In this document: one piece after another, positions 1-64,000 of the stretch
Numbering within the stretch: position 1 is the stretch's first letter
Layout: each line of letters starts with the position of its first letter
Source: Levyella massiliensis
Lineage (GTDB): Bacteria > Bacillota > Clostridia > Tissierellales > Peptoniphilaceae
Assembly: GCF_000308275.2 (NCBI RefSeq)
Contig: NZ_HG529490.1
Coordinates: 647,695 to 711,694 of the forward strand
Direction of reading: 5' to 3'
Length of the DNA: 64,000 nt
Position numbers and translations under genes: made by a program
The notes under the pieces: generated by a model
What the model was told of the DNA's origin: nothing
Database searches by the model: none
The model's input: the letters and a program-made list of their open reading frames with translations, nothing else

Positions 1-314
1 AAATGGTTGCAATATTGCTCTACATAGTGCAAAATACCGCGCAACACTGCAAATACAAGCATAACGCCAAGCAGGGTGGAAAATGATAGAGGTTGAAGAA
101 GTCCTGGCATTCCCTCCACGATATGCATCTCCATCAAGACGCGTAAAAGTGCTTGAGTCGCTAAAACCGTAAGAGATATCGCGCAGAGAAAACCCGCTAC
201 GCCAAAAAGAATGGCCAAAATCATGATGGGTAAAAGGGATCGAATCAGTCCGACCATGCGGCGCATTATCGCAATGCTGCTGCGTCGTTGAATAGCTTTA
301 TCTGTCTTCATCAT
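1..314 (-). CDS. ABC exporter, CydC-like half (5' part, runs off window)
   Basis: Only the first 104 or so codons are present; the gene continues past the left edge. It starts at ATG 314 (or ATG 311), overlapping the end of the upstream CydD-like gene by 17 nt, so translation is probably coupled. The N-terminus is short and basic (MMKTDKAIQRR). Two hydrophobic segments follow, LLPIMILAILFGVAGFLCAI and a second one with LGVMLVFAVLRGILHYVEQY. The latter is typical of the second transmembrane helix of CydC-type and related exporter halves, where an R-x-x-x-R/H-Y-x-E motif ends TM2. No nucleotide-binding domain is visible in the window. Pairing with the preceding full-length CydD-like half suggests a heterodimer; the substrate (thiol, heme or other) cannot be read from sequence. 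Confidence 0.75.
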   Translation of the reverse strand, partial: MMKTDKAIQRRSSIAIMRRMVGLIRSLLPIMILAILFGVAGFLCAISLTVLATQALLRVLMEMHIVEGMPGLLQPLSFSTLLGVMLVFAVLRGILHYVEQYCNH

Positions 315-2040
315 GATCCTCCCATCCGAATTGCTCCAAGCTCTCCTGCTTTTCATAGAGGTCGCGATATAGCCCTTTCTCTTGCATCAACGTCTCATGC
401 GTCCCCTGTTGTACGATTTCTCCCTTACTCAGCAAATAAATTTGTTCTGCCAAAACCACGTTGGCTAAGCGATGGGAAATTAACAGCACCGGTTTTTCCT
501 TGGCTAACGCATAAATTTGCTCCATGATGACGGCTTCACTTTCCATATCAATATTGCTGGTCACTTCATCAAAAATGTAGAATTTCGCAGGCTTCAGAAG
601 CGCACGTGCCAATACCAGCCGCTGCCTTTGCCCTCCGGAAAGATTGCTGCCGCGTTCAGCAATGGCCGCATCGAGACCGCCGGAAGATTGTATTTCATCT
701 TGCAGCTTCACCGCCGCAAGAGCCAGCTTCATATCTTCTTCAGTTGCCTTCAAATTTCCCATACGCAAATTCTGTTTTACTGTGCCCTTAAAAAGATGAC
801 TGTCCATGCCAACACGGACGATCGCCTGATGCAAGCTACGTGCTTTGATATTCTTAGCTTCTTGTCTGGAGAATAGTATGTTTCCCGCATAGTTGCGATA
901 CTTACCGGCTATAATATTTGCTAACGTTGATTTTCCGCAGCCGGATCCTCCGACGATCGCAACCAGCCCCTTCTCCGGGAAAGTCAAGCGAATGTCTTGC
1001 AGCACCGGCTCATTTTCATGATAGGAAAAGTACAGATTCTTGATGGAGAGCTGCGCCTGTCCGTCCGGAAATGGCTCGGTTCCGTCTTTTGGCTCTTCGA
1101 GCGATAAAATGCGCATAACCTTATCGGCGGCCGCCATCCCATTCATCGCAATATGAAAAAAAGAACCCAATAAGCGCAAAGGCAGGAAAAATTCGCTGGC
1201 AAGCAGTACCACGCTCAATGCAGTGGAAAAATTAATGGTATGATTCAAAAACGCATGGCAGGTAAAAAACATACCGATAGCAGCTCCGCCGTAAGCAACA
1301 AGATCCATCACGCTAATGGAATTAAGCTGCATCGTAAGAACACGCATTGTAGCGATACGAAAGTCTTCCGCTTCGACATCCATTTCCTCTGCTTTTTCGG
1401 CATCTGCGCCGTACACTTTCAAGGTGGTCATGCCTTCCAGATTCTCAAGAAAGTGATCTCCCATGCCGGTATAAGAATTCCAATATTTTGCCAAAATACG
1501 TTTGGCGATTTTCTGCACAGCAACGATAGAGAGCGGAATCAGAGGCACGCAGAGCAAAAGGACAACACTCGCTTTAAAATAACGAGGTGCCAGTACGGCA
1601 AAGAGCGTTATCGGTGCCAAAAGAGCATAAAAAAGCTGCGGTAAATAACCACCAAAATAGCTCTCCATCTGATCCACGCCCTCTGTGGAAAGCTGCACCA
1701 CTTCCGCCGTGGATACATGCGCCGTATAGGTTGGTCCCAGACGCAGCAATTTTTGAAATAACTTTTCGCGCAATACTTTTTTCACATCCGCACTGGCGCG
1801 ATAGGAAAAAAGGCTCTGGCCTTTTTGTCCGACATAGCGCAACACGACAGCGGTAGCAAACGCCGGAAGACACATAGCCAGAACGCTCGGATCCTGTTCG
1901 AAGAGCTGCGCTTGCAAAAAAGCAGACAGAGAAAACACCACGGCAATCTGCGATACTAACTGGAGCCACTGGCAGAGTATTGTCAGCGCAATATACCTCT
2001 TTGCCTGCGGCACCAAGGCCAGCAATTCTTTTTTTATCAT
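298..2040 (-). CDS. ABC transporter, CydD-like permease/ATPase half
   Basis: 580 residues: an N-terminal six-helix exporter domain and a C-terminal ATPase. Visible motifs are Walker A GGSGCGKST, signature NLSGGQRQR, Walker B FYIFDEVTSNID and the H-loop LLISHR. The stretch EGVDQMESYFGGYLPQLFYA closely resembles the CydD subfamily, which exports glutathione/cysteine and has been linked to heme handling. The start chosen is ATG 2040 because GGGAGGAGAA lies just upstream and it overlaps the DUF454 stop as ATGA; a longer open frame to 2220 lacks family similarity. It is followed by the CydC-like half with a 17-nt overlap. The position directly beyond the heme uptake operon suggests a heme or redox role, but that is inference. 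Confidence 0.85.
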   Translation of the reverse strand: MIKKELLALVPQAKRYIALTILCQWLQLVSQIAVVFSLSAFLQAQLFEQDPSVLAMCLPAFATAVVLRYVGQKGQSLFSYRASADVKKVLREKLFQKLLRLGPTYTAHVSTAEVVQLSTEGVDQMESYFGGYLPQLFYALLAPITLFAVLAPRYFKASVVLLLCVPLIPLSIVAVQKIAKRILAKYWNSYTGMGDHFLENLEGMTTLKVYGADAEKAEEMDVEAEDFRIATMRVLTMQLNSISVMDLVAYGGAAIGMFFTCHAFLNHTINFSTALSVVLLASEFFLPLRLLGSFFHIAMNGMAAADKVMRILSLEEPKDGTEPFPDGQAQLSIKNLYFSYHENEPVLQDIRLTFPEKGLVAIVGGSGCGKSTLANIIAGKYRNYAGNILFSRQEAKNIKARSLHQAIVRVGMDSHLFKGTVKQNLRMGNLKATEEDMKLALAAVKLQDEIQSSGGLDAAIAERGSNLSGGQRQRLVLARALLKPAKFYIFDEVTSNIDMESEAVIMEQIYALAKEKPVLLISHRLANVVLAEQIYLLSKGEIVQQGTHETLMQEKGLYRDLYEKQESLEQFGWEDHDEDR

Positions 2041-2438
2041 TTCTCCTCCCTTTTCAATTCTGACGATTTCAGTGTTTTGATGCGAAACAAAAAAACATAG
2101 ATGTGCGCCAACCAAACCACCGAAACGATGCCGCAAGGAATCCAGTGCTTTCTCATGAAAAAGATGGCCATGCCAAACAACACACTGACCAATAGCAGAA
2201 CGCGGGCTTTCATACCGCATGTCATTCCGCCCCGCTTTTTATACGTACCGACGGTACTCGCATATAAAGAAGTCTGCAAAAACCAGTCATGAAGTCGATC
2301 CGAGCTTCGTGCAAAGCAAAAGACCGTTGCCAAATAAAACGGAACGGTTGGCAATAACGGCAGGAAAATACCGATAGTGCCCAAAACGAGCGTTACCATT
2401 CCTAAAAGCAGCCAAAAAAGGCGAAATCGTTTCATCAT
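2037..2438 (-). CDS. DUF454 (YbaN-like) inner membrane protein
   Basis: 133 residues with three to four hydrophobic helices. The N-terminal stretch LGTIGIFLPLLPTVPFYLA followed by CFARSS.RLHDWFL is the hallmark of the DUF454/YbaN family, small membrane proteins of unknown biochemical function. A TTTTAGGAGGGAATG ribosome site precedes the ATG pair at 2438/2435. The gene ends in a 4-nt ATGA overlap with the CydD-like gene, so the two are an operon. DUF454 genes often lie near heme or iron transport genes, and here it lies between a heme import operon and a CydDC-like exporter. A role in heme homeostasis is a contextual guess. Confidence 0.85.
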   Translation of the reverse strand: MMKRFRLFWLLLGMVTLVLGTIGIFLPLLPTVPFYLATVFCFARSSDRLHDWFLQTSLYASTVGTYKKRGGMTCGMKARVLLLVSVLFGMAIFFMRKHWIPCGIVSVVWLAHIYVFLFRIKTLKSSELKREEK

Positions 2439-2465
2439 TCCCTCCTAAAAGCATCATTTATAATA

Positions 2466-2525
2466 CCAAAAAATAGGAAAAGAAGCCGCGAATCCGCATT
2501 TTTCATGCCGTTTCGTGGCTTCCCT
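2466..2525 (-). terminator. Rho-independent terminator after the NEAT surface protein
   Basis: Arms 2482-2492 and 2512-2522 pair over 11 bp with one wobble. On the minus strand the stem is followed by a T-rich tract (CTTTTCCTATTTTTTGG). It lies just after the stop of the large NEAT gene, so it separates the heme operon from DUF454/CydDC. Confidence 0.7.
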
Positions 2526-2559
2526 CCTGTAATATAGCGTTTATTAGCCCATCAGGCTG

Positions 2560-5500
2560 TTACGCTTTCTTTCTGTTCTTGAAGTAATACATCAGTCCCA
2601 AGATACCGATACCGCCGATGAGAACCGCTGCTGCAAGAGTGATATGGGAGGAATCCGAAGTATCAACCGGTGCCGATTGCGAACTTTCTTTCCCTCCCGC
2701 AATCTGTGCGCTATGCGTTTCTTGAATCAACGTGGCGTTTGACCAGTCGAGAACAAGATACGCGTCCTGTGCGCCGGAGCCCGGTTGGATTTTATCATAC
2801 GTTTTTGCTCCATTCTTCAGAGCATCCATCGCATCCACCCACACACGCACTTTAATCCGACTTTCTTTTCCACTGCGCAACAGGCTGAACTGATAAGGGA
2901 ACTTCTGCAGTTTTCCGATCAGGTTCTTGTCGTTGTGCCATTTCATGACTTGTGCCGCCACCGGGTTGCCTCCGACATAATGGAAGAAATTCCAGACGTG
3001 GCCGTACATATTCATAAACTCCATGCCGTTGATGGAAAGAAGCACTTGCGTTTTGCCGTTTGATTGACAAATGACACGCGCCGTTTTTACCAGCGCCGGA
3101 TTGCCCATCGATGGACGATTTTCGTACGCATGCATAAGTTTTACGGGCACATTATAAATCTTGCTTGTAATGTTGCTTTGCCCCTTAGTGTTGCCCTGAG
3201 GTTTTGACTGCGTGCCATGGGAGGTTCCCGAACCGCGCTGCTCCGTATTGCCTTGGTTTGGCGTCGGGTTCGGATTCGGTTTCGGCTGATCCGGATTCGG
3301 ATTCGGCGTCGGCTGAACCGGATTCGGATTCGGCTTTGGCTGATCCGGGTTCGGATTCGGCTTTGGTTGATCCGGGTTCGGATTCGGCGTCGGTGCCGGT
3401 TGCGTCGATTCGTGTTTTACCGCCTTGCTCCAATCAAACTCCAAATAGGCTTTCTGTGCTCCGGAGCCCTTAACAATCTTGTCATAGGTCTTAGCGCCAT
3501 TGTTCAGCGCATCCATTGCGTCTACCCAAACCTTTACGTGAATGCGGCTCTTTGTTTTCAGATTCGGCAGGTTCTTCTGCGCTTCTCCCGTACAATTTAA
3601 GCGGAACTTGGACGGGAATTTACGCATCTTGTTTTCTAAATCCTTGTCCTTTTTCTCTTCCAAGACAACCGCCGGTGTCCATTCTTCCGCGCCGCATGGT
3701 TCGTTGCGATAGTAGAGATTCCATAGGTGACCGTACATGCCCATAAACGCCATGCCGGTAAATTCCAATTCATAGGATAATCCATCTTTTGTTACAAATA
3801 CTTTCGCCATATGCACTAAAGCCGGATTTCCCATGGAATGCTTCTTCTCATAGGCATGCATCAGCTCCACAGGAACCTCATAATAGATTTCTGTCCGCTG
3901 CGGCTTTGAATCACCTGGGTTTGGCGTCGGGTTCGGATTCGGCGTCGGCTGATCCGGGTTCGGATTCGGCGTCGGCTGATCCGGGTTCGGATTCGGCTTT
4001 GGTTGATCCGGGTTCGGATTCGGTTTTGGTTGATCCGGGTTCGGCGCCGGTTGCGCTTCTTTTACCTCAAAGGCCTGTTCGACCATTCCTGCTGCATAAC
4101 CATTGCCTTCTTTGAAGGCTACCGCCAAGGTGTGCTTACCGGCCGCCAAAGAGTTCAAATACGACTCTTTTAAAGTAATAATGGTACTGCCTTCGGTGAC
4201 CGAATAGTTTTCCTTCGCAAGCTCATTACCGTCCACTTTGACACTCTTTAAGTTCATCATGGGGGCTATAATACGGCAAGTAAAGGATTTTGTTTCGTTC
4301 TTCTTCCATACCTTCGGTGCTTGACCCTTAGAATCTAACATTGGCTTCTGTTTCGGTGTTGAAGGATTCGGGGCCGGCTGATCCGGGTTCGGATTCGGCT
4401 TTGGCTGATCCGGGTTCGGATTCGGCTTTGGTTGATCCGGGTTCGGATTCGGCGTCGGTGCAGGTTGCGTCGATTCGTGTTTTACCGCCTTGCTCCAATC
4501 AAACTCCAAATAGGCTTTCTGTGCTCCGGAGCCCTTAACAATCTTGTCATAGGTCTTAGCGCCATTGTTCAGCGCATCCATTGCGTCTACCCAAACCTTT
4601 ACGTGAATGCGGCTCTTTGTTTTCAGATTCGGCAGGTTCTTCTGCGCTTCTCCCGTACAATTTAAGCGGAACTTGGACGGGAATTTACGCATCTTGTTTT
4701 CTAAATCCTTGTCCTTTTTCTCTTCCAAGACAACCGCCGGTGTCCATTCTTCCGCGCCGCATGGTTCGTTGCGATAGTAGAGATTCCATAGGTGACCGTA
4801 CATGCCCATAAACGCCATGCCGGTAAATTCCAATTCATAGGATAATCCATCTTTTGTTACAAATACTTTCGCCATATGCACTAAAGCCGGATTTCCCATG
4901 GAATGCTTCTTCTCATAGGCATGCATCAGCTCCACAGGAACCTCATAATAGATTTCTGTACGCTGCGGCTTTGAATCACCTGGGTTTGGCGTCGGGTTCG
5001 GATTCGGCGTCGGCTGATCCGGGTTCGGATTCGGCTTTGGTTGATCCGGGTTCGGATTCGGCTTTGGTTGATCCGGGTTCGGCGCCGGTTGAGCTTCTTT
5101 TACCTCAAAGGTCTGTTCGACCGTTCCTGCTGCGAAACCGTTGCCTTCTTTGAAGGCTACCGTCAAGGTATGCTTACCGGCGGCTAAAGAGTTCAGATAT
5201 GACTCTTTTAAAGTAATGATGGTACTGCCTTCGGTGACCGAATAGTTTTCCTTCGCAAGCTCATTACCGTCCACTTTGACACTCTTTAAGTTCATCATGG
5301 GGGCTATAATACGGCAAGTAAAGGATTTTGTTTCGTTCTTCTTCCACACCTTCGGTGCTTGATCCTTAGAATCTACCATTGGCATCTGTTTTGGTGCAGC
5401 TTTTTTTAAACCGTCAACAGCAGCTTTTAGGGCTTTCACCTGCTGATGCAACTCTTCTGTCGTAGCATCTTGCTTCTTTAATAATGCTTCTGCTGCCTCT

Positions 5501-7779
5501 TTTTGCATCGCCAATGGTTTCCAGGACTCCGGCGTATAGTCCGATTCCTTTAAAGCGCGGATTTTCGCCAATTGTTCTTGTAGCGCTTTTAACGCTTGGG
5601 CTTTTTGCGGATCTTCCTTTTTCTGCAAAGCGGCAATGGCATTCTTTAACGCATTTTCTGCGTTCTTAATCTCTGCATCGTTTGCCTTTTCTTTGTAGTA
5701 GGTCTTCGACGCATCCTTTACCGCCTTTTGCAGAGCGTCCCAGCTCTCCTTTGTATAGTCCTTAGCATTTAATTGTTTCGCCTGATCCAACAGATCTTTG
5801 AGATCCGCCTTCTTGGCATCGACTAAGTTGTGTCGGGCCGCTTTAAAATCCTGCAGCGCGTTAAACAGTGTGTTCGCATCCTGAAGTTCACCGGAAGCTA
5901 AGCTGTCCAGAGTATCCAACGCCTTTTTGTACGGCGCATAGCTCTTTGCGCTGTATTTCGCTGCATCACGAGATGCATCATGCACATACTGTTTTATCCC
6001 GGCTTGCAACAGCACCGCTTCTAAATCGGTTCCTGCTGCTAATTTTTCCGCCTTGCTCCAATCCGGTGTTAATTTCGCATTCTGTTCGCCGGCGCCGTGT
6101 TTGATCTTGTCATAAGAGGAAGTATCCGCTGATTGTAAAGCGTCCATGGCGTCTACCCAGACGCAAACCGGTACATAGGGTTTTGTTACGTCACAGTCCG
6201 TCAGCTTGAGAATTTCAGGAAATTCCATTAATTCGTCCAAAAGGTTGCTATCTTTGCCCATGCGAATCACCGGCACAGGTTCTTTTTTGCCTTTAAAGCT
6301 ATACGGATTGGCGCCGATTCCATCACTTCTCCACTGGAACAACTTATAAAGATGACCATACATTCCCAAGAAGTGTAAACCGCGCATTTGCATATACAGC
6401 GTGGCTTTACCGTTTTTCACATCCATGGTTGCCGTCTGAATTACAGCACCGTTACCCATGGAAAGTCTTTCTCCATCGTACGCGTGCTTCAGTTTCAATG
6501 GCACCTTGTATAGGCCGTCTGCTAAGCCGGCAGGCTGCGTCTTCTGCAAAGCGGCAATGGCATTCTTTAACGCATTTTCTGCGTTTTTAATCTCTGCCTC
6601 GTTCGCCATGGCTTTGTTGAAGGTCTTCGATGCATCCTTTACCGCCTTTTGCAGGGCGTCCCAGCTCTCCTTTGTATAGTCCTTCGCATTTAATTGTTTC
6701 GCCTGATCCAATAGATCTTTAAGATCCGCCTTCTTGGCATCGACTAAGTTGTGTCTGGCCGCTTTAAAATCCTGCAGCGCGTTAAACAGTGTGTTCGCAT
6801 CCTGAAGTTCACCGGAAGCTAAGCTGTCCAGAGTATCCAGCGCCTTTTTGTACGGCGCATAGCTCTTTGCGCTGTATTTCGCTGCATCCCGAGATGCATC
6901 ATGCACATACTGTTTTATTCCAGATTGCAACAGTACCGCTTCTAAATCGGTTCCTGCTGCTAATTCTTCCGCCTTACTCCAATCCGGTGTTAATTTCGCA
7001 CTCTGTTCGCCGGCGCCCTGTCTGATCTGGTCATAAGAGGTGGCACCCCCGGATTGTATGGCGTCCATAGCGTCTACCCAGACACAAACCGGTACATAGG
7101 GTTTTGTCACGTCACAGTCCGTGAGCTTGAGAATTTCAGGAAATTCCATTAATTCGCCCATAAGGCTGCTGTCTTTGCCCGTGCGAATCACTTGCACAGG
7201 TTCTTTTTTGCCTTGAAAGCTATATGGATCGCCGCCGTTTCCGTCACTTCTCCACTGGAACAACTTATAAAGATGACCATACATTCCCATGAAGTGTAAA
7301 CCGCGCATTTGCATATACAGCGTAGCTTTACCGTTTTTCACATCCATGGTTGCCGTCTGAATTACAGCACCGTTGCCCATGGAAAGTCTTTCTCCATCGT
7401 AAGCGTGCTTCAGTTTCAATGGCACTTTGTATAGGCCGTCTGCTAAGCCGGCAGGCTGTGGATTCTGCAAAGCAGAAACGGAATTCTTTAACGCATTTCC
7501 TGCGCTCTCAATCTCTGCATCGTTCGCCTCCACTTCATTCTCTGTTGCAGACTCCGGATTTTCACTATCCTCAGAATTTCTCTTGAAAACGACAGATGTT
7601 CCTTCGGATGGCGAAGTTTGTTCTTCGGTTGCCGTCTGCGCCGTTCCCTCTCCCTCCGCGGCAAAACTTACCGTCGGTACGGAGAAGACCGTCGTTACGC
7701 AAAGAAGAAGGGCCATTAAAAAGCTCAGTCCCTTTCTCGTCCACGTTTGGATATTTATGCCTTTGCGCTTATTATCCAT
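2560..7779 (-). CDS. Large repetitive NEAT-domain cell-surface protein
   Basis: 1739 residues. Residues 1-41 are a signal peptide (RKGLSFLMALLLCVTTVFS...SFAA). Five NEAT-type domains lie near 115-270, 422-577, 938-1090, 1293-1445 and 1540-1690; all carry HAY..(K/R)..SMGN, MGMYGHL(W/Y) or a close variant, and VWVDAMDA(I/L). Domains 1 and 2 are each followed by helical segments including a FIVAR-like block (LNAKDYTKESWDALQKAV); a third FIVAR-like block is near 750. Domains 3 and 4 are preceded by an Ig-like module (VTEGSTIITLKESYLNSLAA). Linkers are PNPNPDQP(K/T) repeats. The C-terminus is a hydrophobic helix ending YYFKNRKKA, with no LPXTG before it. NEAT proteins bind or relay heme at the cell surface. 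Here the usual YxxxY heme-ligand tyrosine is absent. Start has AAAGGAG seven bases upstream. Last gene of the heme operon. Confidence 0.92.
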   Translation of the reverse strand: MDNKRKGINIQTWTRKGLSFLMALLLCVTTVFSVPTVSFAAEGEGTAQTATEEQTSPSEGTSVVFKRNSEDSENPESATENEVEANDAEIESAGNALKNSVSALQNPQPAGLADGLYKVPLKLKHAYDGERLSMGNGAVIQTATMDVKNGKATLYMQMRGLHFMGMYGHLYKLFQWRSDGNGGDPYSFQGKKEPVQVIRTGKDSSLMGELMEFPEILKLTDCDVTKPYVPVCVWVDAMDAIQSGGATSYDQIRQGAGEQSAKLTPDWSKAEELAAGTDLEAVLLQSGIKQYVHDASRDAAKYSAKSYAPYKKALDTLDSLASGELQDANTLFNALQDFKAARHNLVDAKKADLKDLLDQAKQLNAKDYTKESWDALQKAVKDASKTFNKAMANEAEIKNAENALKNAIAALQKTQPAGLADGLYKVPLKLKHAYDGERLSMGNGAVIQTATMDVKNGKATLYMQMRGLHFLGMYGHLYKLFQWRSDGIGANPYSFKGKKEPVPVIRMGKDSNLLDELMEFPEILKLTDCDVTKPYVPVCVWVDAMDALQSADTSSYDKIKHGAGEQNAKLTPDWSKAEKLAAGTDLEAVLLQAGIKQYVHDASRDAAKYSAKSYAPYKKALDTLDSLASGELQDANTLFNALQDFKAARHNLVDAKKADLKDLLDQAKQLNAKDYTKESWDALQKAVKDASKTYYKEKANDAEIKNAENALKNAIAALQKKEDPQKAQALKALQEQLAKIRALKESDYTPESWKPLAMQKEAAEALLKKQDATTEELHQQVKALKAAVDGLKKAAPKQMPMVDSKDQAPKVWKKNETKSFTCRIIAPMMNLKSVKVDGNELAKENYSVTEGSTIITLKESYLNSLAAGKHTLTVAFKEGNGFAAGTVEQTFEVKEAQPAPNPDQPKPNPNPDQPKPNPNPDQPTPNPNPTPNPGDSKPQRTEIYYEVPVELMHAYEKKHSMGNPALVHMAKVFVTKDGLSYELEFTGMAFMGMYGHLWNLYYRNEPCGAEEWTPAVVLEEKKDKDLENKMRKFPSKFRLNCTGEAQKNLPNLKTKSRIHVKVWVDAMDALNNGAKTYDKIVKGSGAQKAYLEFDWSKAVKHESTQPAPTPNPNPDQPKPNPNPDQPKPNPNPDQPAPNPSTPKQKPMLDSKGQAPKVWKKNETKSFTCRIIAPMMNLKSVKVDGNELAKENYSVTEGSTIITLKESYLNSLAAGKHTLAVAFKEGNGYAAGMVEQAFEVKEAQPAPNPDQPKPNPNPDQPKPNPNPDQPTPNPNPDQPTPNPNPTPNPGDSKPQRTEIYYEVPVELMHAYEKKHSMGNPALVHMAKVFVTKDGLSYELEFTGMAFMGMYGHLWNLYYRNEPCGAEEWTPAVVLEEKKDKDLENKMRKFPSKFRLNCTGEAQKNLPNLKTKSRIHVKVWVDAMDALNNGAKTYDKIVKGSGAQKAYLEFDWSKAVKHESTQPAPTPNPNPDQPKPNPNPDQPKPNPNPVQPTPNPNPDQPKPNPNPTPNQGNTEQRGSGTSHGTQSKPQGNTKGQSNITSKIYNVPVKLMHAYENRPSMGNPALVKTARVICQSNGKTQVLLSINGMEFMNMYGHVWNFFHYVGGNPVAAQVMKWHNDKNLIGKLQKFPYQFSLLRSGKESRIKVRVWVDAMDALKNGAKTYDKIQPGSGAQDAYLVLDWSNATLIQETHSAQIAGGKESSQSAPVDTSDSSHITLAAAVLIGGIGILGLMYYFKNRKKA
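3380..5380 (-). repeat. Near-identical 1065-bp intragenic direct duplication
   Basis: Two copies (about 3380-4345 and 4445-5380) encode linker, NEAT domain, linker and Ig-like module. They are offset by 1065 bp over the NEAT part. The offset falls to 1038 bp after the linker because copy 1 has one extra 27-bp PNPNPDQPT unit. Only scattered single-base differences are visible, so the duplication is recent or kept alike by recombination. Confidence 0.9.
5620..7461 (-). repeat. 921-bp tandem duplication (NEAT + helical/FIVAR unit)
   Basis: Two adjacent units, 5620-6540 and 6541-7461, exactly 921 bp (307 codons) each. Each encodes GLADGLYKVPL-type NEAT followed by a helical spacer and a FIVAR-like block. 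Differences are few and mostly in the NEAT loop (for example DGNGGDPYSFQG against DGIGANPYSFKG). Confidence 0.9.
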
Positions 7780-7824
7780 CGAAGATCTCCTTTCAATACA
7801 TTGAATCCATATGGACTCGCCCTG

Positions 7825-8610
7825 TCAGACCGTCTTTACCAGATCGACCTGACCTGTATGAACTATCTCAAGGTCTATGTCATAAACCTCACGTAAAATG
7901 CTAGGTTGTAAGAATTCTTGTACCGCATCGTTAAAGAGCAGTTCTCCCGCTTTCAAGGCTACGATGCGGTCACTGAAGGCCGTGGCCTGATTGATATCAT
8001 GCAGCACCATGATGATGCTCATGTCCTGTTCGCGATTGAGCCAACGCACCAGTTTCAGAATTTCAATTTGAAAACGAATATCCAAAAAATTTGTCGGTTC
8101 ATCTAAGAAGAGAATCTTCGTTTCCTGTGCCAAAGACATGGCTATCCAGACGCGTTGCAGTTGCCCGTACGAAAGTGTGCCAATCGGGCGTTTTCTCAGA
8201 TCCTCTACACCTGTCCATTGCAGGACGCGATCGATAACTTCCCAGTCCTTCGCGGACAGACGAGAAGTAAAGAGTGATTTATGGGGAGTTCGTCCATAGG
8301 AAACCAATTCCTCAACCAGCAAATCCGAAGGTGCATGGTTTTGTTGATGCACCATGCCCACCTGTTTCGCAAATTCTCGCTTGTTGAAGGTGTCCAACGA
8401 ACGATTTTCCAATACTATGGCTCCGTTGCTCGGGTGCAGATTTTTCGCTAAAAGATTCAGTAAGCTGCTCTTACCGCATCCGTTTTGTCCAACTATGGCG
8501 ATCACCTCACCTTTCGGCAGTGCCAAAGAAAAATCCTTGAAAAGCAGAGGCGCTTCCGGATAGGCAAAATCCATATGCTGCACTTTAAAAAGAAGATCCT
8601 TATTTCCCAT
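7825..8610 (-). CDS. Heme/iron-siderophore ABC transporter ATP-binding protein (HmuV/FepC type)
   Basis: About 261 residues. Motifs: Walker A GQNGCGKSS, signature LSYGQLQRVWIAM, Walker B ILFLDEPTNFLD and H-loop VLHDINQA, the set typical of the FepC/FhuC/HmuV family that powers FecCD-type permeases. ATG 8610 is annotated. An in-frame TTG at 8616 has better spacing to the GGGGG ribosome site and may be the true start. It overlaps the permease end by about 11 nt and is followed 45 nt later by the NEAT surface gene. It should energise heme (or ferric siderophore) import together with the fused binding protein and permease of this operon. Confidence 0.92.
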   Translation of the reverse strand: MGNKDLLFKVQHMDFAYPEAPLLFKDFSLALPKGEVIAIVGQNGCGKSSLLNLLAKNLHPSNGAIVLENRSLDTFNKREFAKQVGMVHQQNHAPSDLLVEELVSYGRTPHKSLFTSRLSAKDWEVIDRVLQWTGVEDLRKRPIGTLSYGQLQRVWIAMSLAQETKILFLDEPTNFLDIRFQIEILKLVRWLNREQDMSIIMVLHDINQATAFSDRIVALKAGELLFNDAVQEFLQPSILREVYDIDLEIVHTGQVDLVKTV

Positions 8611-9634
8611 AGCCAATGCGATCCCCCTTTCGAAAGAGCAGAATGAAAACCGGGCCGCCAATTACCATCATGAAGATGGATGCCGGCACTTCGACCGGGG
8701 CAAACACTGTTCTTCCCAGCGTATCGAAAAACAAAAAGATAAATGCCCCCAGCAGAGAAGCAAAGGGCAGCAATCTGCGATGTGCATTTCCTACGAGCGT
8801 CCGCGCCAAATGAGGCACAATCAGAGCCAAGAAGGAAATAATCCCGACAATAGAAGAAGCGATCGAAGCCAAAAATACGGCGATTATGGATACAATAAAA
8901 CGTATTCTGCCAACACGTACTCCCAAGCCGGATACGGTTTTTTCCTCTAACAACAAGAGATCACACAAGCGCGCGCAAAGAAATGCCGCAACAAGGCCAG
9001 CCGGAATATAGGTCAACAGAAAGCCAACGTCCTGCCAGCCCTTCATATTGATATTCACAAGGCTTAACCCAGGTGCTGCCCCCATCAATTGCCCCGTAAA
9101 GTACTTCAGACCTGATACCAAGCCTAAAAACATTGCATTGATCGCTATGCCCGTTAAGATGATGCGAAGCGGTTTCAAACCATCTCTAACCGATAAAACG
9201 TAGACGAGTCCGAAGCCTAACGCACCGCCTAAAAACGAAAACAGCGGCTTGGCAAAGAATAGCTGCGGTAACAGCATGCCGACCAGCAAATCCATAAATT
9301 GAGCGCCACCCGAAACGCCGATAATGCCCGGGTCCGCCAACGGATTCTTAAGGCATGCCTGTAAAAGACATCCGGAGCAAGCTAAGGCCGCACCTGCCAA
9401 GGCAGAGATCAAAATACGCGGAAAGCGAAGATCGATGATGGCATTTACGAGATCGTCCTTGCCATTGAAAAGACCGGTAAGGAACTGCACGACTCCCACT
9501 TTCAGGCTTCCAAAAATGGCTGAAAACACCAAAAGGGCAACAAACGCAACCGACAATACCAGCAGTTTGATAAAAAAAGCGCTGCGTCTACCATCGTGTC
9601 GAGAAGTCGCATCAATGGCTGCTGTCGTTTTCAT
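8600..9634 (-). CDS. FecCD-family heme/iron ABC permease
   Basis: 344 residues with about ten hydrophobic helices. Family landmarks include FPRILISALAGAALACSGCLLQ, NPLADPGIIGVSGGA, LTGIAINAM and FLALIVPHLARTLVG; the last contains the cytoplasmic loop contacted by the ATPase. ATG 9634 is chosen (AAAGGCG upstream). It overlaps the end of the NEAT/binding-protein fusion by 23 nt, so translation is probably coupled. Normal length for the BtuC/FecD/HmuU family. Substrate inferred to be heme from the adjacent NEAT proteins. Confidence 0.93.
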   Translation of the reverse strand: MKTTAAIDATSRHDGRRSAFFIKLLVLSVAFVALLVFSAIFGSLKVGVVQFLTGLFNGKDDLVNAIIDLRFPRILISALAGAALACSGCLLQACLKNPLADPGIIGVSGGAQFMDLLVGMLLPQLFFAKPLFSFLGGALGFGLVYVLSVRDGLKPLRIILTGIAINAMFLGLVSGLKYFTGQLMGAAPGLSLVNINMKGWQDVGFLLTYIPAGLVAAFLCARLCDLLLLEEKTVSGLGVRVGRIRFIVSIIAVFLASIASSIVGIISFLALIVPHLARTLVGNAHRRLLPFASLLGAFIFLFFDTLGRTVFAPVEVPASIFMMVIGGPVFILLFRKGDRIGYGK

Positions 9635-12600
9635 GCGAAACGCCTTTCTCGTTATATTGAGTATAAATTTTCCGCAATTGTTCCAGCCCCTTTGGATACT
9701 CAAAGTTCGCGCTCATACCAAAGCTCCCCGCGTCCAAGTCATAGACGTTGCCGTTTTTTACCGCACGAAAATTCTTCCAGATGGTATTTTCCGCAAACTC
9801 TTTGCGAAACATTTCATTCACGACTTCTGGCATGGCGTGAACGGTTCGCAAGATAATATCCGGGTCCCGCGCCAACATTTCTTCCGTGCTTAAATTCATG
9901 AATTCGGATTTACCATCGCCTTCAAAAATATTTTCGGCGCCGGACATTGCTAACAGGCTTCCCACGTAGGAACGTGGGGTTGCCACAACATACGATCCGG
10001 GTAATCCCATCAAAAGCAAAACGCGAGGCTTTTTCATGCCCTTTGTGGCTTCCTGGTACTTGGCTAAAAAATCATGGTATTCTTTCAGCAATTTCTGCAC
10101 ATTTTCGCTTTTTCCAAAGCGCTTACCGATTGTTTCCACGGAGCGATAGAGTCCTTCCACGCTGCGAAGATCCACAAAGGAGATGGGCAGATGGTGCTTT
10201 TCAAAGCCTTCCTTCAACCAGTCCTGCAATGTATCCGGGCAATAGACTACCGTGGGTTTTAGCGAATAGATGACTTCCATGTTCGGATTCATGGGCATGC
10301 CAATCTGCACAGTATTATCGTAGCGCGGCGGCATGCGATGCAATTTCGTTGACGGACGGCCGACTAAGTGAACGTCCAGGCGATTCATCATTTCGCATAA
10401 AGCAACCGAGGTGCAAACTACGCGTTCCTGCCCTTCGGGTTCTGATTTTTTATCTTTATTGACGGCATTCAGGTCGGTTTCGTCCTTTAAATACTCTTCC
10501 GGTACTTTAATGCCTTTTCCGATTTCCGGAAGCTGACGTTCCGAATAAACCGGACCTTTGCCGGCGCAGGCGCTAAGAGAAGTCGCCAGCAATAGAAGCA
10601 GAAAAGCGCTCAGGATCTGTTTTTTAGTTTTGTTTTTTTTTACGATCCAAACTGCCGCAATAATGGCAACTACGGCCACGCCCCCGCCAATCAAAAGCAT
10701 CTTTTCTTGTTGCTTTTTCTTTAAATAATAGGTGTCATCTTGGACGAAGTAGTCATTGAAGTCCTTATTGCCTTTCTGGAGTTCTCCCGTCGAAATAACA
10801 AAATACTTCACAGCGCGCCCCATGGGATTAACAAACATTTCAATGGAGCAGTTGAATTTCTCAGCCGGTACCTCAAAGCGGAAATCGCTATAATTGATCC
10901 CATCGACCCCTTGCATTTGACTTTTGGTGATTTGATATGGCGTTTTTTGGTATGTACCGTCCTTTTGTTGAACTTTGAAAAACGGGCCGTCCTTTTCGCT
11001 AAAGTTGATGAAGTTCATGAGATATAAGCGAATCGTCGCAAACATCTTGCCATCTAAGCGTTTTTCGATAAGAGCGTCGGCATATTTTTCTTCTCCCGGC
11101 GCCGGTTTATGAAACACGCTGTTAATACCGCCAGCAGGATCGGACGGTGTAACAACGCCATCCACCATTCCTTCGCCGATGGCCGCGTTTTGAGTGCCGC
11201 CATCCTCCGTCTTCCCCGTTTCAGGGTTGAGATAGGAGCCGAAAATTCGCGTAATATACGCTCCATTTTCAGGTGCTGCCGCAGCAGCATGACCGGTTAC
11301 AGGTAGAAAGAGCAGTTGTGTGCTTAGTCCGACGATAAGTAACAGTGCAAGCGCAGCTACACTCTTTTTGCCTTCTTTTTTCTGTCGCATAATCAGTGCG
11401 ATTACAACAAGTAAGAATACAATGGACGCTCCAAGAAATGCCCATGCCGGAATAGCAGCAGATTGCGGTGTAGCAACAGCGTAATAGCCGTCGGTTGCCG
11501 TAACAATTTCCATTTTTCCTTCTACATTCTTTGCTTGCAGAGGATTTGGCGTGCCGTCTTCCGCAAAATTTATAATTTGGCATTTTTCCGCTTTCGCATT
11601 CTTCGGCAGCGGGAACTGCATGCGAATCTGGCGCACTGGCTTCAACGGACTACCCTTCTCGTCTACTAAATCGATTTTGTACAGTTTTAAGCTGAGGCCC
11701 TGCTTTTTGCCAAAATCCGCCGCCTTTTGGAATACCGCACCGTCTTTTACTTCCTCTACTTTTAATACGACGCCGCTTGCCAACACACGCTCATCAGCCA
11801 AGAGACGGATGCCGGATGCTTTGTCCGTTTGATCCACCGACGGAGTGTAGACATCGCCATAAGAGGTTTCTGTGCTGCCTTCAAGAACGAATGTGTCGCT
11901 CACTTTCTTCAGCGTATCCCAATAGAAGCGAAACCGTGCATCCACCGGTTTATTTCCCATGGCGGCAACATTCGGATCAACCATGCAGTGCATGAATTCT
12001 TCACCCTTATAGAGAGGAAAGCTAAATTTGCTGGCCTTCCCACCCTCCAGTTTTTTCTCCACCGCCTCTGCAAAGGCTAACTTGCCCTGTTCATCCGGAT
12101 ATTGAAAGGTAATCAGAGAGGCAACAATCCCGCTGACACCCATGGGATGTACAGTGAATTGGCATTCGACTTTTCCGTTTTTGACTTTTAATAACGCCAG
12201 ATGATTCATGGAGCCGTTCCCCATGGAGGGGCGATCCTCATGCATATGCCATAAATCGATCTTTACGGTGTAATTGCCATCTTTTAACTTGGAAAGATCA
12301 TAGTTTTTGCCAATCGTTGTATGTTTTTCTTCCTGAGGCGCTTTCGCATCTGGTGCTGCTTGGGCGATCTTTGCTCCTGCCGGCACAGCCGGAGCCTTGG
12401 AATAATCAAAGACCAAACGGGCGTTTTGCTCTCCCTTGCCGTCACCACCGGCGATACTGTCCATAGCATCCACACGCACACGCACATAAAATTCTTTTTC
12501 TCGCAGCAATGAGCGATGAATTACAATCTTCGAGGGGAAAACCATCTGCTTCCCATCCAACCCTACGTCTTTTTCCTCTGTTATCACCTTGGTGTCCTTG

Positions 12601-12938
12601 CAAGTAGCGTTGCGTTCGGGAGCCGGTTCTCCATCCCAAGCATATAGCTTCAATAAATGGCCATGCATGTTCATAAAGTCTAAAGCCGTAAATTGCAGTT
12701 CAATATCTGCTCCATCTTTGGTTTCCGTAATAACAGCAGTTTGACGCATCGCCGGATTCCCCATGGATGGTTGACTCTTTTCATAGGCGTGCATCAATTT
12801 AACGGGTACTTCGAAAGTATTCTTTTCCTCCGCAGCAAAAGTTTTTTCCGTTCCTATAGAGACAATAAATAACGCTAAAGCCATCACCATTGCTACGGTT
12901 TTCCAAAAAATACGTGGCTTATGTTTTTCCAAAACCAT
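9612..12938 (-). CDS. NEAT / membrane / substrate-binding-protein fusion heme receptor
   Basis: 1108 residues in one uninterrupted frame. Order: signal peptide 1-36; NEAT domain 43-180 (HAYEKSQPSMGN, MNMHGHL, VRVDAMDS); NEAT-like domain 222-345 (HMHEDRPSMGN); beta-rich region 350-490; TM helix 496-517 then RQKKEGKK. A second signal-like helix 526-552 ends GHAAAAA. An extracytoplasmic beta-rich domain 556-735 follows, then TM helix 747-765 then KKNKTKK. A lipoprotein-type signal ends LSAC at Cys791, and an IsdE/HmuT-like periplasmic-binding fold fills 792-1108 (ERVVCTSVALCEMMNRL, LKPTVVYCPDTL, ATPRSYVGSLLAMSGAENIF). Each module is usually a separate secreted protein. Start ATG 12938 has GGGAGGAGAAT. 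First gene of the operon, upstream of permease and ATPase. It should capture heme and hand it to the permease. Confidence 0.88.
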   Translation of the reverse strand: MVLEKHKPRIFWKTVAMVMALALFIVSIGTEKTFAAEEKNTFEVPVKLMHAYEKSQPSMGNPAMRQTAVITETKDGADIELQFTALDFMNMHGHLLKLYAWDGEPAPERNATCKDTKVITEEKDVGLDGKQMVFPSKIVIHRSLLREKEFYVRVRVDAMDSIAGGDGKGEQNARLVFDYSKAPAVPAGAKIAQAAPDAKAPQEEKHTTIGKNYDLSKLKDGNYTVKIDLWHMHEDRPSMGNGSMNHLALLKVKNGKVECQFTVHPMGVSGIVASLITFQYPDEQGKLAFAEAVEKKLEGGKASKFSFPLYKGEEFMHCMVDPNVAAMGNKPVDARFRFYWDTLKKVSDTFVLEGSTETSYGDVYTPSVDQTDKASGIRLLADERVLASGVVLKVEEVKDGAVFQKAADFGKKQGLSLKLYKIDLVDEKGSPLKPVRQIRMQFPLPKNAKAEKCQIINFAEDGTPNPLQAKNVEGKMEIVTATDGYYAVATPQSAAIPAWAFLGASIVFLLVVIALIMRQKKEGKKSVAALALLLIVGLSTQLLFLPVTGHAAAAAPENGAYITRIFGSYLNPETGKTEDGGTQNAAIGEGMVDGVVTPSDPAGGINSVFHKPAPGEEKYADALIEKRLDGKMFATIRLYLMNFINFSEKDGPFFKVQQKDGTYQKTPYQITKSQMQGVDGINYSDFRFEVPAEKFNCSIEMFVNPMGRAVKYFVISTGELQKGNKDFNDYFVQDDTYYLKKKQQEKMLLIGGGVAVVAIIAAVWIVKKNKTKKQILSAFLLLLLATSLSACAGKGPVYSERQLPEIGKGIKVPEEYLKDETDLNAVNKDKKSEPEGQERVVCTSVALCEMMNRLDVHLVGRPSTKLHRMPPRYDNTVQIGMPMNPNMEVIYSLKPTVVYCPDTLQDWLKEGFEKHHLPISFVDLRSVEGLYRSVETIGKRFGKSENVQKLLKEYHDFLAKYQEATKGMKKPRVLLLMGLPGSYVVATPRSYVGSLLAMSGAENIFEGDGKSEFMNLSTEEMLARDPDIILRTVHAMPEVVNEMFRKEFAENTIWKNFRAVKNGNVYDLDAGSFGMSANFEYPKGLEQLRKIYTQYNEKGVSHENDSSH
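10633..10641 (-). other. A9 homopolymer at the module B / binding-protein junction
   Basis: On the coding strand GTA is followed by a run giving nine consecutive A before CAAAACTAAAAAACAG. Reading one extra A leads to TAA after five codons; one fewer A leads to TGA after nine. The fusion frame therefore depends on the exact run length, which makes it a candidate slippage site or a sequencing risk point. Confidence 0.7.
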
Positions 12939-12996
12939 ATTCTCCTCCCTGCAAGAACACATCTTTTATGAATGTGTCCAAAAGTTATGTAATATT

Positions 12997-13050
12997 CTGA
13001 CAGTTAGTTATGGCTAACTATAAAATAGGTTAGCTATAACTAACTGTCAG
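12997..13050 (-). promoter_or_regulatory. 22-bp inverted repeat with two GTTAG-N6-CTAAC operators over a promoter
   Basis: Arms 12997-13018 and 13029-13050 are inverted copies with one mismatch. Each arm itself holds GTTAG-N6-CTAAC. On the minus strand CTGACA (13050-13045), a 17-base gap and TATTTT (13027-13022) form a plausible promoter. One operator fills the spacer and the other covers the start site, a classic repressor arrangement. TTAG...CTAA half sites resemble DtxR/IdeR boxes, so iron control is inferred. Confidence 0.65.
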
Positions 13051-13090
13051 AGAGGTGCCCCTCGAAAGGCGAAAGGGTGTCATCTTTTCT

Positions 13091-13106
13091 GTTAGTGTTT
13101 GCTAAC
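13091..13106 (-). promoter_or_regulatory. Third GTTAG-N6-CTAAC palindrome
   Basis: GTTAGTGTTTGCTAAC, extended to TGTTAG...CTAACA. It lies about 35 bases inside the transcript predicted from the upstream promoter at 13143-13171 and 41 bp before the promoter-linked pair. Confidence 0.6.
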
Positions 13107-13111
13107 ACATT

Positions 13112-13134
13112 GTGCCACGTCTAGGTAAAGACGT
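13112..13134 (-). other. 5' UTR stem-loop of the heme operon
   Basis: CACGTCT and AGACGTG arms with a six-base loop, right at the predicted 5' end of the transcript from the upstream promoter. It has no T-run, so it is not a terminator; a 5' stabilising hairpin or part of a regulator site is possible. Confidence 0.4.
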
Positions 13135-13142
13135 GCTAATAA

Positions 13143-13171
13143 ATGGTAGCCCAAGAAAAAACGTTTGTCAA
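13143..13171 (-). promoter_or_regulatory. Upstream promoter of the heme operon
   Basis: Minus strand TTGACA (13171-13166), 17-base spacer, TACCAT (13148-13143). Perfect -35 and correct spacing. It lies between the U32 gene end and the operators, pointing at the NEAT fusion gene. Confidence 0.65.
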
Positions 13172-13193
13172 GATAAGGAGGAATCGACTTTCC

Positions 13194-15497
13194 TTACCAC
13201 TGCTCGAGAAACTCGTTGCTTCCTTCCCCTTCATCCACCACGCGTAGCCAAGCCGGTTGCAGACGCTCGTAGAGAGGCTGTACCTCTCGTAAATTCAAAT
13301 ACCGCGGCGAAAGAAGCTCCGTGTAGCCGTAATGCCGCACCATAGAGCGTTTCCCGAAGGCATCGACAAGACACACGTTTTTTTGATAGGCGCAGTGCGC
13401 ACATTCGCTATCATCATGGCAACCCTTGAGTAAGGAACACGGACAGTGCTTTAACAGCATCCCCGGTGCCGGTCCTTCGGCTAACATTTCAAGCGCCGGC
13501 CCATTCAGCGGGAAGATAACGCCTTCTTCTGATGTACACTCCAAAGAAAGCGCGACACGAGAGATGGGCCACTTTTCCGCCCAACGCCACACTTCGTAAA
13601 AGGCATCGGAGTTGCACAGATTAAAGCCCGGGCCCAGTGCCAGCGGTACCGATTTTGAAAAGCGTGACATGCCATGAAGCGCATGCCCCAACTCGTTTAC
13701 TGTGCGTGCATAAATGCCATCAAAGGGAAAGCCGAGCGCTTCCGCTTCCTTCCAGCGTTGATACGCCGCCTCCGTTTCCTGCAATTGCGGAAAATCCCAT
13801 TCGACAAAAACGCCCGCTTCTCGCCAACGCTTTGCAAGACGCAAGTCTTTTAACAAGACACGGGAAATGCGGGAAAGGTGCGCCGTAAAAGCCTCCGGTC
13901 CCCGTGCTGTTTCCAATAACATACGTGGTTTTTCAGCAGACGGTTTTGTGGCAGAAGATGAAAGCTTTGGAAACGTAGCATTAAAAAAATCGTCGGAAAA
14001 AGGCGTATCCGCGTCTTCCTTCTCGGCTGTCAGTGCTTTACCCGTGAGAGAATGCCAGAGGGCCTCCAGTGCATCGCGGCGAGCGGCATTAAGCAAACTG
14101 ACCGGCACAAAACAACCATCCTCTAAGTGAATTGTCAAACTATCCAGAGAAAAGTGCGTATCTCCCACCTTGCGAAATGAACGCTCCACCGTTTCCTGAT
14201 CCAGACTCCGATTACGAGCCTGTTCGACGGCGGCTCCCTCCCACTGCATGACGCAATCGCCGCTTTTTGCCTGTACGCATAAGGGCTTACCGGGCATTAG
14301 GAATACAGTCATAGAAAGCGGAGCGGTTTTTGGATGTGCTTCGTCGGCAGCCAGCGCCGCTGTAAGATCGTTTCGCACCGATTCCGTATAGACGCGGTAC
14401 ACCGTTGATCCGATCGGCATATCATTTTGTGAGAAAAGAAGGCTTTCGCCTGCGTTCATGGTTTGTTGCACGGTATAAGGAAAAGCACCGCGTTTGCCCT
14501 GCAGACGCAGCATATCGCCGGAATAAAGCGCACGTGTCGGATGCAAAGCAAGTTTGCCGTTCTTCATCCGACAAATGTTACCTACGGCTTCCCCGGTAGG
14601 CTGATGTTGATCGAAAGTATAGTCCACGCCAAAATCATGAAAGATAAAGCCCTTAGTGAAAGGACGATTGGTCATGAGACGCAGGGCATCGGCATGCGTT
14701 TCTTCGCCGCAAAGCGCAGCACGATAGGCGCGTACCGCCGCAAATACATATTCCGGCTTTTTCATGCGTCCTTCAATTTTTAACGCATTAACGCCCATGG
14801 TGGCAAAGGTGGTTGCCTCGTCCAAGGTCATCAAATCCCGCGGACTGAGATACGTATTTTCCTTGCCGAGAACGGTGCCATCGGGACGCTCTAAGGTATA
14901 GCTCTTACGACAGGGTTGGGCGCAGCAGCCACGATTGCCGCTGCGGCCGCCGGAAAAGGCGCTGAGAAGGCATTGTCCGGAAACCGAGACACAAAGAGAA
15001 CCATGCGCAAAGATTTCGACCTCAAGGCCTGTCTCATCGATGATACGCTGCGCCTCTTCATGAGATGTTTCCCGTCCCAACACAACGCGAGTAAAGCCGA
15101 TAGCTTTTAAGACTTCTGCACCGGCTAGAGATGTAACGGATAATTGTGTTGAGGCATGGCGTTCCAAATGCGGCAGTTCTTTACGCAAACGAGCCGTCAG
15201 TCCCAAATCTTGAAGAATAACCGCATCCAGGCCGACAGCAGCCAAAGGACGCACCATAGCCAGTGCGTCCTCCATTTCCTCTTCCTTCAAAAGGGTATTG
15301 ACGGTTAAAAATACTTTAACGCCGCGCCAATGGGCTTCTCCGATCAATGCAATGAGCTCATCTTGCTCGAAATTCTTAGAATAGGCGCGTGCGCCGAATT
15401 GCTTGGCGCCCACGTAAATAGCATCACATCCCGCTGCAAAGGCAGCTTGTGCCATTTCCCTATTCCCGGCAGGGGCCAAAATTTCCGGCATTTTCAT
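13194..15497 (-). CDS. Peptidase U32 family protein (RlhA/TrhP-like)
   Basis: 767 residues. It starts MKMPEILAPAGNREMAQAAF, the standard U32 N-terminus, and contains EIFAHGSLCVSVSGQC and NRGCCAQPCRKSY, the family's conserved cysteine region. A long C-terminal part (DUF3656-like) ends with a second cysteine cluster (CPCSLLKGCHDDSECAHC) that could hold a metal or Fe-S centre. Characterised relatives act in RNA hydroxylation (RlhA on 23S rRNA, TrhP on tRNA U34), and older annotations say collagenase. ATG 15497 overlaps the zapA stop as ATGA and has AGAGGA upstream. Last gene of the trk-pheST run. Which RNA is the target cannot be told here. Confidence 0.88.
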   Translation of the reverse strand: MKMPEILAPAGNREMAQAAFAAGCDAIYVGAKQFGARAYSKNFEQDELIALIGEAHWRGVKVFLTVNTLLKEEEMEDALAMVRPLAAVGLDAVILQDLGLTARLRKELPHLERHASTQLSVTSLAGAEVLKAIGFTRVVLGRETSHEEAQRIIDETGLEVEIFAHGSLCVSVSGQCLLSAFSGGRSGNRGCCAQPCRKSYTLERPDGTVLGKENTYLSPRDLMTLDEATTFATMGVNALKIEGRMKKPEYVFAAVRAYRAALCGEETHADALRLMTNRPFTKGFIFHDFGVDYTFDQHQPTGEAVGNICRMKNGKLALHPTRALYSGDMLRLQGKRGAFPYTVQQTMNAGESLLFSQNDMPIGSTVYRVYTESVRNDLTAALAADEAHPKTAPLSMTVFLMPGKPLCVQAKSGDCVMQWEGAAVEQARNRSLDQETVERSFRKVGDTHFSLDSLTIHLEDGCFVPVSLLNAARRDALEALWHSLTGKALTAEKEDADTPFSDDFFNATFPKLSSSATKPSAEKPRMLLETARGPEAFTAHLSRISRVLLKDLRLAKRWREAGVFVEWDFPQLQETEAAYQRWKEAEALGFPFDGIYARTVNELGHALHGMSRFSKSVPLALGPGFNLCNSDAFYEVWRWAEKWPISRVALSLECTSEEGVIFPLNGPALEMLAEGPAPGMLLKHCPCSLLKGCHDDSECAHCAYQKNVCLVDAFGKRSMVRHYGYTELLSPRYLNLREVQPLYERLQPAWLRVVDEGEGSNEFLEQW

Positions 15498-15925
15498 CGA
15501 TGCGTCCTCTGGAATTCCTGAAATTGTTTTGCCAGCTCCAGGCGCTTGTTTTCCGATTCCTCTAAATTCTTGCGTACCGCGTCCGCTTCCCCTTTTTGTG
15601 CTCTGCATTCCTTTTGCGCCTGCTCCAGCTTCTGTTGCAGATCGCGTATTTCCTTCTTCAACTCCGCTTCATGACTCTCGCGCGCTGAAATCTGTTTTTT
15701 TGCTTCGTCGGATTGTGTTTTCTCCTGAAAATACGCATCGGCTACATTGATACAGGCCAATGTCACCTGCATTGTCTTGTTATAGCGCGTCTGCGTAGAG
15801 GCCGCATCGTCAATCTGCTTTTTGACAAAATCCACCACAGCGCGCATCTCTTCGTCCGGACGCGAACTGTGCAGTACATAATCATTGCCAAAAATTTTCA
15901 CTTCCAATCGATTCCGTTCTGCCAT
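15494..15925 (-). CDS. zapA: Cell division protein ZapA-like
   Basis: 143 residues. The N-terminal 80 (RLEVKIFGNDYVLHSSRPDEEMRAVVDFVKKQID) match the ZapA fold, and CINVADAYFQ matches its conserved helix. Residues 85-143 are a charged coiled coil (ESHEAELKKEIRDLQQKLEQ). ZapA crosslinks FtsZ filaments. ATG 15925 follows GGAAGGGG. It lies directly after pheT (13-nt gap), the usual Firmicutes location, and overlaps the U32 gene by 4 nt. The coiled-coil tail makes it longer than the roughly 85-100 residues common in the family. Confidence 0.87.
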   Translation of the reverse strand: MAERNRLEVKIFGNDYVLHSSRPDEEMRAVVDFVKKQIDDAASTQTRYNKTMQVTLACINVADAYFQEKTQSDEAKKQISARESHEAELKKEIRDLQQKLEQAQKECRAQKGEADAVRKNLEESENKRLELAKQFQEFQRTHR

Positions 15926-15938
15926 GTCGACCCCTTCC

Positions 15939-18392
15939 TTATTGTGCACGCAGTGTGGCGCCAGCATCGGCCAGAGCTTCGCGAATGTCCTTCATCTTCG
16001 CATTGATCTCTTCTGCTGTGAGCGTACCTTCTTCGGATGCCAATTCGACGCGCAATGTAACCGATTTATGACCTTCCGGAATCTGCTTGCCGCGATATTC
16101 ATCCACAAACGTGATGGAAACCGCGCGATCCCCAATGGTTTTTTCCATATCCTTCCAAGTGCTCTCCTCTTTGACGAGCAAGGAAAGGTCTTGGTACACA
16201 TGCGGATACTGCGGCAGATGTTCAAAATGATTGGTGCGCGAATCGAAAGCTTTCAGTTCCTCCAGATTCAGGACAAAGAGGCAGGCGTCTTGGAACTTCA
16301 GATCAGCGCGAGCCTTCGTTTTAATGGACAGCAGTCCCATGACACCAATGGCTTTGTCACCAACTTTGATGGTAAGCCATGCATTTTTATCTGCCCACGC
16401 CGGTTTTTCTGCCTGTGCGAAAGAGAAGCTCGGCGTCTGAATGGCTTGACCAACCCCCTCCAAAACACCTTTCACGGTGTAGAAAAGTTCTTCCGGATCC
16501 GTTCCTACCACAGCGCCAGCCAACTCGCGATGCATGGCCGGTAACACCTCATCCGACGAAGAGGGGCTCATCGCGCCATGGGCATACACCTGTCCAACTT
16601 CAAAAATACGGAAGGCATCGTAGAAACGAACATTTTTCACGATCGCTTCAATGATATTTGGAACATGCGTGGTGCGCAGGCCGGTCTGATCCGGCGCCGG
16701 TGCCTGTTCCAAGAGAACGGGCTCGTCCGGCTTCACCCCGGCGAGCAACGCATACTCTTCTTTCACCCACGGATAAGAAGTCAACTCCTGAAAACCGCAA
16801 GCAAAAGCCAGATATTCACGTAAGCGGCGATCCAAGCCGATTTGCGGCTGATGCAATGCCCCCGTTAAAGTAATCGTCGGAGAAATGCGCTCGAAATTCT
16901 CGTAACCGATCATGCGGGCCACTTCTTCCAAGATATCGTCCGGCAACGAAATATCGCCGGTGGAACGCCATGTTGGGGCCGTCACCTCAAGCAGATGTTC
17001 GCCATTCTCCGCATTCGTGCCTTTTGCTTCCAAGACAAAGCCCAACGGCTCCAGCGTTTCGTGCAGTTCTTGTATCGTCAGAGAGCGTCCTAAACGGCGA
17101 ATCAGCCATTCAAGAGACAGGGTAATCTTTGCTTTCTCGGTTTCCTTTTTTGCTACATTGGCATAGGCCACCAGCGCAGCATCCGGGAAAATTTGCTTCA
17201 TCAGTTTTTGCCACAGACCATAGGTGGGATCAATACGCTCTGAATCGATGCCCTTCTCATTGCGAGAAGACGCCTCCGTGCGAATTGCAAACTTCTGCGC
17301 TGTTTTACGAATGGTTGCCGGATTAAAGTTCGCAATCTCAAGCACGGTTTCTTGCGTTTCATGCCCGATGGAGTCAAGCTTTCCCCCCATTGCTCCGGCA
17401 AGGCCGAGTGCCTTTTTATAATCGGCAATCACCAGATCCTCCGACGATAAAGAGAGTTCCTTACCATCCAACAGTTCCAAGGCTTCTCCATTGCCGGCAC
17501 GACGCGCCACCAAGCCGCCTTCAATATGGTTGGCATCATAGGCATGGGTCGGTTGACCGTAGACAATCATTACGAAGTTGGTCATATCAACCAGTGCCGT
17601 AATCGGACGAATATCGCATTTCATTAAGAGGGCGCGCATCCAAAGCGGTGCACGGCGTGTGTCCACCCCAGTATAGTGCGCGGCCATCATGCGACTGCAC
17701 AGTTCCGGTGCTTCTATCTGCACAGGATAAGTCGGTACATCCGCCATCGCCGGTACATCCATTGGTTTTAAGGTCGTGTGATAAATTGCTGCCAATTCAC
17801 GGGCAATGCCGTAATGGCCCCAAAGATCAGGACGATTCGTGATGGATTTGTTTTCAATCTCCAAGACTTCATCATTAAGACCCAAGACCTCCGCCAGCGG
17901 CATGCCCGGTTTCAGGGTCACTTCCTCTTCGATCCCTTCTTCTGTCAAGTCTAAAATATGGTGCGGCTCGTCGGTCGGGAACAACGTGTCAAGGCCGATT
18001 TCCGATGCTGCCGCAATCATGCCATAGGAATCCACGCCGCGAAGCGCGGCAGCCTCAATTAAGACAGGCTCGCCTTCGCCATGCCAAACGGCATGGGCAC
18101 CGGGCAACGTGACTGCCACATAATGGCCTTCATATAAATTGCTGCCGCCGCAGACAATCTGCTGTTTCCCTTCAGGGCCGACATCCACCTGAACAATGCG
18201 CAACCGATCGGCATCCGGATGCGGAGCGACAGAGAGGATTTTACCGGCAACAATGTGCTCATATTGCTCGGCGAGATTGGTCGTTCCTTCCACTTCGACG
18301 GTACGCATGGTTAAATCATAGGCCAGCTGCTCCATCGTCAGATCGTCCGGCAGCGCCACATATTGCTTCAATAAGTTATAGGAAAGTTTCAT
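15939..18392 (-). CDS. pheT: Phenylalanine-tRNA ligase beta subunit
   Basis: 817 residues, normal length. It starts MKLSYNLLKQYV. The tRNA-binding (EMAP-like) domain is at about 40-150 (GKILSVAPHPDADRLRIVQVDVG), followed by B3/B4 with the editing region, B5, the catalytic-like core (PDDILEEVARMIGYENFERI) and the C-terminal ferredoxin-fold anticodon-binding domain (FPQYPHVYQDLSLLV-like, EGHKSVTLRVELAS). With PheS it forms the alpha2beta2 enzyme that charges tRNA-Phe. It is 9 nt after pheS. No T-box leader is visible; expression is presumably from the trk promoter or an unseen internal one. Confidence 0.97.
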   Translation of the reverse strand: MKLSYNLLKQYVALPDDLTMEQLAYDLTMRTVEVEGTTNLAEQYEHIVAGKILSVAPHPDADRLRIVQVDVGPEGKQQIVCGGSNLYEGHYVAVTLPGAHAVWHGEGEPVLIEAAALRGVDSYGMIAAASEIGLDTLFPTDEPHHILDLTEEGIEEEVTLKPGMPLAEVLGLNDEVLEIENKSITNRPDLWGHYGIARELAAIYHTTLKPMDVPAMADVPTYPVQIEAPELCSRMMAAHYTGVDTRRAPLWMRALLMKCDIRPITALVDMTNFVMIVYGQPTHAYDANHIEGGLVARRAGNGEALELLDGKELSLSSEDLVIADYKKALGLAGAMGGKLDSIGHETQETVLEIANFNPATIRKTAQKFAIRTEASSRNEKGIDSERIDPTYGLWQKLMKQIFPDAALVAYANVAKKETEKAKITLSLEWLIRRLGRSLTIQELHETLEPLGFVLEAKGTNAENGEHLLEVTAPTWRSTGDISLPDDILEEVARMIGYENFERISPTITLTGALHQPQIGLDRRLREYLAFACGFQELTSYPWVKEEYALLAGVKPDEPVLLEQAPAPDQTGLRTTHVPNIIEAIVKNVRFYDAFRIFEVGQVYAHGAMSPSSSDEVLPAMHRELAGAVVGTDPEELFYTVKGVLEGVGQAIQTPSFSFAQAEKPAWADKNAWLTIKVGDKAIGVMGLLSIKTKARADLKFQDACLFVLNLEELKAFDSRTNHFEHLPQYPHVYQDLSLLVKEESTWKDMEKTIGDRAVSITFVDEYRGKQIPEGHKSVTLRVELASEEGTLTAEEINAKMKDIREALADAGATLRAQ

Positions 18393-18401
18393 GGTTCCTC
18401 C

Positions 18402-19439
18402 TTAGTGGAATTGTTTCAGGAAGCGCAGATCATTGCTATGGAACAGGCGTACATCATCCACTTCATAGCGCATCATCACCAAACGGTCCAAGCCGATATT
18501 GATATAAAAACCTGACCACACCGAAGGATCTAAGCCGGCAGCACGCAACACATTGGGATGCGGTGAACCGCCCGGCATGACTTCAATCCAGCCGGCATTA
18601 TGACAGGTGCGGCAGCCTTTGCCATGGCAAACTTGGCATTCCATATCAATTTCAAAGCCCGGTTCCACAAAGGGAAAGAAGCCGGCGCGCATACGCGTAC
18701 GAATCGGATGGCCAAAGACCTTCTCCAAAATTGTATCGATGAGCAATTTGCCGGAGGCAAAGGAAAAGTCTTTCTCAACCATCAACGCTTCATATTGCGT
18801 AAAGGCGCGTTCATGACGAGCATCCGTCGTCTCGTTACGATAGACGCTGCCCGGATAGATAAAGCGTGCCGGTGCACCGTGTTTCAGCAAATAGCGCACC
18901 GATGCCCCCGTCAGATGCGGGCGCAGAGCCAAGCGCTTCGCGCCATGTTCGTGCTCCGTACCCGCCAACCAGTACGTATCCATGGATTCGCGTGCCGGGT
19001 GATTCGGCGGGAAATTCAAATTATCAAAGGCATATTTTTCGCTGGAGATATCATCTTCACTAAAGATCTCAAAGCCCATGGACTGAAAAGCATCGTTTAA
19101 GTCGTACATCATCTGCGTAATCGGGTGTAAGGCACCACGCCCCACGGGCAGTCCCGGACGCGTTAAATCCAATGGATGCGACAAAACGCTGGCTTCTTCC
19201 ATCAAATTTTCCTTGCGATCCCGAATCGCTTCGTGAATCTCTTGCTTCACCTGATTCGCGCGCTGTCCCACGGCTTTGCGTTCTTCCGGATCCAAAGAGC
19301 GAATGTTCTTCAATACATCCGTTAACGGACTTTTTTTACCTAAATAGCTAACGCGCTCCTGTTCCAATGCTTCCTGTGAGGGGGCATTCTTGATGCGTTC
19401 GAGTGCCTCTGAACGGAGTATCTCCAGCTGCTCTAACAT
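18402..19439 (-). CDS. pheS: Phenylalanine-tRNA ligase alpha subunit
   Basis: 345 residues. An N-terminal coiled coil (about 1-90) is followed by the class II catalytic core: HPITQMMYDLNDAFQSMGFE (motif 1 area), YRNETTDARHERAFTQYEAL (motif 2) and GLDRLVMMRYEVDDVR (motif 3). The region CQVCHGKGCRTCHNAGWIEVMP near 275-300 is a cysteine-rich insertion seen in many PheS. Start ATG 19439 follows a GAGAGGAAATT-type site. Upstream is the SpoU methyltransferase (24 nt), downstream pheT. Confidence 0.97.
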   Translation of the reverse strand: MLEQLEILRSEALERIKNAPSQEALEQERVSYLGKKSPLTDVLKNIRSLDPEERKAVGQRANQVKQEIHEAIRDRKENLMEEASVLSHPLDLTRPGLPVGRGALHPITQMMYDLNDAFQSMGFEIFSEDDISSEKYAFDNLNFPPNHPARESMDTYWLAGTEHEHGAKRLALRPHLTGASVRYLLKHGAPARFIYPGSVYRNETTDARHERAFTQYEALMVEKDFSFASGKLLIDTILEKVFGHPIRTRMRAGFFPFVEPGFEIDMECQVCHGKGCRTCHNAGWIEVMPGGSPHPNVLRAAGLDPSVWSGFYINIGLDRLVMMRYEVDDVRLFHSNDLRFLKQFH

Positions 19440-19463
19440 AATTTCCTCTCTTCCTCTATCTTC

Positions 19464-20306
19464 TTATTGCGGATTACTATGCCGTTTTTCTGATGGTTGA
19501 AGGGCCGCCCACGCCATCAAGATGGACCCGGAAACGGCCGCATTGAGCGATTCGCCGCCGCCCTGCATGGGAATGGTGACAAAGGCGTCCATGGCATCCG
19601 CTACTTCCGGCGATAATCCTCGGCCTTCGTTACCGATGACCAGCACAAAATCGTTCGGAAAGGCAAATGCATCGATGGCTTGTCCTTCAAGATCAGCGCC
19701 GATCCAAGGGATCGTGCCCCGTTTTTTCCAACCGTTAACGCTTCCCTCGTCTGCATGATACAGATGCAGACGTAACGCTGCACCCATGGAAGCGCGTAAG
19801 ACCTTTTCGCTTGCAAAATCTGCTGACGCCAGCGATACGATATGCGTAAAGCCGAAGGCTTCAGCGCTTCTTAACAGAGTACCGACATTCCCCGGATCCT
19901 GCAAGTGATCCAGTAAAAGCCAGCGTCCGCTTTTCATGGACGGCATAGCATCCGGCTGATCCATGCATAACACAGCCAAAATGCCATCGGGTTGCTCCAT
20001 TACGGATAATTTCCGAAATAGCGATGACGCCAAGACCACCTGTGGCGGCAGGTTGGCATTGCCATTGACAGTAAAAATGCGGCAATAAGCCAGCATCGAT
20101 TCGAGTGCGTTTTCTTTACCCTCTTCCACGATCAAAACGTCCACGGTTTTTCCGACATCCAGGGCTTCCGCCACCAGTTTACGGCTTTCCAGCAAGACAC
20201 GTCCCTCTTTTTTTCGACCATGTGCTGTTTTTAATTTCAGCCATTGCTTATAGCTCGCATTTTTGTCACTATCAATGCGTTTTATTACTCTCGTAGTTTC
20301 ACCCAT
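19464..20306 (-). CDS. SpoU/TrmH-family RNA 2'-O-methyltransferase
   Basis: 280 residues. The N-terminal substrate-binding domain (RKKEGRVLLESRKLVAEALD) is followed by the SPOUT fold with all three motifs: LLDHLQDPGNVGTLLRSAEAFG, FVLVIGNEGRGLSPEV and PMQGGGESLNAAVSGSILMA. These enzymes methylate ribose 2'-OH in rRNA or tRNA using SAM. The location immediately before pheS is typical for this family in Firmicutes. It overlaps the end of trkA by 22 nt. The exact modified nucleotide is not predictable. Confidence 0.92.
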   Translation of the reverse strand: MGETTRVIKRIDSDKNASYKQWLKLKTAHGRKKEGRVLLESRKLVAEALDVGKTVDVLIVEEGKENALESMLAYCRIFTVNGNANLPPQVVLASSLFRKLSVMEQPDGILAVLCMDQPDAMPSMKSGRWLLLDHLQDPGNVGTLLRSAEAFGFTHIVSLASADFASEKVLRASMGAALRLHLYHADEGSVNGWKKRGTIPWIGADLEGQAIDAFAFPNDFVLVIGNEGRGLSPEVADAMDAFVTIPMQGGGESLNAAVSGSILMAWAALQPSEKRHSNPQ

Positions 20307-20959
20307 TTGTCCAACCCTTCAAACGCTTCATTCGGTCCCAAGGCATAGACGATATCTTCGGCATGAAATTGCTCATCCGGCCCCGGATTGATCACAAGAC
20401 CTTCATCACGCATGATGGCAACAATACTGATATCCAGACTCTTACGGATATCCAAGTCACCAACGCTCTGGTCGATCCATGTGTTCGGTACCGGAAATTC
20501 TTCCATGGAAAAATCTTCGGACATGCGCAAATGTTCGTAGATCGAACTGTCTGTCAAGGTATGCGCTAGGCGTATACCTTGCTCGCGTTCCGGTAAAATC
20601 ACTTTCATAGCTCCCATACGATGCAAAATGCGCCCATGACGGGTATCCTTGGCTTTCGCAATAATCTCGGGAATTTCCTTCTCGCGGCAAATTGTCGTTG
20701 CCATGACAGATGCTTCAAAATTACCACTCATCGCTATAATCGCCACATCAACGTTACTCAAACCGATACCGTCAAGCGCCCCTTCCTGTGTCACATCAGC
20801 TTGCACGGCCACGGTCACACCTTCTGCTAATTCATTGACTAGCTCGGGATTGGCATCCACTGCCAATACCTCTTTTCCTAACTTTGCAAGCTCCAGTGCA
20901 AGACTACGCCCGAAACGGCCACAGCCGATCACGGCATAAGATCTATTTTTCTTGTCCAT
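20285..20959 (-). CDS. K+ uptake regulatory subunit TrkA/KtrA (RCK)
   Basis: 224 residues: RCK_N Rossmann domain with SYAVIGCGRFGRSLALELAK (NAD(H)/ATP-binding GxGxxG) and an RCK_C (TrkA-C) domain at the end (VGDLDIRKSLDISIVAIMR...HAEDIVYALGPNE). It gates the TrkH/KtrB channel on the cytoplasmic side. ATG 20959 is chosen because AAGGAG lies six bases before it. It follows trkH by 35 nt. The single RCK unit (about 220 residues) is KtrA-like rather than the double-length enterobacterial TrkA. Confidence 0.93.
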   Translation of the reverse strand: MDKKNRSYAVIGCGRFGRSLALELAKLGKEVLAVDANPELVNELAEGVTVAVQADVTQEGALDGIGLSNVDVAIIAMSGNFEASVMATTICREKEIPEIIAKAKDTRHGRILHRMGAMKVILPEREQGIRLAHTLTDSSIYEHLRMSEDFSMEEFPVPNTWIDQSVGDLDIRKSLDISIVAIMRDEGLVINPGPDEQFHAEDIVYALGPNEAFEGLDKWVKLRE

Positions 20960-20994
20960 ACTTTTCTCCTTATATAGCAATGCTACAAATGCGG

Positions 20995-22359
20995 CTAGCC
21001 TATGATAATGCGCTCTTCCGCCAAGCGATTGTTTTGCAATCGCGCCTTTGGCACCAGCGCATGAAGCAGTGTCAAAGGACCAAGTTTTCCAAATAACATC
21101 GTTGCACTGATCAAGAGTTTCCCCACCGTGCTCAGTACGCCGGTGACATTGCGCGTCAACCCCACCGTACCAAAGGCGGAAATCGTCTCAAACAGCAAAT
21201 CTCCTAAAGCGATATGCGAATCCGAAAACGTCAGCAGGAACAGAACCAAAAGGTTCCAAAAAATGGACAGAGCAAACAGAACAAGCGCACTGTACACAAC
21301 ATTTTTTGCAATAGTGCGATGGAAGATAGATGTGTCACGCGAGGACCTCAGCGACGCTACCATGCCCAGCAATAACGCGACCATGGTGGTTGTCTTCAAA
21401 CCGCCGGCGGTACCGGTCGGTGAGCCGCCGATGAACATTAAAAAGATGGATGTGATACTTGCTGCCTGTGACATTTTTTCCTGGGCAAAACTATAAAAGC
21501 CGGCCGTACGCGTTGTCACCGATTGGAAAAAGGCATTCAGCACTTTTACCGGTTCCGACATGGCCCCGAGCGTTTCCGGATTGGATGCCTCCGCTATTAA
21601 GATGAGTACCGTCCCAGCAACAAGCAGAAACGCCGTCATACTCAAGACGATTCTAGAATGCAGGTGCAGCCGACTACCCTTATGCGCATGCCAAAGATCC
21701 AGATACACCGTATAACCGATGCCAGAGACAATGACTAACATTGCCACCGTCATCATTACCAATGGATCACTTTGATAGGGCACCAAACTTGCTGCACCCA
21801 AAATATCAAAGCCGGCATTGCAAAAAGCGGAGATGGCGTGAAATACCGAAAACCAGATTCCTCTGCCCCATCCGTAGACCGGTACAAATCGAAACCCTAG
21901 TAGCAACGCTCCTACGCCTTCAATCAAAAATGTAGCAATAATGATGAATTTAATCAGGCGTACCATGCCCGTTAATTCATTCTGATTCTTCTCTTCCATG
22001 AAGCGTTTTCGGTCGGATATAGAAAAATGCTGATTCGTCAGCAATCCGAATATCGCCATAAACGTCATAATGCCCAAACCGCCGATTTGAATGAGAAGGA
22101 TGAGCACCACCTGTCCGAATATACTCCAGTATTCGGCGGTCACCACCGGCGAAAGTCCCGTCACACAAACGGCCGAGGTAGCCGTAAAGAGCGCATTCAC
22201 CGGCGCCGGAATGACGCCTTTCGCCGTCGATATTGGCAACAGTAACAACAGCGTACCTACCAAAATGACGCCCACATACCCGATGAGAAAATACAAAGGG
22301 GTGTTCCCCTTCAACTGATCGAGCCAATTCTTTTTATGAAATCGTGCGCTAAACGGCAT
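20995..22359 (-). CDS. K+ transporter TrkH/KtrB-type membrane subunit
   Basis: 454 residues, about ten helices with four pore-loop repeats; visible selectivity-type segments include TSAVCVTGLSPV, CNAGFDILG, GGSPTGTAGGLKTTT and SAFGTVGLTRNVTG. The SPTGTAGG loop region is a KtrB/TrkH hallmark. Forms a K+ (Na+-coupled) uptake channel with the adjacent RCK protein. Its own promoter is recognised at 22423-22451; the GAAAGGGGGAGC ribosome site fits ATG 22359. First gene of a seven-gene minus-strand run through pheST to the U32 gene. Confidence 0.94.
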   Translation of the reverse strand: MPFSARFHKKNWLDQLKGNTPLYFLIGYVGVILVGTLLLLLPISTAKGVIPAPVNALFTATSAVCVTGLSPVVTAEYWSIFGQVVLILLIQIGGLGIMTFMAIFGLLTNQHFSISDRKRFMEEKNQNELTGMVRLIKFIIIATFLIEGVGALLLGFRFVPVYGWGRGIWFSVFHAISAFCNAGFDILGAASLVPYQSDPLVMMTVAMLVIVSGIGYTVYLDLWHAHKGSRLHLHSRIVLSMTAFLLVAGTVLILIAEASNPETLGAMSEPVKVLNAFFQSVTTRTAGFYSFAQEKMSQAASITSIFLMFIGGSPTGTAGGLKTTTMVALLLGMVASLRSSRDTSIFHRTIAKNVVYSALVLFALSIFWNLLVLFLLTFSDSHIALGDLLFETISAFGTVGLTRNVTGVLSTVGKLLISATMLFGKLGPLTLLHALVPKARLQNNRLAEERIIIG

Positions 22360-22422
22360 ACGCTCCCCCTTTCTTCGGAAAGCAGCTAGTCTCCGTTTCT
22401 ACAACGGATTGCGACATCTTTT

Positions 22423-22451
22423 ATTATACCGCACTCTTTCCTTTATGTGGA
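22423..22451 (-). promoter_or_regulatory. Promoter of the trk-pheST run
   Basis: Minus strand TCCACA (22451-22446), 17 bases, TATAAT (22428-22423). Perfect -10; start site about 57 nt before trkH. Confidence 0.65.
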
Positions 22452-22492
22452 AAGACCATTATAGCGCAAGCCGAGAAAAAGAAGAAAAATAT

Positions 22493-22521
22493 TTGACGTC
22501 ACCCCAATGATTCGTTATACT
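22493..22521 (+). promoter_or_regulatory. Promoter of infC-rpmI-rplT
   Basis: TTGACG (22493-22498), 17-base spacer, TATACT (22516-22521). Start site near 22528, giving a leader of about 128 nt. Confidence 0.8.
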
Positions 22522-22538
22522 TCTAAGAGATCAAGAAG

Positions 22539-22634
22539 AGCCCCCACTCTCACCGACCGCCACAGGCGTTTCGGTTATTTCTGAAAAGGAATGCGCAGTT
22601 TGCGTTTTGGAGTGGGCTTTGCCCGCTTTTTTTT
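22539..22634 (+). promoter_or_regulatory. infC leader attenuator
   Basis: GTGGGC (22612-22617) and GCCCGC (22621-22626) form a compact hairpin followed by eight T (22627-22634), an intrinsic terminator just before the infC ribosome site. An upstream segment at 22539-22549 (AGCCCCCACTC) can pair with 22610-22618 and would break the terminator. This mutually exclusive layout matches the L20/IF-3 leader control known from other Firmicutes; the regulator here is inferred. Confidence 0.7.
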
Positions 22635-22655
22635 GTGTTCAACAGGAGGTGCACT

Positions 22656-23168
22656 ATTAAGGAACTGGCTATCAACGAACAAATCCGCGCGAAAGAGGTG
22701 CGACTGATCGATGCTTTGGGCGAACAGCTTGGCATCATGTCCATCCAAGACGCCAATGCGCAAGCAGAGGAACAGCATCTGGATTTGGCTCTCATTTCGC
22801 CCAATGCTAACCCGCCCGTCTGTCGTCTGATGGACTACGGAAAGTATCGCTACGAAACGCTGAAGAAACAAAAAGAACAGCGCAAGAACCAAAAGAACAG
22901 TGAGACCAGAGAAATTCGTCTCAGTCCGCGCATTGACGACCACGATCTGGAAACAAAATCCAAAAAGATTTTGGAGATTCTGGAAAGCGGCGATAAGGTC
23001 AAGGTCAGTGTCCGCTTCCGCGGCCGTGAATTGGGTCATACCGAACAGGGGCGCGAAGTCCTGGAACGGATCTTTTCTTTCGTGCAAGAAGTTGGACAGA
23101 TGGATCAAAAGCCAAAAATGGAAGGCCGCAGCATGGTAATGCTGGTGGAACCGAAAACTGAAAACTAA
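22656..23168 (+). CDS. infC: Translation initiation factor IF-3 (AUU start)
   Basis: 170 residues. The protein begins KELAINEQIRAKEVRLID after the initiator, and has the IF-3 N-domain (VCRLMDYGKYRYETLKKQKE) and C-domain (IRLSPRIDDHDLETK, VKVSVRFRGRELGH). AGGAGG lies six bases before ATT 22656, and no ATG fits, so the rare AUU start is used, as in many infC genes, where it lets IF-3 repress its own synthesis. A GTG at 22635 opens the same frame but lies upstream of the ribosome site. First of the infC-rpmI-rplT operon. It prevents premature subunit joining and proofreads initiation. Confidence 0.95.
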   Translation: MKELAINEQIRAKEVRLIDALGEQLGIMSIQDANAQAEEQHLDLALISPNANPPVCRLMDYGKYRYETLKKQKEQRKNQKNSETREIRLSPRIDDHDLETKSKKILEILESGDKVKVSVRFRGRELGHTEQGREVLERIFSFVQEVGQMDQKPKMEGRSMVMLVEPKTEN

Positions 23169-23177
23169 GGAGTCATC

Positions 23178-23375
23178 ATGAAAGCAAAAATGAAAACCCA
23201 TCGCGGTTCGGCTAAGCGTTTCAAACGCACCGGATCCGGTCAGCTGAAACGCTTCTTCTCCGGAAAAAGCCATATGACCGGCAAGTATACCGGCAAGCGC
23301 ATTCGTCATTTGCGTCAGTCGACCGTCGTCAGCAAAAGTGATATGAAGCGCATCGACAAGATGCTGCCGCGGTAA
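23178..23375 (+). CDS. rpmI: Ribosomal protein bL35
   Basis: 65 residues, highly basic: [20 protein letters not shown] and [16 protein letters not shown] match bL35 end to end. AAGGAG lies upstream; 9 nt after infC. Large-subunit protein. Confidence 0.97.
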
Positions 23376-23389
23376 AGGAGGACTGAGTA

Positions 23390-23734
23390 ATGGCACGTGT
23401 AAAAGGTGGCGTAAACGCCAAGAAAACACATAAGGAAATTTTGCGCAAAGCAAAGGGCTATTTCGGCGCCAAGTCGAAGCTTTACCGCGTGGCTAAGCAG
23501 GCGGTTATCAAATCCCTGCAGTACGCCTATGTCGGACGTAAACAGCGCAAACGTCAATTCCGTCAATTGTGGATTGCTCGTATTAACGCAGCTTGCCGCG
23601 AAAACGGAACGAACTACTCCCGCTTCATGAACGGCCTGAAGAAGCAGAACATTACGATCAACCGTAAGATGCTCTCGGAAATGGCCATTCATAATCCGGA
23701 AGACTTCAAGGCTTTAATTAACCAGGTAAAATAA
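23390..23734 (+). CDS. rplT: Ribosomal protein bL20
   Basis: 114 residues. [20 protein letters not shown], the [20 protein letters not shown] core and [13 protein letters not shown] tail are canonical bL20. It assembles early on 23S rRNA. In Bacillus and relatives L20 also binds its own leader mRNA, a likely partner of the attenuator at 22539-22634. GGAGG precedes the ATG; 14 nt after rpmI; a terminator follows. Confidence 0.97.
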
Positions 23735-23756
23735 GGACTTTCCTAAATAAAAGAAG

Positions 23757-23799
23757 AGCGTCGCTGCCATGGTGTGAACTTTGGTGGCGATGCTTTTTT
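23757..23799 (+). terminator. Terminator of infC-rpmI-rplT
   Basis: Arms 23757-23769 and 23782-23794 pair over 13 positions with G-T wobbles, followed by six T. Confidence 0.75.
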
Positions 23800-23834
23800 A
23801 TGTGATGCAAAGAGAAACGTGGCCTCTGGCGACG

Positions 23835-23955
23835 TTCTGAGCCGCGCCGCATGGCGGCGCTCTTCCCTAGCGACCGTCGACCGGTGGACGAGTCCGCTTG
23901 GCCCCGCATGAGCGGCGCTATCCTTGCCTGCCGTCGGCCGGTGGCCGACTCCTTC
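23835..23955. repeat. Two-copy, 57-bp GC-rich direct repeat
   Basis: Two diverged copies, offset 57 bp, each holding CCGCATG..CGGCGCT then CCGTCG(A/G)CCGGTGG. Each can fold into small hairpins. No coding potential is evident. It flanks hairpin array 1 on its left side. Confidence 0.6.
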
Positions 23956-24008
23956 TGATTTAACCCCGCTAAAGGCGTGATCGAAGAACGAGTTCAAGTG
24001 CGCTACGC

Positions 24009-24750
24009 GACCGTGCCTTTTGCTAAAAATCCCCAAAGGCACGGTCAAAAAGCGCGTTATCGTATCGGGCGCGACCGTGCCTTTTGCTAAAAATCGGCAA
24101 AGGCACGGTCAAAAAGTGCATTCAAGTGAGCTTGGCGACCGTGCCTTTTACAAAAAATCAGCAAAGGCACGGTCAAAAAGTGCGTTATTGTGTCGGGCGC
24201 GACCGTGCCTTTTGCAAAAAATCGGCAAAGGCACGGTCGAAAAGTGCGTTCCGGTGTCGGGCATGACCGTGCCTTTTGCTAAAAATCGCTAAAGGCACGG
24301 TCAAAAAGTGCATTCAAGTGCGCTAAGCGACCGTGCCTTTTGCAAAAAAACGACAAAGGCACGGTCGAAATGTGCGTTATCGTGTCGGGCGCGACCGTGC
24401 CTTTTACAAAAAATGGGCAAAGGCACGGTCAAAAAGTGCTTTCTCGTGTCGGGCGTGACCGTGCCTTTTGCTAAAAATCCCCAAAGGCACGGTCAAAAGG
24501 CGCATTCAAGTGAGCTTGGCGACCGTGCCTTTTGCAAAAAAACGACAAGGGCACGGTCAAAAAGTGCATTCAAGTGAGCTAAGCGACCGTGCCTTTTACA
24601 AAATATCGGCAAAGGCACGGTCGAATAGTGCATTCAAGTGAGCTTGGCGACCGTGCCTTTTGCTAAAAATCCCCAAAGGCACGGTCGAAAAGTGCGTTCC
24701 GGTGTCGGGCGTGACCGTGCCTTTTGTAGAAAATAGCGAAAAGTCGAAAT
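24009..24750. repeat. Hairpin array 1: 12 palindromic units, exact 64-bp period
   Basis: Units begin with GACCGTGCC at 24009, 24073, 24137, 24201, 24265, 24329, 24393, 24457, 24521, 24585, 24649 and 24713; the last is degenerate. Each has a 38-nt palindrome (GACCGTGCCTTT ... AAAGGCACGGTC, 12-bp stem, A-rich loop) and a 26-nt spacer. Spacers belong to two alternating families, one with GTGTCGGGCG and one with TTCAAGTGAGCT. It fills the convergent gap between rplT and the ABC-2 operon. Short open frames across it are periodic artefacts. Confidence 0.93.
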
Positions 24751-24752
24751 GA

Positions 24753-24803
24753 CCTCGTCGACGCTTAAACCTCGTTAACGCCTAAGCCTCGTCGACGCCT
24801 AAA
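24753..24803. repeat. Three tandem 17-bp repeats
   Basis: 24753-24769, 24770-24786 and 24787-24803, consensus CCTCGTCGACGCCTAAA with a few changes. They lie directly after array 1. Function unknown. Confidence 0.75.
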
Positions 24804-24837
24804 ATGTGCCGTTCCCCGGCCGGTGAATGGAACAGAA

Positions 24838-24880
24838 GAAGGGGCAGCCCCAAAAGTTTACCTCTTGGGGCTGCCCCTTC
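24838..24880 (-). terminator. Strong terminator of the ABC-2 operon
   Basis: A 16-bp perfect stem (24838-24853 with 24865-24880, GAAGGGGCAGCCCCAA type). The minus-strand side is followed by TTCTGTTCC; the plus side by CACTTTTGC, so it may work in both directions. Confidence 0.75.
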
Positions 24881-24907
24881 CACTTTTGCGTCGTCACCTT
24901 TTCCTTC

Positions 24908-25612
24908 TCACGGCGCAATTTTCTCCAGTTCTTCCGGGAAAATACTCAAATACTTTTCTTCCGCCGTCAGTTTTTCATCAAAGGTGCTTTCGACAATTTG
25001 CCCATCCTTCAGAAAAAGGATATTGCCCGTCATTTGATCAATCTCACTTAAGGTGTGAGAAGAAATAAGAACAACGGAGCCCTCCGCCGCTAAGGATTTA
25101 AGCAAACGGCGAACCAAAATGACCGATGTCGGATCCAGACCATTTAACGGCTCGTCCAAAATCAAAAGCTTCGGCTTGTTGAGTAGTGCCATTGCGATAA
25201 GGAGATGCTGCTTCATGCCCAAGGAATATGTGCCGACTTTTTTCTTCACATAGGTTTGGATATTCATTTTGGCAATAACTTCATCCACTCTGGATTTCGG
25301 CAGTTTCTGGGCGATGCGAATAAAATCCAAATGGTCCAGACCCGTCAGGTATTCGTAAAGCACCCGGTTATCCTTTAAAAAAGAGGCTTCTAAGAATATA
25401 GAGGGATCGGTGTTTTTCTTCCCCAACACTTCAATCGTGCCGGCGGTGGGCTTTAACAGATTAGAAATGATATTGAAGAGGGTGGACTTCCCTGCCCCGT
25501 TCGGCCCGACAAGAGCCACAATACCGGGCTTATCCAAAAGAAGGTTGACGCCCTTTAATACTTCATGACGTCCATAATTTTTCGTCACGTTTTCGATTTT
25601 TAAAATGGACAT
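24908..25612 (-). CDS. ABC-2 type transporter ATP-binding protein
   Basis: 234 residues. Walker A GPNGAGKST, signature YSLGMKQHLLIA, Walker B LLILDEPLNGLDP, H-loop ISSHTLSEIDQM: the DrrA/CcmA-like family that drives ABC-2 permeases (lipid, bacteriocin or drug transport). ATG 25612 follows GGAGGGAATT. It is 9 nt after the large permease gene and ends before a strong terminator. Substrate unknown; the family is often involved in resistance to membrane-active peptides. Confidence 0.93.
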   Translation of the reverse strand: MSILKIENVTKNYGRHEVLKGVNLLLDKPGIVALVGPNGAGKSTLFNIISNLLKPTAGTIEVLGKKNTDPSIFLEASFLKDNRVLYEYLTGLDHLDFIRIAQKLPKSRVDEVIAKMNIQTYVKKKVGTYSLGMKQHLLIAMALLNKPKLLILDEPLNGLDPTSVILVRRLLKSLAAEGSVVLISSHTLSEIDQMTGNILFLKDGQIVESTFDEKLTAEEKYLSIFPEELEKIAP

Positions 25613-25621
25613 AATTCCCTC

Positions 25622-28138
25622 CTATTTCACTTTCAAACGATTCACGAAGCTGCATGACAAGAGTATCCAAAGAAGCGACCAGCCGAAAAGAACGGCCAGG
25701 GCGATCGGATAGGAAAACAGATTCGTATGCGCAATAATGGCGATGGATTGGTCCGCAACGACATTGGATTTCAAGTAGATAAAGGGATTCAGGCTTTTGA
25801 GCGGACCGAAAGCTTCTGTGAACAATAGGCCAATCACCGTAAGTAAGCCAAAGGCGCCCAGAAGCTTTGCTTTATTGTCAATAACAAGCGATAACGCCAT
25901 CTGCAAAGAAACGATAAACGTAATACTGCCGATCATCGCTATAAACCAGCGTACGTAGTAATGCCACATAGGAATGGTTTTCGTTGCCATCTCTTGATAA
26001 ACCGTCACGGGAAAGTTATAGTCGCCAATGCCGCCGGACACAAGGCCGATGAGCGTGACAAATATAAAGCCAATCAGTAAAATGGCAACGCCAAGTCCCC
26101 ATTGTGCAAAAAGTTTCATCAACGTATACCGTCTGCGCGAGAGTCCGTTGGTGAAAAGAAAAGCGCATTGCGATCCGTGTTCCCGGTCATTGGCGTAACC
26201 GATGCCTGCAATCAGGAGCACAAGAGCGTCGATCCAAAGCGTCAGTTGATGACTGCGAATCAATCGAAACGGTAAGTAACTTGCACTATGCGAGGCATAG
26301 CCGGCATTTTCGGAATTCTTTTCGATAAAGGAGGGATCCTTATGTGTCTCTAAGGCAGAAACATGCGGTGCAAAGGAAAACATCGGCGGACAATTCTGAT
26401 CCGATGCTTTTTGCAGCAATTGTTGTTTCATCGCCGTCGTAAAATCACTGGGAAAATCATTGGCTAAGCCGGGCACATATTCGATGTTGCCCTCAATCTG
26501 TTGCGTCCGTGCCGCAAGAGCGTAGAATTCTTTACCGTCTTTATTTTTGTAGGCAGTGATCATGGACTGATAAAAGCCCAGCCGGTCTCTGGCGTTTTCA
26601 AGTTCGACCACGTAATTATCCCGGTCCCGCTTCACCTCTTCTTTGTCCTCTTCGGACCATTTGGACGAATCCATGGCTGCAATGTGGGCATCAAAGTCAT
26701 CTAACGCTTGTTGCTGCTCCTTTATTCTGTCTTGATAGTCTGCCAATCGACTATTGTGTTCCCCCAAATTTTCGAGTTCGGTGTAATGATCGATTCTTGA
26801 CAAAATGAAAAAATTGGAGACGATCAAAATCACAAAAGCCAACACATAAATGAGGGCCCCTTGCGACAACAGACTTTTCTTTTGTTCAAAAGCAGGCAGT
26901 GAAGAAATACGCCACGTATGCCGCGAAAAACGCGAGGCGCTAACCTGCTCCTTAGGAAAGCAGCTCAAAAGGAAGAAAACCAGAGCCATCAAAACGTACA
27001 GACCGTATTTGTACCACGGAAAAGCGAGGACTTGTTTTAGTGTGGTAACGCCTGCTGCATCCGTCTGGAGGGCAAAATACCCTAAGAGCACATTAAAGGA
27101 CTGTACCCCGTAAATCGGGTTAGCAATGTGTCTAAACCATGTTGTGTTTTTGGTGAACACATAAAGAATGGCAAAAGAAGCTAAGCTCACAGCCAATGCC
27201 TGTTCGCCGGATAGGCGTGTACTTAAGAACAAAGCAAACAGAGCAACCATGAAAGCGGTGACAAAAAAGACGCCCATGACTTGGAGAAGCAGAAGCCATC
27301 CGCGAATGACGGTGTATGCCTTTTCACCGGTGATAAAGCGATACATATCTTGAAAGCCGGTAAAGGGCATACCGCGGAGGGTACTGATTGCAACAAAAAA
27401 CAGAAATGCCGCTATCGTGTATAGTAAAACGCCGAACGCAATCACAACCGCCTTAGCGCTTAGAATATGGCGTCGCGAATACGCTTGGGTATGCAAAAGC
27501 GATAAGGTTCCCTGCTCTCGTTCTCTGGAGTAAAAGGTGGAGAATAATACAAGGAAAAACAAGAGTTGCCAAACTCCAAAGATATTTTCCTGCTGAAACA
27601 AAAACGCTTGTACCAAATTGTCCCCGCCCGGATGCGTGGGGTAATAGGGATCTTGAAGACCCTCGGAAACGATTTTTTGATTTTTATAGTTTTCCCATCG
27701 CCCGATCTCCGCCAGTCTTTCGCTCTCCTCGGTCTTCAACTTGGGGTTCTTTGTCGTCATAGCATCATATAGCTTCAAATCCCCCGTGAATTCGTCCAAG
27801 GTATATTGAACCAGGCGATGATACTGTTCGAGATATGTCGGATCCGATAATGGCATATCTTTTAATGCCATTTCTAACATTACCGATTCCTGAGACGTCG
27901 GATTCAACTGAATTGCTTTTTCATACGCCGTTTTCTGTTCTTCGGTCACTTCGCTAGAATTCATTGCCAAAAACATGGGATAAGGAGCAAATTCATCTTC
28001 CACCACGCGAAATTGAAATTTCGAAACATTGTCTTGTTTTTGCATCAGGATGCCGAAAGCGGCGGATAGGAGCGCAAAAAAGAGTATTATGAAAACGTTT
28101 TTCTTCTTGATGAACTTTTTACACTCAAAAAACACCAT
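25622..28138 (-). CDS. Double-length ABC-2 permease
   Basis: 838 residues, about twice a normal ABC-2 permease. Two homologous halves each have an N-terminal helix, a large extracytoplasmic loop (about 35-190 and 440-640), a cytosolic motif (SREREQGTLSLLHTQAYSRR in the first, NDREHGSQCAFLFTNGLSRR in the second) and then five or so helices. The second loop has a coiled-coil stretch (LADYQDRIKEQQQALDDFDA). The layout implies a fused permease dimer served by the downstream ATPase. ATG 28138 has GGAGG upstream (TGGAGGAGGCCCGTT). Substrate unknown. A 20-codon ORF lies 75 nt upstream on the same strand. Confidence 0.88.
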   Translation of the reverse strand: MVFFECKKFIKKKNVFIILFFALLSAAFGILMQKQDNVSKFQFRVVEDEFAPYPMFLAMNSSEVTEEQKTAYEKAIQLNPTSQESVMLEMALKDMPLSDPTYLEQYHRLVQYTLDEFTGDLKLYDAMTTKNPKLKTEESERLAEIGRWENYKNQKIVSEGLQDPYYPTHPGGDNLVQAFLFQQENIFGVWQLLFFLVLFSTFYSREREQGTLSLLHTQAYSRRHILSAKAVVIAFGVLLYTIAAFLFFVAISTLRGMPFTGFQDMYRFITGEKAYTVIRGWLLLLQVMGVFFVTAFMVALFALFLSTRLSGEQALAVSLASFAILYVFTKNTTWFRHIANPIYGVQSFNVLLGYFALQTDAAGVTTLKQVLAFPWYKYGLYVLMALVFFLLSCFPKEQVSASRFSRHTWRISSLPAFEQKKSLLSQGALIYVLAFVILIVSNFFILSRIDHYTELENLGEHNSRLADYQDRIKEQQQALDDFDAHIAAMDSSKWSEEDKEEVKRDRDNYVVELENARDRLGFYQSMITAYKNKDGKEFYALAARTQQIEGNIEYVPGLANDFPSDFTTAMKQQLLQKASDQNCPPMFSFAPHVSALETHKDPSFIEKNSENAGYASHSASYLPFRLIRSHQLTLWIDALVLLIAGIGYANDREHGSQCAFLFTNGLSRRRYTLMKLFAQWGLGVAILLIGFIFVTLIGLVSGGIGDYNFPVTVYQEMATKTIPMWHYYVRWFIAMIGSITFIVSLQMALSLVIDNKAKLLGAFGLLTVIGLLFTEAFGPLKSLNPFIYLKSNVVADQSIAIIAHTNLFSYPIALAVLFGWSLLWILLSCSFVNRLKVK

Positions 28139-28213
28139 AACGGGCCTCCTCCATCGTTACCGTGCGATACGCAAAAGGTTGAATTGCTTTTCCATCATAC
28201 ATTGAGTGTTTAG

Positions 28214-28276
28214 CTATTCAGCGGTCAGCAATAGGGTGAACAACAAAAAAAGCTTTTTGACACGACGTGCTTTCAT
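28214..28276 (-). CDS. 20-residue basic-hydrophobic peptide, small ORF
   Basis: ATG 28276 preceded by AAAGGAGGTAACA, an excellent ribosome site, opens 20 codons ending in TAG at 28214. The peptide is MKARRVKKLF followed by LLFTLLLTAE: a basic start and a hydrophobic stretch, like a tiny membrane peptide or a signal sequence without cargo. It is co-directional with the ABC-2 genes 75 nt downstream. It may be a leader peptide, a small membrane protein, or a relic of a longer gene. Not recognised as any known family. A TATATT -10-like box lies upstream near 28318-28323. Confidence 0.5.
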   Translation of the reverse strand: MKARRVKKLFLLFTLLLTAE

Positions 28277-28402
28277 TGTTACCTCCTTTTAAAGGATTAA
28301 AAGCAATTCGACTTAAAGCTAATATACCCCGTTTACACTTCTAATGCTATAAAATAGCGAAAAATCGATTTCAGAAAAGAATTTCACTTAATTTAGAAAA
28401 CG

Positions 28403-29221
28403 TTACGGACGTGAGACGCTACGATTTCGAATACGTTGCATCTGTTGTACCAAAAGAGACAGAAGAAAAATGCCGATCCCAATAAGGACAATGGCCCCAC
28501 CCGGTTTTAAGCCCATATAAAAGGATACCGTAAGTCCGGAAAGGACGGAAAGCGCACCACAAAGCATCGCAAAAAGTACCGCACGGCGATAGCTTTTCGC
28601 AAAAAGCATGGCTGTTGCCACCGGAAGAATCATCAGAGAGGACACCATGAGCGCCCCGATCGTACGCGCTGCCATCGCTATGGTGATAGCCAATAGGACG
28701 GTAAAAAGCGTATCCAACAAGCGCATCGGAAGGCCCGTCAGCCGCGCCCCGTTCGGATCAACGCTGATGTAGAGTAAAGGATAGTAAAGCGTAAAAAACA
28801 GCACCAGCACCGCGACACCGATCGCCAGGCTTAAGAACATTTCCTCCGGACGAATCGTTACGATGGAGCCGAAAAGATAGGTTTCAAACTTCATGGCAGT
28901 CGGTACGACATCGGATAAGATCGAAGCCAGCCCGACGCCGACGGACATCACCATGGCTGTTGCTAAGTCACCGCTTTTGGGAAAGCGACGACGCACGAGT
29001 TCAATGGAAAATGCGCCGAGTATTGTCATGATTACCGATCCGACCAGCGGAGAAAAACCAAAAAGGAGTCCGAAACCGATACCGGCAAGCGACGAATGGG
29101 ACAACGCATCGCCAATGGTGGAGGTGCGACGATTCACGACAACGACGCCCATTAACGGAATAATAAGACCCAAAAGAATGCCTACTAAAAAGGCGCGTTG
29201 CATGAAAGCATATTTCAGCAT
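28403..29221 (-). CDS. znuB: Zinc/manganese ABC permease ZnuB-like
   Basis: 272 residues, about eight helices, ABC-3 family. Landmarks: GVVVVNRRTSTIGDALSHSSLAGIGFG near the start and ARTIGALMVSSLMILPVATAMLFA. Forms the membrane channel for divalent metal delivered by the ZnuA-like lipoprotein. It overlaps the ATPase end by 7 nt. Metal identity (Zn rather than Mn) is inferred from the His-rich loop in the binding protein. Confidence 0.92.
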   Translation of the reverse strand: MLKYAFMQRAFLVGILLGLIIPLMGVVVVNRRTSTIGDALSHSSLAGIGFGLLFGFSPLVGSVIMTILGAFSIELVRRRFPKSGDLATAMVMSVGVGLASILSDVVPTAMKFETYLFGSIVTIRPEEMFLSLAIGVAVLVLFFTLYYPLLYISVDPNGARLTGLPMRLLDTLFTVLLAITIAMAARTIGALMVSSLMILPVATAMLFAKSYRRAVLFAMLCGALSVLSGLTVSFYMGLKPGGAIVLIGIGIFLLSLLVQQMQRIRNRSVSRP

Positions 29222-29892
29222 ACCTTCACCTCCCTAACGCGATGCTCTTGCACACAGAAAAGGCGATTCCAGTGCCCTTCGCCGATATCTCGTTCATGGG
29301 TAACCACCAGAATCGTAATGCCGTGCACCTGATTCATATGATCGAGCGTTTTGACAAACTGTGCCTTGCTCTCTTCATCAATGCCCACGGTCGGTTCATC
29401 AAAAAGCAAAACATCCGGTGCATCTACAAGCGCTTTTGCAATAAGAACGCGCTGCTTCTGTCCCCCGGAAAGGGCATGAAAGTTGCGATCGGCCAATGCC
29501 TCGACCCCCAGATGTGCCAAAGAATCATCCACTTTTTGTTTTTCACTGCGATTCAAAAAAAAGCGAGGCACAATGGAGCGCGTGAGCCCGAGCGATACTA
29601 CCTCGCGGCAGCTGATCGGAAACGCCATGCCGGTCGTTGGATTCATCTGCGGCACATAGCCGATGCGGCGCATCGCTGGGCCACGCACCCCCTCTTGCCC
29701 GTAGAAAAAAAGTCTACCGGCCAGAGGTTTGCATTCTCCCGTGAGAAGACGAAGGAGGGTTGTTTTCCCTCCCCCGTTCTCGCCGACGATGCCGACAAAG
29801 TCCGCCGGACGCACACAAAACGTGGCATCCTCCAGTACAACATCCGCATCGTATTGAAATTGCACATGCTCCAGCCGATAGACTTCCTGCAT
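29215..29892 (-). CDS. znuC: Zinc/manganese ABC ATPase ZnuC-like
   Basis: 225 residues. Walker A GENGGGKTT, signature LSGGQKQRVLIAKAL, Walker B VLLFDEPTVGID, H-loop VVTHERD. The stretch IGYVPQMNPTTGMAFPISCREVV is typical of ZnuC/MntB-type ATPases. The start codon shares a base with the znuA stop (TAATG). It powers the ZnuB-like permease. Confidence 0.93.
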   Translation of the reverse strand: MQEVYRLEHVQFQYDADVVLEDATFCVRPADFVGIVGENGGGKTTLLRLLTGECKPLAGRLFFYGQEGVRGPAMRRIGYVPQMNPTTGMAFPISCREVVSLGLTRSIVPRFFLNRSEKQKVDDSLAHLGVEALADRNFHALSGGQKQRVLIAKALVDAPDVLLFDEPTVGIDEESKAQFVKTLDHMNQVHGITILVVTHERDIGEGHWNRLFCVQEHRVREVKVC

Positions 29893-30965
29893 TATTTTCC
29901 TCCGAACGATGCCACAATGGCATCCAGGTTTTTCATCATAAAGGTGAAGTAATTCTCACCCTTTTCACGATCTTCTTTGGATTCTGCTTCCAAGGTGTAG
30001 AGGGGGGCCGTCTTTGCTCCAATTTCTTTTGCAATCGCGTCCGCTTCTTTATCATCGCCATAGGCTTCGTAGAAGATGGTCTTAATTCCCTCTTTTTTGG
30101 CCAGATCTACAATTTGCGCCAACTTTTTCGCATCCGGCTGTCCTTCTGCGAGCATTCCTTCCAAACCAACCTGTTTTAACTGATATTCATCAAAGAGATA
30201 CCCAAAAGCCTCGTGCGGTACAATTACCGATCTGCCCGCAAAGGGTTTTAGCTTCTCCTCATAGGCCTTATTCAGTCTATCAAATTCTGCCTGTACTTTT
30301 TTATAGTTGGCATCATACGTTTCTTTGCCGGCCGGATCTGCCGCTACCATCGCCTTATATACGTTTTCAGCCTGCTTAGCTGCTGCTTTCGGGCTCAGCC
30401 AATAATGCGGATCGTAGATACCGTGATGATGGTGATGTTCATGTTCTTCGTGTTCGTCATGGGAGGCGTCGGCATCTTCATGCTCATGCTCATGCTCGTC
30501 TTCATGTTCTTCCACCTTGACAAGCTTCACCCCTTCTGACATATCCAACACTTTGACTTTATCCGTCAAGGAGGCTTTCACATCATCCAACCAGTTCTCC
30601 AATCCAGCACCGCTCACCAGAAACAGCTCGGAATCATTGATCTGCGTTAACAGCTGTGGCGATGGTTCCCAATGATGTTCATCGGCTTCGCCTTCAATGA
30701 GATCCGTCACTGCCACGCGGTCGCCGCCGATGGCTTTGGCAAAGTCATAGATCGGATCCGTTGCTGCCATAATGTGTAAAGAAGCTTCTTTTGTATTTTC
30801 TTTTGTCTCTGTCGATGAAGTCGCAACCGATTCTTCTTGTGAAGTCATTTGCGAAGTAGCGGGTTTCCCTTTTTGACCACATCCGGCAAAAAGAAGGGCC
30901 ATGCCCAGTGAAAGAGCTAAAATACGTCCTGCGGGGACAAGCCCCTTGTTTCTTTTTTGTTGCAT
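29892..30965 (-). CDS. znuA: Zinc-binding lipoprotein ZnuA/AdcA-like
   Basis: 357 residues. The signal peptide ends in lipobox LFAGC, Cys29 being the lipidation site. The cluster A-I fold shows the expected histidines: DEHHWEPSPQ, the acidic/His-rich loop near 152-182 (EHEDEHEHEHED...EEHEHHHHHG), HYWLSPKAAAKQAENVY, VPHEAFGYLFDEY and the late Asp/Glu region (FYEAYGDD). The His-rich loop favours zinc. It precedes znuC and znuB in an operon. GAGGAGAAACT lies before ATG 30965. A palindrome near its promoter may be the metal operator. Confidence 0.94.
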   Translation of the reverse strand: MQQKRNKGLVPAGRILALSLGMALLFAGCGQKGKPATSQMTSQEESVATSSTETKENTKEASLHIMAATDPIYDFAKAIGGDRVAVTDLIEGEADEHHWEPSPQLLTQINDSELFLVSGAGLENWLDDVKASLTDKVKVLDMSEGVKLVKVEEHEDEHEHEHEDADASHDEHEEHEHHHHHGIYDPHYWLSPKAAAKQAENVYKAMVAADPAGKETYDANYKKVQAEFDRLNKAYEEKLKPFAGRSVIVPHEAFGYLFDEYQLKQVGLEGMLAEGQPDAKKLAQIVDLAKKEGIKTIFYEAYGDDKEADAIAKEIGAKTAPLYTLEAESKEDREKGENYFTFMMKNLDAIVASFGGK

Positions 30966-31064
30966 AGTTTCTCCTCTGTTAATGTTACGATCGCATCAAA
31001 CGACCGTTTCTTGCGACCAAATGATTTCGAAAACAATAGTCGCCATGATTTTTCCCGTGCACAG

Positions 31065-31086
31065 GTTAAGGTTCATTAACAGTATA
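31065..31086 (-). promoter_or_regulatory. Candidate metal operator at the znu promoter
   Basis: GTTAA-N6-TTAAC (31065-31080) lies directly downstream of a minus-strand TATACT (31086-31081); the -35 is weak. Its geometry (five-base half sites, six-base spacer) matches the GTTAG-N6-CTAAC boxes of the heme operon. A Zur-, AdcR- or DtxR-like repressor is possible. Confidence 0.45.
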
Positions 31087-31145
31087 CAAAACGGTGCAAT
31101 ACCCATAAGGGGTAGGGGTCGGGTATTTTAGAGAAGACGCTCGTC

Positions 31146-31424
31146 TTATTGGCAAGTCGGTGCATCATCGGGACCGGTGGATAATCCCACTTCTTCCGGG
31201 TCCAGGGTTACCGTCCCATCCTCTCGAACAAAGCAAGGAATGCCGACCAGTCCCTTAAGGCGCACATCGATAAAGGCATCCTTATGATCGCGCAGCTGCA
31301 AAAATTCTTTTAACACCCGCACGTCCTCCCCGATATCTTTACGTAAAAATTTGTCATTGTGTTCCAGTTGAGCGGATAAAGACGCACAATCGCCACAACT
31401 TTTCATAACATAGACCGTAATCAT
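31146..31424 (-). CDS. Small glutaredoxin/thioredoxin-fold protein
   Basis: 92 residues. MITVYVMKSCGDCASLSAQL gives a CGDC redox motif (Cys10, Cys13) after a first beta strand. The later segment LKGLVGIPCFVREDGTVTL has the cis-Pro loop (GIP) of glutaredoxins, here with an extra Cys. ATG 31424 has AAAGGAGAAGCA; the longer frame upstream is antisense-free but crosses the thrS terminator. It stands alone between the thrS terminator and the znu promoter. Substrate unknown; a thiol-disulfide or metal-related role is possible. Confidence 0.8.
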   Translation of the reverse strand: MITVYVMKSCGDCASLSAQLEHNDKFLRKDIGEDVRVLKEFLQLRDHKDAFIDVRLKGLVGIPCFVREDGTVTLDPEEVGLSTGPDDAPTCQ

Positions 31425-31439
31425 TGCTTCTCCTTTAAA

Positions 31440-31470
31440 CGAAAGAAGGCGACCCGACGGGCCGCCTTCC
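31440..31470 (-). terminator. Terminator after thrS
   Basis: 11-bp stem (31445-31455 with 31459-31469, one wobble pair) and TTTCGTTT on the minus strand. It lies between thrS and the glutaredoxin-like gene. Confidence 0.65.
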
Positions 31471-31506
31471 CTAATATCAAACTGTGCCATGCAAGCGGCG
31501 CCATCT

Positions 31507-33414
31507 TTATGCGCGCGTTGCAATCTGCTCCGTAATCCAGTTCTTGAAGTCTTCCCAAGCGTAACTCTTGGCTTCTTTTTCGCCATGGATGCGGACGCTG
31601 ACGGTATGCTCGGACATTTCGTTGTCGCCAACCACGATTTGCAGGAAGGATTTTTTAATCTGGGCATCACGAATCTTTTTGCCCAGTGTTTCTTCGCGCA
31701 GATCCACGTCGACATGAACACCGAGATCTTCGAGTTCCCTTGCCATCTGTTGCGCATATTCACCATGAGCCGCATTGTTCACCGGTATGAGTTCGACCTG
31801 TACCGGGGCCAACCACAGGGGGAAGTTGCCCGCAAACTGTTCGATAAGAATACCGATGAAGCGCTCAATGGATCCGTAAATCACGCGGTGAATCAGAACC
31901 GGCTGGTGCTTTTCGCCATCCTTACCGATGTATTCCGCACCGAATCGCTGCGGCAGCTGGAAGTCCAGCTGAATGGTCGCGCATTGCCAGGTACGACCCA
32001 GCACGTCTTCAATCTTAAAGTCAATCTTCGGGCCATAGAAGGCGCCGTCGCCTTCGTTGATTTCATAGGGCTTGCCCAAGGAATCCAAGGCATTCTTAAG
32101 ACCGGCGGTAGCTACTTCCCAATCCTCATCCGAGCCCATGGAATCCTCCGGGCGCGTCGAGATTTCCATCGAATACGTAAAGCCCAATTTCGAATAGACA
32201 CGGTCGATCAATGCCACAATTTTACGAATCTCGTCCTCGATCATTTCCGGCGTTAAGAAAATATGCGCATCGTCTTGCGTAAAGTTGCGCACACGGAAAA
32301 GGCCGTGAAGAGCACCTGAAAGCTCATGGCGATGGACATTGCCAAGTTCCGCCAAACGCAGCGGCAGATCACGATAGGAATGCGGCTTCGAATTGTACAC
32401 GAGCATAGCGCCCGGGCAGTTCATCGGTTTAATCGCATAATCTTCCCCATCGATCTTCGTGGTATACATGTTTTCACGATAGTGATCCCAGTGACCCGAG
32501 GTTTCCCACAGCTGGCGATTCAAAATCGTCGGTGTAGAGATTTCCAGATACCCTGCCTCTTTGTGCAATTCACGCCAGTAATCCAGCAAGGCATTCTTCA
32601 GGCGCATGCCGTTAGGCAGGAAGAACGGGAAACCGGGTCCTTCTTCCATGAGGGCAAAGAGCTCCATGTCCTTACCGATCTTACGGTGATCACGTTTTTT
32701 AGCCTCTTCAATGCGTGCCAGATAGTCATCCAGCATGGATTGCTTTGGAAAACTGGTACCGTAAATGCGGGTGAGCATCTTATTATGCTCATCGCCACGC
32801 CAATACGCGCCGGCAAGGCTGGTCAGCTTAATCGCCTTAATGCCGTGGAAATTCATCAGATGCGGGCCGGCACAGAGGTCTACCCAATCGCCCTGCTGAT
32901 AAAAGCTAATGACCGCATCCTCGGGCAGATCTTCGATCAGCTCCACTTTGTACGGTTCCTGTTTTTCCTTGAAGAAAGCAATAGCGTCTTCACGCGATTT
33001 CGTAAAGCGCGTGATGTCCGGATTTTCCTTCACGATTTTTTTCATTTCCGCTTCGATTTTCGGCAGATCTTCATCGGTAAGCACTGTATCGCCAAAATCG
33101 ATATCGTAGTAGAATCCTTCTTTAATAGCGGGTCCGATGGCTAAACGTGCCTCGGGGTAAAGGCGCTGCACGGCTTGTGCCATCAAATGCGAAGTGGAAT
33201 GACGGAAGGCCAGACGGCCATATTCGTCATCAAAGGTGCAAATGGCTATTTTATCGCCGTTGTGCAAAACGGTGCGCAGATCCGCACCCTCTCCGTTAAT
33301 CTCTGCTGCCAGCGCATTGCGGGCCAAGCCCTGGCTGATGGCCTTGGCGGCATCTAATGCGTTTGCACCCTCCTGTAATTCCAGGGCGCTGCCGTCCTTC
33401 GTGTAAACTTTCAT
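31507..33414 (-). CDS. thrS: Threonine-tRNA ligase
   Basis: 635 residues, normal length. TGS domain 1-60 (MKVYTKDGSALELQEGANAL), editing domain with HSTSHLMAQAVQRLYP (Zn/H-x-x-x-H), class II core with NCPGAMLVYNSKPHSYRDLP, RHELSGALHGLFRVRNFTQDDAHIF (motif 2) and HRVIYGSIERFIGILIEQ (motif 3), anticodon domain at the end (PVNNAAHGEYAQQMARELE). ATG 33414 overlaps the hisS stop as ATGA. No T-box is seen; it is probably transcribed with glnN-hisS. Confidence 0.97.
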   Translation of the reverse strand: MKVYTKDGSALELQEGANALDAAKAISQGLARNALAAEINGEGADLRTVLHNGDKIAICTFDDEYGRLAFRHSTSHLMAQAVQRLYPEARLAIGPAIKEGFYYDIDFGDTVLTDEDLPKIEAEMKKIVKENPDITRFTKSREDAIAFFKEKQEPYKVELIEDLPEDAVISFYQQGDWVDLCAGPHLMNFHGIKAIKLTSLAGAYWRGDEHNKMLTRIYGTSFPKQSMLDDYLARIEEAKKRDHRKIGKDMELFALMEEGPGFPFFLPNGMRLKNALLDYWRELHKEAGYLEISTPTILNRQLWETSGHWDHYRENMYTTKIDGEDYAIKPMNCPGAMLVYNSKPHSYRDLPLRLAELGNVHRHELSGALHGLFRVRNFTQDDAHIFLTPEMIEDEIRKIVALIDRVYSKLGFTYSMEISTRPEDSMGSDEDWEVATAGLKNALDSLGKPYEINEGDGAFYGPKIDFKIEDVLGRTWQCATIQLDFQLPQRFGAEYIGKDGEKHQPVLIHRVIYGSIERFIGILIEQFAGNFPLWLAPVQVELIPVNNAAHGEYAQQMARELEDLGVHVDVDLREETLGKKIRDAQIKKSFLQIVVGDNEMSEHTVSVRIHGEKEAKSYAWEDFKNWITEQIATRA

Positions 33415-34760
33415 TCGTTCCCCCTTCCACTTGCGTCGCGCATGATATCAATTGCTTCCGCAAGCGTCATTGTCGTTTGTTCTCCACTTTCCATATTCTT
33501 CAAACTGATCTTCTTCTCCTTGCGTTCGGATTCGCCGAGAATGATCGTAAAACGTACGCCTTCGGCATCGGCATAGGAGAATTTCTTTTTCATTCTACCC
33601 GTTTCGGTATAAAGTTGAACGGTAATGCCTTCTTTTCGTAGCGCATGCACACATTCGAGCGCAAAATCCAGTTCCTCCGCGCTCATGGGAATGATGAGTG
33701 CTGTGATATAATCGCCTTTTTTCGGACGAATCAAATCGGCTTGCCGCAATTGATAGAACAGGCGTGTGAGACCGATCGAAATACCGACACCGGGCATTTT
33801 CTGTTTTGTAAAGTTGGACGCCAGATCATCATAGCGACCGCCGGAAGCGACGGAACCGATGGATTCGTAGCCTTCGATAAAGGTTTCATAGACCACACCG
33901 GTGTAATAATCCAAGCCGCGTGTAATGGAAAGATCCAACACGATGGATTCTTTCGGCATGCCAAAGCCCTGCATGGCTTTTATGATAGTCTGCAGATCGG
34001 CCCATCCTTGCTTAAATTCTTCGGCGCCGGGAGCATCATCCGGTAAAGACGCCGCATAGGCTTCCAATCGTTCTTCGGCCGGACGATCATCGGTAAGACC
34101 GATGAAGCGGAAAATTTCTTCCTGCTGTTTCGGATTGACGCCGTTCATTTCCAACAGATCCGCCACTGCATCAGCGCCAATCTTGGCCAATTTATCGATG
34201 GCATGCAAGACTTCCAGTGCATCGCGAATCCCTAACGAGGTAAAGAAGCCGTTCAACATGCCGCGATGGTTAATATGAATGTGTACGCCGGGAATTTCCA
34301 ACGCCTGAAATACGTCGTAAATGACCGCAGGGCACTCGGCATCATTAATCACCGAGAGGTTATCCAGCCCGATGACATCCACATCAGCTTGATAAAACTC
34401 GCGATAGCGACCTTTTTGGTTCCGCTCGCCACGATAGACTTTTCCAATATGATAACGACGGAACGGGAACGAAAGCTCAGAAGTGTGCTGCGCCACATAG
34501 CGCGCCAGAGGCACCGTCAGATCAAAGCGTAGCGATTGATCGGCAGAATTTTCTCCCTTCTCGATGTGATAAATCTGTTTTGTCGTCTCTCCGCCGCCTT
34601 TGGCAAAAAGAATTTCGTTTTTTTCGATAGCGGGTGTATCCAGAGGCCAGAAACCGTAACGTTGATAGGTCTTTTCGATGGCCTGCTTGACGTGTTCAAA
34701 CAGAACCTGCTCTTCCGGCAGTAGTTCCATAAATCCCGGCAGAATACTCGGTTGAATCAT
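33411..34760 (-). CDS. hisS: Histidine-tRNA ligase
   Basis: 449 residues. Class II motifs: FDLTVPLARYVAQH, YRGERNQKGRYREFYQADVDVIG (motif 2) and the HisRS signature GLDYYTGVVYE, plus motif 3 SVASGGRYDDLASNF...GVGISIGLTRLF. The C-terminal anticodon-binding domain starts near 345. AGGAGGT lies 9 bases before ATG 34760. It is 29 nt after glnN and overlaps thrS by 4 nt. An internal insertion around 195-235 is longer than in the E. coli enzyme, in line with the HisS2-like length of about 450. Confidence 0.96.
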   Translation of the reverse strand: MIQPSILPGFMELLPEEQVLFEHVKQAIEKTYQRYGFWPLDTPAIEKNEILFAKGGGETTKQIYHIEKGENSADQSLRFDLTVPLARYVAQHTSELSFPFRRYHIGKVYRGERNQKGRYREFYQADVDVIGLDNLSVINDAECPAVIYDVFQALEIPGVHIHINHRGMLNGFFTSLGIRDALEVLHAIDKLAKIGADAVADLLEMNGVNPKQQEEIFRFIGLTDDRPAEERLEAYAASLPDDAPGAEEFKQGWADLQTIIKAMQGFGMPKESIVLDLSITRGLDYYTGVVYETFIEGYESIGSVASGGRYDDLASNFTKQKMPGVGISIGLTRLFYQLRQADLIRPKKGDYITALIIPMSAEELDFALECVHALRKEGITVQLYTETGRMKKKFSYADAEGVRFTIILGESERKEKKISLKNMESGEQTTMTLAEAIDIMRDASGRGNE

Positions 34761-34789
34761 CCTTCCTACCTCCTTTAGTTATACTATTC

Positions 34790-36871
34790 CTATTGTACAA
34801 CTAAAACGCTTGAAGCGGGGTACGGAAGCAACTCTTCCGGTACAAACGCTTCAATTTCATTGCAAATATCCTCTAAGGCGCGCATCGCTTCCCGCACTTC
34901 GTCGCGATAACAAACACTTTGGCGTTTGGCATCATCCATGCCCTCCGCCTTTTTCAACGATTCTTTGAGTGCCGTGCTCGCGACATCCAAGGCATCCATG
35001 AGTCGTGCGTTTTCCTTCGCTTTTTTCTCCAACGAGGTGCTCAAGCCGCCGGCGACAGCTTTTTGCAAACGAATCTGATATTCCATAAGCGCCGGATATA
35101 TTCCCTTTGTCGCCATGCGTGCCAATACCTGCCCTTGCAAGCCCACCGAATGGTTGAATCGCTCGATAAGAATTTCGCGGCGTGCCACGAGCTCTTCACG
35201 ACTTAAAACCCCAAAGCGCTCACACAGGCGCACGGTCTCTTCTCGCGTAATGGCATCAATACTGTCCAAATAGCCGGACACCTGTTCCAGTCCTCGGCGC
35301 TTCGACTCCTCCACCCATTCCTTCTTATAACCGTCGCCGGTAAAGAGGATGCGTTGATGCTGTTCCAACGCGTGATGGCAAATCTGCATCGTGGTGTCAT
35401 GTAAGGCTTCCGGTGTAGAAGTATCCGACGACTCCAATTGCAGAGCAATCTCTTCCAAGGACTCCGCCATGCCCGCAAAGAGGAAGGTGTTCATGGCCGA
35501 GGCATTGAGCGACGAACCGAGCATGCGAAGCTCAAAGCGATTGCCGGTGAAAGATACCGGTGAGGTGCGATTGCGATCCGTCGTTTCAATAGACAGATCC
35601 GCCAGCGTGACCACCGGTTCCAAAATTGAGGTGAGTTTCACCTTCGGAATCTTTGTTGTCTTGGCCAATTCAATAAAAAGATCATGCAGCGTTTCTCCCA
35701 AGTTAATGGAAATAATAGCCGGCGGCGCTTCATTGCCACCCAAGCGATGATCATTGCCTTCATCAGAAGCCGCCATGCGCAGCAGCGTCTGATAGCGATC
35801 CACCGCCACGATAAAGGCTGTCACAAACAGCAAAAAGCGCAGATCATGCGGCTGTTCATCGCCGGGGTCAAATAAGTTCTCGCCCGTCGATGTGGTCAGG
35901 GAAAAATTGCTGTGTTTGCCCGATCCGTTCAGGCCATCAAACGGTTTTTCATGCAGTAAGCACTGGAAGCCATGATGTGTTGCCACATTTTCTAAAATGT
36001 CCATCACGACCATGTTTTGATCCACGGTCGTAATGGCATCGCCAAATACAGACGAAAATTCGTATTGTCCCGGCGATACTTCATTGTGCTCAATGGAGGC
36101 ATAAATGCCCAAATTCCAACAAGCACGATTCACTTCATTCATGTATTGCTGTACACGCTCATTCATGCCCTGGAAATAGGTGTCCTGCAAATGGCCACCC
36201 TGCAGCATTTCACTGCCGAAAAGCGCTCTACCGCACAATTTCAGATCCGGGCGATGCGCTGCCTGGGAAGCCTCCACCAGGAAAAATTCCTGCTCCAATC
36301 CCAGCGTCGGTTCCACCCAATCCACATCCGTCTTTCCGAGATCATGCAAAACGCGCACGGCTTGGGCGCTTAAGGCGTCCAGTGCCTTAATTAACGGCAT
36401 CTTCAAATCCAATGTATCGCCACGGTAGCTCATGAAGACGCTGGGAATGTAGAGCGTTGTTCCACGCACAAAGGCATACGAATTCGTATCCCAGAAGGTA
36501 TATCCGCGCGCTTCAAACGTATCGCGCAATCCCCCGTTCGGGAATGACGAGCCATCCGTTTCCCCCTTCATCAGAGCCTTGCCGGAGAGGCGCGCAAGCG
36601 GCACGCCATTGTGATCCGGTTGAATGAAGGCTTCGTGCTTTTCTGCCGTTCTTCCGTTTAACGGCTGGAACCAATGGCAAAAATGCGTTGCACCCAGTTC
36701 CATCGCCCAAGTTTTCATCGCATGCGCAATCGCATCGGCGGTCATTTGATCGATGAACTGCTGGTGCTTCATTGCCCCTCTGTACTTCTGATAGACCGGC
36801 TTCGGCAGTCTATCCCGCATCACACTGCGATTGAACTGGTATTTTCCAAATGTTTCAAATGGATGCCCCAT
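34790..36871 (-). CDS. glnN: Glutamine synthetase type III
   Basis: 693 residues, the size of GSIII rather than GSI (about 450). Start MGHPFETFGKYQFNRSVMRD at ATG 36871 with GAGAGGT upstream; the longer frame to 37192 would run through the tRNA-Cys gene and is rejected. Active-site motifs: LGLEQEFFLVEAS, IEHNEVSPGQYEFSS, LNGSGKHSNFSLTT and LGGNEAPPAIISINLG; the C-terminal helical domain is typical of GSIII. It makes glutamine from glutamate, ammonia and ATP. Next to hisS-thrS and, beyond the tRNA, a glutaminase and Ala/Gln symporter, giving a glutamine-centred neighbourhood. Confidence 0.95.
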   Translation of the reverse strand: MGHPFETFGKYQFNRSVMRDRLPKPVYQKYRGAMKHQQFIDQMTADAIAHAMKTWAMELGATHFCHWFQPLNGRTAEKHEAFIQPDHNGVPLARLSGKALMKGETDGSSFPNGGLRDTFEARGYTFWDTNSYAFVRGTTLYIPSVFMSYRGDTLDLKMPLIKALDALSAQAVRVLHDLGKTDVDWVEPTLGLEQEFFLVEASQAAHRPDLKLCGRALFGSEMLQGGHLQDTYFQGMNERVQQYMNEVNRACWNLGIYASIEHNEVSPGQYEFSSVFGDAITTVDQNMVVMDILENVATHHGFQCLLHEKPFDGLNGSGKHSNFSLTTSTGENLFDPGDEQPHDLRFLLFVTAFIVAVDRYQTLLRMAASDEGNDHRLGGNEAPPAIISINLGETLHDLFIELAKTTKIPKVKLTSILEPVVTLADLSIETTDRNRTSPVSFTGNRFELRMLGSSLNASAMNTFLFAGMAESLEEIALQLESSDTSTPEALHDTTMQICHHALEQHQRILFTGDGYKKEWVEESKRRGLEQVSGYLDSIDAITREETVRLCERFGVLSREELVARREILIERFNHSVGLQGQVLARMATKGIYPALMEYQIRLQKAVAGGLSTSLEKKAKENARLMDALDVASTALKESLKKAEGMDDAKRQSVCYRDEVREAMRALEDICNEIEAFVPEELLPYPASSVLVVQ

Positions 36872-37033
36872 GCTATACCTCTCTTTCTGAAAAATATAAA
36901 ATATCATACCAAAAAAGCATATCCTACGCGAGAAACGAAATAGAAAATAGGAGGCGTACGGGTACGGATGCGAAAAAACAACTGTCTCTTCGCAAAAACA
37001 ATGCCTGAAGTCTTTGGAAACGCAGGAGCAAAC

Positions 37034-37060
37034 AAAAAAAGAGATCCGAACGGATCTCTT
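37034..37060 (-). terminator. Terminator after tRNA-Cys
   Basis: 10-bp stem AAGAGATCCG / CGGATCTCTT (37039-37048, 37051-37060) with seven T on the minus strand. Confidence 0.85.
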
Positions 37061-37066
37061 AGAAAA

Positions 37067-37137
37067 AGGCGACACCCAGATTTGAACTGGGGGTGAAGGT
37101 GTTGCAGACCTCTGCCTTACCACTTGGCTATGTCGCC
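37067..37137 (-). tRNA. tRNA-Cys (GCA)
   Basis: 71 nt on the minus strand. Acceptor arm GGCGACA / TGTCGCC with T discriminator, D-arm AGCCAAGTGGTAAGGC, anticodon loop containing TGCAA (anticodon GCA), T-arm CCCAGTTCAAATCTGGG. No CCA is encoded. Own promoter upstream and terminator downstream. Confidence 0.96.
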
Positions 37138-37163
37138 ATAAATTGTCAAACCACGTGAATAAG

Positions 37164-37192
37164 ATTGTACCATCCACAGTACAATTCTGCAA
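37164..37192 (-). promoter_or_regulatory. Promoter of tRNA-Cys
   Basis: Minus strand TTGCAG (37192-37187), 17 bases, TACAAT (37169-37164); about 27 bp before the mature 5' end. Confidence 0.75.
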
Positions 37193-37193
37193 G

Positions 37194-37243
37194 AAAAATT
37201 ATAATCGCAGCGTTTCCGCGCATGAAACACGGAAACGCCACGA
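37194..37243 (-). terminator. Terminator after the Ala/Gln symporter
   Basis: Arms 37210-37220 and 37228-37238 pair (GCGTTTCCGTG type), followed on the minus strand by an AT/T-rich tract. Confidence 0.65.
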
Positions 37244-37263
37244 TTTTCTGAAAAGGATTACTA

Positions 37264-38679
37264 TTATTTCCAGAAGTCGAGTTTCGAATCATCTAAGCCG
37301 ATGTTTTTGGCCAAGAAGACCGGATTCTTGCCTTGTTTTCGTTGTACCTCGTAATCATGCAGCGCAGCGATAGCATGTTTTCCGAGAATCAAAATGGATG
37401 GCAGATTGATCAATGCCATCACGCCCATTAAAAGATCGCTCAACGCCCAAGCATATTTTGCTTTCTGCGCCGCACCGAGGAAGATAACCACAACAGCCAA
37501 GATGCGATAGACCGTCATAAAGGTTTTGCTTGGTTTCTTGCCGGCGATATAGGCAAGGTTATTGTCCACATAGAAAAGATTGCCGATGAGGGTTGTAAAA
37601 GCAAAGAGCGCCAACGAGAAGGTGATGAACGGTGCGCCGAAGTTTCCAAGGAATGTGGAAACGGCTTGCTGAACATAGGGAGCACCATCTAAGGCTTCTG
37701 CCGGTTCGATGCCGGAGCTTAAGCACATAAATGCCGTTGCGGAGCAAATCAGAAGCGTATCGATAAAGACGGAAAGCATCTGTACCAGACCCTGTTTCAC
37801 CGGGTGACTGACGCTGGCAGCAGCTGCTGCATTCGGCGCAGAACCGATACCGGCTTCATTGGAATAGAGGCCGCGCTTAATGCCATACATCAGGCTGGAG
37901 CCCGCAATGCCGCCAAAAATGGCTTTGAAGTTGAACGCATCCGAGAAAATACGGCCGAAAACGGTGGGCATATAACCGATATTCATGAAGATCATAACAA
38001 GCGAAACCACGACAAATATGATGCCCATGATGGGAACCAGGGCCGAGGTAAACTGAATGATGCGTTTGCCGCCGCCGAAGATGCAGTAGGCCGTAATCAG
38101 AGCCAATACGCCGCCGATAATCCACGGCGTCAACGCTTTATTATAAAAGCCATAAGCGGAAAAGCTGGTCTGCAGGTTGAAGGCCGCAAGCATATTAAAG
38201 CCGACAGCATAGGTTAAGATCAAGGAAATGGCAAAAACAATACCCAAGGCGCGACTGTGTAGTGCCGATTCAATGTAATAGGAAGGACCGCCGTAGCTTC
38301 CGCCGTCCGGATCGCGACGTTTATAGATTTGTGCCAAAGTGGATTCGACAAAGGCCGAGGCACCGCCGATAATAGCAACGATCCACATCCAAAAGATGGC
38401 ACCGTAGCCGCCGAGACACAGCGCACTCGACACACCCACGATATTGCCGGTACCCACACGCGACGCCGTAGAGACCATGAGGGCTTGGAAGGAGGAGACG
38501 GAATTTTTATCGGCCGGTTTTTCAACCACTACGCGAATAGCATCCTTAAAGAGACGCCCCTGCAAAAAGCCCGAGCGAATGGTAAAGTACAGGCCGATGC
38601 CCAACAGAAGAATGATCAGTATCGGATAATAGAGCACATCATTAATCTTACCGATGACATCAAAGATTGCTTTTAGCAT
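37264..38679 (-). CDS. Alanine/glycine/glutamine:Na+ symporter (AgcS family)
   Basis: 471 residues, about eleven helices. AgcS signatures: STASRVGTGNIVGVSSAL, YGIKRGLYSNEAGIGSAPNAAAAA and LIGNLFYVDNN. It imports small neutral amino acids with Na+. It follows glutaminase by 17 nt in one operon, which argues for glutamine (or alanine) as substrate. ATG 38679 has AGGAGAAAATT upstream. A terminator follows. Confidence 0.93.
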   Translation of the reverse strand: MLKAIFDVIGKINDVLYYPILIILLLGIGLYFTIRSGFLQGRLFKDAIRVVVEKPADKNSVSSFQALMVSTASRVGTGNIVGVSSALCLGGYGAIFWMWIVAIIGGASAFVESTLAQIYKRRDPDGGSYGGPSYYIESALHSRALGIVFAISLILTYAVGFNMLAAFNLQTSFSAYGFYNKALTPWIIGGVLALITAYCIFGGGKRIIQFTSALVPIMGIIFVVVSLVMIFMNIGYMPTVFGRIFSDAFNFKAIFGGIAGSSLMYGIKRGLYSNEAGIGSAPNAAAAASVSHPVKQGLVQMLSVFIDTLLICSATAFMCLSSGIEPAEALDGAPYVQQAVSTFLGNFGAPFITFSLALFAFTTLIGNLFYVDNNLAYIAGKKPSKTFMTVYRILAVVVIFLGAAQKAKYAWALSDLLMGVMALINLPSILILGKHAIAALHDYEVQRKQGKNPVFLAKNIGLDDSKLDFWK

Positions 38680-38696
38680 AATTTTCTCCTAAGTGT

Positions 38697-39623
38697 TTAA
38701 TAAATATGCAGATTCAATAATTTCGAGAGTCGTTCCAGCATGCGCACACCAACATAGGAATTGCCATGCTTATCCAGACCCGGGCAAAATACACCGATAC
38801 CGTAGCCTGAACGACTGCTTGCTACAATACCGCCACCAACACCGCTTTTTGCCGGTATGCCGACTAGTAGAGCAAATTCTCCCGCATAATCATAGGTACC
38901 GCAGGTAGCCATCACGGTACGCAGAATGGATGCGTTCTCGACAGAAAGAATCTGCTTACCTTCCGCATCTTTACCGTCATGCGCCAGTACCGCTCCAAGC
39001 TTAGCCAAATCCAGTGTGTTCACCAATAAAGAACAGGACTTAAAATAGGCGTTAAGCATATCTTCCACATTGATCTTTGGCGAAATAATGCCATCGTTGA
39101 GGAGCATATACGTCAGCGCACGATTGGCAAAGGCGGAACCACTCTCCGATTGGTAGATCGCATGGCTGTAATCCAAATCCGAACGCCCGATCACTTCTCG
39201 TGCGCGTTCTCGGATCTTTTCAAACGTATTTTCGTTATATTCCTGTGCCAATAATGAGGTGGCCACGATGGCACCTGCATTGATAAAGGGATTCACAGGA
39301 ATATTTTTGTGACTCAATTCCAATTCAATAATGCTGTTGAACGGCTTGGAGGATGGCGTGACGCCGATAAATTGCCGCACATAAGAAATATCATAGGTCT
39401 CTAACACACAAAGATAAATAATGATCTTAGCAATGCTTTGGGCCGAAAACTTGTAGTGGTCTTCACCCACGGATACTGTTTCAAAATCCGGGTTGATGAG
39501 CGTTGCTCCGACCGTGTCTCTGTGTTGTTTAGCAAGCTCCGGAATATAGTCTGCGACTTTTCCCTGATCGGTATAGCCTCTTCCGTAGCGATACGCTTCC
39601 TCTAAAGCGCTTTTGATGTCCAT
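38697..39623 (-). CDS. glsA: Glutaminase (GlsA type)
   Basis: 308 residues, normal. Serine-dependent beta-lactamase-like fold: catalytic S63-x-x-K66 in KFSAQSIAKI, plus NPFINAGAIVATSLL and GIPAKSGVGGGIVA. It hydrolyses glutamine to glutamate and ammonia. ATG 39623 has AAAGGAGGAAAAT. Operon with the AgcS symporter, divergent from an aminotransferase. Together these suggest glutamine uptake and deamidation, as used for acid resistance or energy in other bacteria; that role is inference. Confidence 0.94.
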   Translation of the reverse strand: MDIKSALEEAYRYGRGYTDQGKVADYIPELAKQHRDTVGATLINPDFETVSVGEDHYKFSAQSIAKIIIYLCVLETYDISYVRQFIGVTPSSKPFNSIIELELSHKNIPVNPFINAGAIVATSLLAQEYNENTFEKIRERAREVIGRSDLDYSHAIYQSESGSAFANRALTYMLLNDGIISPKINVEDMLNAYFKSCSLLVNTLDLAKLGAVLAHDGKDAEGKQILSVENASILRTVMATCGTYDYAGEFALLVGIPAKSGVGGGIVASSRSGYGIGVFCPGLDKHGNSYVGVRMLERLSKLLNLHIY

Positions 39624-39674
39624 ATTTTCCTCCTTTCTATTCCCCATCATAGCGCAATCCTTCACTTCTTCCTA

Positions 39675-39695
39675 AGTATACTCGAAACGTTTTCT
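39675..39695 (-). promoter_or_regulatory. Possible glsA promoter with cre-like box
   Basis: Minus strand TATACT (39680-39675) preceded by AGAAAACGTTTCGA, which fits the CcpA cre consensus TGWAANCGNTNWCA at most fixed positions but not all. The -35 is weak. Carbon control is only a suggestion. Confidence 0.3.
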
Positions 39696-39918
39696 GTAGA
39701 AAAGAGAAATTATGAGCTATTGCATAATCACTGAAAATCGCCTGTAAGGTGCTTTTACGCATTTATGCTATTAGAATCCTTTGAACCAAGGGAAACCCTT
39801 TCATTGCAAGATATAATTTTTTAACATAAAGTGCGACGAGAGGTCCTCTCTTCGTATATACTTACTTAGCAATACATAGTTTTTCATAGCAACGTTCCTG
39901 TTCGGATTGGAGGTTTTC

Positions 39919-41112
39919 ATGAAAGTTTCACAGCGCGTTTCTGCCCTTCCCGTATCACCAACACGTCGCTACCTTGGTCTAGCCAAAGAAGCAGAGGGGA
40001 AAGGTAAACACGTCCTGCGTTTGAGTATCGGACAGCCCGACTTACAACCGCCGCGCGAATACTTTGAAGCATTGGCGCAAATTCCGGAAGGTCGCATCCC
40101 CTATCCCAACGCTTCCGGTCTGGAAGAACTGCGCGTAGCGCAGCAACGCTATTATGCGCGTCACGGCATCGATTTTGCACCCAATGAAATTTTTGTAACG
40201 GATGGAGCCATGGGCGCAATTGAGTTCAGTATTTTGGCTACGTGCGATCCCGGCGATGTCATCTTACTGATTGAGCCGTTCTATTCCAACTATGCCATGA
40301 TCACCCATCTGACAGGCGTTGACTTCCGAACCGTGACAACGAAAGCAGAAGAAGATTTTGTCATTCCTTCGGAAGAGGCCTTTGAAGCGCAGTATTGCGA
40401 CGGGATGAAAGCTATCTTGCTTTCGAGCCCTTGTAATCCGACGGGAAGAATGTATCGCAGAGACGAACTGGAAACCATCGTGCGTTTTGCAAAAAAACAC
40501 GACCTCATCATTCTGGCTGATGAAGTGTATCGCGAATTTTACTTCGTCGAACGCCCCTTTGTGTCGTTCTATGAATTTTCGGAAATCCGTCCGCAGCTGG
40601 TTCTGTTGGACAGTGCCTCCAAAAAGTATGCTGTCTGCGGCGCCCGCATTGGTACGGCTTCAACGCATAACAAAGCCTTACAACAATCTTTTGCGAAGCT
40701 CTGTCAAATGCGCCTCGGGGTCTCTGCCTCAGAGCAGCAAGCGGTGGCAGCACTCGGCAATGTGGATCCGCGCTACCACGAAGGCGTGCGCGAAATCTAT
40801 CGTACGCGTCGCCAAGTGATGCTGGATGCCTTTTCTAAGATGGATGGCATCCGTTATTCGCAGCCGGAAGGTGCGTTCTATTCGTTGGTAAAATTGCCGG
40901 TGAAAAATGCCGAGGCCTTTGTGCAATGGATGCTCACTGATTTTGATTGCGAAGGCGAGACGGTGCTACTGACGCCGGCTGGCGGCTTTTACAGTTCCTC
41001 TGAACACGGGCAGGACGAAATCCGTATCTCTTATTGCGTGGACGAAGAAGAGCTGAAACGCGCCCTGCACATCGTAAACGAAGGCTTAAAAGCCTATCCC
41101 GATAAAAAATGA
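39919..41112 (+). CDS. PLP aminotransferase, class I/II (AspC/AlaT type)
   Basis: 397 residues, fold type I. Motifs: LRLSIGQPDLQPP, TDGAMGAIEFSI, LSSPCNPTGRMYRRDEL, LIILADEVYREFYF, the PLP lysine near K235 in SASKKYAVCGARIGT, and the substrate-carboxylate Arg in DEIRISYCVDEEEL. GGAGG lies five bases before ATG 39919. It resembles aspartate/alanine aminotransferases. It is divergent from glutaminase, so a glutamate-linked transamination fits the neighbourhood. Exact substrate unknown. Confidence 0.9.
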   Translation: MKVSQRVSALPVSPTRRYLGLAKEAEGKGKHVLRLSIGQPDLQPPREYFEALAQIPEGRIPYPNASGLEELRVAQQRYYARHGIDFAPNEIFVTDGAMGAIEFSILATCDPGDVILLIEPFYSNYAMITHLTGVDFRTVTTKAEEDFVIPSEEAFEAQYCDGMKAILLSSPCNPTGRMYRRDELETIVRFAKKHDLIILADEVYREFYFVERPFVSFYEFSEIRPQLVLLDSASKKYAVCGARIGTASTHNKALQQSFAKLCQMRLGVSASEQQAVAALGNVDPRYHEGVREIYRTRRQVMLDAFSKMDGIRYSQPEGAFYSLVKLPVKNAEAFVQWMLTDFDCEGETVLLTPAGGFYSSSEHGQDEIRISYCVDEEELKRALHIVNEGLKAYPDKK

Positions 41113-41122
41113 TGACGATGCA

Positions 41123-41151
41123 TTGCATCAATAGAAACAGTCTGCTATAAT
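41123..41151 (+). promoter_or_regulatory. Promoter of the uracil permease gene
   Basis: TTGCAT (41123-41128), 17 bases, TATAAT (41146-41151). Confidence 0.8.
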
Positions 41152-41171
41152 CTTGTCAATTTTGGGCTTAG

Positions 41172-41197
41172 GAACGCTCGGGGAAACCCGAGCGTTC
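41172..41197 (+). other. Perfect GAAA-tetraloop hairpin in the uraA leader
   Basis: Arms GAACGCTCGGG and CCCGAGCGTTC (11 bp, perfect) closed by GAAA, between promoter and ribosome site. No T-run follows, so it is not a terminator. It does not fit a PyrR site or a purine riboswitch. An RNA-stability element or protein site is possible. Confidence 0.6.
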
Positions 41198-41215
41198 GTA
41201 CAGAATGGAGGGATT

Positions 41216-42589
41216 ATGGAACGCAACAACCTTTCGGAAAAAGCGACCACGAAACCGGGCGAAGCTGCGATTTGGGACATTACCACCATGGCTGTCCCCA
41301 CCCGACTTCTCCTCGGACTGCAACATTTGTTCGCGATGTTCGGAGCAACGATACTCGTCCCCTTGCTGACGGGACTGGACATTTCAACAACATTACTCAT
41401 GGCCGGACTTGGAACCCTGTTATTCCACTTTATAACGCGGGGAAAAGTACCGGCTTTTTTGGGCTCATCTTTTGCTTTCCTGGGCGGCTACGCCGCGGTT
41501 GCTCCCTTTGTAAACGGGCAACCCAATACGGCCATGCTTCCCTATGCCAGCGGCGGTGTCTTTGCGGCGGGCCTTGTGTATGTGGTACTTGCTCTGTTTA
41601 TCTATAAATTTGGCGTGGAACGCGTTATGCGCTTCTTCCCACCGGTAGTGACGGGACCGATCATCATTTCCATCGGCTTGACCTTGGCGCCTTCCGCCAT
41701 CGGTAACGCCTCTTCGGACTGGCTGTTGGCGATTGTCGCCATTGCTACGATCATCTTCTTTAACATTTGGGGCAAAGGCATGCTGCGCATTATTCCGCTG
41801 ATCTTGGCCGTGCTCGTCTCGTATGCCGTCGCGTTGCTTTTGCATCGCGTCGATTTCAGCACCATCGTAGCGGCCGCGCCTGTGGCTCTACCTCTGCATC
41901 CAGAAAGTTTTATGAAATTCAACGTCTCTGCCATCATCACCATCATGCCCATTTCCTTAGCAACGATGATGGAGCATATCGGTGATATTACTGCCATTGG
42001 TGCTACTGTAGGCAAAAACTATATCCGCGAACCCGGCCTGCATCGCACCTTGCTCGGTGACGGTCTGGCCACTTCCTTAGCGGCGGCCTTTGGTGGTCCG
42101 GCAAATACCACCTACGGTGAAAACACGGGTGTATTAGCGCTTACGCGAGTCTACGATCCGCGTGTTATGCAGATCACCGCTGTCTTTGCCATTATTCTGT
42201 CCTTCTTCCCTGTGGTAAGCGGCTTCATCCGTTCCATTCCGACAGCGATCATCGGCGGCGTTTCCCTCATCCTCTACGGTATGATCTCCGCCATCGGCGT
42301 TCGCAACCTGGTCGAAAACCAGGTCGATTTCACCAACAGCCGTAACCTCATCGTTGCTGCCGCCATCTTTGTCTCAGCACTTGGCTTCACCGGCGACCAT
42401 CCGGGCATCTCCTTCTCCGTCGGAGCTACCACCATTTCCCTTTCTGGTTTGGCCATTGCTGCCATTTTAGGCATCGTGCTCAATGCCGTTTTGCCGGGCA
42501 AGGATTATGATTTCACCGTGGAAGAGCCGAAGGATACCGGCGTTAACTTCTCCGGCGTGACAGATCGTGCTTCAAACGAAGACTTATAA
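41216..42589 (+). CDS. uraA: Uracil/xanthine permease (NCS2, UraA-like)
   Basis: 457 residues, about 14 segments. MERNNLSEKATT start with GGAGGGATT upstream. NCS2 landmarks: GLQHLFAMFGATILVPLLTG, PAFLGSSFAFLGGYAA, FFPPVVTGPIIISIGLTL, MEHIGDITAIGATVGKNY and AAFGGPANTTYGENTGVLALT. The last two resemble the UraA uracil site (Glu-His-x-Gly and Gly-Glu-Asn). It imports uracil with H+. Single-gene transcript with its own promoter and terminator. Confidence 0.94.
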   Translation: MERNNLSEKATTKPGEAAIWDITTMAVPTRLLLGLQHLFAMFGATILVPLLTGLDISTTLLMAGLGTLLFHFITRGKVPAFLGSSFAFLGGYAAVAPFVNGQPNTAMLPYASGGVFAAGLVYVVLALFIYKFGVERVMRFFPPVVTGPIIISIGLTLAPSAIGNASSDWLLAIVAIATIIFFNIWGKGMLRIIPLILAVLVSYAVALLLHRVDFSTIVAAAPVALPLHPESFMKFNVSAIITIMPISLATMMEHIGDITAIGATVGKNYIREPGLHRTLLGDGLATSLAAAFGGPANTTYGENTGVLALTRVYDPRVMQITAVFAIILSFFPVVSGFIRSIPTAIIGGVSLILYGMISAIGVRNLVENQVDFTNSRNLIVAAAIFVSALGFTGDHPGISFSVGATTISLSGLAIAAILGIVLNAVLPGKDYDFTVEEPKDTGVNFSGVTDRASNEDL

Positions 42590-42623
42590 CACAGATAATA
42601 TTCACAAATGAGATCATAAAGAG

Positions 42624-42658
42624 GTTCGCCGCGCTTCTGCCGCGGCGTTCTTTTTTTT
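42624..42658 (+). terminator. Terminator after uraA
   Basis: CGCCGCG / CGCGGCG stem (42627-42633, 42641-42647) followed by TTC and eight T. Confidence 0.85.
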
Positions 42659-42683
42659 GAATTTGCTGCGTTATTGACGCTTA

Positions 42684-43046
42684 TACCGTAGGTAATTGCA
42701 ATTTCGCCATGACCAACGGTACGTTCGAGGGTGCTGCTGGCGATTTTATACCGTGGGTAACCGCAATTTCGCCATTACCAACGGTACGTTCAAGCGTGCC
42801 GCTCGCGATTTTATACCGTGGGTAATCGCAATTTCGCCATTACCAACGGTACGTTTGAGCGTGCTGCCGGTAATTTCATACCGTGGGTAATCGGAATTTC
42901 GCCATTACCAACGGTACGTTTGAGCGTGCTGCTGGCGATTTCATACCGTGGGTAATCGCAATTTCGCTATTACCAACGGTACGTTTGAGCGTGCTGCCGG
43001 TAATTTCATACCGTGGGTAATCTCAATTTCGCCATGACCAACGGTA
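42684..43046. repeat. Hairpin array 2: 6 palindromic units, exact 65-bp period
   Basis: Units start TACCGT(A/G)GGTAA at 42684, 42749, 42814, 42879, 42944 and 43009. Each has a 38-nt palindrome ending in ACCAACGGTA and a 27-nt spacer of one family (CGTTTGAGCGTGCTG...). It fills the convergent gap between uraA and the sigma-like gene. The first and last units are slightly diverged. Confidence 0.93.
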
Positions 43047-43137
43047 CCCGGGACCGCTTTCGCGTTTATCCCATATGAATTCTGTGATTTTAGAGCAAAA
43101 GCGACGCCACGAAACCTGCTTACGCCCAGCGATAAAT

Positions 43138-43182
43138 AAATGGCCAAGCCTCAACGTCTATCACGCTGAAACTTGGCCATTT
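43138..43182 (-). terminator. Terminator after the sigma-like membrane protein
   Basis: 11-bp perfect arms AAATGGCCAAG / CTTGGCCATTT with a long loop; T-rich on both sides, possibly bidirectional. Confidence 0.6.
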
Positions 43183-43230
43183 CGTTTTTTGGGGATGAAC
43201 TCTGTTCGTAAAATATATGAGGATAATTCG

Positions 43231-44445
43231 CTATTTCTGAAACTGGTATTCTACCCCGTCCACACGGACTTGGGAAGTGGCAGGTTGGTCATCCTGATTT
43301 TTAAACCAGGCTTTTGCCCAATATTGCTCCATGGTGAGTTGGATAGGATTGCCACTGATGTGACCGCCTTTTCCGTTCACAAAGGCAAGATAGATGCGTC
43401 CGTCTTGATAGCCGATGTGTTCGATACCGTAAGCATTGGTGATTGCTTCCTTCAAGTTGATCACGGGGCGCACATCGGCGCCGATTTTGGCTTCATAGAG
43501 CACACCGGTTTTTTCGTCCAGGAACAGGATGCGATCTTTATAGAATGCAGCATGCGCACGCTTAACCTGACGAATTTCGGTTACAATCTCCTCGGAAGAG
43601 GCTTCGGAAACATCGGATGAAATCTCGGAGTTTTGAATTTCAAATTTCTGATGTCCTCTGCCACCAAAGAAACGCATAAACGTTAGGATCAAAATCACGC
43701 ACAAAACCAACGCCGCAACAAGGTATAAAATGCGATTTTGGAACTCTCCTAAGCGCGTGATCCCGTTTATTGCTCGCTTGTAGACGGGACGACCTTGAAG
43801 GGCAGACAGAATACGCTCTTCCGTTTCCGGTGCAAATACATGCGTATCCATGTGTGACACAGCTTCGACCGAATTGATATGGCTCTTCAGCCACAGATGT
43901 AATGCTGTGCGGAACGAAGGATTCTCCAGTAGTGAGGCACGGGCTTCATCCGAAAGGCTATTTTGATCCGCAATAAAGGCCAGGGCACGAGTACGGCGCG
44001 CATTCACGACATTACGTTTCATCCGCAACAGATGAGAAATTCTGTCATCGGATAAGGCGAAGAGCAGGCTCAGTTGCAGAACAATGCGATCGCGTTCGGG
44101 AATGCGGGCAATCTGTTCGCCATACACGCTAACCTCCGCATCACCGATGAGGGAAGGCATCGGAATATGAACGTCATGGCGGGATTCACCATTGTTGCGC
44201 AACGCTCGGGACGCCACCAACGCTCGATGTCTGGTCACCAAGACAAGTAAGCCTTTTCGTTCCTCCCGCGAAAGCTCGCTTTCAAAAATGCCACATTCTT
44301 GAAAGATGCCCATGACCTCCGCCACAACCTGCTCGGCGCTCTTTTCTTCATGCGTGAACGAGAAGGCAATGTGATAGGCCATGTTTTTATATTGATGATA
44401 GAATTTTACGCCATCCTGTTTTTGTCCTTCGTTTTCCGTGGTCAT
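43231..44445 (-). CDS. Transmembrane protein with sigma-factor-like cytoplasmic half
   Basis: 404 residues. Residues 12-82 resemble sigma-70 region 2 (FYHQYKNMAYHIAFSFTHEEKSAEQVVAEV). Residues 106-160 resemble region 4, with the helix-turn-helix-like LSDDRISHLLRMKRNVVNAR after ARIPERDRIVLQLSLLF. A single hydrophobic helix at 239-260 (ILYLVAALVLCVILILTFMR) leads to an extracytoplasmic part of about 145 residues with small beta-propeller-like strands (HAAFYKDRILFLDEKTGVLYEAK, YQDGRIYLAF). No classical anti-sigma gene is adjacent. It begins one base after the ABC exporter stop, so it belongs to that operon. It could be a membrane-tethered ECF-like sigma or a one-component sensor; not assigned to a named family. 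Confidence 0.7.
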   Translation of the reverse strand: MTTENEGQKQDGVKFYHQYKNMAYHIAFSFTHEEKSAEQVVAEVMGIFQECGIFESELSREERKGLLVLVTRHRALVASRALRNNGESRHDVHIPMPSLIGDAEVSVYGEQIARIPERDRIVLQLSLLFALSDDRISHLLRMKRNVVNARRTRALAFIADQNSLSDEARASLLENPSFRTALHLWLKSHINSVEAVSHMDTHVFAPETEERILSALQGRPVYKRAINGITRLGEFQNRILYLVAALVLCVILILTFMRFFGGRGHQKFEIQNSEISSDVSEASSEEIVTEIRQVKRAHAAFYKDRILFLDEKTGVLYEAKIGADVRPVINLKEAITNAYGIEHIGYQDGRIYLAFVNGKGGHISGNPIQLTMEQYWAKAWFKNQDDQPATSQVRVDGVEYQFQK

Positions 44446-46293
44446 TTAAACCTCCTGTCCGTACTGTAATTCATATAGTACACGGAAAAGGCCGTTTTGC
44501 GCAATAAGTTCATCTTTTGTGCCTTGCTCCGCGACGCGCCCGTGATGCATGACAATGATTTCATCGGCATCCGCAATGGTAGAAATGCGATGGGCAACCG
44601 CCAACATGGTACGATCTTTCGCCATGCGCAAAATCGCACTTTGAATGAGTTGTTCGGTTTCCGTATCGATGTTTGCCGTGGCTTCATCCAAAATCAAGAT
44701 CGACGGATCCCCCGCAATCGTACGCGCAAAAGACAGCAATTGCCTCTGGCCGGCTGAAAGCGTTGATCCGCGCTCCGTCACCGGTTCATCGTATTGTTTG
44801 GGCAGACGGCTGATAAAGGCATCCGCATTGACCAGTTTAGCAGCCTCTATTGCCCGACGGCGATCCACTTTCGCACGTCCGATGGCGATGTTGCTCAGGA
44901 TATCCCCTTTAAAGAGGAATACGTCCTGCTGCACCGTGCCGAGCGCCCGACGCAAAGAAACGAGATCATAGTCATTCACATTGACACCATCAATTAGTAT
45001 TTCGCCGCGATCCACGGTATAAAAACGCGCTAAAAGGCTTAAGATCGTGCTCTTCCCGGCGCCCGTCGCTCCGACAAAAGCCACAAAACTACCGGGCTCT
45101 ATGGTAAAGGAAACATCTTTCAGTATCCATTGCGCAGGATCCTTGCCTGCCGCAACAGTTGCCTCTTCTTCCTCCGTATATTGTCCGACGTCCTCCGGTT
45201 TTTGGTAGCGAAACCAAACATGATTAAATTCGATTTTTCCGATAAATCCCTTCTCCGGCACCGGAATGCCCGAACGGTACTCCTCTTCTGGTTCATCCAA
45301 TAAGGTAAAAAGGCGCTCCGAAGAGGAAAACGCAGATTGCATAACATTAAAAATTTCCGCCATCTCCTCGATCGGCATAAAGAGCCGCTGCAAATAGTTG
45401 ATGAAGGCATAAACCACACCAAAGGTCAAAAAACCGCCCATCTGTGCCAAACCGCCAAACCAAAAGAGCAGAGACAATCCAAGCGTTCGAATGATTTCAA
45501 TGGCCGGTCGGTAGATGGCGTAGTACTGCACTTCTCGATTTGAAGCCTTGTAATACTCCGTATTAGTGGCATCAAACTCTTGATAAATCTGCTTTTCACG
45601 GAAAAAGGTCTGAATCACGCTCATCCCTGTGATATTTTCCGATAATTTCGTATTGATCAGCGACCGAATGGCACGCTGTTTATCGTAAACGATGCGAATC
45701 TGTTTTTGGAAAATCACCGAAATAATGATTACCGCCGGCGTGAGCAGGAAGATAAAAAAGCCCAGACGCGCATCCAGAGAAAACATCATCACTAAAACGC
45801 CCAAAAACAGGACGAGATTGCGGAATAAATTGGTCAGCACGTAGGTATAAAGATCCAGCACGGAATCCGTATCGTTGGCAACACGCGTCACAACACTGCC
45901 GATCGCATGATGATCGAAGTAGCGCATGGGCAGGCGCAGAACATGCTCATAGATTTTCTGGCGCATATCGGTCACGATGAGCGTGCCCGTACGCATAGTT
46001 AAAAAATCGTAGGCATACATGACCACGAAGTGAAACACGATCGTGCCCAAATAAAGGAGGCCCAGCAATAACGCTTGCGATAAATGCGCATCTTGCACTG
46101 CTTGTGGCAGCACGCCGGAAGCAAGCGGTGACAAATGATCATCGATTAAAACCTGAATAATCTTCGGTCTTAGCAAAACCACAACGGTCGTCATAAACAT
46201 CGTGATAAAAATCAACACATACCAGCTGAGATACGGTTTCGCAAAAGCGGCAAGACGCAAAAGATGGTGCGTATTCTTTTTCTGCTTTTTCAT
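44446..46293 (-). CDS. ABC exporter half with canonical ATPase site
   Basis: 615 residues: six-helix exporter domain then ATPase. Walker A GATGAGKST, signature TLSAGQRQLLSFAR, Walker B ILILDEATANIDTETE with catalytic Glu, H-loop AVAHRIST. It overlaps the upstream half by 4 nt. The partner has altered catalytic residues, so the pair should be an asymmetric heterodimer of the BmrCD/LmrCD/TM287-288 type, exporting drugs, lipids or peptides. An insertion between the coupling part and ATPase (PEDVGQYTEEEEATVAAGKD) is notable. Confidence 0.9.
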   Translation of the reverse strand: MKKQKKNTHHLLRLAAFAKPYLSWYVLIFITMFMTTVVVLLRPKIIQVLIDDHLSPLASGVLPQAVQDAHLSQALLLGLLYLGTIVFHFVVMYAYDFLTMRTGTLIVTDMRQKIYEHVLRLPMRYFDHHAIGSVVTRVANDTDSVLDLYTYVLTNLFRNLVLFLGVLVMMFSLDARLGFFIFLLTPAVIIISVIFQKQIRIVYDKQRAIRSLINTKLSENITGMSVIQTFFREKQIYQEFDATNTEYYKASNREVQYYAIYRPAIEIIRTLGLSLLFWFGGLAQMGGFLTFGVVYAFINYLQRLFMPIEEMAEIFNVMQSAFSSSERLFTLLDEPEEEYRSGIPVPEKGFIGKIEFNHVWFRYQKPEDVGQYTEEEEATVAAGKDPAQWILKDVSFTIEPGSFVAFVGATGAGKSTILSLLARFYTVDRGEILIDGVNVNDYDLVSLRRALGTVQQDVFLFKGDILSNIAIGRAKVDRRRAIEAAKLVNADAFISRLPKQYDEPVTERGSTLSAGQRQLLSFARTIAGDPSILILDEATANIDTETEQLIQSAILRMAKDRTMLAVAHRISTIADADEIIVMHHGRVAEQGTKDELIAQNGLFRVLYELQYGQEV

Positions 46294-48083
46294 GCCTCTT
46301 CTCCTCTCAAGGCGGCCGCCGTCTGTCCCTGGTCGTCCGCCTCTGCGGTATTTACCTGGCTTTCCAACAGCTGGCGATGATACAGTTCCTGATAGAAGCC
46401 GTCTTCCTGCACCAATGCTTCGTGCGTGCCGCGCTGTGTGATCTTACCATCCTCTAAAACGATAATGTCATCGGCATTTTGCACCGTGCTGACGCGCTGA
46501 CTGATCATGAGAAGTCCCTGGCGATGGCGGCGCAAGCCCGCTAAAAGGTGACTTTCCGTTTCGGTATCTACGGCGGATAAGGCATCGTCAAGCACCAATA
46601 CCGGTGCCTTCTTGTAATACGCTCGCGCGATGGAAACACGCTGTTTCTGCCCGCCGGAGAGCGTAACCCCGCGTTCGCCGACTACCGTCTCATAGCCTTG
46701 TTTCATTGCAATGATATCGTCATGCACCTGCGCAAAGCGCGCTGCGTCGTGGACCTCGTCCGTATTCTCTTCTTCCCCGCCAAAGGCGATGTTGCCGCCA
46801 ATGGTGCGCGAGAACAAAAAACTCTCCTGCGCCACAACGCCGAACGTGCGATACAGCGCCTCAAAAGACATCTGGCGAATATCCGTACCATCCACCAGAA
46901 TCTCGCCTTCCGTCACATCATAGCGACGCAATAAAAGGTGTAATATCGTTGATTTTCCCACGCCCGTGCGCCCGACCACGGCCAGTGAATGACCGGGCTG
47001 GAGTTCAAAATTAATGTCGCGCAATACCCAAGGCAAGTCCTCACCATAGCGGAACGAAACATGGCGAAACACAATGTGTCCTTCCGACTTCTGCGGGTCC
47101 GCCGGATTTTTCACTTCCTGCACAGTCGGACGCACGCGGAAAATTTCATTCAATCGCGCCATCGAGGAGATTCCACGCTGAAAATTCGAAACGACAAGCC
47201 CCATGGCAATCAGCGGCCAAACCATCATATTGAGATACTCTATCGTTGCTACAAAAGAACCGATGGAAAGCATGCCGCGATGAATCTGCAAAGCACCATA
47301 AAGAATAAACACCACAAAACTGAGGCCGGAAATGAGCGTCACCGACGGATCAAAAAGCGAATCCACCTTGGTCCATTGAATACATTTTTTGCCATAGTCG
47401 TCATTGACTCCGCCAAAAGAAGCGGCTCGATTGTCCTCAATCGCGCACGCTTTGATCACGCGTATACCTGAAAGATTTTCCTGCGTCTCTGTCGTCAAAT
47501 CCGAAAAAGCATTTTGTAGCGCCCGACTTCGTGTCTGAATCGGTCCCATCAATTTCGCAATGGTAAACGCTAACAGTGGCAACGATACAAGCGCCACGAC
47601 AGCATTGACCACGCCGATGGTTGTCACCATCATGATCACCGAAAAAGCCGTCATGAAGAGGCTATCCACCAAAATCATCACACCGCCGCCCATGGACTGC
47701 GCCACCATCATCACATCATTAGTAGCATGCGCCATGAGATCGCCCGTCGAGTTACGATTGAAAAATGTCTGATCCAGCTGCAGATATTTTTTAAAAAGCT
47801 TATCGCGCAACCAATACTCCAACCGTCTGCCATTGCCGAAAATTTCCACGCGCCAAATATAACGACCAACGGCCATGAAAATACCCAAGCCCGCTATCCA
47901 CGCCACTAATTCGATCAAAAGCTTCTCGGTCAGCACCCCGGTCGAGGCCAAGTCCGCAAAGCGACGTACGATTTGCGGCTGATATAAGCTGGCCGCATCC
48001 ACTAAAATCAGCATCAAAATACCGAAAACATAACGCAGGCGATTATCCTTCAAAAATGGAAGTATCGTTTTAAATTCTCGCAT
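46290..48083 (-). CDS. ABC exporter half with degenerate ATPase site
   Basis: 597 residues from ATG 48083 (GGGAGGGAGGCATC upstream); the longer frame to 48308 is not supported. Exporter domain plus ATPase with Walker A GRTGVGKST and signature TLSGGQKQRVSIAR. The Walker B reads VLVLDDALSAVD (catalytic Glu replaced by Asp) and the H-loop reads LMISQR (His replaced by Gln). Such changes mark the degenerate site of heterodimeric exporters. First gene of the operon with the canonical half and the sigma-like protein. Confidence 0.9.
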   Translation of the reverse strand: MREFKTILPFLKDNRLRYVFGILMLILVDAASLYQPQIVRRFADLASTGVLTEKLLIELVAWIAGLGIFMAVGRYIWRVEIFGNGRRLEYWLRDKLFKKYLQLDQTFFNRNSTGDLMAHATNDVMMVAQSMGGGVMILVDSLFMTAFSVIMMVTTIGVVNAVVALVSLPLLAFTIAKLMGPIQTRSRALQNAFSDLTTETQENLSGIRVIKACAIEDNRAASFGGVNDDYGKKCIQWTKVDSLFDPSVTLISGLSFVVFILYGALQIHRGMLSIGSFVATIEYLNMMVWPLIAMGLVVSNFQRGISSMARLNEIFRVRPTVQEVKNPADPQKSEGHIVFRHVSFRYGEDLPWVLRDINFELQPGHSLAVVGRTGVGKSTILHLLLRRYDVTEGEILVDGTDIRQMSFEALYRTFGVVAQESFLFSRTIGGNIAFGGEEENTDEVHDAARFAQVHDDIIAMKQGYETVVGERGVTLSGGQKQRVSIARAYYKKAPVLVLDDALSAVDTETESHLLAGLRRHRQGLLMISQRVSTVQNADDIIVLEDGKITQRGTHEALVQEDGFYQELYHRQLLESQVNTAEADDQGQTAAALRGEEA

Positions 48084-48130
48084 GATGCCTCCCTCCCACA
48101 AAAAAAGATTACTCGTCGGGAAATAAAAGG

Positions 48131-48136
48131 TATAAT
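48131..48136 (+). promoter_or_regulatory. Possible -10 box for the decarboxylase gene
   Basis: TATAAT in the divergent gap 48084-48306 between the exporter operon and the decarboxylase; -35 is weak. A second, palindromic CATTATAATG at about 48232-48242 could serve either direction. No riboswitch was recognised in this gap. Confidence 0.35.
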
Positions 48137-48306
48137 ACGCTTCGTATCCCAACTGATTGCCCCGTGCCACGGGCGAATCGAAAAAAGTCTGTTCTCCTAT
48201 ACTCCGAGAAAAGAAACAAATGGGTCTCTCCCCATTATAATGGAAAATAGGGGCAACTATGGAAAATAGCGTGAAAAAACGAAAAACACCGAGGAAAGGA
48301 TAACGC

Positions 48307-49773
48307 ATGGAACGAAAAACACACGCTTCCGCAGATAAAGATTATTTGGACGTGTTGCAGGACGTGCGCGATCACGGTCTCTATCCCCTTCATATGCCGG
48401 GGCATAAGCGCCATACCCGTTTTGGGGAAGCTCTCCCCTTCGGTCTGGATGTCACGGAAATTGACGGCACCTGGGATCTGCATCACCCGGATGCCTTTTT
48501 AAAGGAACGACTGGATGCCGTCGCCCGCTTTGTCGGCGCTTCATGTACTTTTTATACCGTACAAGGCTCTACCGGCGGTAACCTGGCCGGTATGTATACG
48601 CTTTGTCCGCCGGGTAGCGATGTTCTGCTCTCCCGAGCCAGTCATCAGAGTCTTTACCATGGTGTGGAGCTGTTGCAGTTAAACCCGATTTACCTGATGC
48701 CGGATTTGCGTGTGCCGGGCATCCCGGGTCCCATCCGTCCCGCACAGGTGGAAGCAGCTTTGAAAAAAAATCCGACCATAAAGACTGTGCTGATAACCTC
48801 ACCAACCTTTGAAGGACAACGCTGTGACATCCGTTCCATTGCTGCGATTTGCCATGCTCACGGAGCTTCTTTATTGGTGGACCAGGCCCACGGCGCACAT
48901 CTGCGTTATCTGACGGGTATCGGGCCAAACTATTCGGATGCGGTAGCAGACGGTGCCGACATTGTCATAGAAAGCTTGCACAAAACCTTGCCGGCTCTTA
49001 CACCGGCGGCTCTCGTGCATGCCTCCTCCCGCGTGGATCAAACAGAACTGGCACGCGCCCTCTCTATCTTTGAAACCAGCTCTCCGTCTCATATCTTGCT
49101 GGCTTCCATCGATCACTGCATGCGCCTTCTGGAAAGAGAGGGCGTATCACTGCATCAAAAGATGTGGCAAGCCTGGCAGAGTGCGGCGTTACCGTTACGG
49201 AACTTAAAGGCATTGGAATGGATGCAGTTTAGCGATAAGACCTCCTTACCATCGGATCCCTTCCGGGTTGTCATTTCCACGGCACGCGCCTCTCTTTCCG
49301 GTCCTGAGCTGGCGAATTTGCTGCGTCAACGCGGCTTTGAAGTGGAAATGGCGCAGGCCGAACACGTGCTGTTTATTCTGACGATCGGCGATGATCCCGC
49401 TATTTTCCCGTCCTTGGCACAAGCATTATCGGATATTGATAAGACCCTTACGGTGTGCCCTGCTAAACGGCCGGTGGCTTCCTTGCCGCCTCTGCCCGAA
49501 AAAGTCCTGAGCATCGCCGATGCGCGACGCTCCCATAAAATCATGCAACCGCTCTCTCAAACTGCCGGCGGTATTGCCGCCGAATCGCTATGGACCTATC
49601 CTCCCGGAATTCCATTGCTTGTTCCCGGAGAACGCATTCGCCAAGAAACCCTGGAAGCCCTGGAAGGGATGGCCTCTCGTCATGTTAAATTACGCACGGA
49701 ACGCGAACCCGGCGGCGGAACCTATGAGGAACTTTCACTCTGTGTTCTGGAAGAGGAACCGTCAACAAAGTAA
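48307..49773 (+). CDS. Orn/Lys/Arg-type PLP decarboxylase family protein
   Basis: 488 residues. Fold type I decarboxylase: GLYPLHMPGHKRHTRFGEALPF start, STGGNLAGMYTLCPPGSDVLLSRASHQS, LLVDQAHGAHLRY and the PLP lysine near K226 in ESLHKTLPALTPAA, followed by a C-terminal domain with AGGIAAESLWTYPPGIPLL and PGERI. The family includes arginine (SpeA-Bacillus type), lysine and ornithine decarboxylases and YaaO-like proteins. The short Bacillus-type length fits SpeA/YaaO. Substrate not determinable. AGGAAAGGATAACGC precedes ATG 48307. Confidence 0.9.
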   Translation: MERKTHASADKDYLDVLQDVRDHGLYPLHMPGHKRHTRFGEALPFGLDVTEIDGTWDLHHPDAFLKERLDAVARFVGASCTFYTVQGSTGGNLAGMYTLCPPGSDVLLSRASHQSLYHGVELLQLNPIYLMPDLRVPGIPGPIRPAQVEAALKKNPTIKTVLITSPTFEGQRCDIRSIAAICHAHGASLLVDQAHGAHLRYLTGIGPNYSDAVADGADIVIESLHKTLPALTPAALVHASSRVDQTELARALSIFETSSPSHILLASIDHCMRLLEREGVSLHQKMWQAWQSAALPLRNLKALEWMQFSDKTSLPSDPFRVVISTARASLSGPELANLLRQRGFEVEMAQAEHVLFILTIGDDPAIFPSLAQALSDIDKTLTVCPAKRPVASLPPLPEKVLSIADARRSHKIMQPLSQTAGGIAAESLWTYPPGIPLLVPGERIRQETLEALEGMASRHVKLRTEREPGGGTYEELSLCVLEEEPSTK

Positions 49774-49804
49774 TTCGCTGTATTTTCCCGTTTTCGTACG
49801 AAGG

Positions 49805-49833
49805 TTGACGCGTTAAGCGTTGGCACGTAAAAT
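49805..49833 (+). promoter_or_regulatory. Promoter of the SCIFF gene
   Basis: TTGACG (49805-49810), 17 bases, TAAAAT (49828-49833). Confidence 0.75.
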
Positions 49834-49891
49834 AGATAGAGACCCGAAAGGGCACAAACGACCGAAAGGCCAAAATCCTGAGGAGGACATT

Positions 49892-50038
49892 ATGAAACAT
49901 ATTATCAGTCTGCAAACCCGTGATTTGAAGAAGAGCGCCCTGGACGGCGGCTGTGGCGAATGCCAAACTTCCTGCCAATCGGCTTGCAAAACCTCTTGCG
50001 GTATTGCAAACCAAGACTGTGCTAAAACGTTGCGCTAA
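49892..50038 (+). CDS. scfA: SCIFF ribosomally made peptide precursor
   Basis: 48 residues: MKHIISLQTRDLKKSALDGG leader, then a core with six cysteines at 21, 24, 28, 32, 36 and 43 (CGECQTSCQSACKTSCG...DCAKTLR). This is the Six-Cysteines-In-Forty-Five pattern of clostridial SCIFF peptides, in which a radical SAM enzyme makes Cys-thioether crosslinks (ranthipeptide class). The strong site AGGAGGACATT precedes ATG 49892. The maturase follows 24 nt later. The biological role of SCIFF is not settled. Confidence 0.96.
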   Translation: MKHIISLQTRDLKKSALDGGCGECQTSCQSACKTSCGIANQDCAKTLR

Positions 50039-50062
50039 TTCGCGTTCTTAGAAATTGTTCCG

Positions 50063-51580
50063 ATGATTCATTATTTTCAATCGCAAGGCCATAAAATCGC
50101 GCTGGATGTCTATTCCGGCGCGGTTCATATTTTAGATGATATTTCCTACAGCGTTCTGCAGAAATTGGATACTCTCCAACGCAACGGTTCCTTTCTCCCG
50201 CAAAACGGTCTCGATGACGCCACAAGAAAGCAGGTATCGGCACAGCTCCATGCGGAAGGCGCCGTTTTTTCCGATGCGGAAATCAGCGATGCACTAGATG
50301 ATTTTGTCGCTTTGATTGAAGATGAGCGCCTTTTCACGGAAGATCCTTTCGGTCATTTGGCCCTCAACCTCCGCGATCGCAAAACCTATGTCAAAGCGCT
50401 TTGCCTCAACGTTGCCCATACCTGTAACCTGGATTGTGATTATTGCTTTGCCAGCCAGGGCAAGTATCACGGAGAGCGCGCGCTCATGACCAACGATGTC
50501 GCCCGCCGTGCTATCGATTTCGTCATTGAGGCTTCTGGCCCGCATCGTAGTATCGATGTGGACTTTTTTGGCGGCGAACCCATGCTCAATTGGGAGTTGG
50601 TCAAGGATACCGTCGCTTACGCGCGTTCATTGGAAGCCGACTCCGGTAAGAAATTTCGGTTCACTTTTACCACCAACGGCATGCTTCTTAGTGATGATGT
50701 CACCACATTCCTGAATCGTGAAATGCACAATGTCGTTCTCTCTCTGGACGGACGAAGGGAAGTACACGATCGCCTGCGTCATACCATCGATGGTCGAGGC
50801 AGCTACGATCGCATCGTGCCTCGTTTTCGCTCCTTTGTCTCCCGTCGTGGCGATCAGGAATATTACATGCGCGGCACCTTTACGAAGAACAACGTCGACT
50901 TTTATCAGGACATTCTGCATATGGCCAACATGGGCTTCTATCGTCTCTCCATGGAGCCGGTTATCGGTGATCCATCCGAGCCCTACATGCTCGGTCCCGA
51001 CGATGTGGAAGCCTTAAACCGTGAATACGACAAATTAGCGGCCGAAATGATTCGTCGCAATCGCTTAGCAGCAAAAGCACTGGCCGCCGGCAGCTCAATT
51101 GATGATCTTCCCCCGAAGGATCACCCGTTCATTTTCTATCACTTTATGATGAATTTGGAGGGCGGCCCTTGTATTCATAAGCGCATCTCCGGCTGTGGCA
51201 GCGGCGTCGAATATTTAGCCGTCACGCCCAAAGGGGAACTCTATCCCTGCCATCAATTCGTTGGTGAAGACGACTACATCGTTGGCAATGTCTGGGACGG
51301 TATCACGAAACAGGAAATCACTGCTGATTTCAAAGAATGCAACTGCTATTCCCATCCGGAGTGCGCGAATTGCTGGGCAAAGCTCTACTGCTCCGGCGGC
51401 TGTGCTGCCAACGCTCTACACGCCTCCGGCTCTCTCACCGGTACTGTGCCCTTCAGCTGCGCTCTATTCCGCAAACGCATGGAATGCGCCCTCGCCATCC
51501 AAGTGGATGCCTGTGTGCAGCAGAGCGAAATGGAAAGCCATGCGACAAGCCCAACGGAGTGCGAAGCAACGAAGGCATAG
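50063..51580 (+). CDS. scfB: SCIFF maturase (radical SAM/SPASM, thioether-forming)
   Basis: 505 residues. An N-terminal RiPP-recognition-like region (1-90) precedes the radical SAM core with CNLDCDYC (Cys121, 125, 128) and FFGGEPMLNWELV. The C-terminal SPASM/twitch region has CGSGVEYLAVTPKGELYPC, CNCYSHPECANCWAKLYCSGGC and ANALHASGSL for auxiliary 4Fe-4S clusters. It forms alpha-type thioether bonds in the SCIFF peptide. Slightly longer than usual because of a low-complexity C-tail (QQSEMESHATSPTECEATKA). No transporter or protease follows directly; the exporter pair at 44.4-48.1 kb lies beyond the divergent decarboxylase. Confidence 0.95.
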   Translation: MIHYFQSQGHKIALDVYSGAVHILDDISYSVLQKLDTLQRNGSFLPQNGLDDATRKQVSAQLHAEGAVFSDAEISDALDDFVALIEDERLFTEDPFGHLALNLRDRKTYVKALCLNVAHTCNLDCDYCFASQGKYHGERALMTNDVARRAIDFVIEASGPHRSIDVDFFGGEPMLNWELVKDTVAYARSLEADSGKKFRFTFTTNGMLLSDDVTTFLNREMHNVVLSLDGRREVHDRLRHTIDGRGSYDRIVPRFRSFVSRRGDQEYYMRGTFTKNNVDFYQDILHMANMGFYRLSMEPVIGDPSEPYMLGPDDVEALNREYDKLAAEMIRRNRLAAKALAAGSSIDDLPPKDHPFIFYHFMMNLEGGPCIHKRISGCGSGVEYLAVTPKGELYPCHQFVGEDDYIVGNVWDGITKQEITADFKECNCYSHPECANCWAKLYCSGGCAANALHASGSLTGTVPFSCALFRKRMECALAIQVDACVQQSEMESHATSPTECEATKA

Positions 51581-51656
51581 CGAAGTCGATGTGAGAAAGT
51601 GACGGCTTCGGTATGTGGATGTGACCCGTAAACATAATTACATTGTGTGTAAATAG

Positions 51657-51687
51657 GTAGCCCGGCTTCGCCGGGCATCCATTTTTT
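51657..51687 (+). terminator. Terminator after the SCIFF maturase
   Basis: GCCCGG-cttcg-CCGGGC (51660-51676) followed by ATCCATTTTTT. Confidence 0.8.
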
Positions 51688-51694
51688 CAATATG

Positions 51695-51730
51695 ACGAAG
51701 AAAGGCGATCTTTAGATCGCCTTTCTTCGT
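51695..51730. terminator. Second, perfect 16-bp hairpin
   Basis: Arms 51695-51710 and 51715-51730, loop TTTA. No long T-run; may be a backup terminator or RNA end-protector. Confidence 0.55.
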
Positions 51731-51741
51731 ACTTTCGCCTT

Positions 51742-51780
51742 GCCGCCGTAAATCGGTGGCTCAGTTTACGGCGGCTTTTC
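51742..51780. terminator. Third hairpin in the same gap
   Basis: Arms GCCGCCGTAAA (51742-51752) and TTTACGGCGGC (51765-51775) followed by TTTTC. Confidence 0.55.
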
Positions 51781-51808
51781 GCACTATTGCCTTTTCGCCC
51801 CTGACAGC

Positions 51809-51837
51809 TTGCCATTTTTTTCGCCAGCGCCTAAAAT
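51809..51837 (+). promoter_or_regulatory. Promoter of the mgtE transcript
   Basis: TTGCCA (51809-51814), 17 bases, TAAAAT (51832-51837), giving a leader of almost 490 nt before mgtE. Confidence 0.65.
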
Positions 51838-51893
51838 GAATAGGTAAGGATACGCGATACGTATCATAATTTTTTGGAAGAAAGGAGTTCAAC

Positions 51894-52007
51894 ATGGGAC
51901 CTGTGAACCATTCGGACAATGCAGAAACACCACCGACTGAGCCTCGAAGTTTTATGAGCGAACGCCTTTCGTCAGAAAAGCTATTTTATTTCGGTGTACT
52001 TCGTTAG
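51894..52007 (+). CDS. 37-residue leader ORF upstream of mgtE
   Basis: ATG 51894 with AAAGGAG six bases upstream; 37 codons to TAG at 52007. The first half is rich in Pro, Glu and Thr (MGPVNHSDNAETPPTEPRS); the second half is SERLSSEKLFYFGVLR. Not matched to a known family. Acidic/proline-rich leader peptides control Mg2+ transporter genes in enterobacteria (MgtL and the mgtC leader) by making translation sensitive to Mg2+ or proline. The location before mgtE suggests a similar job, without sequence homology. It could also be a gene relic. Confidence 0.5.
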   Translation: MGPVNHSDNAETPPTEPRSFMSERLSSEKLFYFGVLR

Positions 52008-52331
52008 TATTCAGACGCGATCGTTGCGGCATTATTGCAATTTGTATAGCCATGATTGATAACGTTGCATGCGACGCACACTTTGTGCTGCCCCATCGTT
52101 GCTATATAGGGTAAACGAGTTCCGTATCGTCTGCTTGCTTTCGTTGTATCGCTTTTCGCCCTTTCCTCTCTCGGAAGGACTTGGCGTTCATGCTCTTTTC
52201 ATCAGGCCGTTGAAGCTGTCAAAGAAATGAGGTTATTTCATCCGACGAATCGAAAGGTCGGTTGAGGCCCACTATGGTTTCAACGAATATTGGTGTCTGC
52301 ATTCCCGTGCGTACCATGACGGAGGTGCAAG
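52008..52331 (+). other. Long untranslated stretch before mgtE
   Basis: 324 bases between the leader ORF and mgtE with stops in all frames and no recognised gene. CTTCGTTAG at its left edge recalls the 5' end of M-box RNAs, but the rest of the M-box core was not found. Some short inverted repeats exist, no clear terminator. Confidence 0.5.
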
Positions 52332-53681
52332 ATGGAAAACAAAACTTTTTTAGAAACACTTAACGAACTCATTGAAAAAAAAGATGTAATGGGGGTGCGT
52401 GAGCACCTGAAGGATATGCACGCGGCCGACATTGCACCCATTCTGGAACAGGAGCCGGCGGAAGAGGCAGCTATATTCTTTCGCTTCCTGACCAAGGACA
52501 AGGCAGCGCATGTTTTCTCGTATCTGAGTGTGCCGCGCGCTTTGGATTTGGTTTCGCTTTTTACAACTTCGCAAACGGCGGCTATTTTTGACGGGTTGTA
52601 CGTGGATGACGCGGTTGATTTGTTGGAAGAAATGCCAGCGAATGTCGTCCGAGCCGTCTTACAGACGTCCACACCGCAAAAACGCGAACAGTTGAATCGC
52701 TTTTTGAAATACAAGGATCAATCGGCGGGCAGCGTCATGGGCGCTGAATTTATTCAAATCTTTCCGTTCATGACCGTACGTGAAGCCATCGATGAAATTC
52801 GACATGAAAAACGACTGCTCGACTCTTTTTCGGAAGTCTATGTCACCAGTAAGGATTTAAAATTGATCGGCGTCCTTTCCGTACGAGAATTGCTTTCGGC
52901 GGAGGATTCGCAAAATATTGTAGATGTTATGCATGATCACGTGATCTCCGTGAGTACGGATACGGATCAGGAAGATGCGTTGGATGTCATTCAACGCTAC
53001 GACTTCAGTGCATTGCCGGTAACGGATTCGGAACAACGCATTGTTGGGATTATCACGGCGGATGATGCGTTGGATATTTCCGAACAAGCCGCAAGCGAAG
53101 ACTTCCAGATCATGGCGGCGATCAGTCCGAATGATAAGGAATACTTTGATACCAGTGTATGGGATATGGCTAAGAGCCGCCTGCCCTGGTTGTTCTTCTT
53201 AATGCTGTCGGGCATGTTGAACGGTGTGATTCTGGGATCCTTCGAGCACGCGTTTTTGGCGATGCCAATTTTGGTAACCTTCATACCGATGTTGACCGAT
53301 ACCGGCGGCAATACGGGTTCCCAAAGCTCAACGTTGATCATTCGCGGTCTGGCCACCGGTGATATCAATATTTCCGATGCGCCAAAGGTACTCTGGAAAG
53401 AATTCCGCGTAGCCATTTGTGTCGGGTTTGTCTTGGGATTTTTCTCTTTCCTGCGCGTGACAATGGCACCCCCCTTCGATCCAGTGGTGGGTATCGTCGT
53501 CGGGCTGGCCGTCATGGTGATCGTACTGTTTTCTAAATTGCTGGGCGGCATTCTGCCGCTGGCTGCTGAGAAGCTGGGACTGGATCCGGCTTTAATGGCG
53601 GCACCGCTCATTACGACCATTATCGATGCCAGCGGCCTCATTGTGTTCTTCCTGCTGGCCAAGGCCATTCTTCAGTTATAA
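52332..53681 (+). CDS. mgtE: Magnesium transporter MgtE
   Basis: 449 residues, normal. The N-domain (MHAADIAPILEQEPAEEAA, VDLLEEMPANVVRAVLQ) and two CBS domains (about 130-255; SAGSVMGAEFIQIFPFMTV, DFSALPVTDSEQRIVGIITADDA) form the cytosolic Mg2+ sensor. Five helices follow, with LPWLFFLMLSGMLNGVILG, TDTGGNTGSQSSTLIIRGLA (pore/ion site) and PLITTIIDASGLIVFF. Gates Mg2+ influx by intracellular Mg2+. GACGGAGGTGCAAG precedes ATG 52332. Confidence 0.96.
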   Translation: MENKTFLETLNELIEKKDVMGVREHLKDMHAADIAPILEQEPAEEAAIFFRFLTKDKAAHVFSYLSVPRALDLVSLFTTSQTAAIFDGLYVDDAVDLLEEMPANVVRAVLQTSTPQKREQLNRFLKYKDQSAGSVMGAEFIQIFPFMTVREAIDEIRHEKRLLDSFSEVYVTSKDLKLIGVLSVRELLSAEDSQNIVDVMHDHVISVSTDTDQEDALDVIQRYDFSALPVTDSEQRIVGIITADDALDISEQAASEDFQIMAAISPNDKEYFDTSVWDMAKSRLPWLFFLMLSGMLNGVILGSFEHAFLAMPILVTFIPMLTDTGGNTGSQSSTLIIRGLATGDINISDAPKVLWKEFRVAICVGFVLGFFSFLRVTMAPPFDPVVGIVVGLAVMVIVLFSKLLGGILPLAAEKLGLDPALMAAPLITTIIDASGLIVFFLLAKAILQL

Positions 53682-53740
53682 CAAGCGGATTTTTGCGTAC
53701 GAAAACGGAGCGCTTTAGCTTTCATAGGACGGATCCGACA

Positions 53741-53795
53741 AAAAGCGGCCCTCCGCATCCTCTTATGGATGCGGAGGGCCGCTTTTCTTTTTTCA
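53741..53795. terminator. Bidirectional terminator between mgtE and cdd
   Basis: 20-bp perfect arms (53741-53760, 53767-53786) flanked by A-run on the left and T-run on the right; serves both converging genes. Confidence 0.9.
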
Positions 53796-53803
53796 CACAA
53801 CGA

Positions 53804-54253
53804 TCAATGCTCTTCATCCAAATCTTTGGGGCCAAAAGAATAAGGCAATAATTCTTTAAGTGTAAATTCCCCAACGTTGCCACCGGCATCAGCCAAAAAC
53901 ACCGGCATATCCGGCGCACAAAATTCGGTCAACGCTTGACGGCAGACGCCGCATGGCGTGGTAAAGGCTTCGGTTAATGCCTGCATGCCTTCGTGGCGTC
54001 CCACCACAGCAATGGCGGAAAACCTATGGGCGCCTTCAGAAACCGCTTTATAAAGCGCCGTACGTTCGGCACAGGTGCCCGGCGTAAAGGCCGCATTTTC
54101 AATATTGCAGCCCGACCAAATTTTTCCATCGGTATCCAATAACGCCGCCCCGACTTGAAAATGAGAATATGGTGCATAGGCATATGCCAATGCCGCTTCT
54201 GCCGCATCCACAAGAGTCGCTTGCGGGCAATTTTCTCTCGTCCATTCTTTCAT
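53804..54253 (-). CDS. cdd: Cytidine deaminase
   Basis: 149 residues, homotetrameric type. Zinc site: CAE at 61-63 (TCAERTALYKAV) and PCGVC at 100-104; substrate loop YAPYSHFQVGAALL and CNIENAAF. It converts cytidine/deoxycytidine to uridine/deoxyuridine. ATG 54253 chosen for its GGGGAGAATC site (an ATG at 54271 overlaps the pdp stop region). It follows pdp by about 20 nt: together they form a pyrimidine salvage module. Confidence 0.95.
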   Translation of the reverse strand: MKEWTRENCPQATLVDAAEAALAYAYAPYSHFQVGAALLDTDGKIWSGCNIENAAFTPGTCAERTALYKAVSEGAHRFSAIAVVGRHEGMQALTEAFTTPCGVCRQALTEFCAPDMPVFLADAGGNVGEFTLKELLPYSFGPKDLDEEH

Positions 54254-54272
54254 GATTCTCCCCTGCTTCATC

Positions 54273-55613
54273 TTACGCGTCAGGCATTTCCAGTTTTACG
54301 CCATCCCGACTGACCACGGCATATACCGGCGTATGGCGCTTTTTGACCACAGAATCCGAATATCCATAAGCACTTTGGGCAAGACGTACGGCCTCTTCCC
54401 CCTTCGCACGATCGTTCGCAAAGACGGTAAAGAGTGAATCACCCTTCTTAACGGTATCGCCCACCTTTTTATGAATGAGAAGACCAACCGCAAAATCAAT
54501 GGCATCGTCGGTTTTGCGACGACCGGCTCCAAGAAGCAGAGAGCTTTTGCCGATTTCTTCTGCATCGATGGATGCCACCATGCCATCTTTTGGCGCGGTG
54601 CCCTCCAAGCGTAACTGCGCTTCCTCAAACTTCTGCGGCTCTTCCACATAAGAGACATCGCCGCCTTGATTGCGCACCATGGCTTTGAATTTTTCAAAAG
54701 CAGCGCCGGAAGCAATGGCTTCTTCCACCATCTTACGCGCTTGTTCCTGTGTGTCTGCCTTTTCGCCTGCCACGAGCATTGCCGAAGCAAGCGCCAAGCA
54801 CTCCGCCATGAAATCTGCCGGGCCGTTACCATGCAAGGCATTAATCGCCTCGCGAACTTCCAGCGAATTGCCCACGGCACTGCCCAAAGGCTGCGTCATA
54901 TCTGTCACTAAGGCGATGGTCTTTTTACCGTTATCATTCCCAATGCCCACCATAACTTCGGCCAGATGAATGGCTTCCTCCGGGGTTTTCATGAACGCAC
55001 CGGAACCATACTTCACATCCAATACGATGGCATCCGATCCATCGGCCAGTTTTTTGGACATAATGGAGGCCGCAATCAGGGGTACGGAATCTACCGTTCC
55101 GGTCACGTCACGCAAGCCATATAAGACCTTGTCCACCGGCGCAATATCGGCGCTTTGTCCGATGATGGCAATGCCATCCTGCGCGACACATTGCTCGAAT
55201 TCTTCTTCCGTCAGCTCCGTTCGAAAACCGGGAATGCTCTCAAGCTTATCGATGGTGCCACCGGTAAAGCCCAGGCCGCGACCGGAAAGTTTAGCAATGG
55301 GTAAACCGCAAGCCGCAACAATCGGAGCGATCACCAGCGACGTTTTGTCGCCGACGCCGCCGGAAGAATGCTTATCTACGATGGGATGACGTAAATTGGG
55401 AAAGCTTAAGCGATCCCCCGACATCGCCATTTCACGCGTTAATACGGCCACTTCCTGCGCATTCATGCCGGAAAAATAGATTGCCATGAGCAAAGCGGAA
55501 ATTTGATATTTGGGGATTGTCTCATCCTTCACGCCGCGAACAAAAAATTGGATCTCTTCCTCGCTCAGCACCCCGCCGTTTCGTTTTTTAAGAATAATAT
55601 CTACGATATTCAT
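54273..55613 (-). CDS. pdp: Pyrimidine-nucleoside (thymidine) phosphorylase
   Basis: 446 residues. MNIVDIILKKRNGGVLSEEEIQFFVRG start and the family signature SGRGLGFTGGTIDKLESIPGF, phosphate site KHSSGGVGDKTSLV, and C-terminal domain AEEIGKSSLLLGAGR...AVGLLIHKKVGDTV. It cleaves uridine, thymidine and deoxyuridine with phosphate. ATG 55613 follows GAAGGGAGGACTCG. It lies in the copA-to-cdd run, 17 nt after the metallophosphoesterase. Confidence 0.95.
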   Translation of the reverse strand: MNIVDIILKKRNGGVLSEEEIQFFVRGVKDETIPKYQISALLMAIYFSGMNAQEVAVLTREMAMSGDRLSFPNLRHPIVDKHSSGGVGDKTSLVIAPIVAACGLPIAKLSGRGLGFTGGTIDKLESIPGFRTELTEEEFEQCVAQDGIAIIGQSADIAPVDKVLYGLRDVTGTVDSVPLIAASIMSKKLADGSDAIVLDVKYGSGAFMKTPEEAIHLAEVMVGIGNDNGKKTIALVTDMTQPLGSAVGNSLEVREAINALHGNGPADFMAECLALASAMLVAGEKADTQEQARKMVEEAIASGAAFEKFKAMVRNQGGDVSYVEEPQKFEEAQLRLEGTAPKDGMVASIDAEEIGKSSLLLGAGRRKTDDAIDFAVGLLIHKKVGDTVKKGDSLFTVFANDRAKGEEAVRLAQSAYGYSDSVVKKRHTPVYAVVSRDGVKLEMPDA

Positions 55614-55630
55614 CGAGTCCTCCCTTCGGA

Positions 55631-56533
55631 TCAATGTATGGATTGTGACTGCAATGTAATGACAACCAATTCCTGCGGATTAAACAGGCGAAAAGGAAAC
55701 AGGCTGCCGCCCATACCCGCTGATACCACCATTGCACTTTTTCCTTGGCGATAAATGCCTTTACTGTAGGCGGGAAATAAACGTCGCTCCGGGGAAAATA
55801 AACCACCGATAAAGGGCAAGCGTACGACGCCGCCATGCACGTGACCCGCGAGCGTCAGTTCCGCCCCCCACTTTACATACGCCGCAAAAGGCAAGGGATT
55901 ATGAGCCAAAAGAATGGTATACTCATTTTTCTTTTTGCCCAACCATTGTTCCACATCCGGCGCCGTGCGGTTTTCATAGCAGGATAACGGCTCCATGAGA
56001 CCCGCCAGCTGAATCGTTGCTTCGCGATGCATCAGGCTGACGGAACGATTTTCAAGACGAATGACGCCGGCAGCGTCCAAGGCTTTGTAAAAATCCGCCG
56101 CATCGTCGCAATGCGCATCACGGTAAAGTTCATGGTTGCCGCGAATAAAATATGTGGGATACTTTGCCGCAATGGGCTTCAAAGCCTCTACCACGGCATG
56201 GGTATCATTGCTGCGACGCGAAATGGTGTCCCCCGTAATCACAACAATATTCGGCGCCGCGGCATCCACGGCTTTCTGTAACGCCTCGCCTTTATTACCG
56301 AACACATTGTTGTGCAAATCGGAAATTTGCGCGATGCGATAGCGATTAAAGGCATTGGGCAAATAGGGACTGGATATCGTATATTCTGTGGTATGAAATG
56401 TCATATTGCTCCGATAAAAAGAAAACAGAAAGCCGCATAGAGCCACTAAAGTTGCTATAAACAGGAGCAAACGCGGCCATGCGTACGAGCTCTTTCTGCT
56501 CTTTCTCTTTTTCTTTTGGGATAACGAAGGCAT
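55631..56533 (-). CDS. Membrane-anchored metallophosphoesterase (YkuE/YaeI-like)
   Basis: 300 residues. Residues 1-20 are basic (SQKKKRKSRKSS), then one N-terminal helix (LLLFIATLVALCGFLFSFY). The calcineurin-like domain has the five metal motifs: ISDLHN, ITGDTISRRSND, RGNHE, LLAHNPLPF and LAGHVHGG. Relatives act on phospholipid pyrophosphates such as UDP-diacylglucosamine or on unknown phosphodiesters. The extracytoplasmic side placement follows from the anchor. ATG 56533 follows GGAGAGGGC. Confidence 0.9.
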   Translation of the reverse strand: MPSLSQKKKRKSRKSSYAWPRLLLFIATLVALCGFLFSFYRSNMTFHTTEYTISSPYLPNAFNRYRIAQISDLHNNVFGNKGEALQKAVDAAAPNIVVITGDTISRRSNDTHAVVEALKPIAAKYPTYFIRGNHELYRDAHCDDAADFYKALDAAGVIRLENRSVSLMHREATIQLAGLMEPLSCYENRTAPDVEQWLGKKKNEYTILLAHNPLPFAAYVKWGAELTLAGHVHGGVVRLPFIGGLFSPERRLFPAYSKGIYRQGKSAMVVSAGMGGSLFPFRLFNPQELVVITLQSQSIH

Positions 56534-56609
56534 GCCCTCTCCGTTTCTTTGTACCGATAAACGGTTGGTGTATCGCTGCCTATGCTGCATAGGAACGCCA
56601 TCTCAATTC

Positions 56610-57548
56610 TTAGCGATGAAGCTGATCCAGATATTTTCCGGCAGCAATGGCTGCAGTAGCGCCATCCGAAAGCGCACCGACAATCTGACGAACGCCTTTC
56701 GCACGCACATCCCCCGCGGCATATACACCTTCGAGATTGGTTAGCGTATCCTCCCCGGCTTCAATATAGCCTGCCTCGTTCACGCGAATCTGATCCGCAA
56801 ACAGTTTGGTATTGGGCACCATGCCGATGTAGATAAACAGGCCAAAATCGCCTTCCACGGTTTTCTCTTCACCAGTCACATTGTTGCGCATCACAAACGA
56901 CGTGAGCATCGTATCACCACCTAAAGCGATGACATCCGTATGCAACACAACCTTAATTTTGCCGGATTCCTTCGCGCGCTGCTGCAAGAGCTTCGTTGCT
57001 CGCGGGGTTTCGCCGCGATAGAGAATCGTCACGTGATCTGAGAGCGTCGCCAAATACAAGCTTTCATCAAAAGCGGCATCGCCACCGCCCACCACATAGA
57101 TCGGCAGGCCGGCAAAAAACGGTCCGTCACAGGTGGCGCAGTAGCCCAAGCCTCGGCCGGTGTATTGTTCTTCGTTCTCCAAGCCCAATTTTCGGGGATT
57201 GGCACCGGTGGCCAAAATTACAGCATCCGCCTCTAAAACTTCCTCATCCAGTGTAATACGCTTTGGCGATGCTGCAAGATCCACTGCCGTCACTTCTGCG
57301 CTACGAAATACAGCGCCGAAGTGTTCTGCCTGCTCCTTCATACGCTCCGCCAAGACTGACGGATCATTATCGCCGCCGGGCATATTTTCAATCACGGCGG
57401 TCACCATCATCTGTCCCCCGATGGTTTCTTTTTCCAGCACCAAGACCGATTTTTTACTGCGTGCCGCATAAAGTGCCGCAGACAAACCCGCCGGGCCGCC
57501 CCCGATGATCACAATATCATAGTGTGTAAATGTATCCTTTGTTGTCAT
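56610..57548 (-). CDS. trxB: Thioredoxin-disulfide reductase
   Basis: 312 residues. FAD site DIVIIGGGPAGLSAALYAAR, redox-active CATC at 137-140 (GLGYCATCDGPFF), NADPH site YVVGGGDAAFDESLYLATL and the C-terminal FAD motif GVYAAGDVRAKGVRQIVGALSDGA. It reduces thioredoxin with NADPH. ATG 57548 shares a base with the stop of the HAD gene (TAATG), so the two are coupled. An AAGGAC ribosome site precedes it. Confidence 0.96.
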   Translation of the reverse strand: MTTKDTFTHYDIVIIGGGPAGLSAALYAARSKKSVLVLEKETIGGQMMVTAVIENMPGGDNDPSVLAERMKEQAEHFGAVFRSAEVTAVDLAASPKRITLDEEVLEADAVILATGANPRKLGLENEEQYTGRGLGYCATCDGPFFAGLPIYVVGGGDAAFDESLYLATLSDHVTILYRGETPRATKLLQQRAKESGKIKVVLHTDVIALGGDTMLTSFVMRNNVTGEEKTVEGDFGLFIYIGMVPNTKLFADQIRVNEAGYIEAGEDTLTNLEGVYAAGDVRAKGVRQIVGALSDGATAAIAAGKYLDQLHR

Positions 57549-58372
57549 TACCAACGTCCTTCTTCTTTCAAACGCCACACGGCTTCTGCCGCCCCATAAG
57601 CATCAAAAGGTCCCGTGACCATATCGGCTGCTTCTTTGACTTCCGACAAAGCATTGCCCATGGCCACACCCACCCCGGCATGAGAAATCATACCGCAATC
57701 GTTCAAATAATCGCCCATGGCGCAAATTTCTTCCTGCTGAATGCCACAGTGATCGGCCACTACCTTAAGGCCATGCCACTTATCCACGTCTTGGGCCATA
57801 GCCTCCACCAGACCTTTTCCGGACATCGTTACTGCAACAGTACCGATGGCTCGGATTTCCCGCATCAACGCATTTTGCAGATCGAGATCGTCACCGGCAG
57901 AATATTGAATTTTCAACATTTGATCGGCGCCTTTTTCCAAATCGTTGTGTTTTTGGATATGAATATTGCACTGCATACGCATGCCGTACGTTGTGTCTGC
58001 CGCCAACAAATGCTCATATTTCTCCGGATAAAAGTAGGGAGAAAACAGCGTATCCTGCGAATAAAAGTGAAAATAAACGTGATGACGTAGACCGATTTGA
58101 ATGAGTTTAACGGCGGTCTGCGGATCCAGTTTGTGTTCCGAAAGCACATGCCCGTTTGGTGTAGCGGTCACCGAACCGTTGGAGCCAACGCAATAGGCAG
58201 TGATCCCCGCCTGCGCAGCTAAAAATTGGGGCGAGCGCAAGACACGTCCCGTTACGAAAGCGATGGTTTTGCCTTCCGCCTGCAAAGCACGGAGCGCTTC
58301 TCGATTTTTTTCGCGAATGCTTCCATGAACCAAAAGCGTTTGATCCAAATCAAAAGCAAAGAGCTTCAACAT
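57548..58372 (-). CDS. HAD-superfamily Cof-type sugar-phosphatase-like protein
   Basis: 274 residues. Motif I FDLDQTLLVHG, motif II ITAYCVGSNGS-type region, motif III lysine (HGLKVVADHCGI) and motif IV MGDYLNDCGMISHAGVGVAMGNA. C2B cap of the Cof/YidA type. It dephosphorylates sugar phosphates, FMN/PLP or related; substrate unknown. AGGAGATATT precedes ATG 58372. It lies between csoR and trxB in the copper operon run. Confidence 0.92.
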   Translation of the reverse strand: MLKLFAFDLDQTLLVHGSIREKNREALRALQAEGKTIAFVTGRVLRSPQFLAAQAGITAYCVGSNGSVTATPNGHVLSEHKLDPQTAVKLIQIGLRHHVYFHFYSQDTLFSPYFYPEKYEHLLAADTTYGMRMQCNIHIQKHNDLEKGADQMLKIQYSAGDDLDLQNALMREIRAIGTVAVTMSGKGLVEAMAQDVDKWHGLKVVADHCGIQQEEICAMGDYLNDCGMISHAGVGVAMGNALSEVKEAADMVTGPFDAYGAAEAVWRLKEEGRW

Positions 58373-58399
58373 AATATCTCCTAGAGAACGAAACTCGGC

Positions 58400-58672
58400 T
58401 CAGCGCGAGAGCGTCTGAATCACTTCGTCCATTTCTTTTAATTTTTGTTCGATTTCGTTGCGATCGCCCGATTCTGCCGAAGTGATCATGCAATGCGTCA
58501 GGTGCTCCGAAAGCACGTCTCGGTTAATGCTGCGCAATGCCTGGGAGGCCGCCATTAATTGCGTGGACACATCAATGCAATAGCGATCCTCTTCCACCAT
58601 ATGAATCAGCCCTTCCACCTGCCCTCGGACAATCTTCAGTCGGCGCAAAATGGCATCTTGATTTGCGTGCAT
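58400..58672 (-). CDS. csoR: Copper-sensing repressor CsoR
   Basis: 90 residues, all-helical DUF156 family. Cu(I) ligands fit the C-H-C pattern: Cys32 (DRYCIDVSTQL), His57 and Cys61 (SEHLTHCMIT). ATG 58672 begins one base after the copA stop codon, so copA and csoR are cotranscribed and autoregulated. A canonical CsoR box is present upstream of copA. Copper binding should release the repressor and induce copA. Confidence 0.95.
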   Translation of the reverse strand: MHANQDAILRRLKIVRGQVEGLIHMVEEDRYCIDVSTQLMAASQALRSINRDVLSEHLTHCMITSAESGDRNEIEQKLKEMDEVIQTLSR

Positions 58673-58673
58673 C

Positions 58674-61406
58674 TTATACCTCGATCGAAGTGACCGTATA
58701 ACCCGCATCTGTTACGGCCTTCTTCAGTGTATCATCGCTCACAGAGCCCGTGATTTCCACATCAGCTTTTGCATTCTCCAGATCCACCGTCGCTCGTACG
58801 CCGTCTAACGCATTAAGGGCATCGCTCACGTGCTTTTGGCAATGCACGCAGCTCATGCCTTCAATATGCAAAACTTTTTTCATGCTTTCCTCACTTTCCT
58901 TTTCGTTATGCATCTCTTCTACATGTTGTCCTGCCGAGTGCCCCTTCAAGGCGTCGCCAAGTTTCGTTTCAATGTTATTGTACCCGATCGTCGCCGGAAG
59001 GGAACGAATTGCAATCCGCTCTGGATTTTTTTCCGCGGCGGTATACTTTTCTTCATGGATGACACGGAAGCGGCGCAAGGTGAGCGCATTGGTCATAACG
59101 AATACCGAAGAAAGACTCATGGCGGCCGCCGCAATCATGGGGTTCAAGGTGATGCCGAAAGCCGGATAAAATACGCCTGCTGCCAGCGGAATGCAGATGA
59201 CATTATAGAAGAAGGCCCAGAACAGGTTTTCTTGAATCTTCTTTTTGGTTTTTGCCGACAGATCCACCGCCGATACCACATCCTGCAAATCGGAACGCAC
59301 GAGCACCATATCTGCCGAATCCACGGCAACATCCGTACCCGCACCGATGGCAATGCCGACATTGGCACGTACGAGCGCCGGTGCATCGTTAATGCCATCG
59401 CCAACCATGCCCACCTTAACCTTGCCATCTTCCTGCCATTCGCGCACATAGCGCTCTTTGTCTTGCGGCAGAATGCCTGCCACATAGCGATCGATGCCCA
59501 AATCGTTTGCGATGGCACGCGCCGTTTTTTCATTATCCCCCGTCAGCATCACCGGTGTGATACCGCGTTCTTGTAAAGCGTGTAATGCCTTGCGACTGGT
59601 GTTTTTAATCACATCAGCAGCCGCAAGGATAGCTATGACCACGCCATCCGCTGCAAAGTAGATGGGCGTTTTCCCCTGTTCGGCCAGGCTTTCTGCTTCG
59701 TTTTGAAGCGCATCGATAGCAATGCCTTCTTCATTCATAAAGCGTCGATTGCCTACAGCTAAAGCATAGGTCTTTTCTTCCTTGGTTACCTTTCCTTTCA
59801 CGCCGCGACCCGGCACAGCTTCAAAATCCTCTACAGCAAGCAGGGGGATGTCTTTTTGCTTGGCCGCTTGGACAATGGCTTCCGCGAGCGGTTGCTCGGA
59901 ATCTTTTTCCAAAGAGCCGGCCAGTTGCAGAATCGTTTCGGTATCCCAATTCTCAGCCACTAAAATGTCAGTAACATGCGGATGCCCCTCCGTGATTGTG
60001 CCGGTTTTATCCAGGGCCAAAATCTTCGTTTCATGCAGAATTTCCAAGGCTTCCGCTGACTTAATGAGTAAGCCGTTTTCAGCGGCTTTACCTGTGGCCA
60101 CCATCACCACTACCGGCGTGGCTAGACCCAGCGCACAGGGGCAGGAAATAACCAGCACGCAAATGGCCAAGCGAAGCGCAAAGGTGAAGGGTTGCCCCAC
60201 CAGCAACCATACGGCTAATGTCAAGATCGATATACCGATCACGACGGGAACGAAAATGCCCGCAATTTTATCCGCCAGCGCCTGCATTGGCGCTTTTGTA
60301 GCTTGCGCCTCTTCCACGAGTTCGATGATCTTTGCCAACGTGGTTTCTTCGCCCACTGCCGTCGCACGGAAGCGGAATGCCCCCACTTTGTTCATCGTCG
60401 CGCCTGTCACCTTATCGCCGACACCCTTTTCTACCGGAATGCTTTCCCCGGTGATGGCGGATTCATCCACGCTACTGCGTCCTTCAACAACTACGCCATC
60501 CAGAGCGATGCGTTCGCCGGGACGTACGGAAAGGATGTCGCCCTTTTCTACCTCTTCGATACCGACGATCGTCTCCACGCCGTTATGCACGACGCGCGCT
60601 GTCTTCGGCTGTAAATCCATCAGTGCACGCAGCGAGCCCGTCGTTTTCAGTTTACTTTTTACTTCCCAATACTTGCCCAGCGTGATCAGCGTCAGAATCG
60701 TGCCGGCACCTTCAAAATACAGATCATGGCGATACTGCATGACGCGTTTTGCATCGCCAAAGCCCATGCCGTAGCTGATCTGAAACAAAGCAAATACGCC
60801 ATATATGAGTCCTGCCGCGGCACCTACCGCAATAAGCGAATCCATATTCGGCTGTCGCTTCCATAAGCTGCGAAAGCCGTGAAGAAAATAAATGCGATTG
60901 ACAAAAGCAATGGGCAATACCAACAAGAACTGAAGGAGGGCAAAGCTTACGCTACCTTCCATACCGGATAGTGCCTTTGGCAGGGGCAAAGCGATCATCG
61001 GCCCCATCGCTACATATAATAACGCCAGCAAAAACGGTACCGAAATGCGTAAGCGCTGACGCATATCCTCAGCCTGTTTTGCAAAAGGACTTTGTTCCGG
61101 CTGCGCCGACGACTTTCCTGCCGTGCGTTCACTCTTCTTCGGCTTCAAATGGGCATCATAGCCGGCATCCTGTACCGCCTTTTCAATCTGACGCGCGCTC
61201 ATCTTCTGTCTGTCATAAGCCACATCCATCGCATTCGTCATCAGGCTGACGCGTACCTCTTCAACGCCATCCAGCTTAGCAACGGCTCGTGTCACTGCAT
61301 TTTCGCACGCCGCACAAGTCATCCCCTCTACGTCATAGCGTTCTTTGACAAGTCCTTCTGCCGAAGCACTTTCATGTGTCACTTCATGTTTTGTGTTTTC
61401 TTTCAT
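58674..61406 (-). CDS. copA: Cu+-exporting P1B ATPase with C-terminal CopZ-like domain
   Basis: 910 residues. N-terminal HMA with GMTCAAC (Cys31, Cys34); helices; actuator with TGES; transmembrane CPC ([13 protein letters not shown], near residue 422); phosphorylation motif DKTGTITEG near 464; [10 protein letters not shown] hinge. Unusually, a second HMA domain is fused at the C-terminus (842-910, [15 protein letters not shown], Cys853 and Cys856), nearly identical in layout to a free CopZ chaperone, after a linker (HNEKESEES). An internal ribosome-site-like GAGGAAAGC precedes the ATG at 58883, so free CopZ might be made too. Exports Cu+. First gene of a long run through csoR to cdd. Confidence 0.95.
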
Positions 61407-61504
61407 ACTGCTTCCTCTTCCCGTTCACATTCGATAGCATACCATAACAAGAAAGTATCGCTCCGACGGATTCGATACCTACGTTATCTTTTCTTCCTAA
61501 GAAG

Positions 61505-61521
61505 ATACCCCCTGGGGGTAT
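61505..61521 (-). promoter_or_regulatory. CsoR operator at the copA promoter
   Basis: ATACCCCCTGGGGGTAT, a perfect palindrome around one base and a textbook CsoR box. On the minus strand it sits between TTTACA (61528-61523) and TATCTT (61507-61502), overlapping both promoter elements. About 100 bp before copA. Confidence 0.9.
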
Positions 61522-61681
61522 ATGTAAACATGAGAAATATCCATTTTTGAAAATTTTTGCGTCATCGTGTGAAATAATCGAACCAGGGTAATTATTGACC
61601 GGAAGGCAATACCTTCCGTCAACCATCGATTCCACATCGAAAAAAACGATCGCAAATCGATCCTGAAAGGAGTCCTTCTTT

Positions 61682-62341
61682 ATGTATGATCCGTACCCGT
61701 TTCCCCAGGACATGAACAGCGCTCTGCAAGAAGACCCGGAATTTTTCAAAGTCTTTCTTGCCTTTTTTGCGTCCTTCTACCTGATCTTCGCTCTGGCTGC
61801 TCTTACTCTTGGCATCGTCGCAGTGATTTCCCAGTGGAAACTCTACAAAAAAGCAGGCCAAGCCGGTTGGAAGTGTATCATTCCTTTTTATAACGAATGG
61901 ATACGTATTAAGATTGCTCTGGGTCGCACTTCCATAGGTTGGTTTATTCTGTCCCTCATCCCGTTCCTAAGTCTTATCGAATATTGGTATGTAGGCTTTT
62001 ATTTCGGGAAGCGATTCTCAGGCAAAGACAGCATGGCGTTCTGCTATATGTCCGTTCCATTTGTTGTCGGCATACTAATGGCCTTCAGTAATCGCTACCA
62101 ATACATTGCCAATCGCGATGCAACTGACAGTGGTCGTGGAGGCATCGATGGAGATTTCCCGCTTTGGGCTGAAGAGGGCGTGATGGTACCCCCGCAGACC
62201 TTTGCGCGCTACGACTCTCGCTTCAGCGATCGCAACAGCACCTATCGCCATCCTGACGAGAACCCGAACGAGGCTAACTCGAACGAGGCTAACCCGAATG
62301 CTTACGATCCGAACGGACCGCAGGATCCGAGTCAATTCTGA
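61682..62341 (+). CDS. DUF5684-like membrane protein
   Basis: 219 residues. First helix FFASFYLIFALAALTLGIVAVI, then the family core WKLYKKAGQAGWKCIIPFYN, further helices (WFILSLIPFLSLIEYWYVG, AFCYMSVPFVVGILMAF) and a hydrophilic tail rich in Asn, Pro and Asp (NPNEANSNEANPNAYDPNG). Function of the family is unknown. AAAGGAGTCCTTCTTT precedes ATG 61682. Single-gene transcript, divergent from copA, with its own terminator. Confidence 0.82.
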   Translation: MYDPYPFPQDMNSALQEDPEFFKVFLAFFASFYLIFALAALTLGIVAVISQWKLYKKAGQAGWKCIIPFYNEWIRIKIALGRTSIGWFILSLIPFLSLIEYWYVGFYFGKRFSGKDSMAFCYMSVPFVVGILMAFSNRYQYIANRDATDSGRGGIDGDFPLWAEEGVMVPPQTFARYDSRFSDRNSTYRHPDENPNEANSNEANPNAYDPNGPQDPSQF

Positions 62342-62408
62342 GAAGACGGTAATGAAAAATAAATCCGGCTGTGAAAATGTCAGCTTGCAGCCGACGAATG
62401 AATAGGAA

Positions 62409-62437
62409 GAAGGCGACCCAACGGGTCGCCTTCTTTA
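62409..62437 (+). terminator. Terminator after the DUF5684 gene
   Basis: 11-bp perfect stem GAAGGCGACCC / GGGTCGCCTTC, loop AAC, then TTT. Confidence 0.7.
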
Positions 62438-62470
62438 TGTTATAGGAAATGAGACTGCCTCGGCCGAACG

Positions 62471-63223
62471 TACCGTGGGTTTTGGCGTTTTTGCCATTAG
62501 CACCGGTATGAAATGGGGCTGCCGTTGACTGAACGTACCGTAGGTTTTTGCGTTTTTGCCATTACCACCGGTAGAAAATCGCCATTCGCTCCCTTCCTCC
62601 TACCGTAGGTTTTTGCGTTTTTGCCATTACCCACGGTATGAAATGGGACTGCACTTGGCTGAACGTACCGTAGGTTTTTGCGTTTTTGCCATTACCCACG
62701 GTATGAAATGGGGCTGGACTTGGCCGAACGTACCGTGGGTTTTGGGATTTTTGCCATTACCCACGGTATGAAATGGGACTGCACTTGGCTGAACGTACCG
62801 TGGGTTTTTGCGTTTTTGCAATTACCCACGGTATGAAATGGAGCTGCAGTTGACTGAACGTACCGTGGGTTTTAGCGTTTTTGCAATTACCCACGGTATG
62901 AAATGGAGCTGCATTTGGCTGAACGTACCGTGGGTTTTAGCGTTTTTGCCATTACCCACGGTATGAAATGGGGCTGGACTTGGCCGAACGTACCGTAGGT
63001 TTTGGCGTTTTTACCATTACCCACGGTATGAAATGGAGCTGCAGTTGACTGAACGTACCGTGGGTTTTAGCATTTTTGCCATTACCAACGGTAGAAAATC
63101 GCTATTAGCCCCCTTGCGACTACCGTAGGTTTTGGCGCTTTTGCCATTACCAACGGTAGAAAATCGCCATTCGCTCCCTTCCTCCTACCGTAGGTTTTAG
63201 CGTTTTTGCCATTACCCACGGTA
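62471..63223. repeat. Hairpin array 3: 12 palindromic units, exact 65-bp period
   Basis: Units start TACCGT(A/G)GGTTTT at 62471, 62536, 62601, 62666, 62731, 62796, 62861, 62926, 62991, 63056, 63121 and 63186. 38-nt palindrome (outer 10-bp stem TACCGTGGGT / ACCCACGGTA, inner GGC/GCC, T-rich centre) and 27-nt spacer. Two spacer families: one with TGAAATGG...TGAACG, one with GAAAATCGCCATTCGCTCCC. It fills the convergent gap between the DUF5684 gene and the CLC gene. Confidence 0.94.
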
Positions 63224-63249
63224 TAAAATGTGTCGCTCGCTTTTATCAG

Positions 63250-64000
63250 CTACGAAAAGATCGCATTCACCTTCTCCAAATCCTCCTCCGGGCAAAGCAC
63301 AAGAATTTCATCGCCTCCCTTAAGGAAAGTGGCGCCATTAGGGGTAAAGGTGCTGCCTTCGCGCTCGATCGAGGCAATCAGCACAGAATCCGGCAAATCC
63401 CAATCAGAAAGAGTTTTTCCCAAGTAGGGTGCTTCATTTGGAATCAGATAGTACTGCATGGTCATATTTTCTTTTTTGCTGTCGGAATGCGAAGCTTTGG
63501 GGTCGCCAAAGCTCATCGCAAAGAGCGATTCGTAGATCGGTTCGGTACGACAGACTTTGGCAACTAAAAATGCAATGATGGCGCATGCGCTCATGGGAAG
63601 CATGATGTTGATGGAGCCACTCATCTCCATGACCAGCATGATGGACATGAGCGGCGCCTGCACCACGGCGGTGAGGACGCCGACCATGCCGAGATAGAGG
63701 AAATTCATGTAATATTCCGATGCAATCCATCCGCTGCCGAGGGAGAAAAAGAGAGCACCGGTCAGAGCGCCTACTGCCAAAACGGGCAGGAAAATGCCGC
63801 CCTGTGCGCCGCTGCCGTAGCTTGCCCAGACAAAAAGCAGGCGCAAGAGAAGGAAGACAAAAATCGGTGCCAGGGAAAAGGCGCCTTTCGCCAAATCCTC
63901 GATGAGGGCATGGCCGCCTCCCAGAAGCAATGGTTCTTGGCGTCCTACGAAGAATAGAACGGCCATGATCAAGAAGATGACGAGATAACGAGGAATCGGC
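63250..64000 (-). CDS. CLC-family chloride channel/antiporter, C-terminal part
   Basis: About 250 codons; the 5' end lies beyond the right edge (the frame stays open to base 64000, reading PIPRYLVIFLIMAVLFF). CLC landmarks: YGSGAQGGIFLPVLAVGALTG (the G-x-x-G-I-F-x-P loop), YLGMVGVLTAVVQAPLMSIML and MLPMSACAIIAFLVAK. The last 70 residues form a TrkA-C-like domain (YYLIPNEAPYLGKTLSDWDL... FLKGGDEILVLCPEEDLEKV), a ligand-binding module seen in some prokaryotic CLC proteins. The gating Glu region is outside the window. Confidence 0.9.
   Translation of the reverse strand, partial: PIPRYLVIFLIMAVLFFVGRQEPLLLGGGHALIEDLAKGAFSLAPIFVFLLLRLLFVWASYGSGAQGGIFLPVLAVGALTGALFFSLGSGWIASEYYMNFLYLGMVGVLTAVVQAPLMSIMLVMEMSGSINIMLPMSACAIIAFLVAKVCRTEPIYESLFAMSFGDPKASHSDSKKENMTMQYYLIPNEAPYLGKTLSDWDLPDSVLIASIEREGSTFTPNGATFLKGGDEILVLCPEEDLEKVNAIFS

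Follow-up and report, generated by a model that had tools for sequence, protein, structure and literature searches.

A single reading frame joins NEAT, Shp-type and IsdE modules of a putative heme relay in Levyella massiliensis and relatives

RESULTS

One open frame contains three modules

The 64-kb stretch of Levyella massiliensis DNA analyzed here (the window) contains a single open frame on the minus strand (positions 9612 to 12962), which comprises 1116 codons when counted from ATG 12962 and encodes 1108 aa when translated from ATG 12938. We refer to the latter product as the fused heme-relay precursor (9612 to 12938); the same frame is present in relatives. The ribosome-site score was -6.8 kcal/mol for ATG 12938, -3.0 kcal/mol for ATG 12962, and -10.4 kcal/mol for a TTG two codons past 12938. 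Because of the better scores than at ATG 12962, ATG 12938 or a codon just downstream is the likelier start, and the 1108-aa numbering is preferred. The coordinates and the numbering of Cys791 in an earlier first-pass annotation agree with this choice. That annotation described a heme receptor with three modules in one frame. The intact frame and the family models for NEAT, Shp and IsdE confirmed the arrangement and supported a role in heme uptake, and they now specify module 2 as Shp-type and module 3 as IsdE. The modules are ordered NEAT1-NEAT2-ZU5-like-TM, internal Sec signal-Shp-TM, and internal lipobox-IsdE. Hydrophobic peaks (KD, 19-residue window) at residues 10-28, 499-517, 527-545, 748-766 and 775-793 fall where a signal, a TM helix, a signal-like helix, a second TM helix and the LSAC helix had been placed. 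All features described below lie on the minus strand, except the inverted repeats, which carry no strand.

Module 1 begins with a Sec signal peptide (residues 1-36, positions 12831 to 12938, hydrophobic peak 10-28), presumably cleaved near TFAA/EEK. NEAT domain 1 (about residues 38-187, 12378 to 12827) was not picked out by Pfam; it was recognized by its similarity to the NEAT repeats of the neighboring large protein and by matches of its AlphaFold2 fold to NEAT domains (VIA-align Z 9.2-10.9; single-domain rows, model residues 4-159). NEAT domain 2 (residues 217-338, 11925 to 12290) exceeds the Pfam PF05031 cut-off (55.2 versus 32.8 bits), and its predicted fold matches heme-bound NEAT domains with Z 15.4. 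Both NEAT domains that had been proposed stand, but a third globular domain of module 1 had been overlooked. This domain (residues 364-491, 11466 to 11849) is ZU5-like by predicted fold, with Z 9.5 to ankyrin ZU5 and an rmsd of 3.3 over 116 residues at 9% identity in a moderate-confidence model (module 1, mean pLDDT 71.6, pTM 0.39); ZU5 gave no row in the Pfam search at E 0.1. TM helix 1 (residues 499-517, 11388 to 11444) follows as a hydrophobic peak.

Module 2 starts with an internal Sec signal-like helix (residues 527-555, 11274 to 11360, peak 527-545), which ends in GHAAAAA, identical in all four fused copies found. The following Shp-type heme-binding domain (10752 to 11267) scores 97.2 bits against PF11545 (cut-off, 26.4 bits), and its nearest solved structure is that of Shp (PDB 2q7a, E 3.1e-7). 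The predicted model (mean pLDDT 70.3) consists mainly of strands, with one long helix at the end, and the module closes with TM helix 2 (residues 748-766, 10641 to 10697, hydrophobic peak). Judged by its domain, module 2 probably works like Shp.

Module 3 opens with an internal lipoprotein signal with the lipobox LSAC and Cys791 (10566 to 10616, peak 775-793); LSAC is kept in 4/4 fused copies. The IsdE heme-binding domain (residues 836-1092, 9663 to 10433) passes the IsdE equivalog cut-off (TIGR03659, 328.7 versus 298.65 bits), and the match begins at residue 774, thus taking in the lipobox. The nearest solved structures are Lmo2184 (5joq), which we take to be a Listeria protein, and S. aureus IsdE (2q8p, E 2.7e-58). 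In the alignment to 2q8p, the axial Met and His ligands, presumably at IsdE positions 78 (Met) and 229 (His), are kept. Met and His are given as the ligand types of IsdE in PMC7815599. The NCBIfam "lipo-invert" tail domain NF058595 resembles the stretch from TM2 over the loop to the lipobox, but the matches (22.8 and 18.3 bits) stay below its cut-off of 37 bits; the name "lipo-invert" was absent from the papers listed for that and related terms.

The gene downstream encodes a FecCD permease (8600 to 9634; PF01032, 252 bits for the frame searched from 9673), which, read from ATG 9634, shares its first 23 bases with the 3' end of the fused gene. It is followed by a FecE-type ABC ATPase (7825 to 8613; PF00005, 121 bits; best NCBIfam match FecE, below cut-off) and a large multi-NEAT surface protein with Shr-like Hb-interacting domains (2560 to 7779; PF05031 and PF07550 over cut-offs). 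Upstream of the operon lie three inverted repeats GTTAG-N6-CTAAC (13003 to 13106), a pattern derived from the sites themselves. They are perhaps iron-repressor sites, possibly of the DtxR type.

The fused frame lies on a horizontally transferred cassette

A search for homologues with the same module order found the fused frame, besides the genome of the window, in two members of its genus (G001 and G004, the G004 copy with one stop) and in G047 (another genus of the same family). We take the fused copies as Murdochiella (G004, Murdochiella sp. Marseille-P8839) and Kallipyga (G047, Kallipyga massiliensis ph2). All three proteins are 95% identical to that of the window. When 130 family genomes were searched with the Shp part, 105 gave no match, 21 had a separate Shp frame (315-344 aa), and four had the fused form; a fusion with a very divergent Shp would be missed by this search. 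At the order level, 35/249 genomes passed the IsdE cut-off, 31 with frames of 294-379 aa and four with the fused frames (1117, 1117, 1117 and 622 aa). In a phylum sample of 398 genomes, Shp was over the cut-off in six, five of them besides the fused one having frames of 306-350 aa, and one weaker match lay in a 4407-aa frame. IsdE was detected at E 1e-50 in 17 of these genomes (the other 16 in frames of 301-444 aa; eight over the cut-off). No further fusion was present among the six Shp-positive and the eight IsdE-positive (over cut-off) genomes of the 398. None of the 21 matching plasmid records covered >80% of the query, and a fusion of these modules was not named in the titles or abstract openings of the literature looked at.

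PheT identity to the window's genome is 75% for G001, 76% for G003 and G004, 63% for G002 and 56% for G047. The fused protein had no match in G003 or in G002 (87% complete). DNA similarity between the carriers begins approximately 1397-1412 bases before the window and ends at position 13173 (G001, G004) or 13019 (G047), breaking off on both sides within the stretches compared. The shared segment contains two ABC exporter-like frames, the large NEAT protein, the ATPase, the permease and the fused gene. The 95% identity of the fused proteins at 56-76% PheT identity, together with the bounded DNA similarity, indicates that a heme cassette of approximately 14.5 kb has moved horizontally across species and genus boundaries. 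As evidence, the four copies are thus not independent of one another.

Separate genes in relatives point to merged frames

Separate operons of the same family resemble the fused locus in gene order, in their related modules and in the places of TM helices and signals. The order NEAT, Shp, IsdE, permease, ATPase was found in 11/13 split loci; the exceptions were L075, in which Shp is not directly preceded by a NEAT gene, and L076, which gave no Shp match. Unlike the fused gene, the split operons consist of genes that each have a start and a ribosome site, that mostly overlap in different frames, and that encode long spacers before the TM helices. Junctions were examined in 12 of the 13 loci, L076 being left out. 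When the longest frames were considered, the upstream gene overlapped the downstream one in another frame in 10/11 NEAT-Shp pairs and 12/12 Shp-IsdE pairs (the NEAT-Shp pair of L064 does not overlap if the best-scored start is used), and in most split loci the downstream start lies within the basic tail of the upstream protein.

In each of the 12 split Shp and 12 split IsdE genes, the best start, defined as the top-scored in-frame start of the first 40 codons, carries an SD-like site that scores -5.6 to -10.9 kcal/mol; this choice among several starts favors the split genes. The in-frame starts that the fused gene has at its junctions nevertheless range only from 0 to -1.5 kcal/mol. Internal initiation of Shp or IsdE was rejected, the candidates ATG 517, ATG 747, TTG 749, GTG 754 and TTG 783 being without a ribosome site. 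No ATG, GTG or TTG is present in the fused gene between TM2 and the lipobox helix. Thus, the Shp module has kept its signal-like helix and TM helix but, unlike its 12 split relatives, lacks its own start with a ribosome site. The spacers differ as well. The third domain is separated from TM1 by 10 aa, compared to 91-121 aa in 10 split NEAT proteins (the L071 protein is outside this alignment), and the MGRxV motif of Shp is separated from TM2 by 38 aa, compared to 123-142 aa in 12 split Shp proteins. These comparisons support an origin of the fused gene from separate genes whose frames merged, with loss of the ribosome sites at both junctions.

Compared pairwise (six pairs), the four copies gave a dN/dS of 0.07-0.10 for the whole frame. 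By module, it was 0.02-0.06 for IsdE, 0.00-0.05 for Shp and 0.08-0.12 for module 1; the values for the signal 2 region were higher and noisier (0.00-0.36). IsdE is thus under strong purifying selection and is almost certainly made by reading through from upstream. Since it would hardly be made otherwise, translation of the fused frame is under selection, and we consider it very probable that the frame is translated as a single chain. In summary, the comparative data support a single frame that arose from separate genes, in which every module is under purifying selection and IsdE has no start of its own.

The precursor may be cut or may stay whole

Basic stretches beside TM helices are cytosolic according to the positive-inside rule. 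By this rule, loop 1 (RQKKEGKKS, residues 518-526, 11361 to 11387) and loop 2 (KKNKTKKQ, residues 767-774, 10617 to 10640) would be cytosolic, and all three globular parts are therefore predicted to lie outside the membrane, as proposed in the first-pass annotation. The two internal export signals, the pair of short basic loops and the lipobox at Cys791 that it described are likewise supported by the KD peaks and the residues themselves.

Given single-chain translation, we lean slightly toward cutting of the chain at both internal signals. In line with this prediction, 4/4 copies have a complete Sec c-region and a lipobox, the TIGR03659 match takes in the lipobox, and members of the LspA, Lgt and signal peptidase I families were found in 4/4 genomes with the fused gene. 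The conserved cleavage motifs are weak evidence, however, because all four copies descend from a recent common ancestor that moved horizontally.

About one chance in three goes to a chain that stays whole, with four TM helices once signal 1 is removed. The internal signals would then serve as anchors only, and the tether would stand in for the lost spacers. Relative to the split relatives, approximately 81-111 aa of spacer are missing before TM1 and 85-104 aa before TM2. Such a near-loss before both TM helices is no less compatible with a tethered relay than with free proteins. The inside loops of 9 and 8 residues are typical of hairpins, and the linker between Cys791 and the IsdE domain is long (48 aa versus 15-44 aa in the 10/12 split relatives in which it was measurable). 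Against a tether speak the cleavage features retained by the signal 2 c-region and the lipobox, and the presence of all three processing families. The first-pass annotation had offered both fates; neither side is decisive, and the remaining probability falls to mixed or other fates.

A nine-A run marks the Shp/IsdE junction

Whatever the fate of the chain, its amount of IsdE might be set at a run of nine A in the mRNA (10633 to 10641), a possible slippage site at the Shp/IsdE junction. The run is the sole A/T run of at least 9 in the window and is present in 4/4 fused copies; the whole 1.71-Mb genome has 10 distinct A9 runs, this one included. None of the other nine sits beyond the first ATG of a stop-to-stop frame with at least 200 aa. 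One precedes the first ATG of a 373-aa frame, another four occupy frames of 127-173 aa with uncertain status, and the last four are in no frame of 100 aa. With 8, 10 or 11 A, the frame stops after 10, 6 or 11 residues (counted from V766). Slippage of RNA polymerase or ribosome by one A in either direction would thus yield a NEAT-Shp product with a short basic tail (VKKKQN or VKKTKLKNRS), and IsdE would be made only from unslipped mRNA, as in dnaX. According to PMC1088944, a length of nine is where selection against slippage appears in many bacterial genomes, and the A9 run of Thermus thermophilus dnaX makes 50% of the product shorter.

Such a dosage switch, compatible with a cut and with a whole chain, is nevertheless doubtful. 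The A9 junction shows no special DNA conservation (its 50-base invariant stretch is tied as the sixth longest in the gene), and no strong RNA structure was found near the run (z -0.10, 0.08 and -1.52). Furthermore, lysine-rich loops favor A runs and TAA, stops as near in the shifted frames occur at 2.6% of the codon positions of the gene, and the run may be a mere scar of the fusion. Quite improbable is the fullest version, a cellular polyprotein that signal peptidases I and II convert to three surface proteins, with A9 slippage setting the number of IsdE-bearing copies.

A stop codon in one copy

Stop codons or frameshifts splitting the modules, which the first-pass annotation had named as speaking against a polyprotein, were absent from three of the four copies. 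G004 has a single TAA at residue 486, just before TM1, and its frame is otherwise open across both junctions; this stop rests on one assembly (the same contig in both collections). If it is real, module 1 would be secreted unanchored, and translation of Shp-IsdE would have to begin at ATG 517, which lacks a ribosome site. The stop makes the need for a fused module 1 doubtful, or it marks a decaying copy.

The stop, the limitation of the fused form to one transferred cassette, and the overlaps in most relatives, which let small indels merge frames, could together mean that the fusion is recent and of little consequence, a chance merger of overlapping genes that is tolerated and drifting apart. 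We regard this as unlikely, since all six pairs have a whole-frame dN/dS of 0.07-0.10, the spacers are remodeled, and the ribosome sites and the IsdE start are lost, so that IsdE relies on read-through. The idea that an assembly or sequencing error joined three genes, suggested by the indel-prone A9 run at one junction, can be dismissed, since three further genomes share the open frame across both junctions and a length error in A9 would terminate the frame, not lengthen it.

DISCUSSION

We propose, with a probability of approximately 0.5, that the locus encodes a heme relay of the Shr-Shp-Hts/Isd type in which the genes for a NEAT receptor, Shp and IsdE are merged and their products arise by cutting of one precursor. 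One ribosome would make one precursor chain, which would thread through the membrane with signal 1, NEAT1-NEAT2-ZU5-like outside, TM1, the 9-residue inside loop and signal 2, followed by Shp outside, TM2, the 8-residue inside loop, the lipobox signal and IsdE outside. Signal peptidase I would cut after signal 2, and Lgt and signal peptidase II (LspA) would process Cys791. The products would be a NEAT receptor and an Shp, both anchored in the membrane, and an IsdE lipoprotein, at 1:1:1 beside the permease and ATPase, and heme would pass from NEAT to Shp, IsdE and the permease. We infer the topology, the order of heme passing and the cutting.

The S. pyogenes proteins Shr, Shp and HtsABC are encoded by separate genes. 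The locus described here resembles that system in its NEAT receptor, Shp, heme lipoprotein, permease and ATPase, and in the Shr-type Hb-interacting domains of the large neighboring protein. It differs in that three of these components share one frame and in that the lipoprotein is IsdE by family score. Heme transfer from Shp to HtsA is cited in PMC7815599. The likeness to S. aureus Isd and Lmo2184 lies in module 3, which scores above the IsdE equivalog cut-off, with matches to 2q8p and 5joq. S. aureus IsdE is a separate lipoprotein that receives heme from the NEAT protein IsdC, as PMC7815599 states. Here, the Shp module occupies the place of IsdC. A precedent for cutting is FbcH of Bradyrhizobium, a cytochrome b/c1 precursor with an internal signal at which signal peptidase I cuts the chain into two proteins. 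FbcH is likewise one bacterial chain with an internal signal, but it yields two proteins by signal peptidase I only, and the fused gene described here also has an internal lipobox. New at this locus, as judged from the sequences, is a real, selected and horizontally spread fusion of a known relay; its internal lipobox is unusual, and its Shp/IsdE junction may be prone to slippage.

Known heme relays consist of separate proteins that must meet; here, receptor, shuttle and binding protein would be made 1:1:1, with little spacer. If the chain stays whole, it would directly test whether a tether is enough for heme to be passed on. If it is cut as we propose, it would be a rare bacterial polyprotein that is matured by ordinary signal peptidases and contains an internal lipobox, a case that signal-peptide predictors built for N-termini may miss. 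In either case, the fusion shows how overlapping genes can merge into one.

A heme-uptake cassette shared between genera

DNA comparison of the window with the three other genomes carrying the fused gene, G001, G004 (Murdochiella) and G047 (Kallipyga), delimited a heme-uptake cassette of approximately 14.5 kb (window about -1400 to 13173, corresponding to about 646297 to 660867 of the Levyella contig G000:C1). The pieces that it shares with G001, G004 and G047 show approximately 87 to 98% DNA identity; its edges are sharp, and its surroundings in these genomes are unrelated. Sequence comparison thus indicates that the cassette was moved by horizontal transfer between genera.

Two adjoining ABC exporter-like frames occupy the cassette's left end. 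The second (298 to 2220) has a Pfam match, and the first (-1389 to 356) is putatively assigned from its position and sequence. Many of the relatives with separate NEAT, Shp and IsdE genes likewise have ABC-like frames upstream of the NEAT gene. A 1,739-aa multi-NEAT protein (2560 to 7779) contains near-identical internal repeats and FIVAR, CBM_X2 and Shr-like Hb-interacting domains; in both G047 and G004 its match is divided between two frames, of 458 and 840 aa in the former and of 1,207 and 642 aa in the latter.

Upstream of the operon, three inverted repeats GTTAG-N6-CTAAC (13003 to 13106) were found, with 0 to 2 mismatches when scored against the pattern derived from these same three sites. 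We take them to be candidate sites resembling DtxR-kind iron-repressor operators. The DNA similarity to G047 stops at 13019, just beyond the first repeat.

The fused gene and a second merger

The third domain of fused-protein module 1 (11466 to 11849) has a predicted fold similar to that of ankyrin ZU5 domains (Z 9.5; 9% identity). In Murdochiella sp. Marseille-P8839 (loci L008/L035), codon 486 of the fused gene is an in-frame TAA, located before the first TM helix, which may represent a natural split, decay or a sequencing error.

Two signal peptidase I domains share one open frame in the Levyella genome (602 aa; G000:C1:891505-892545, outside the window) and in G047 (477 aa; G047:C1:902635-903708), while in G001 and G004 they sit in separate frames. 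Judged by these gene arrangements, the pair in Levyella and G047 represents a second merger of adjacent membrane-protein genes.
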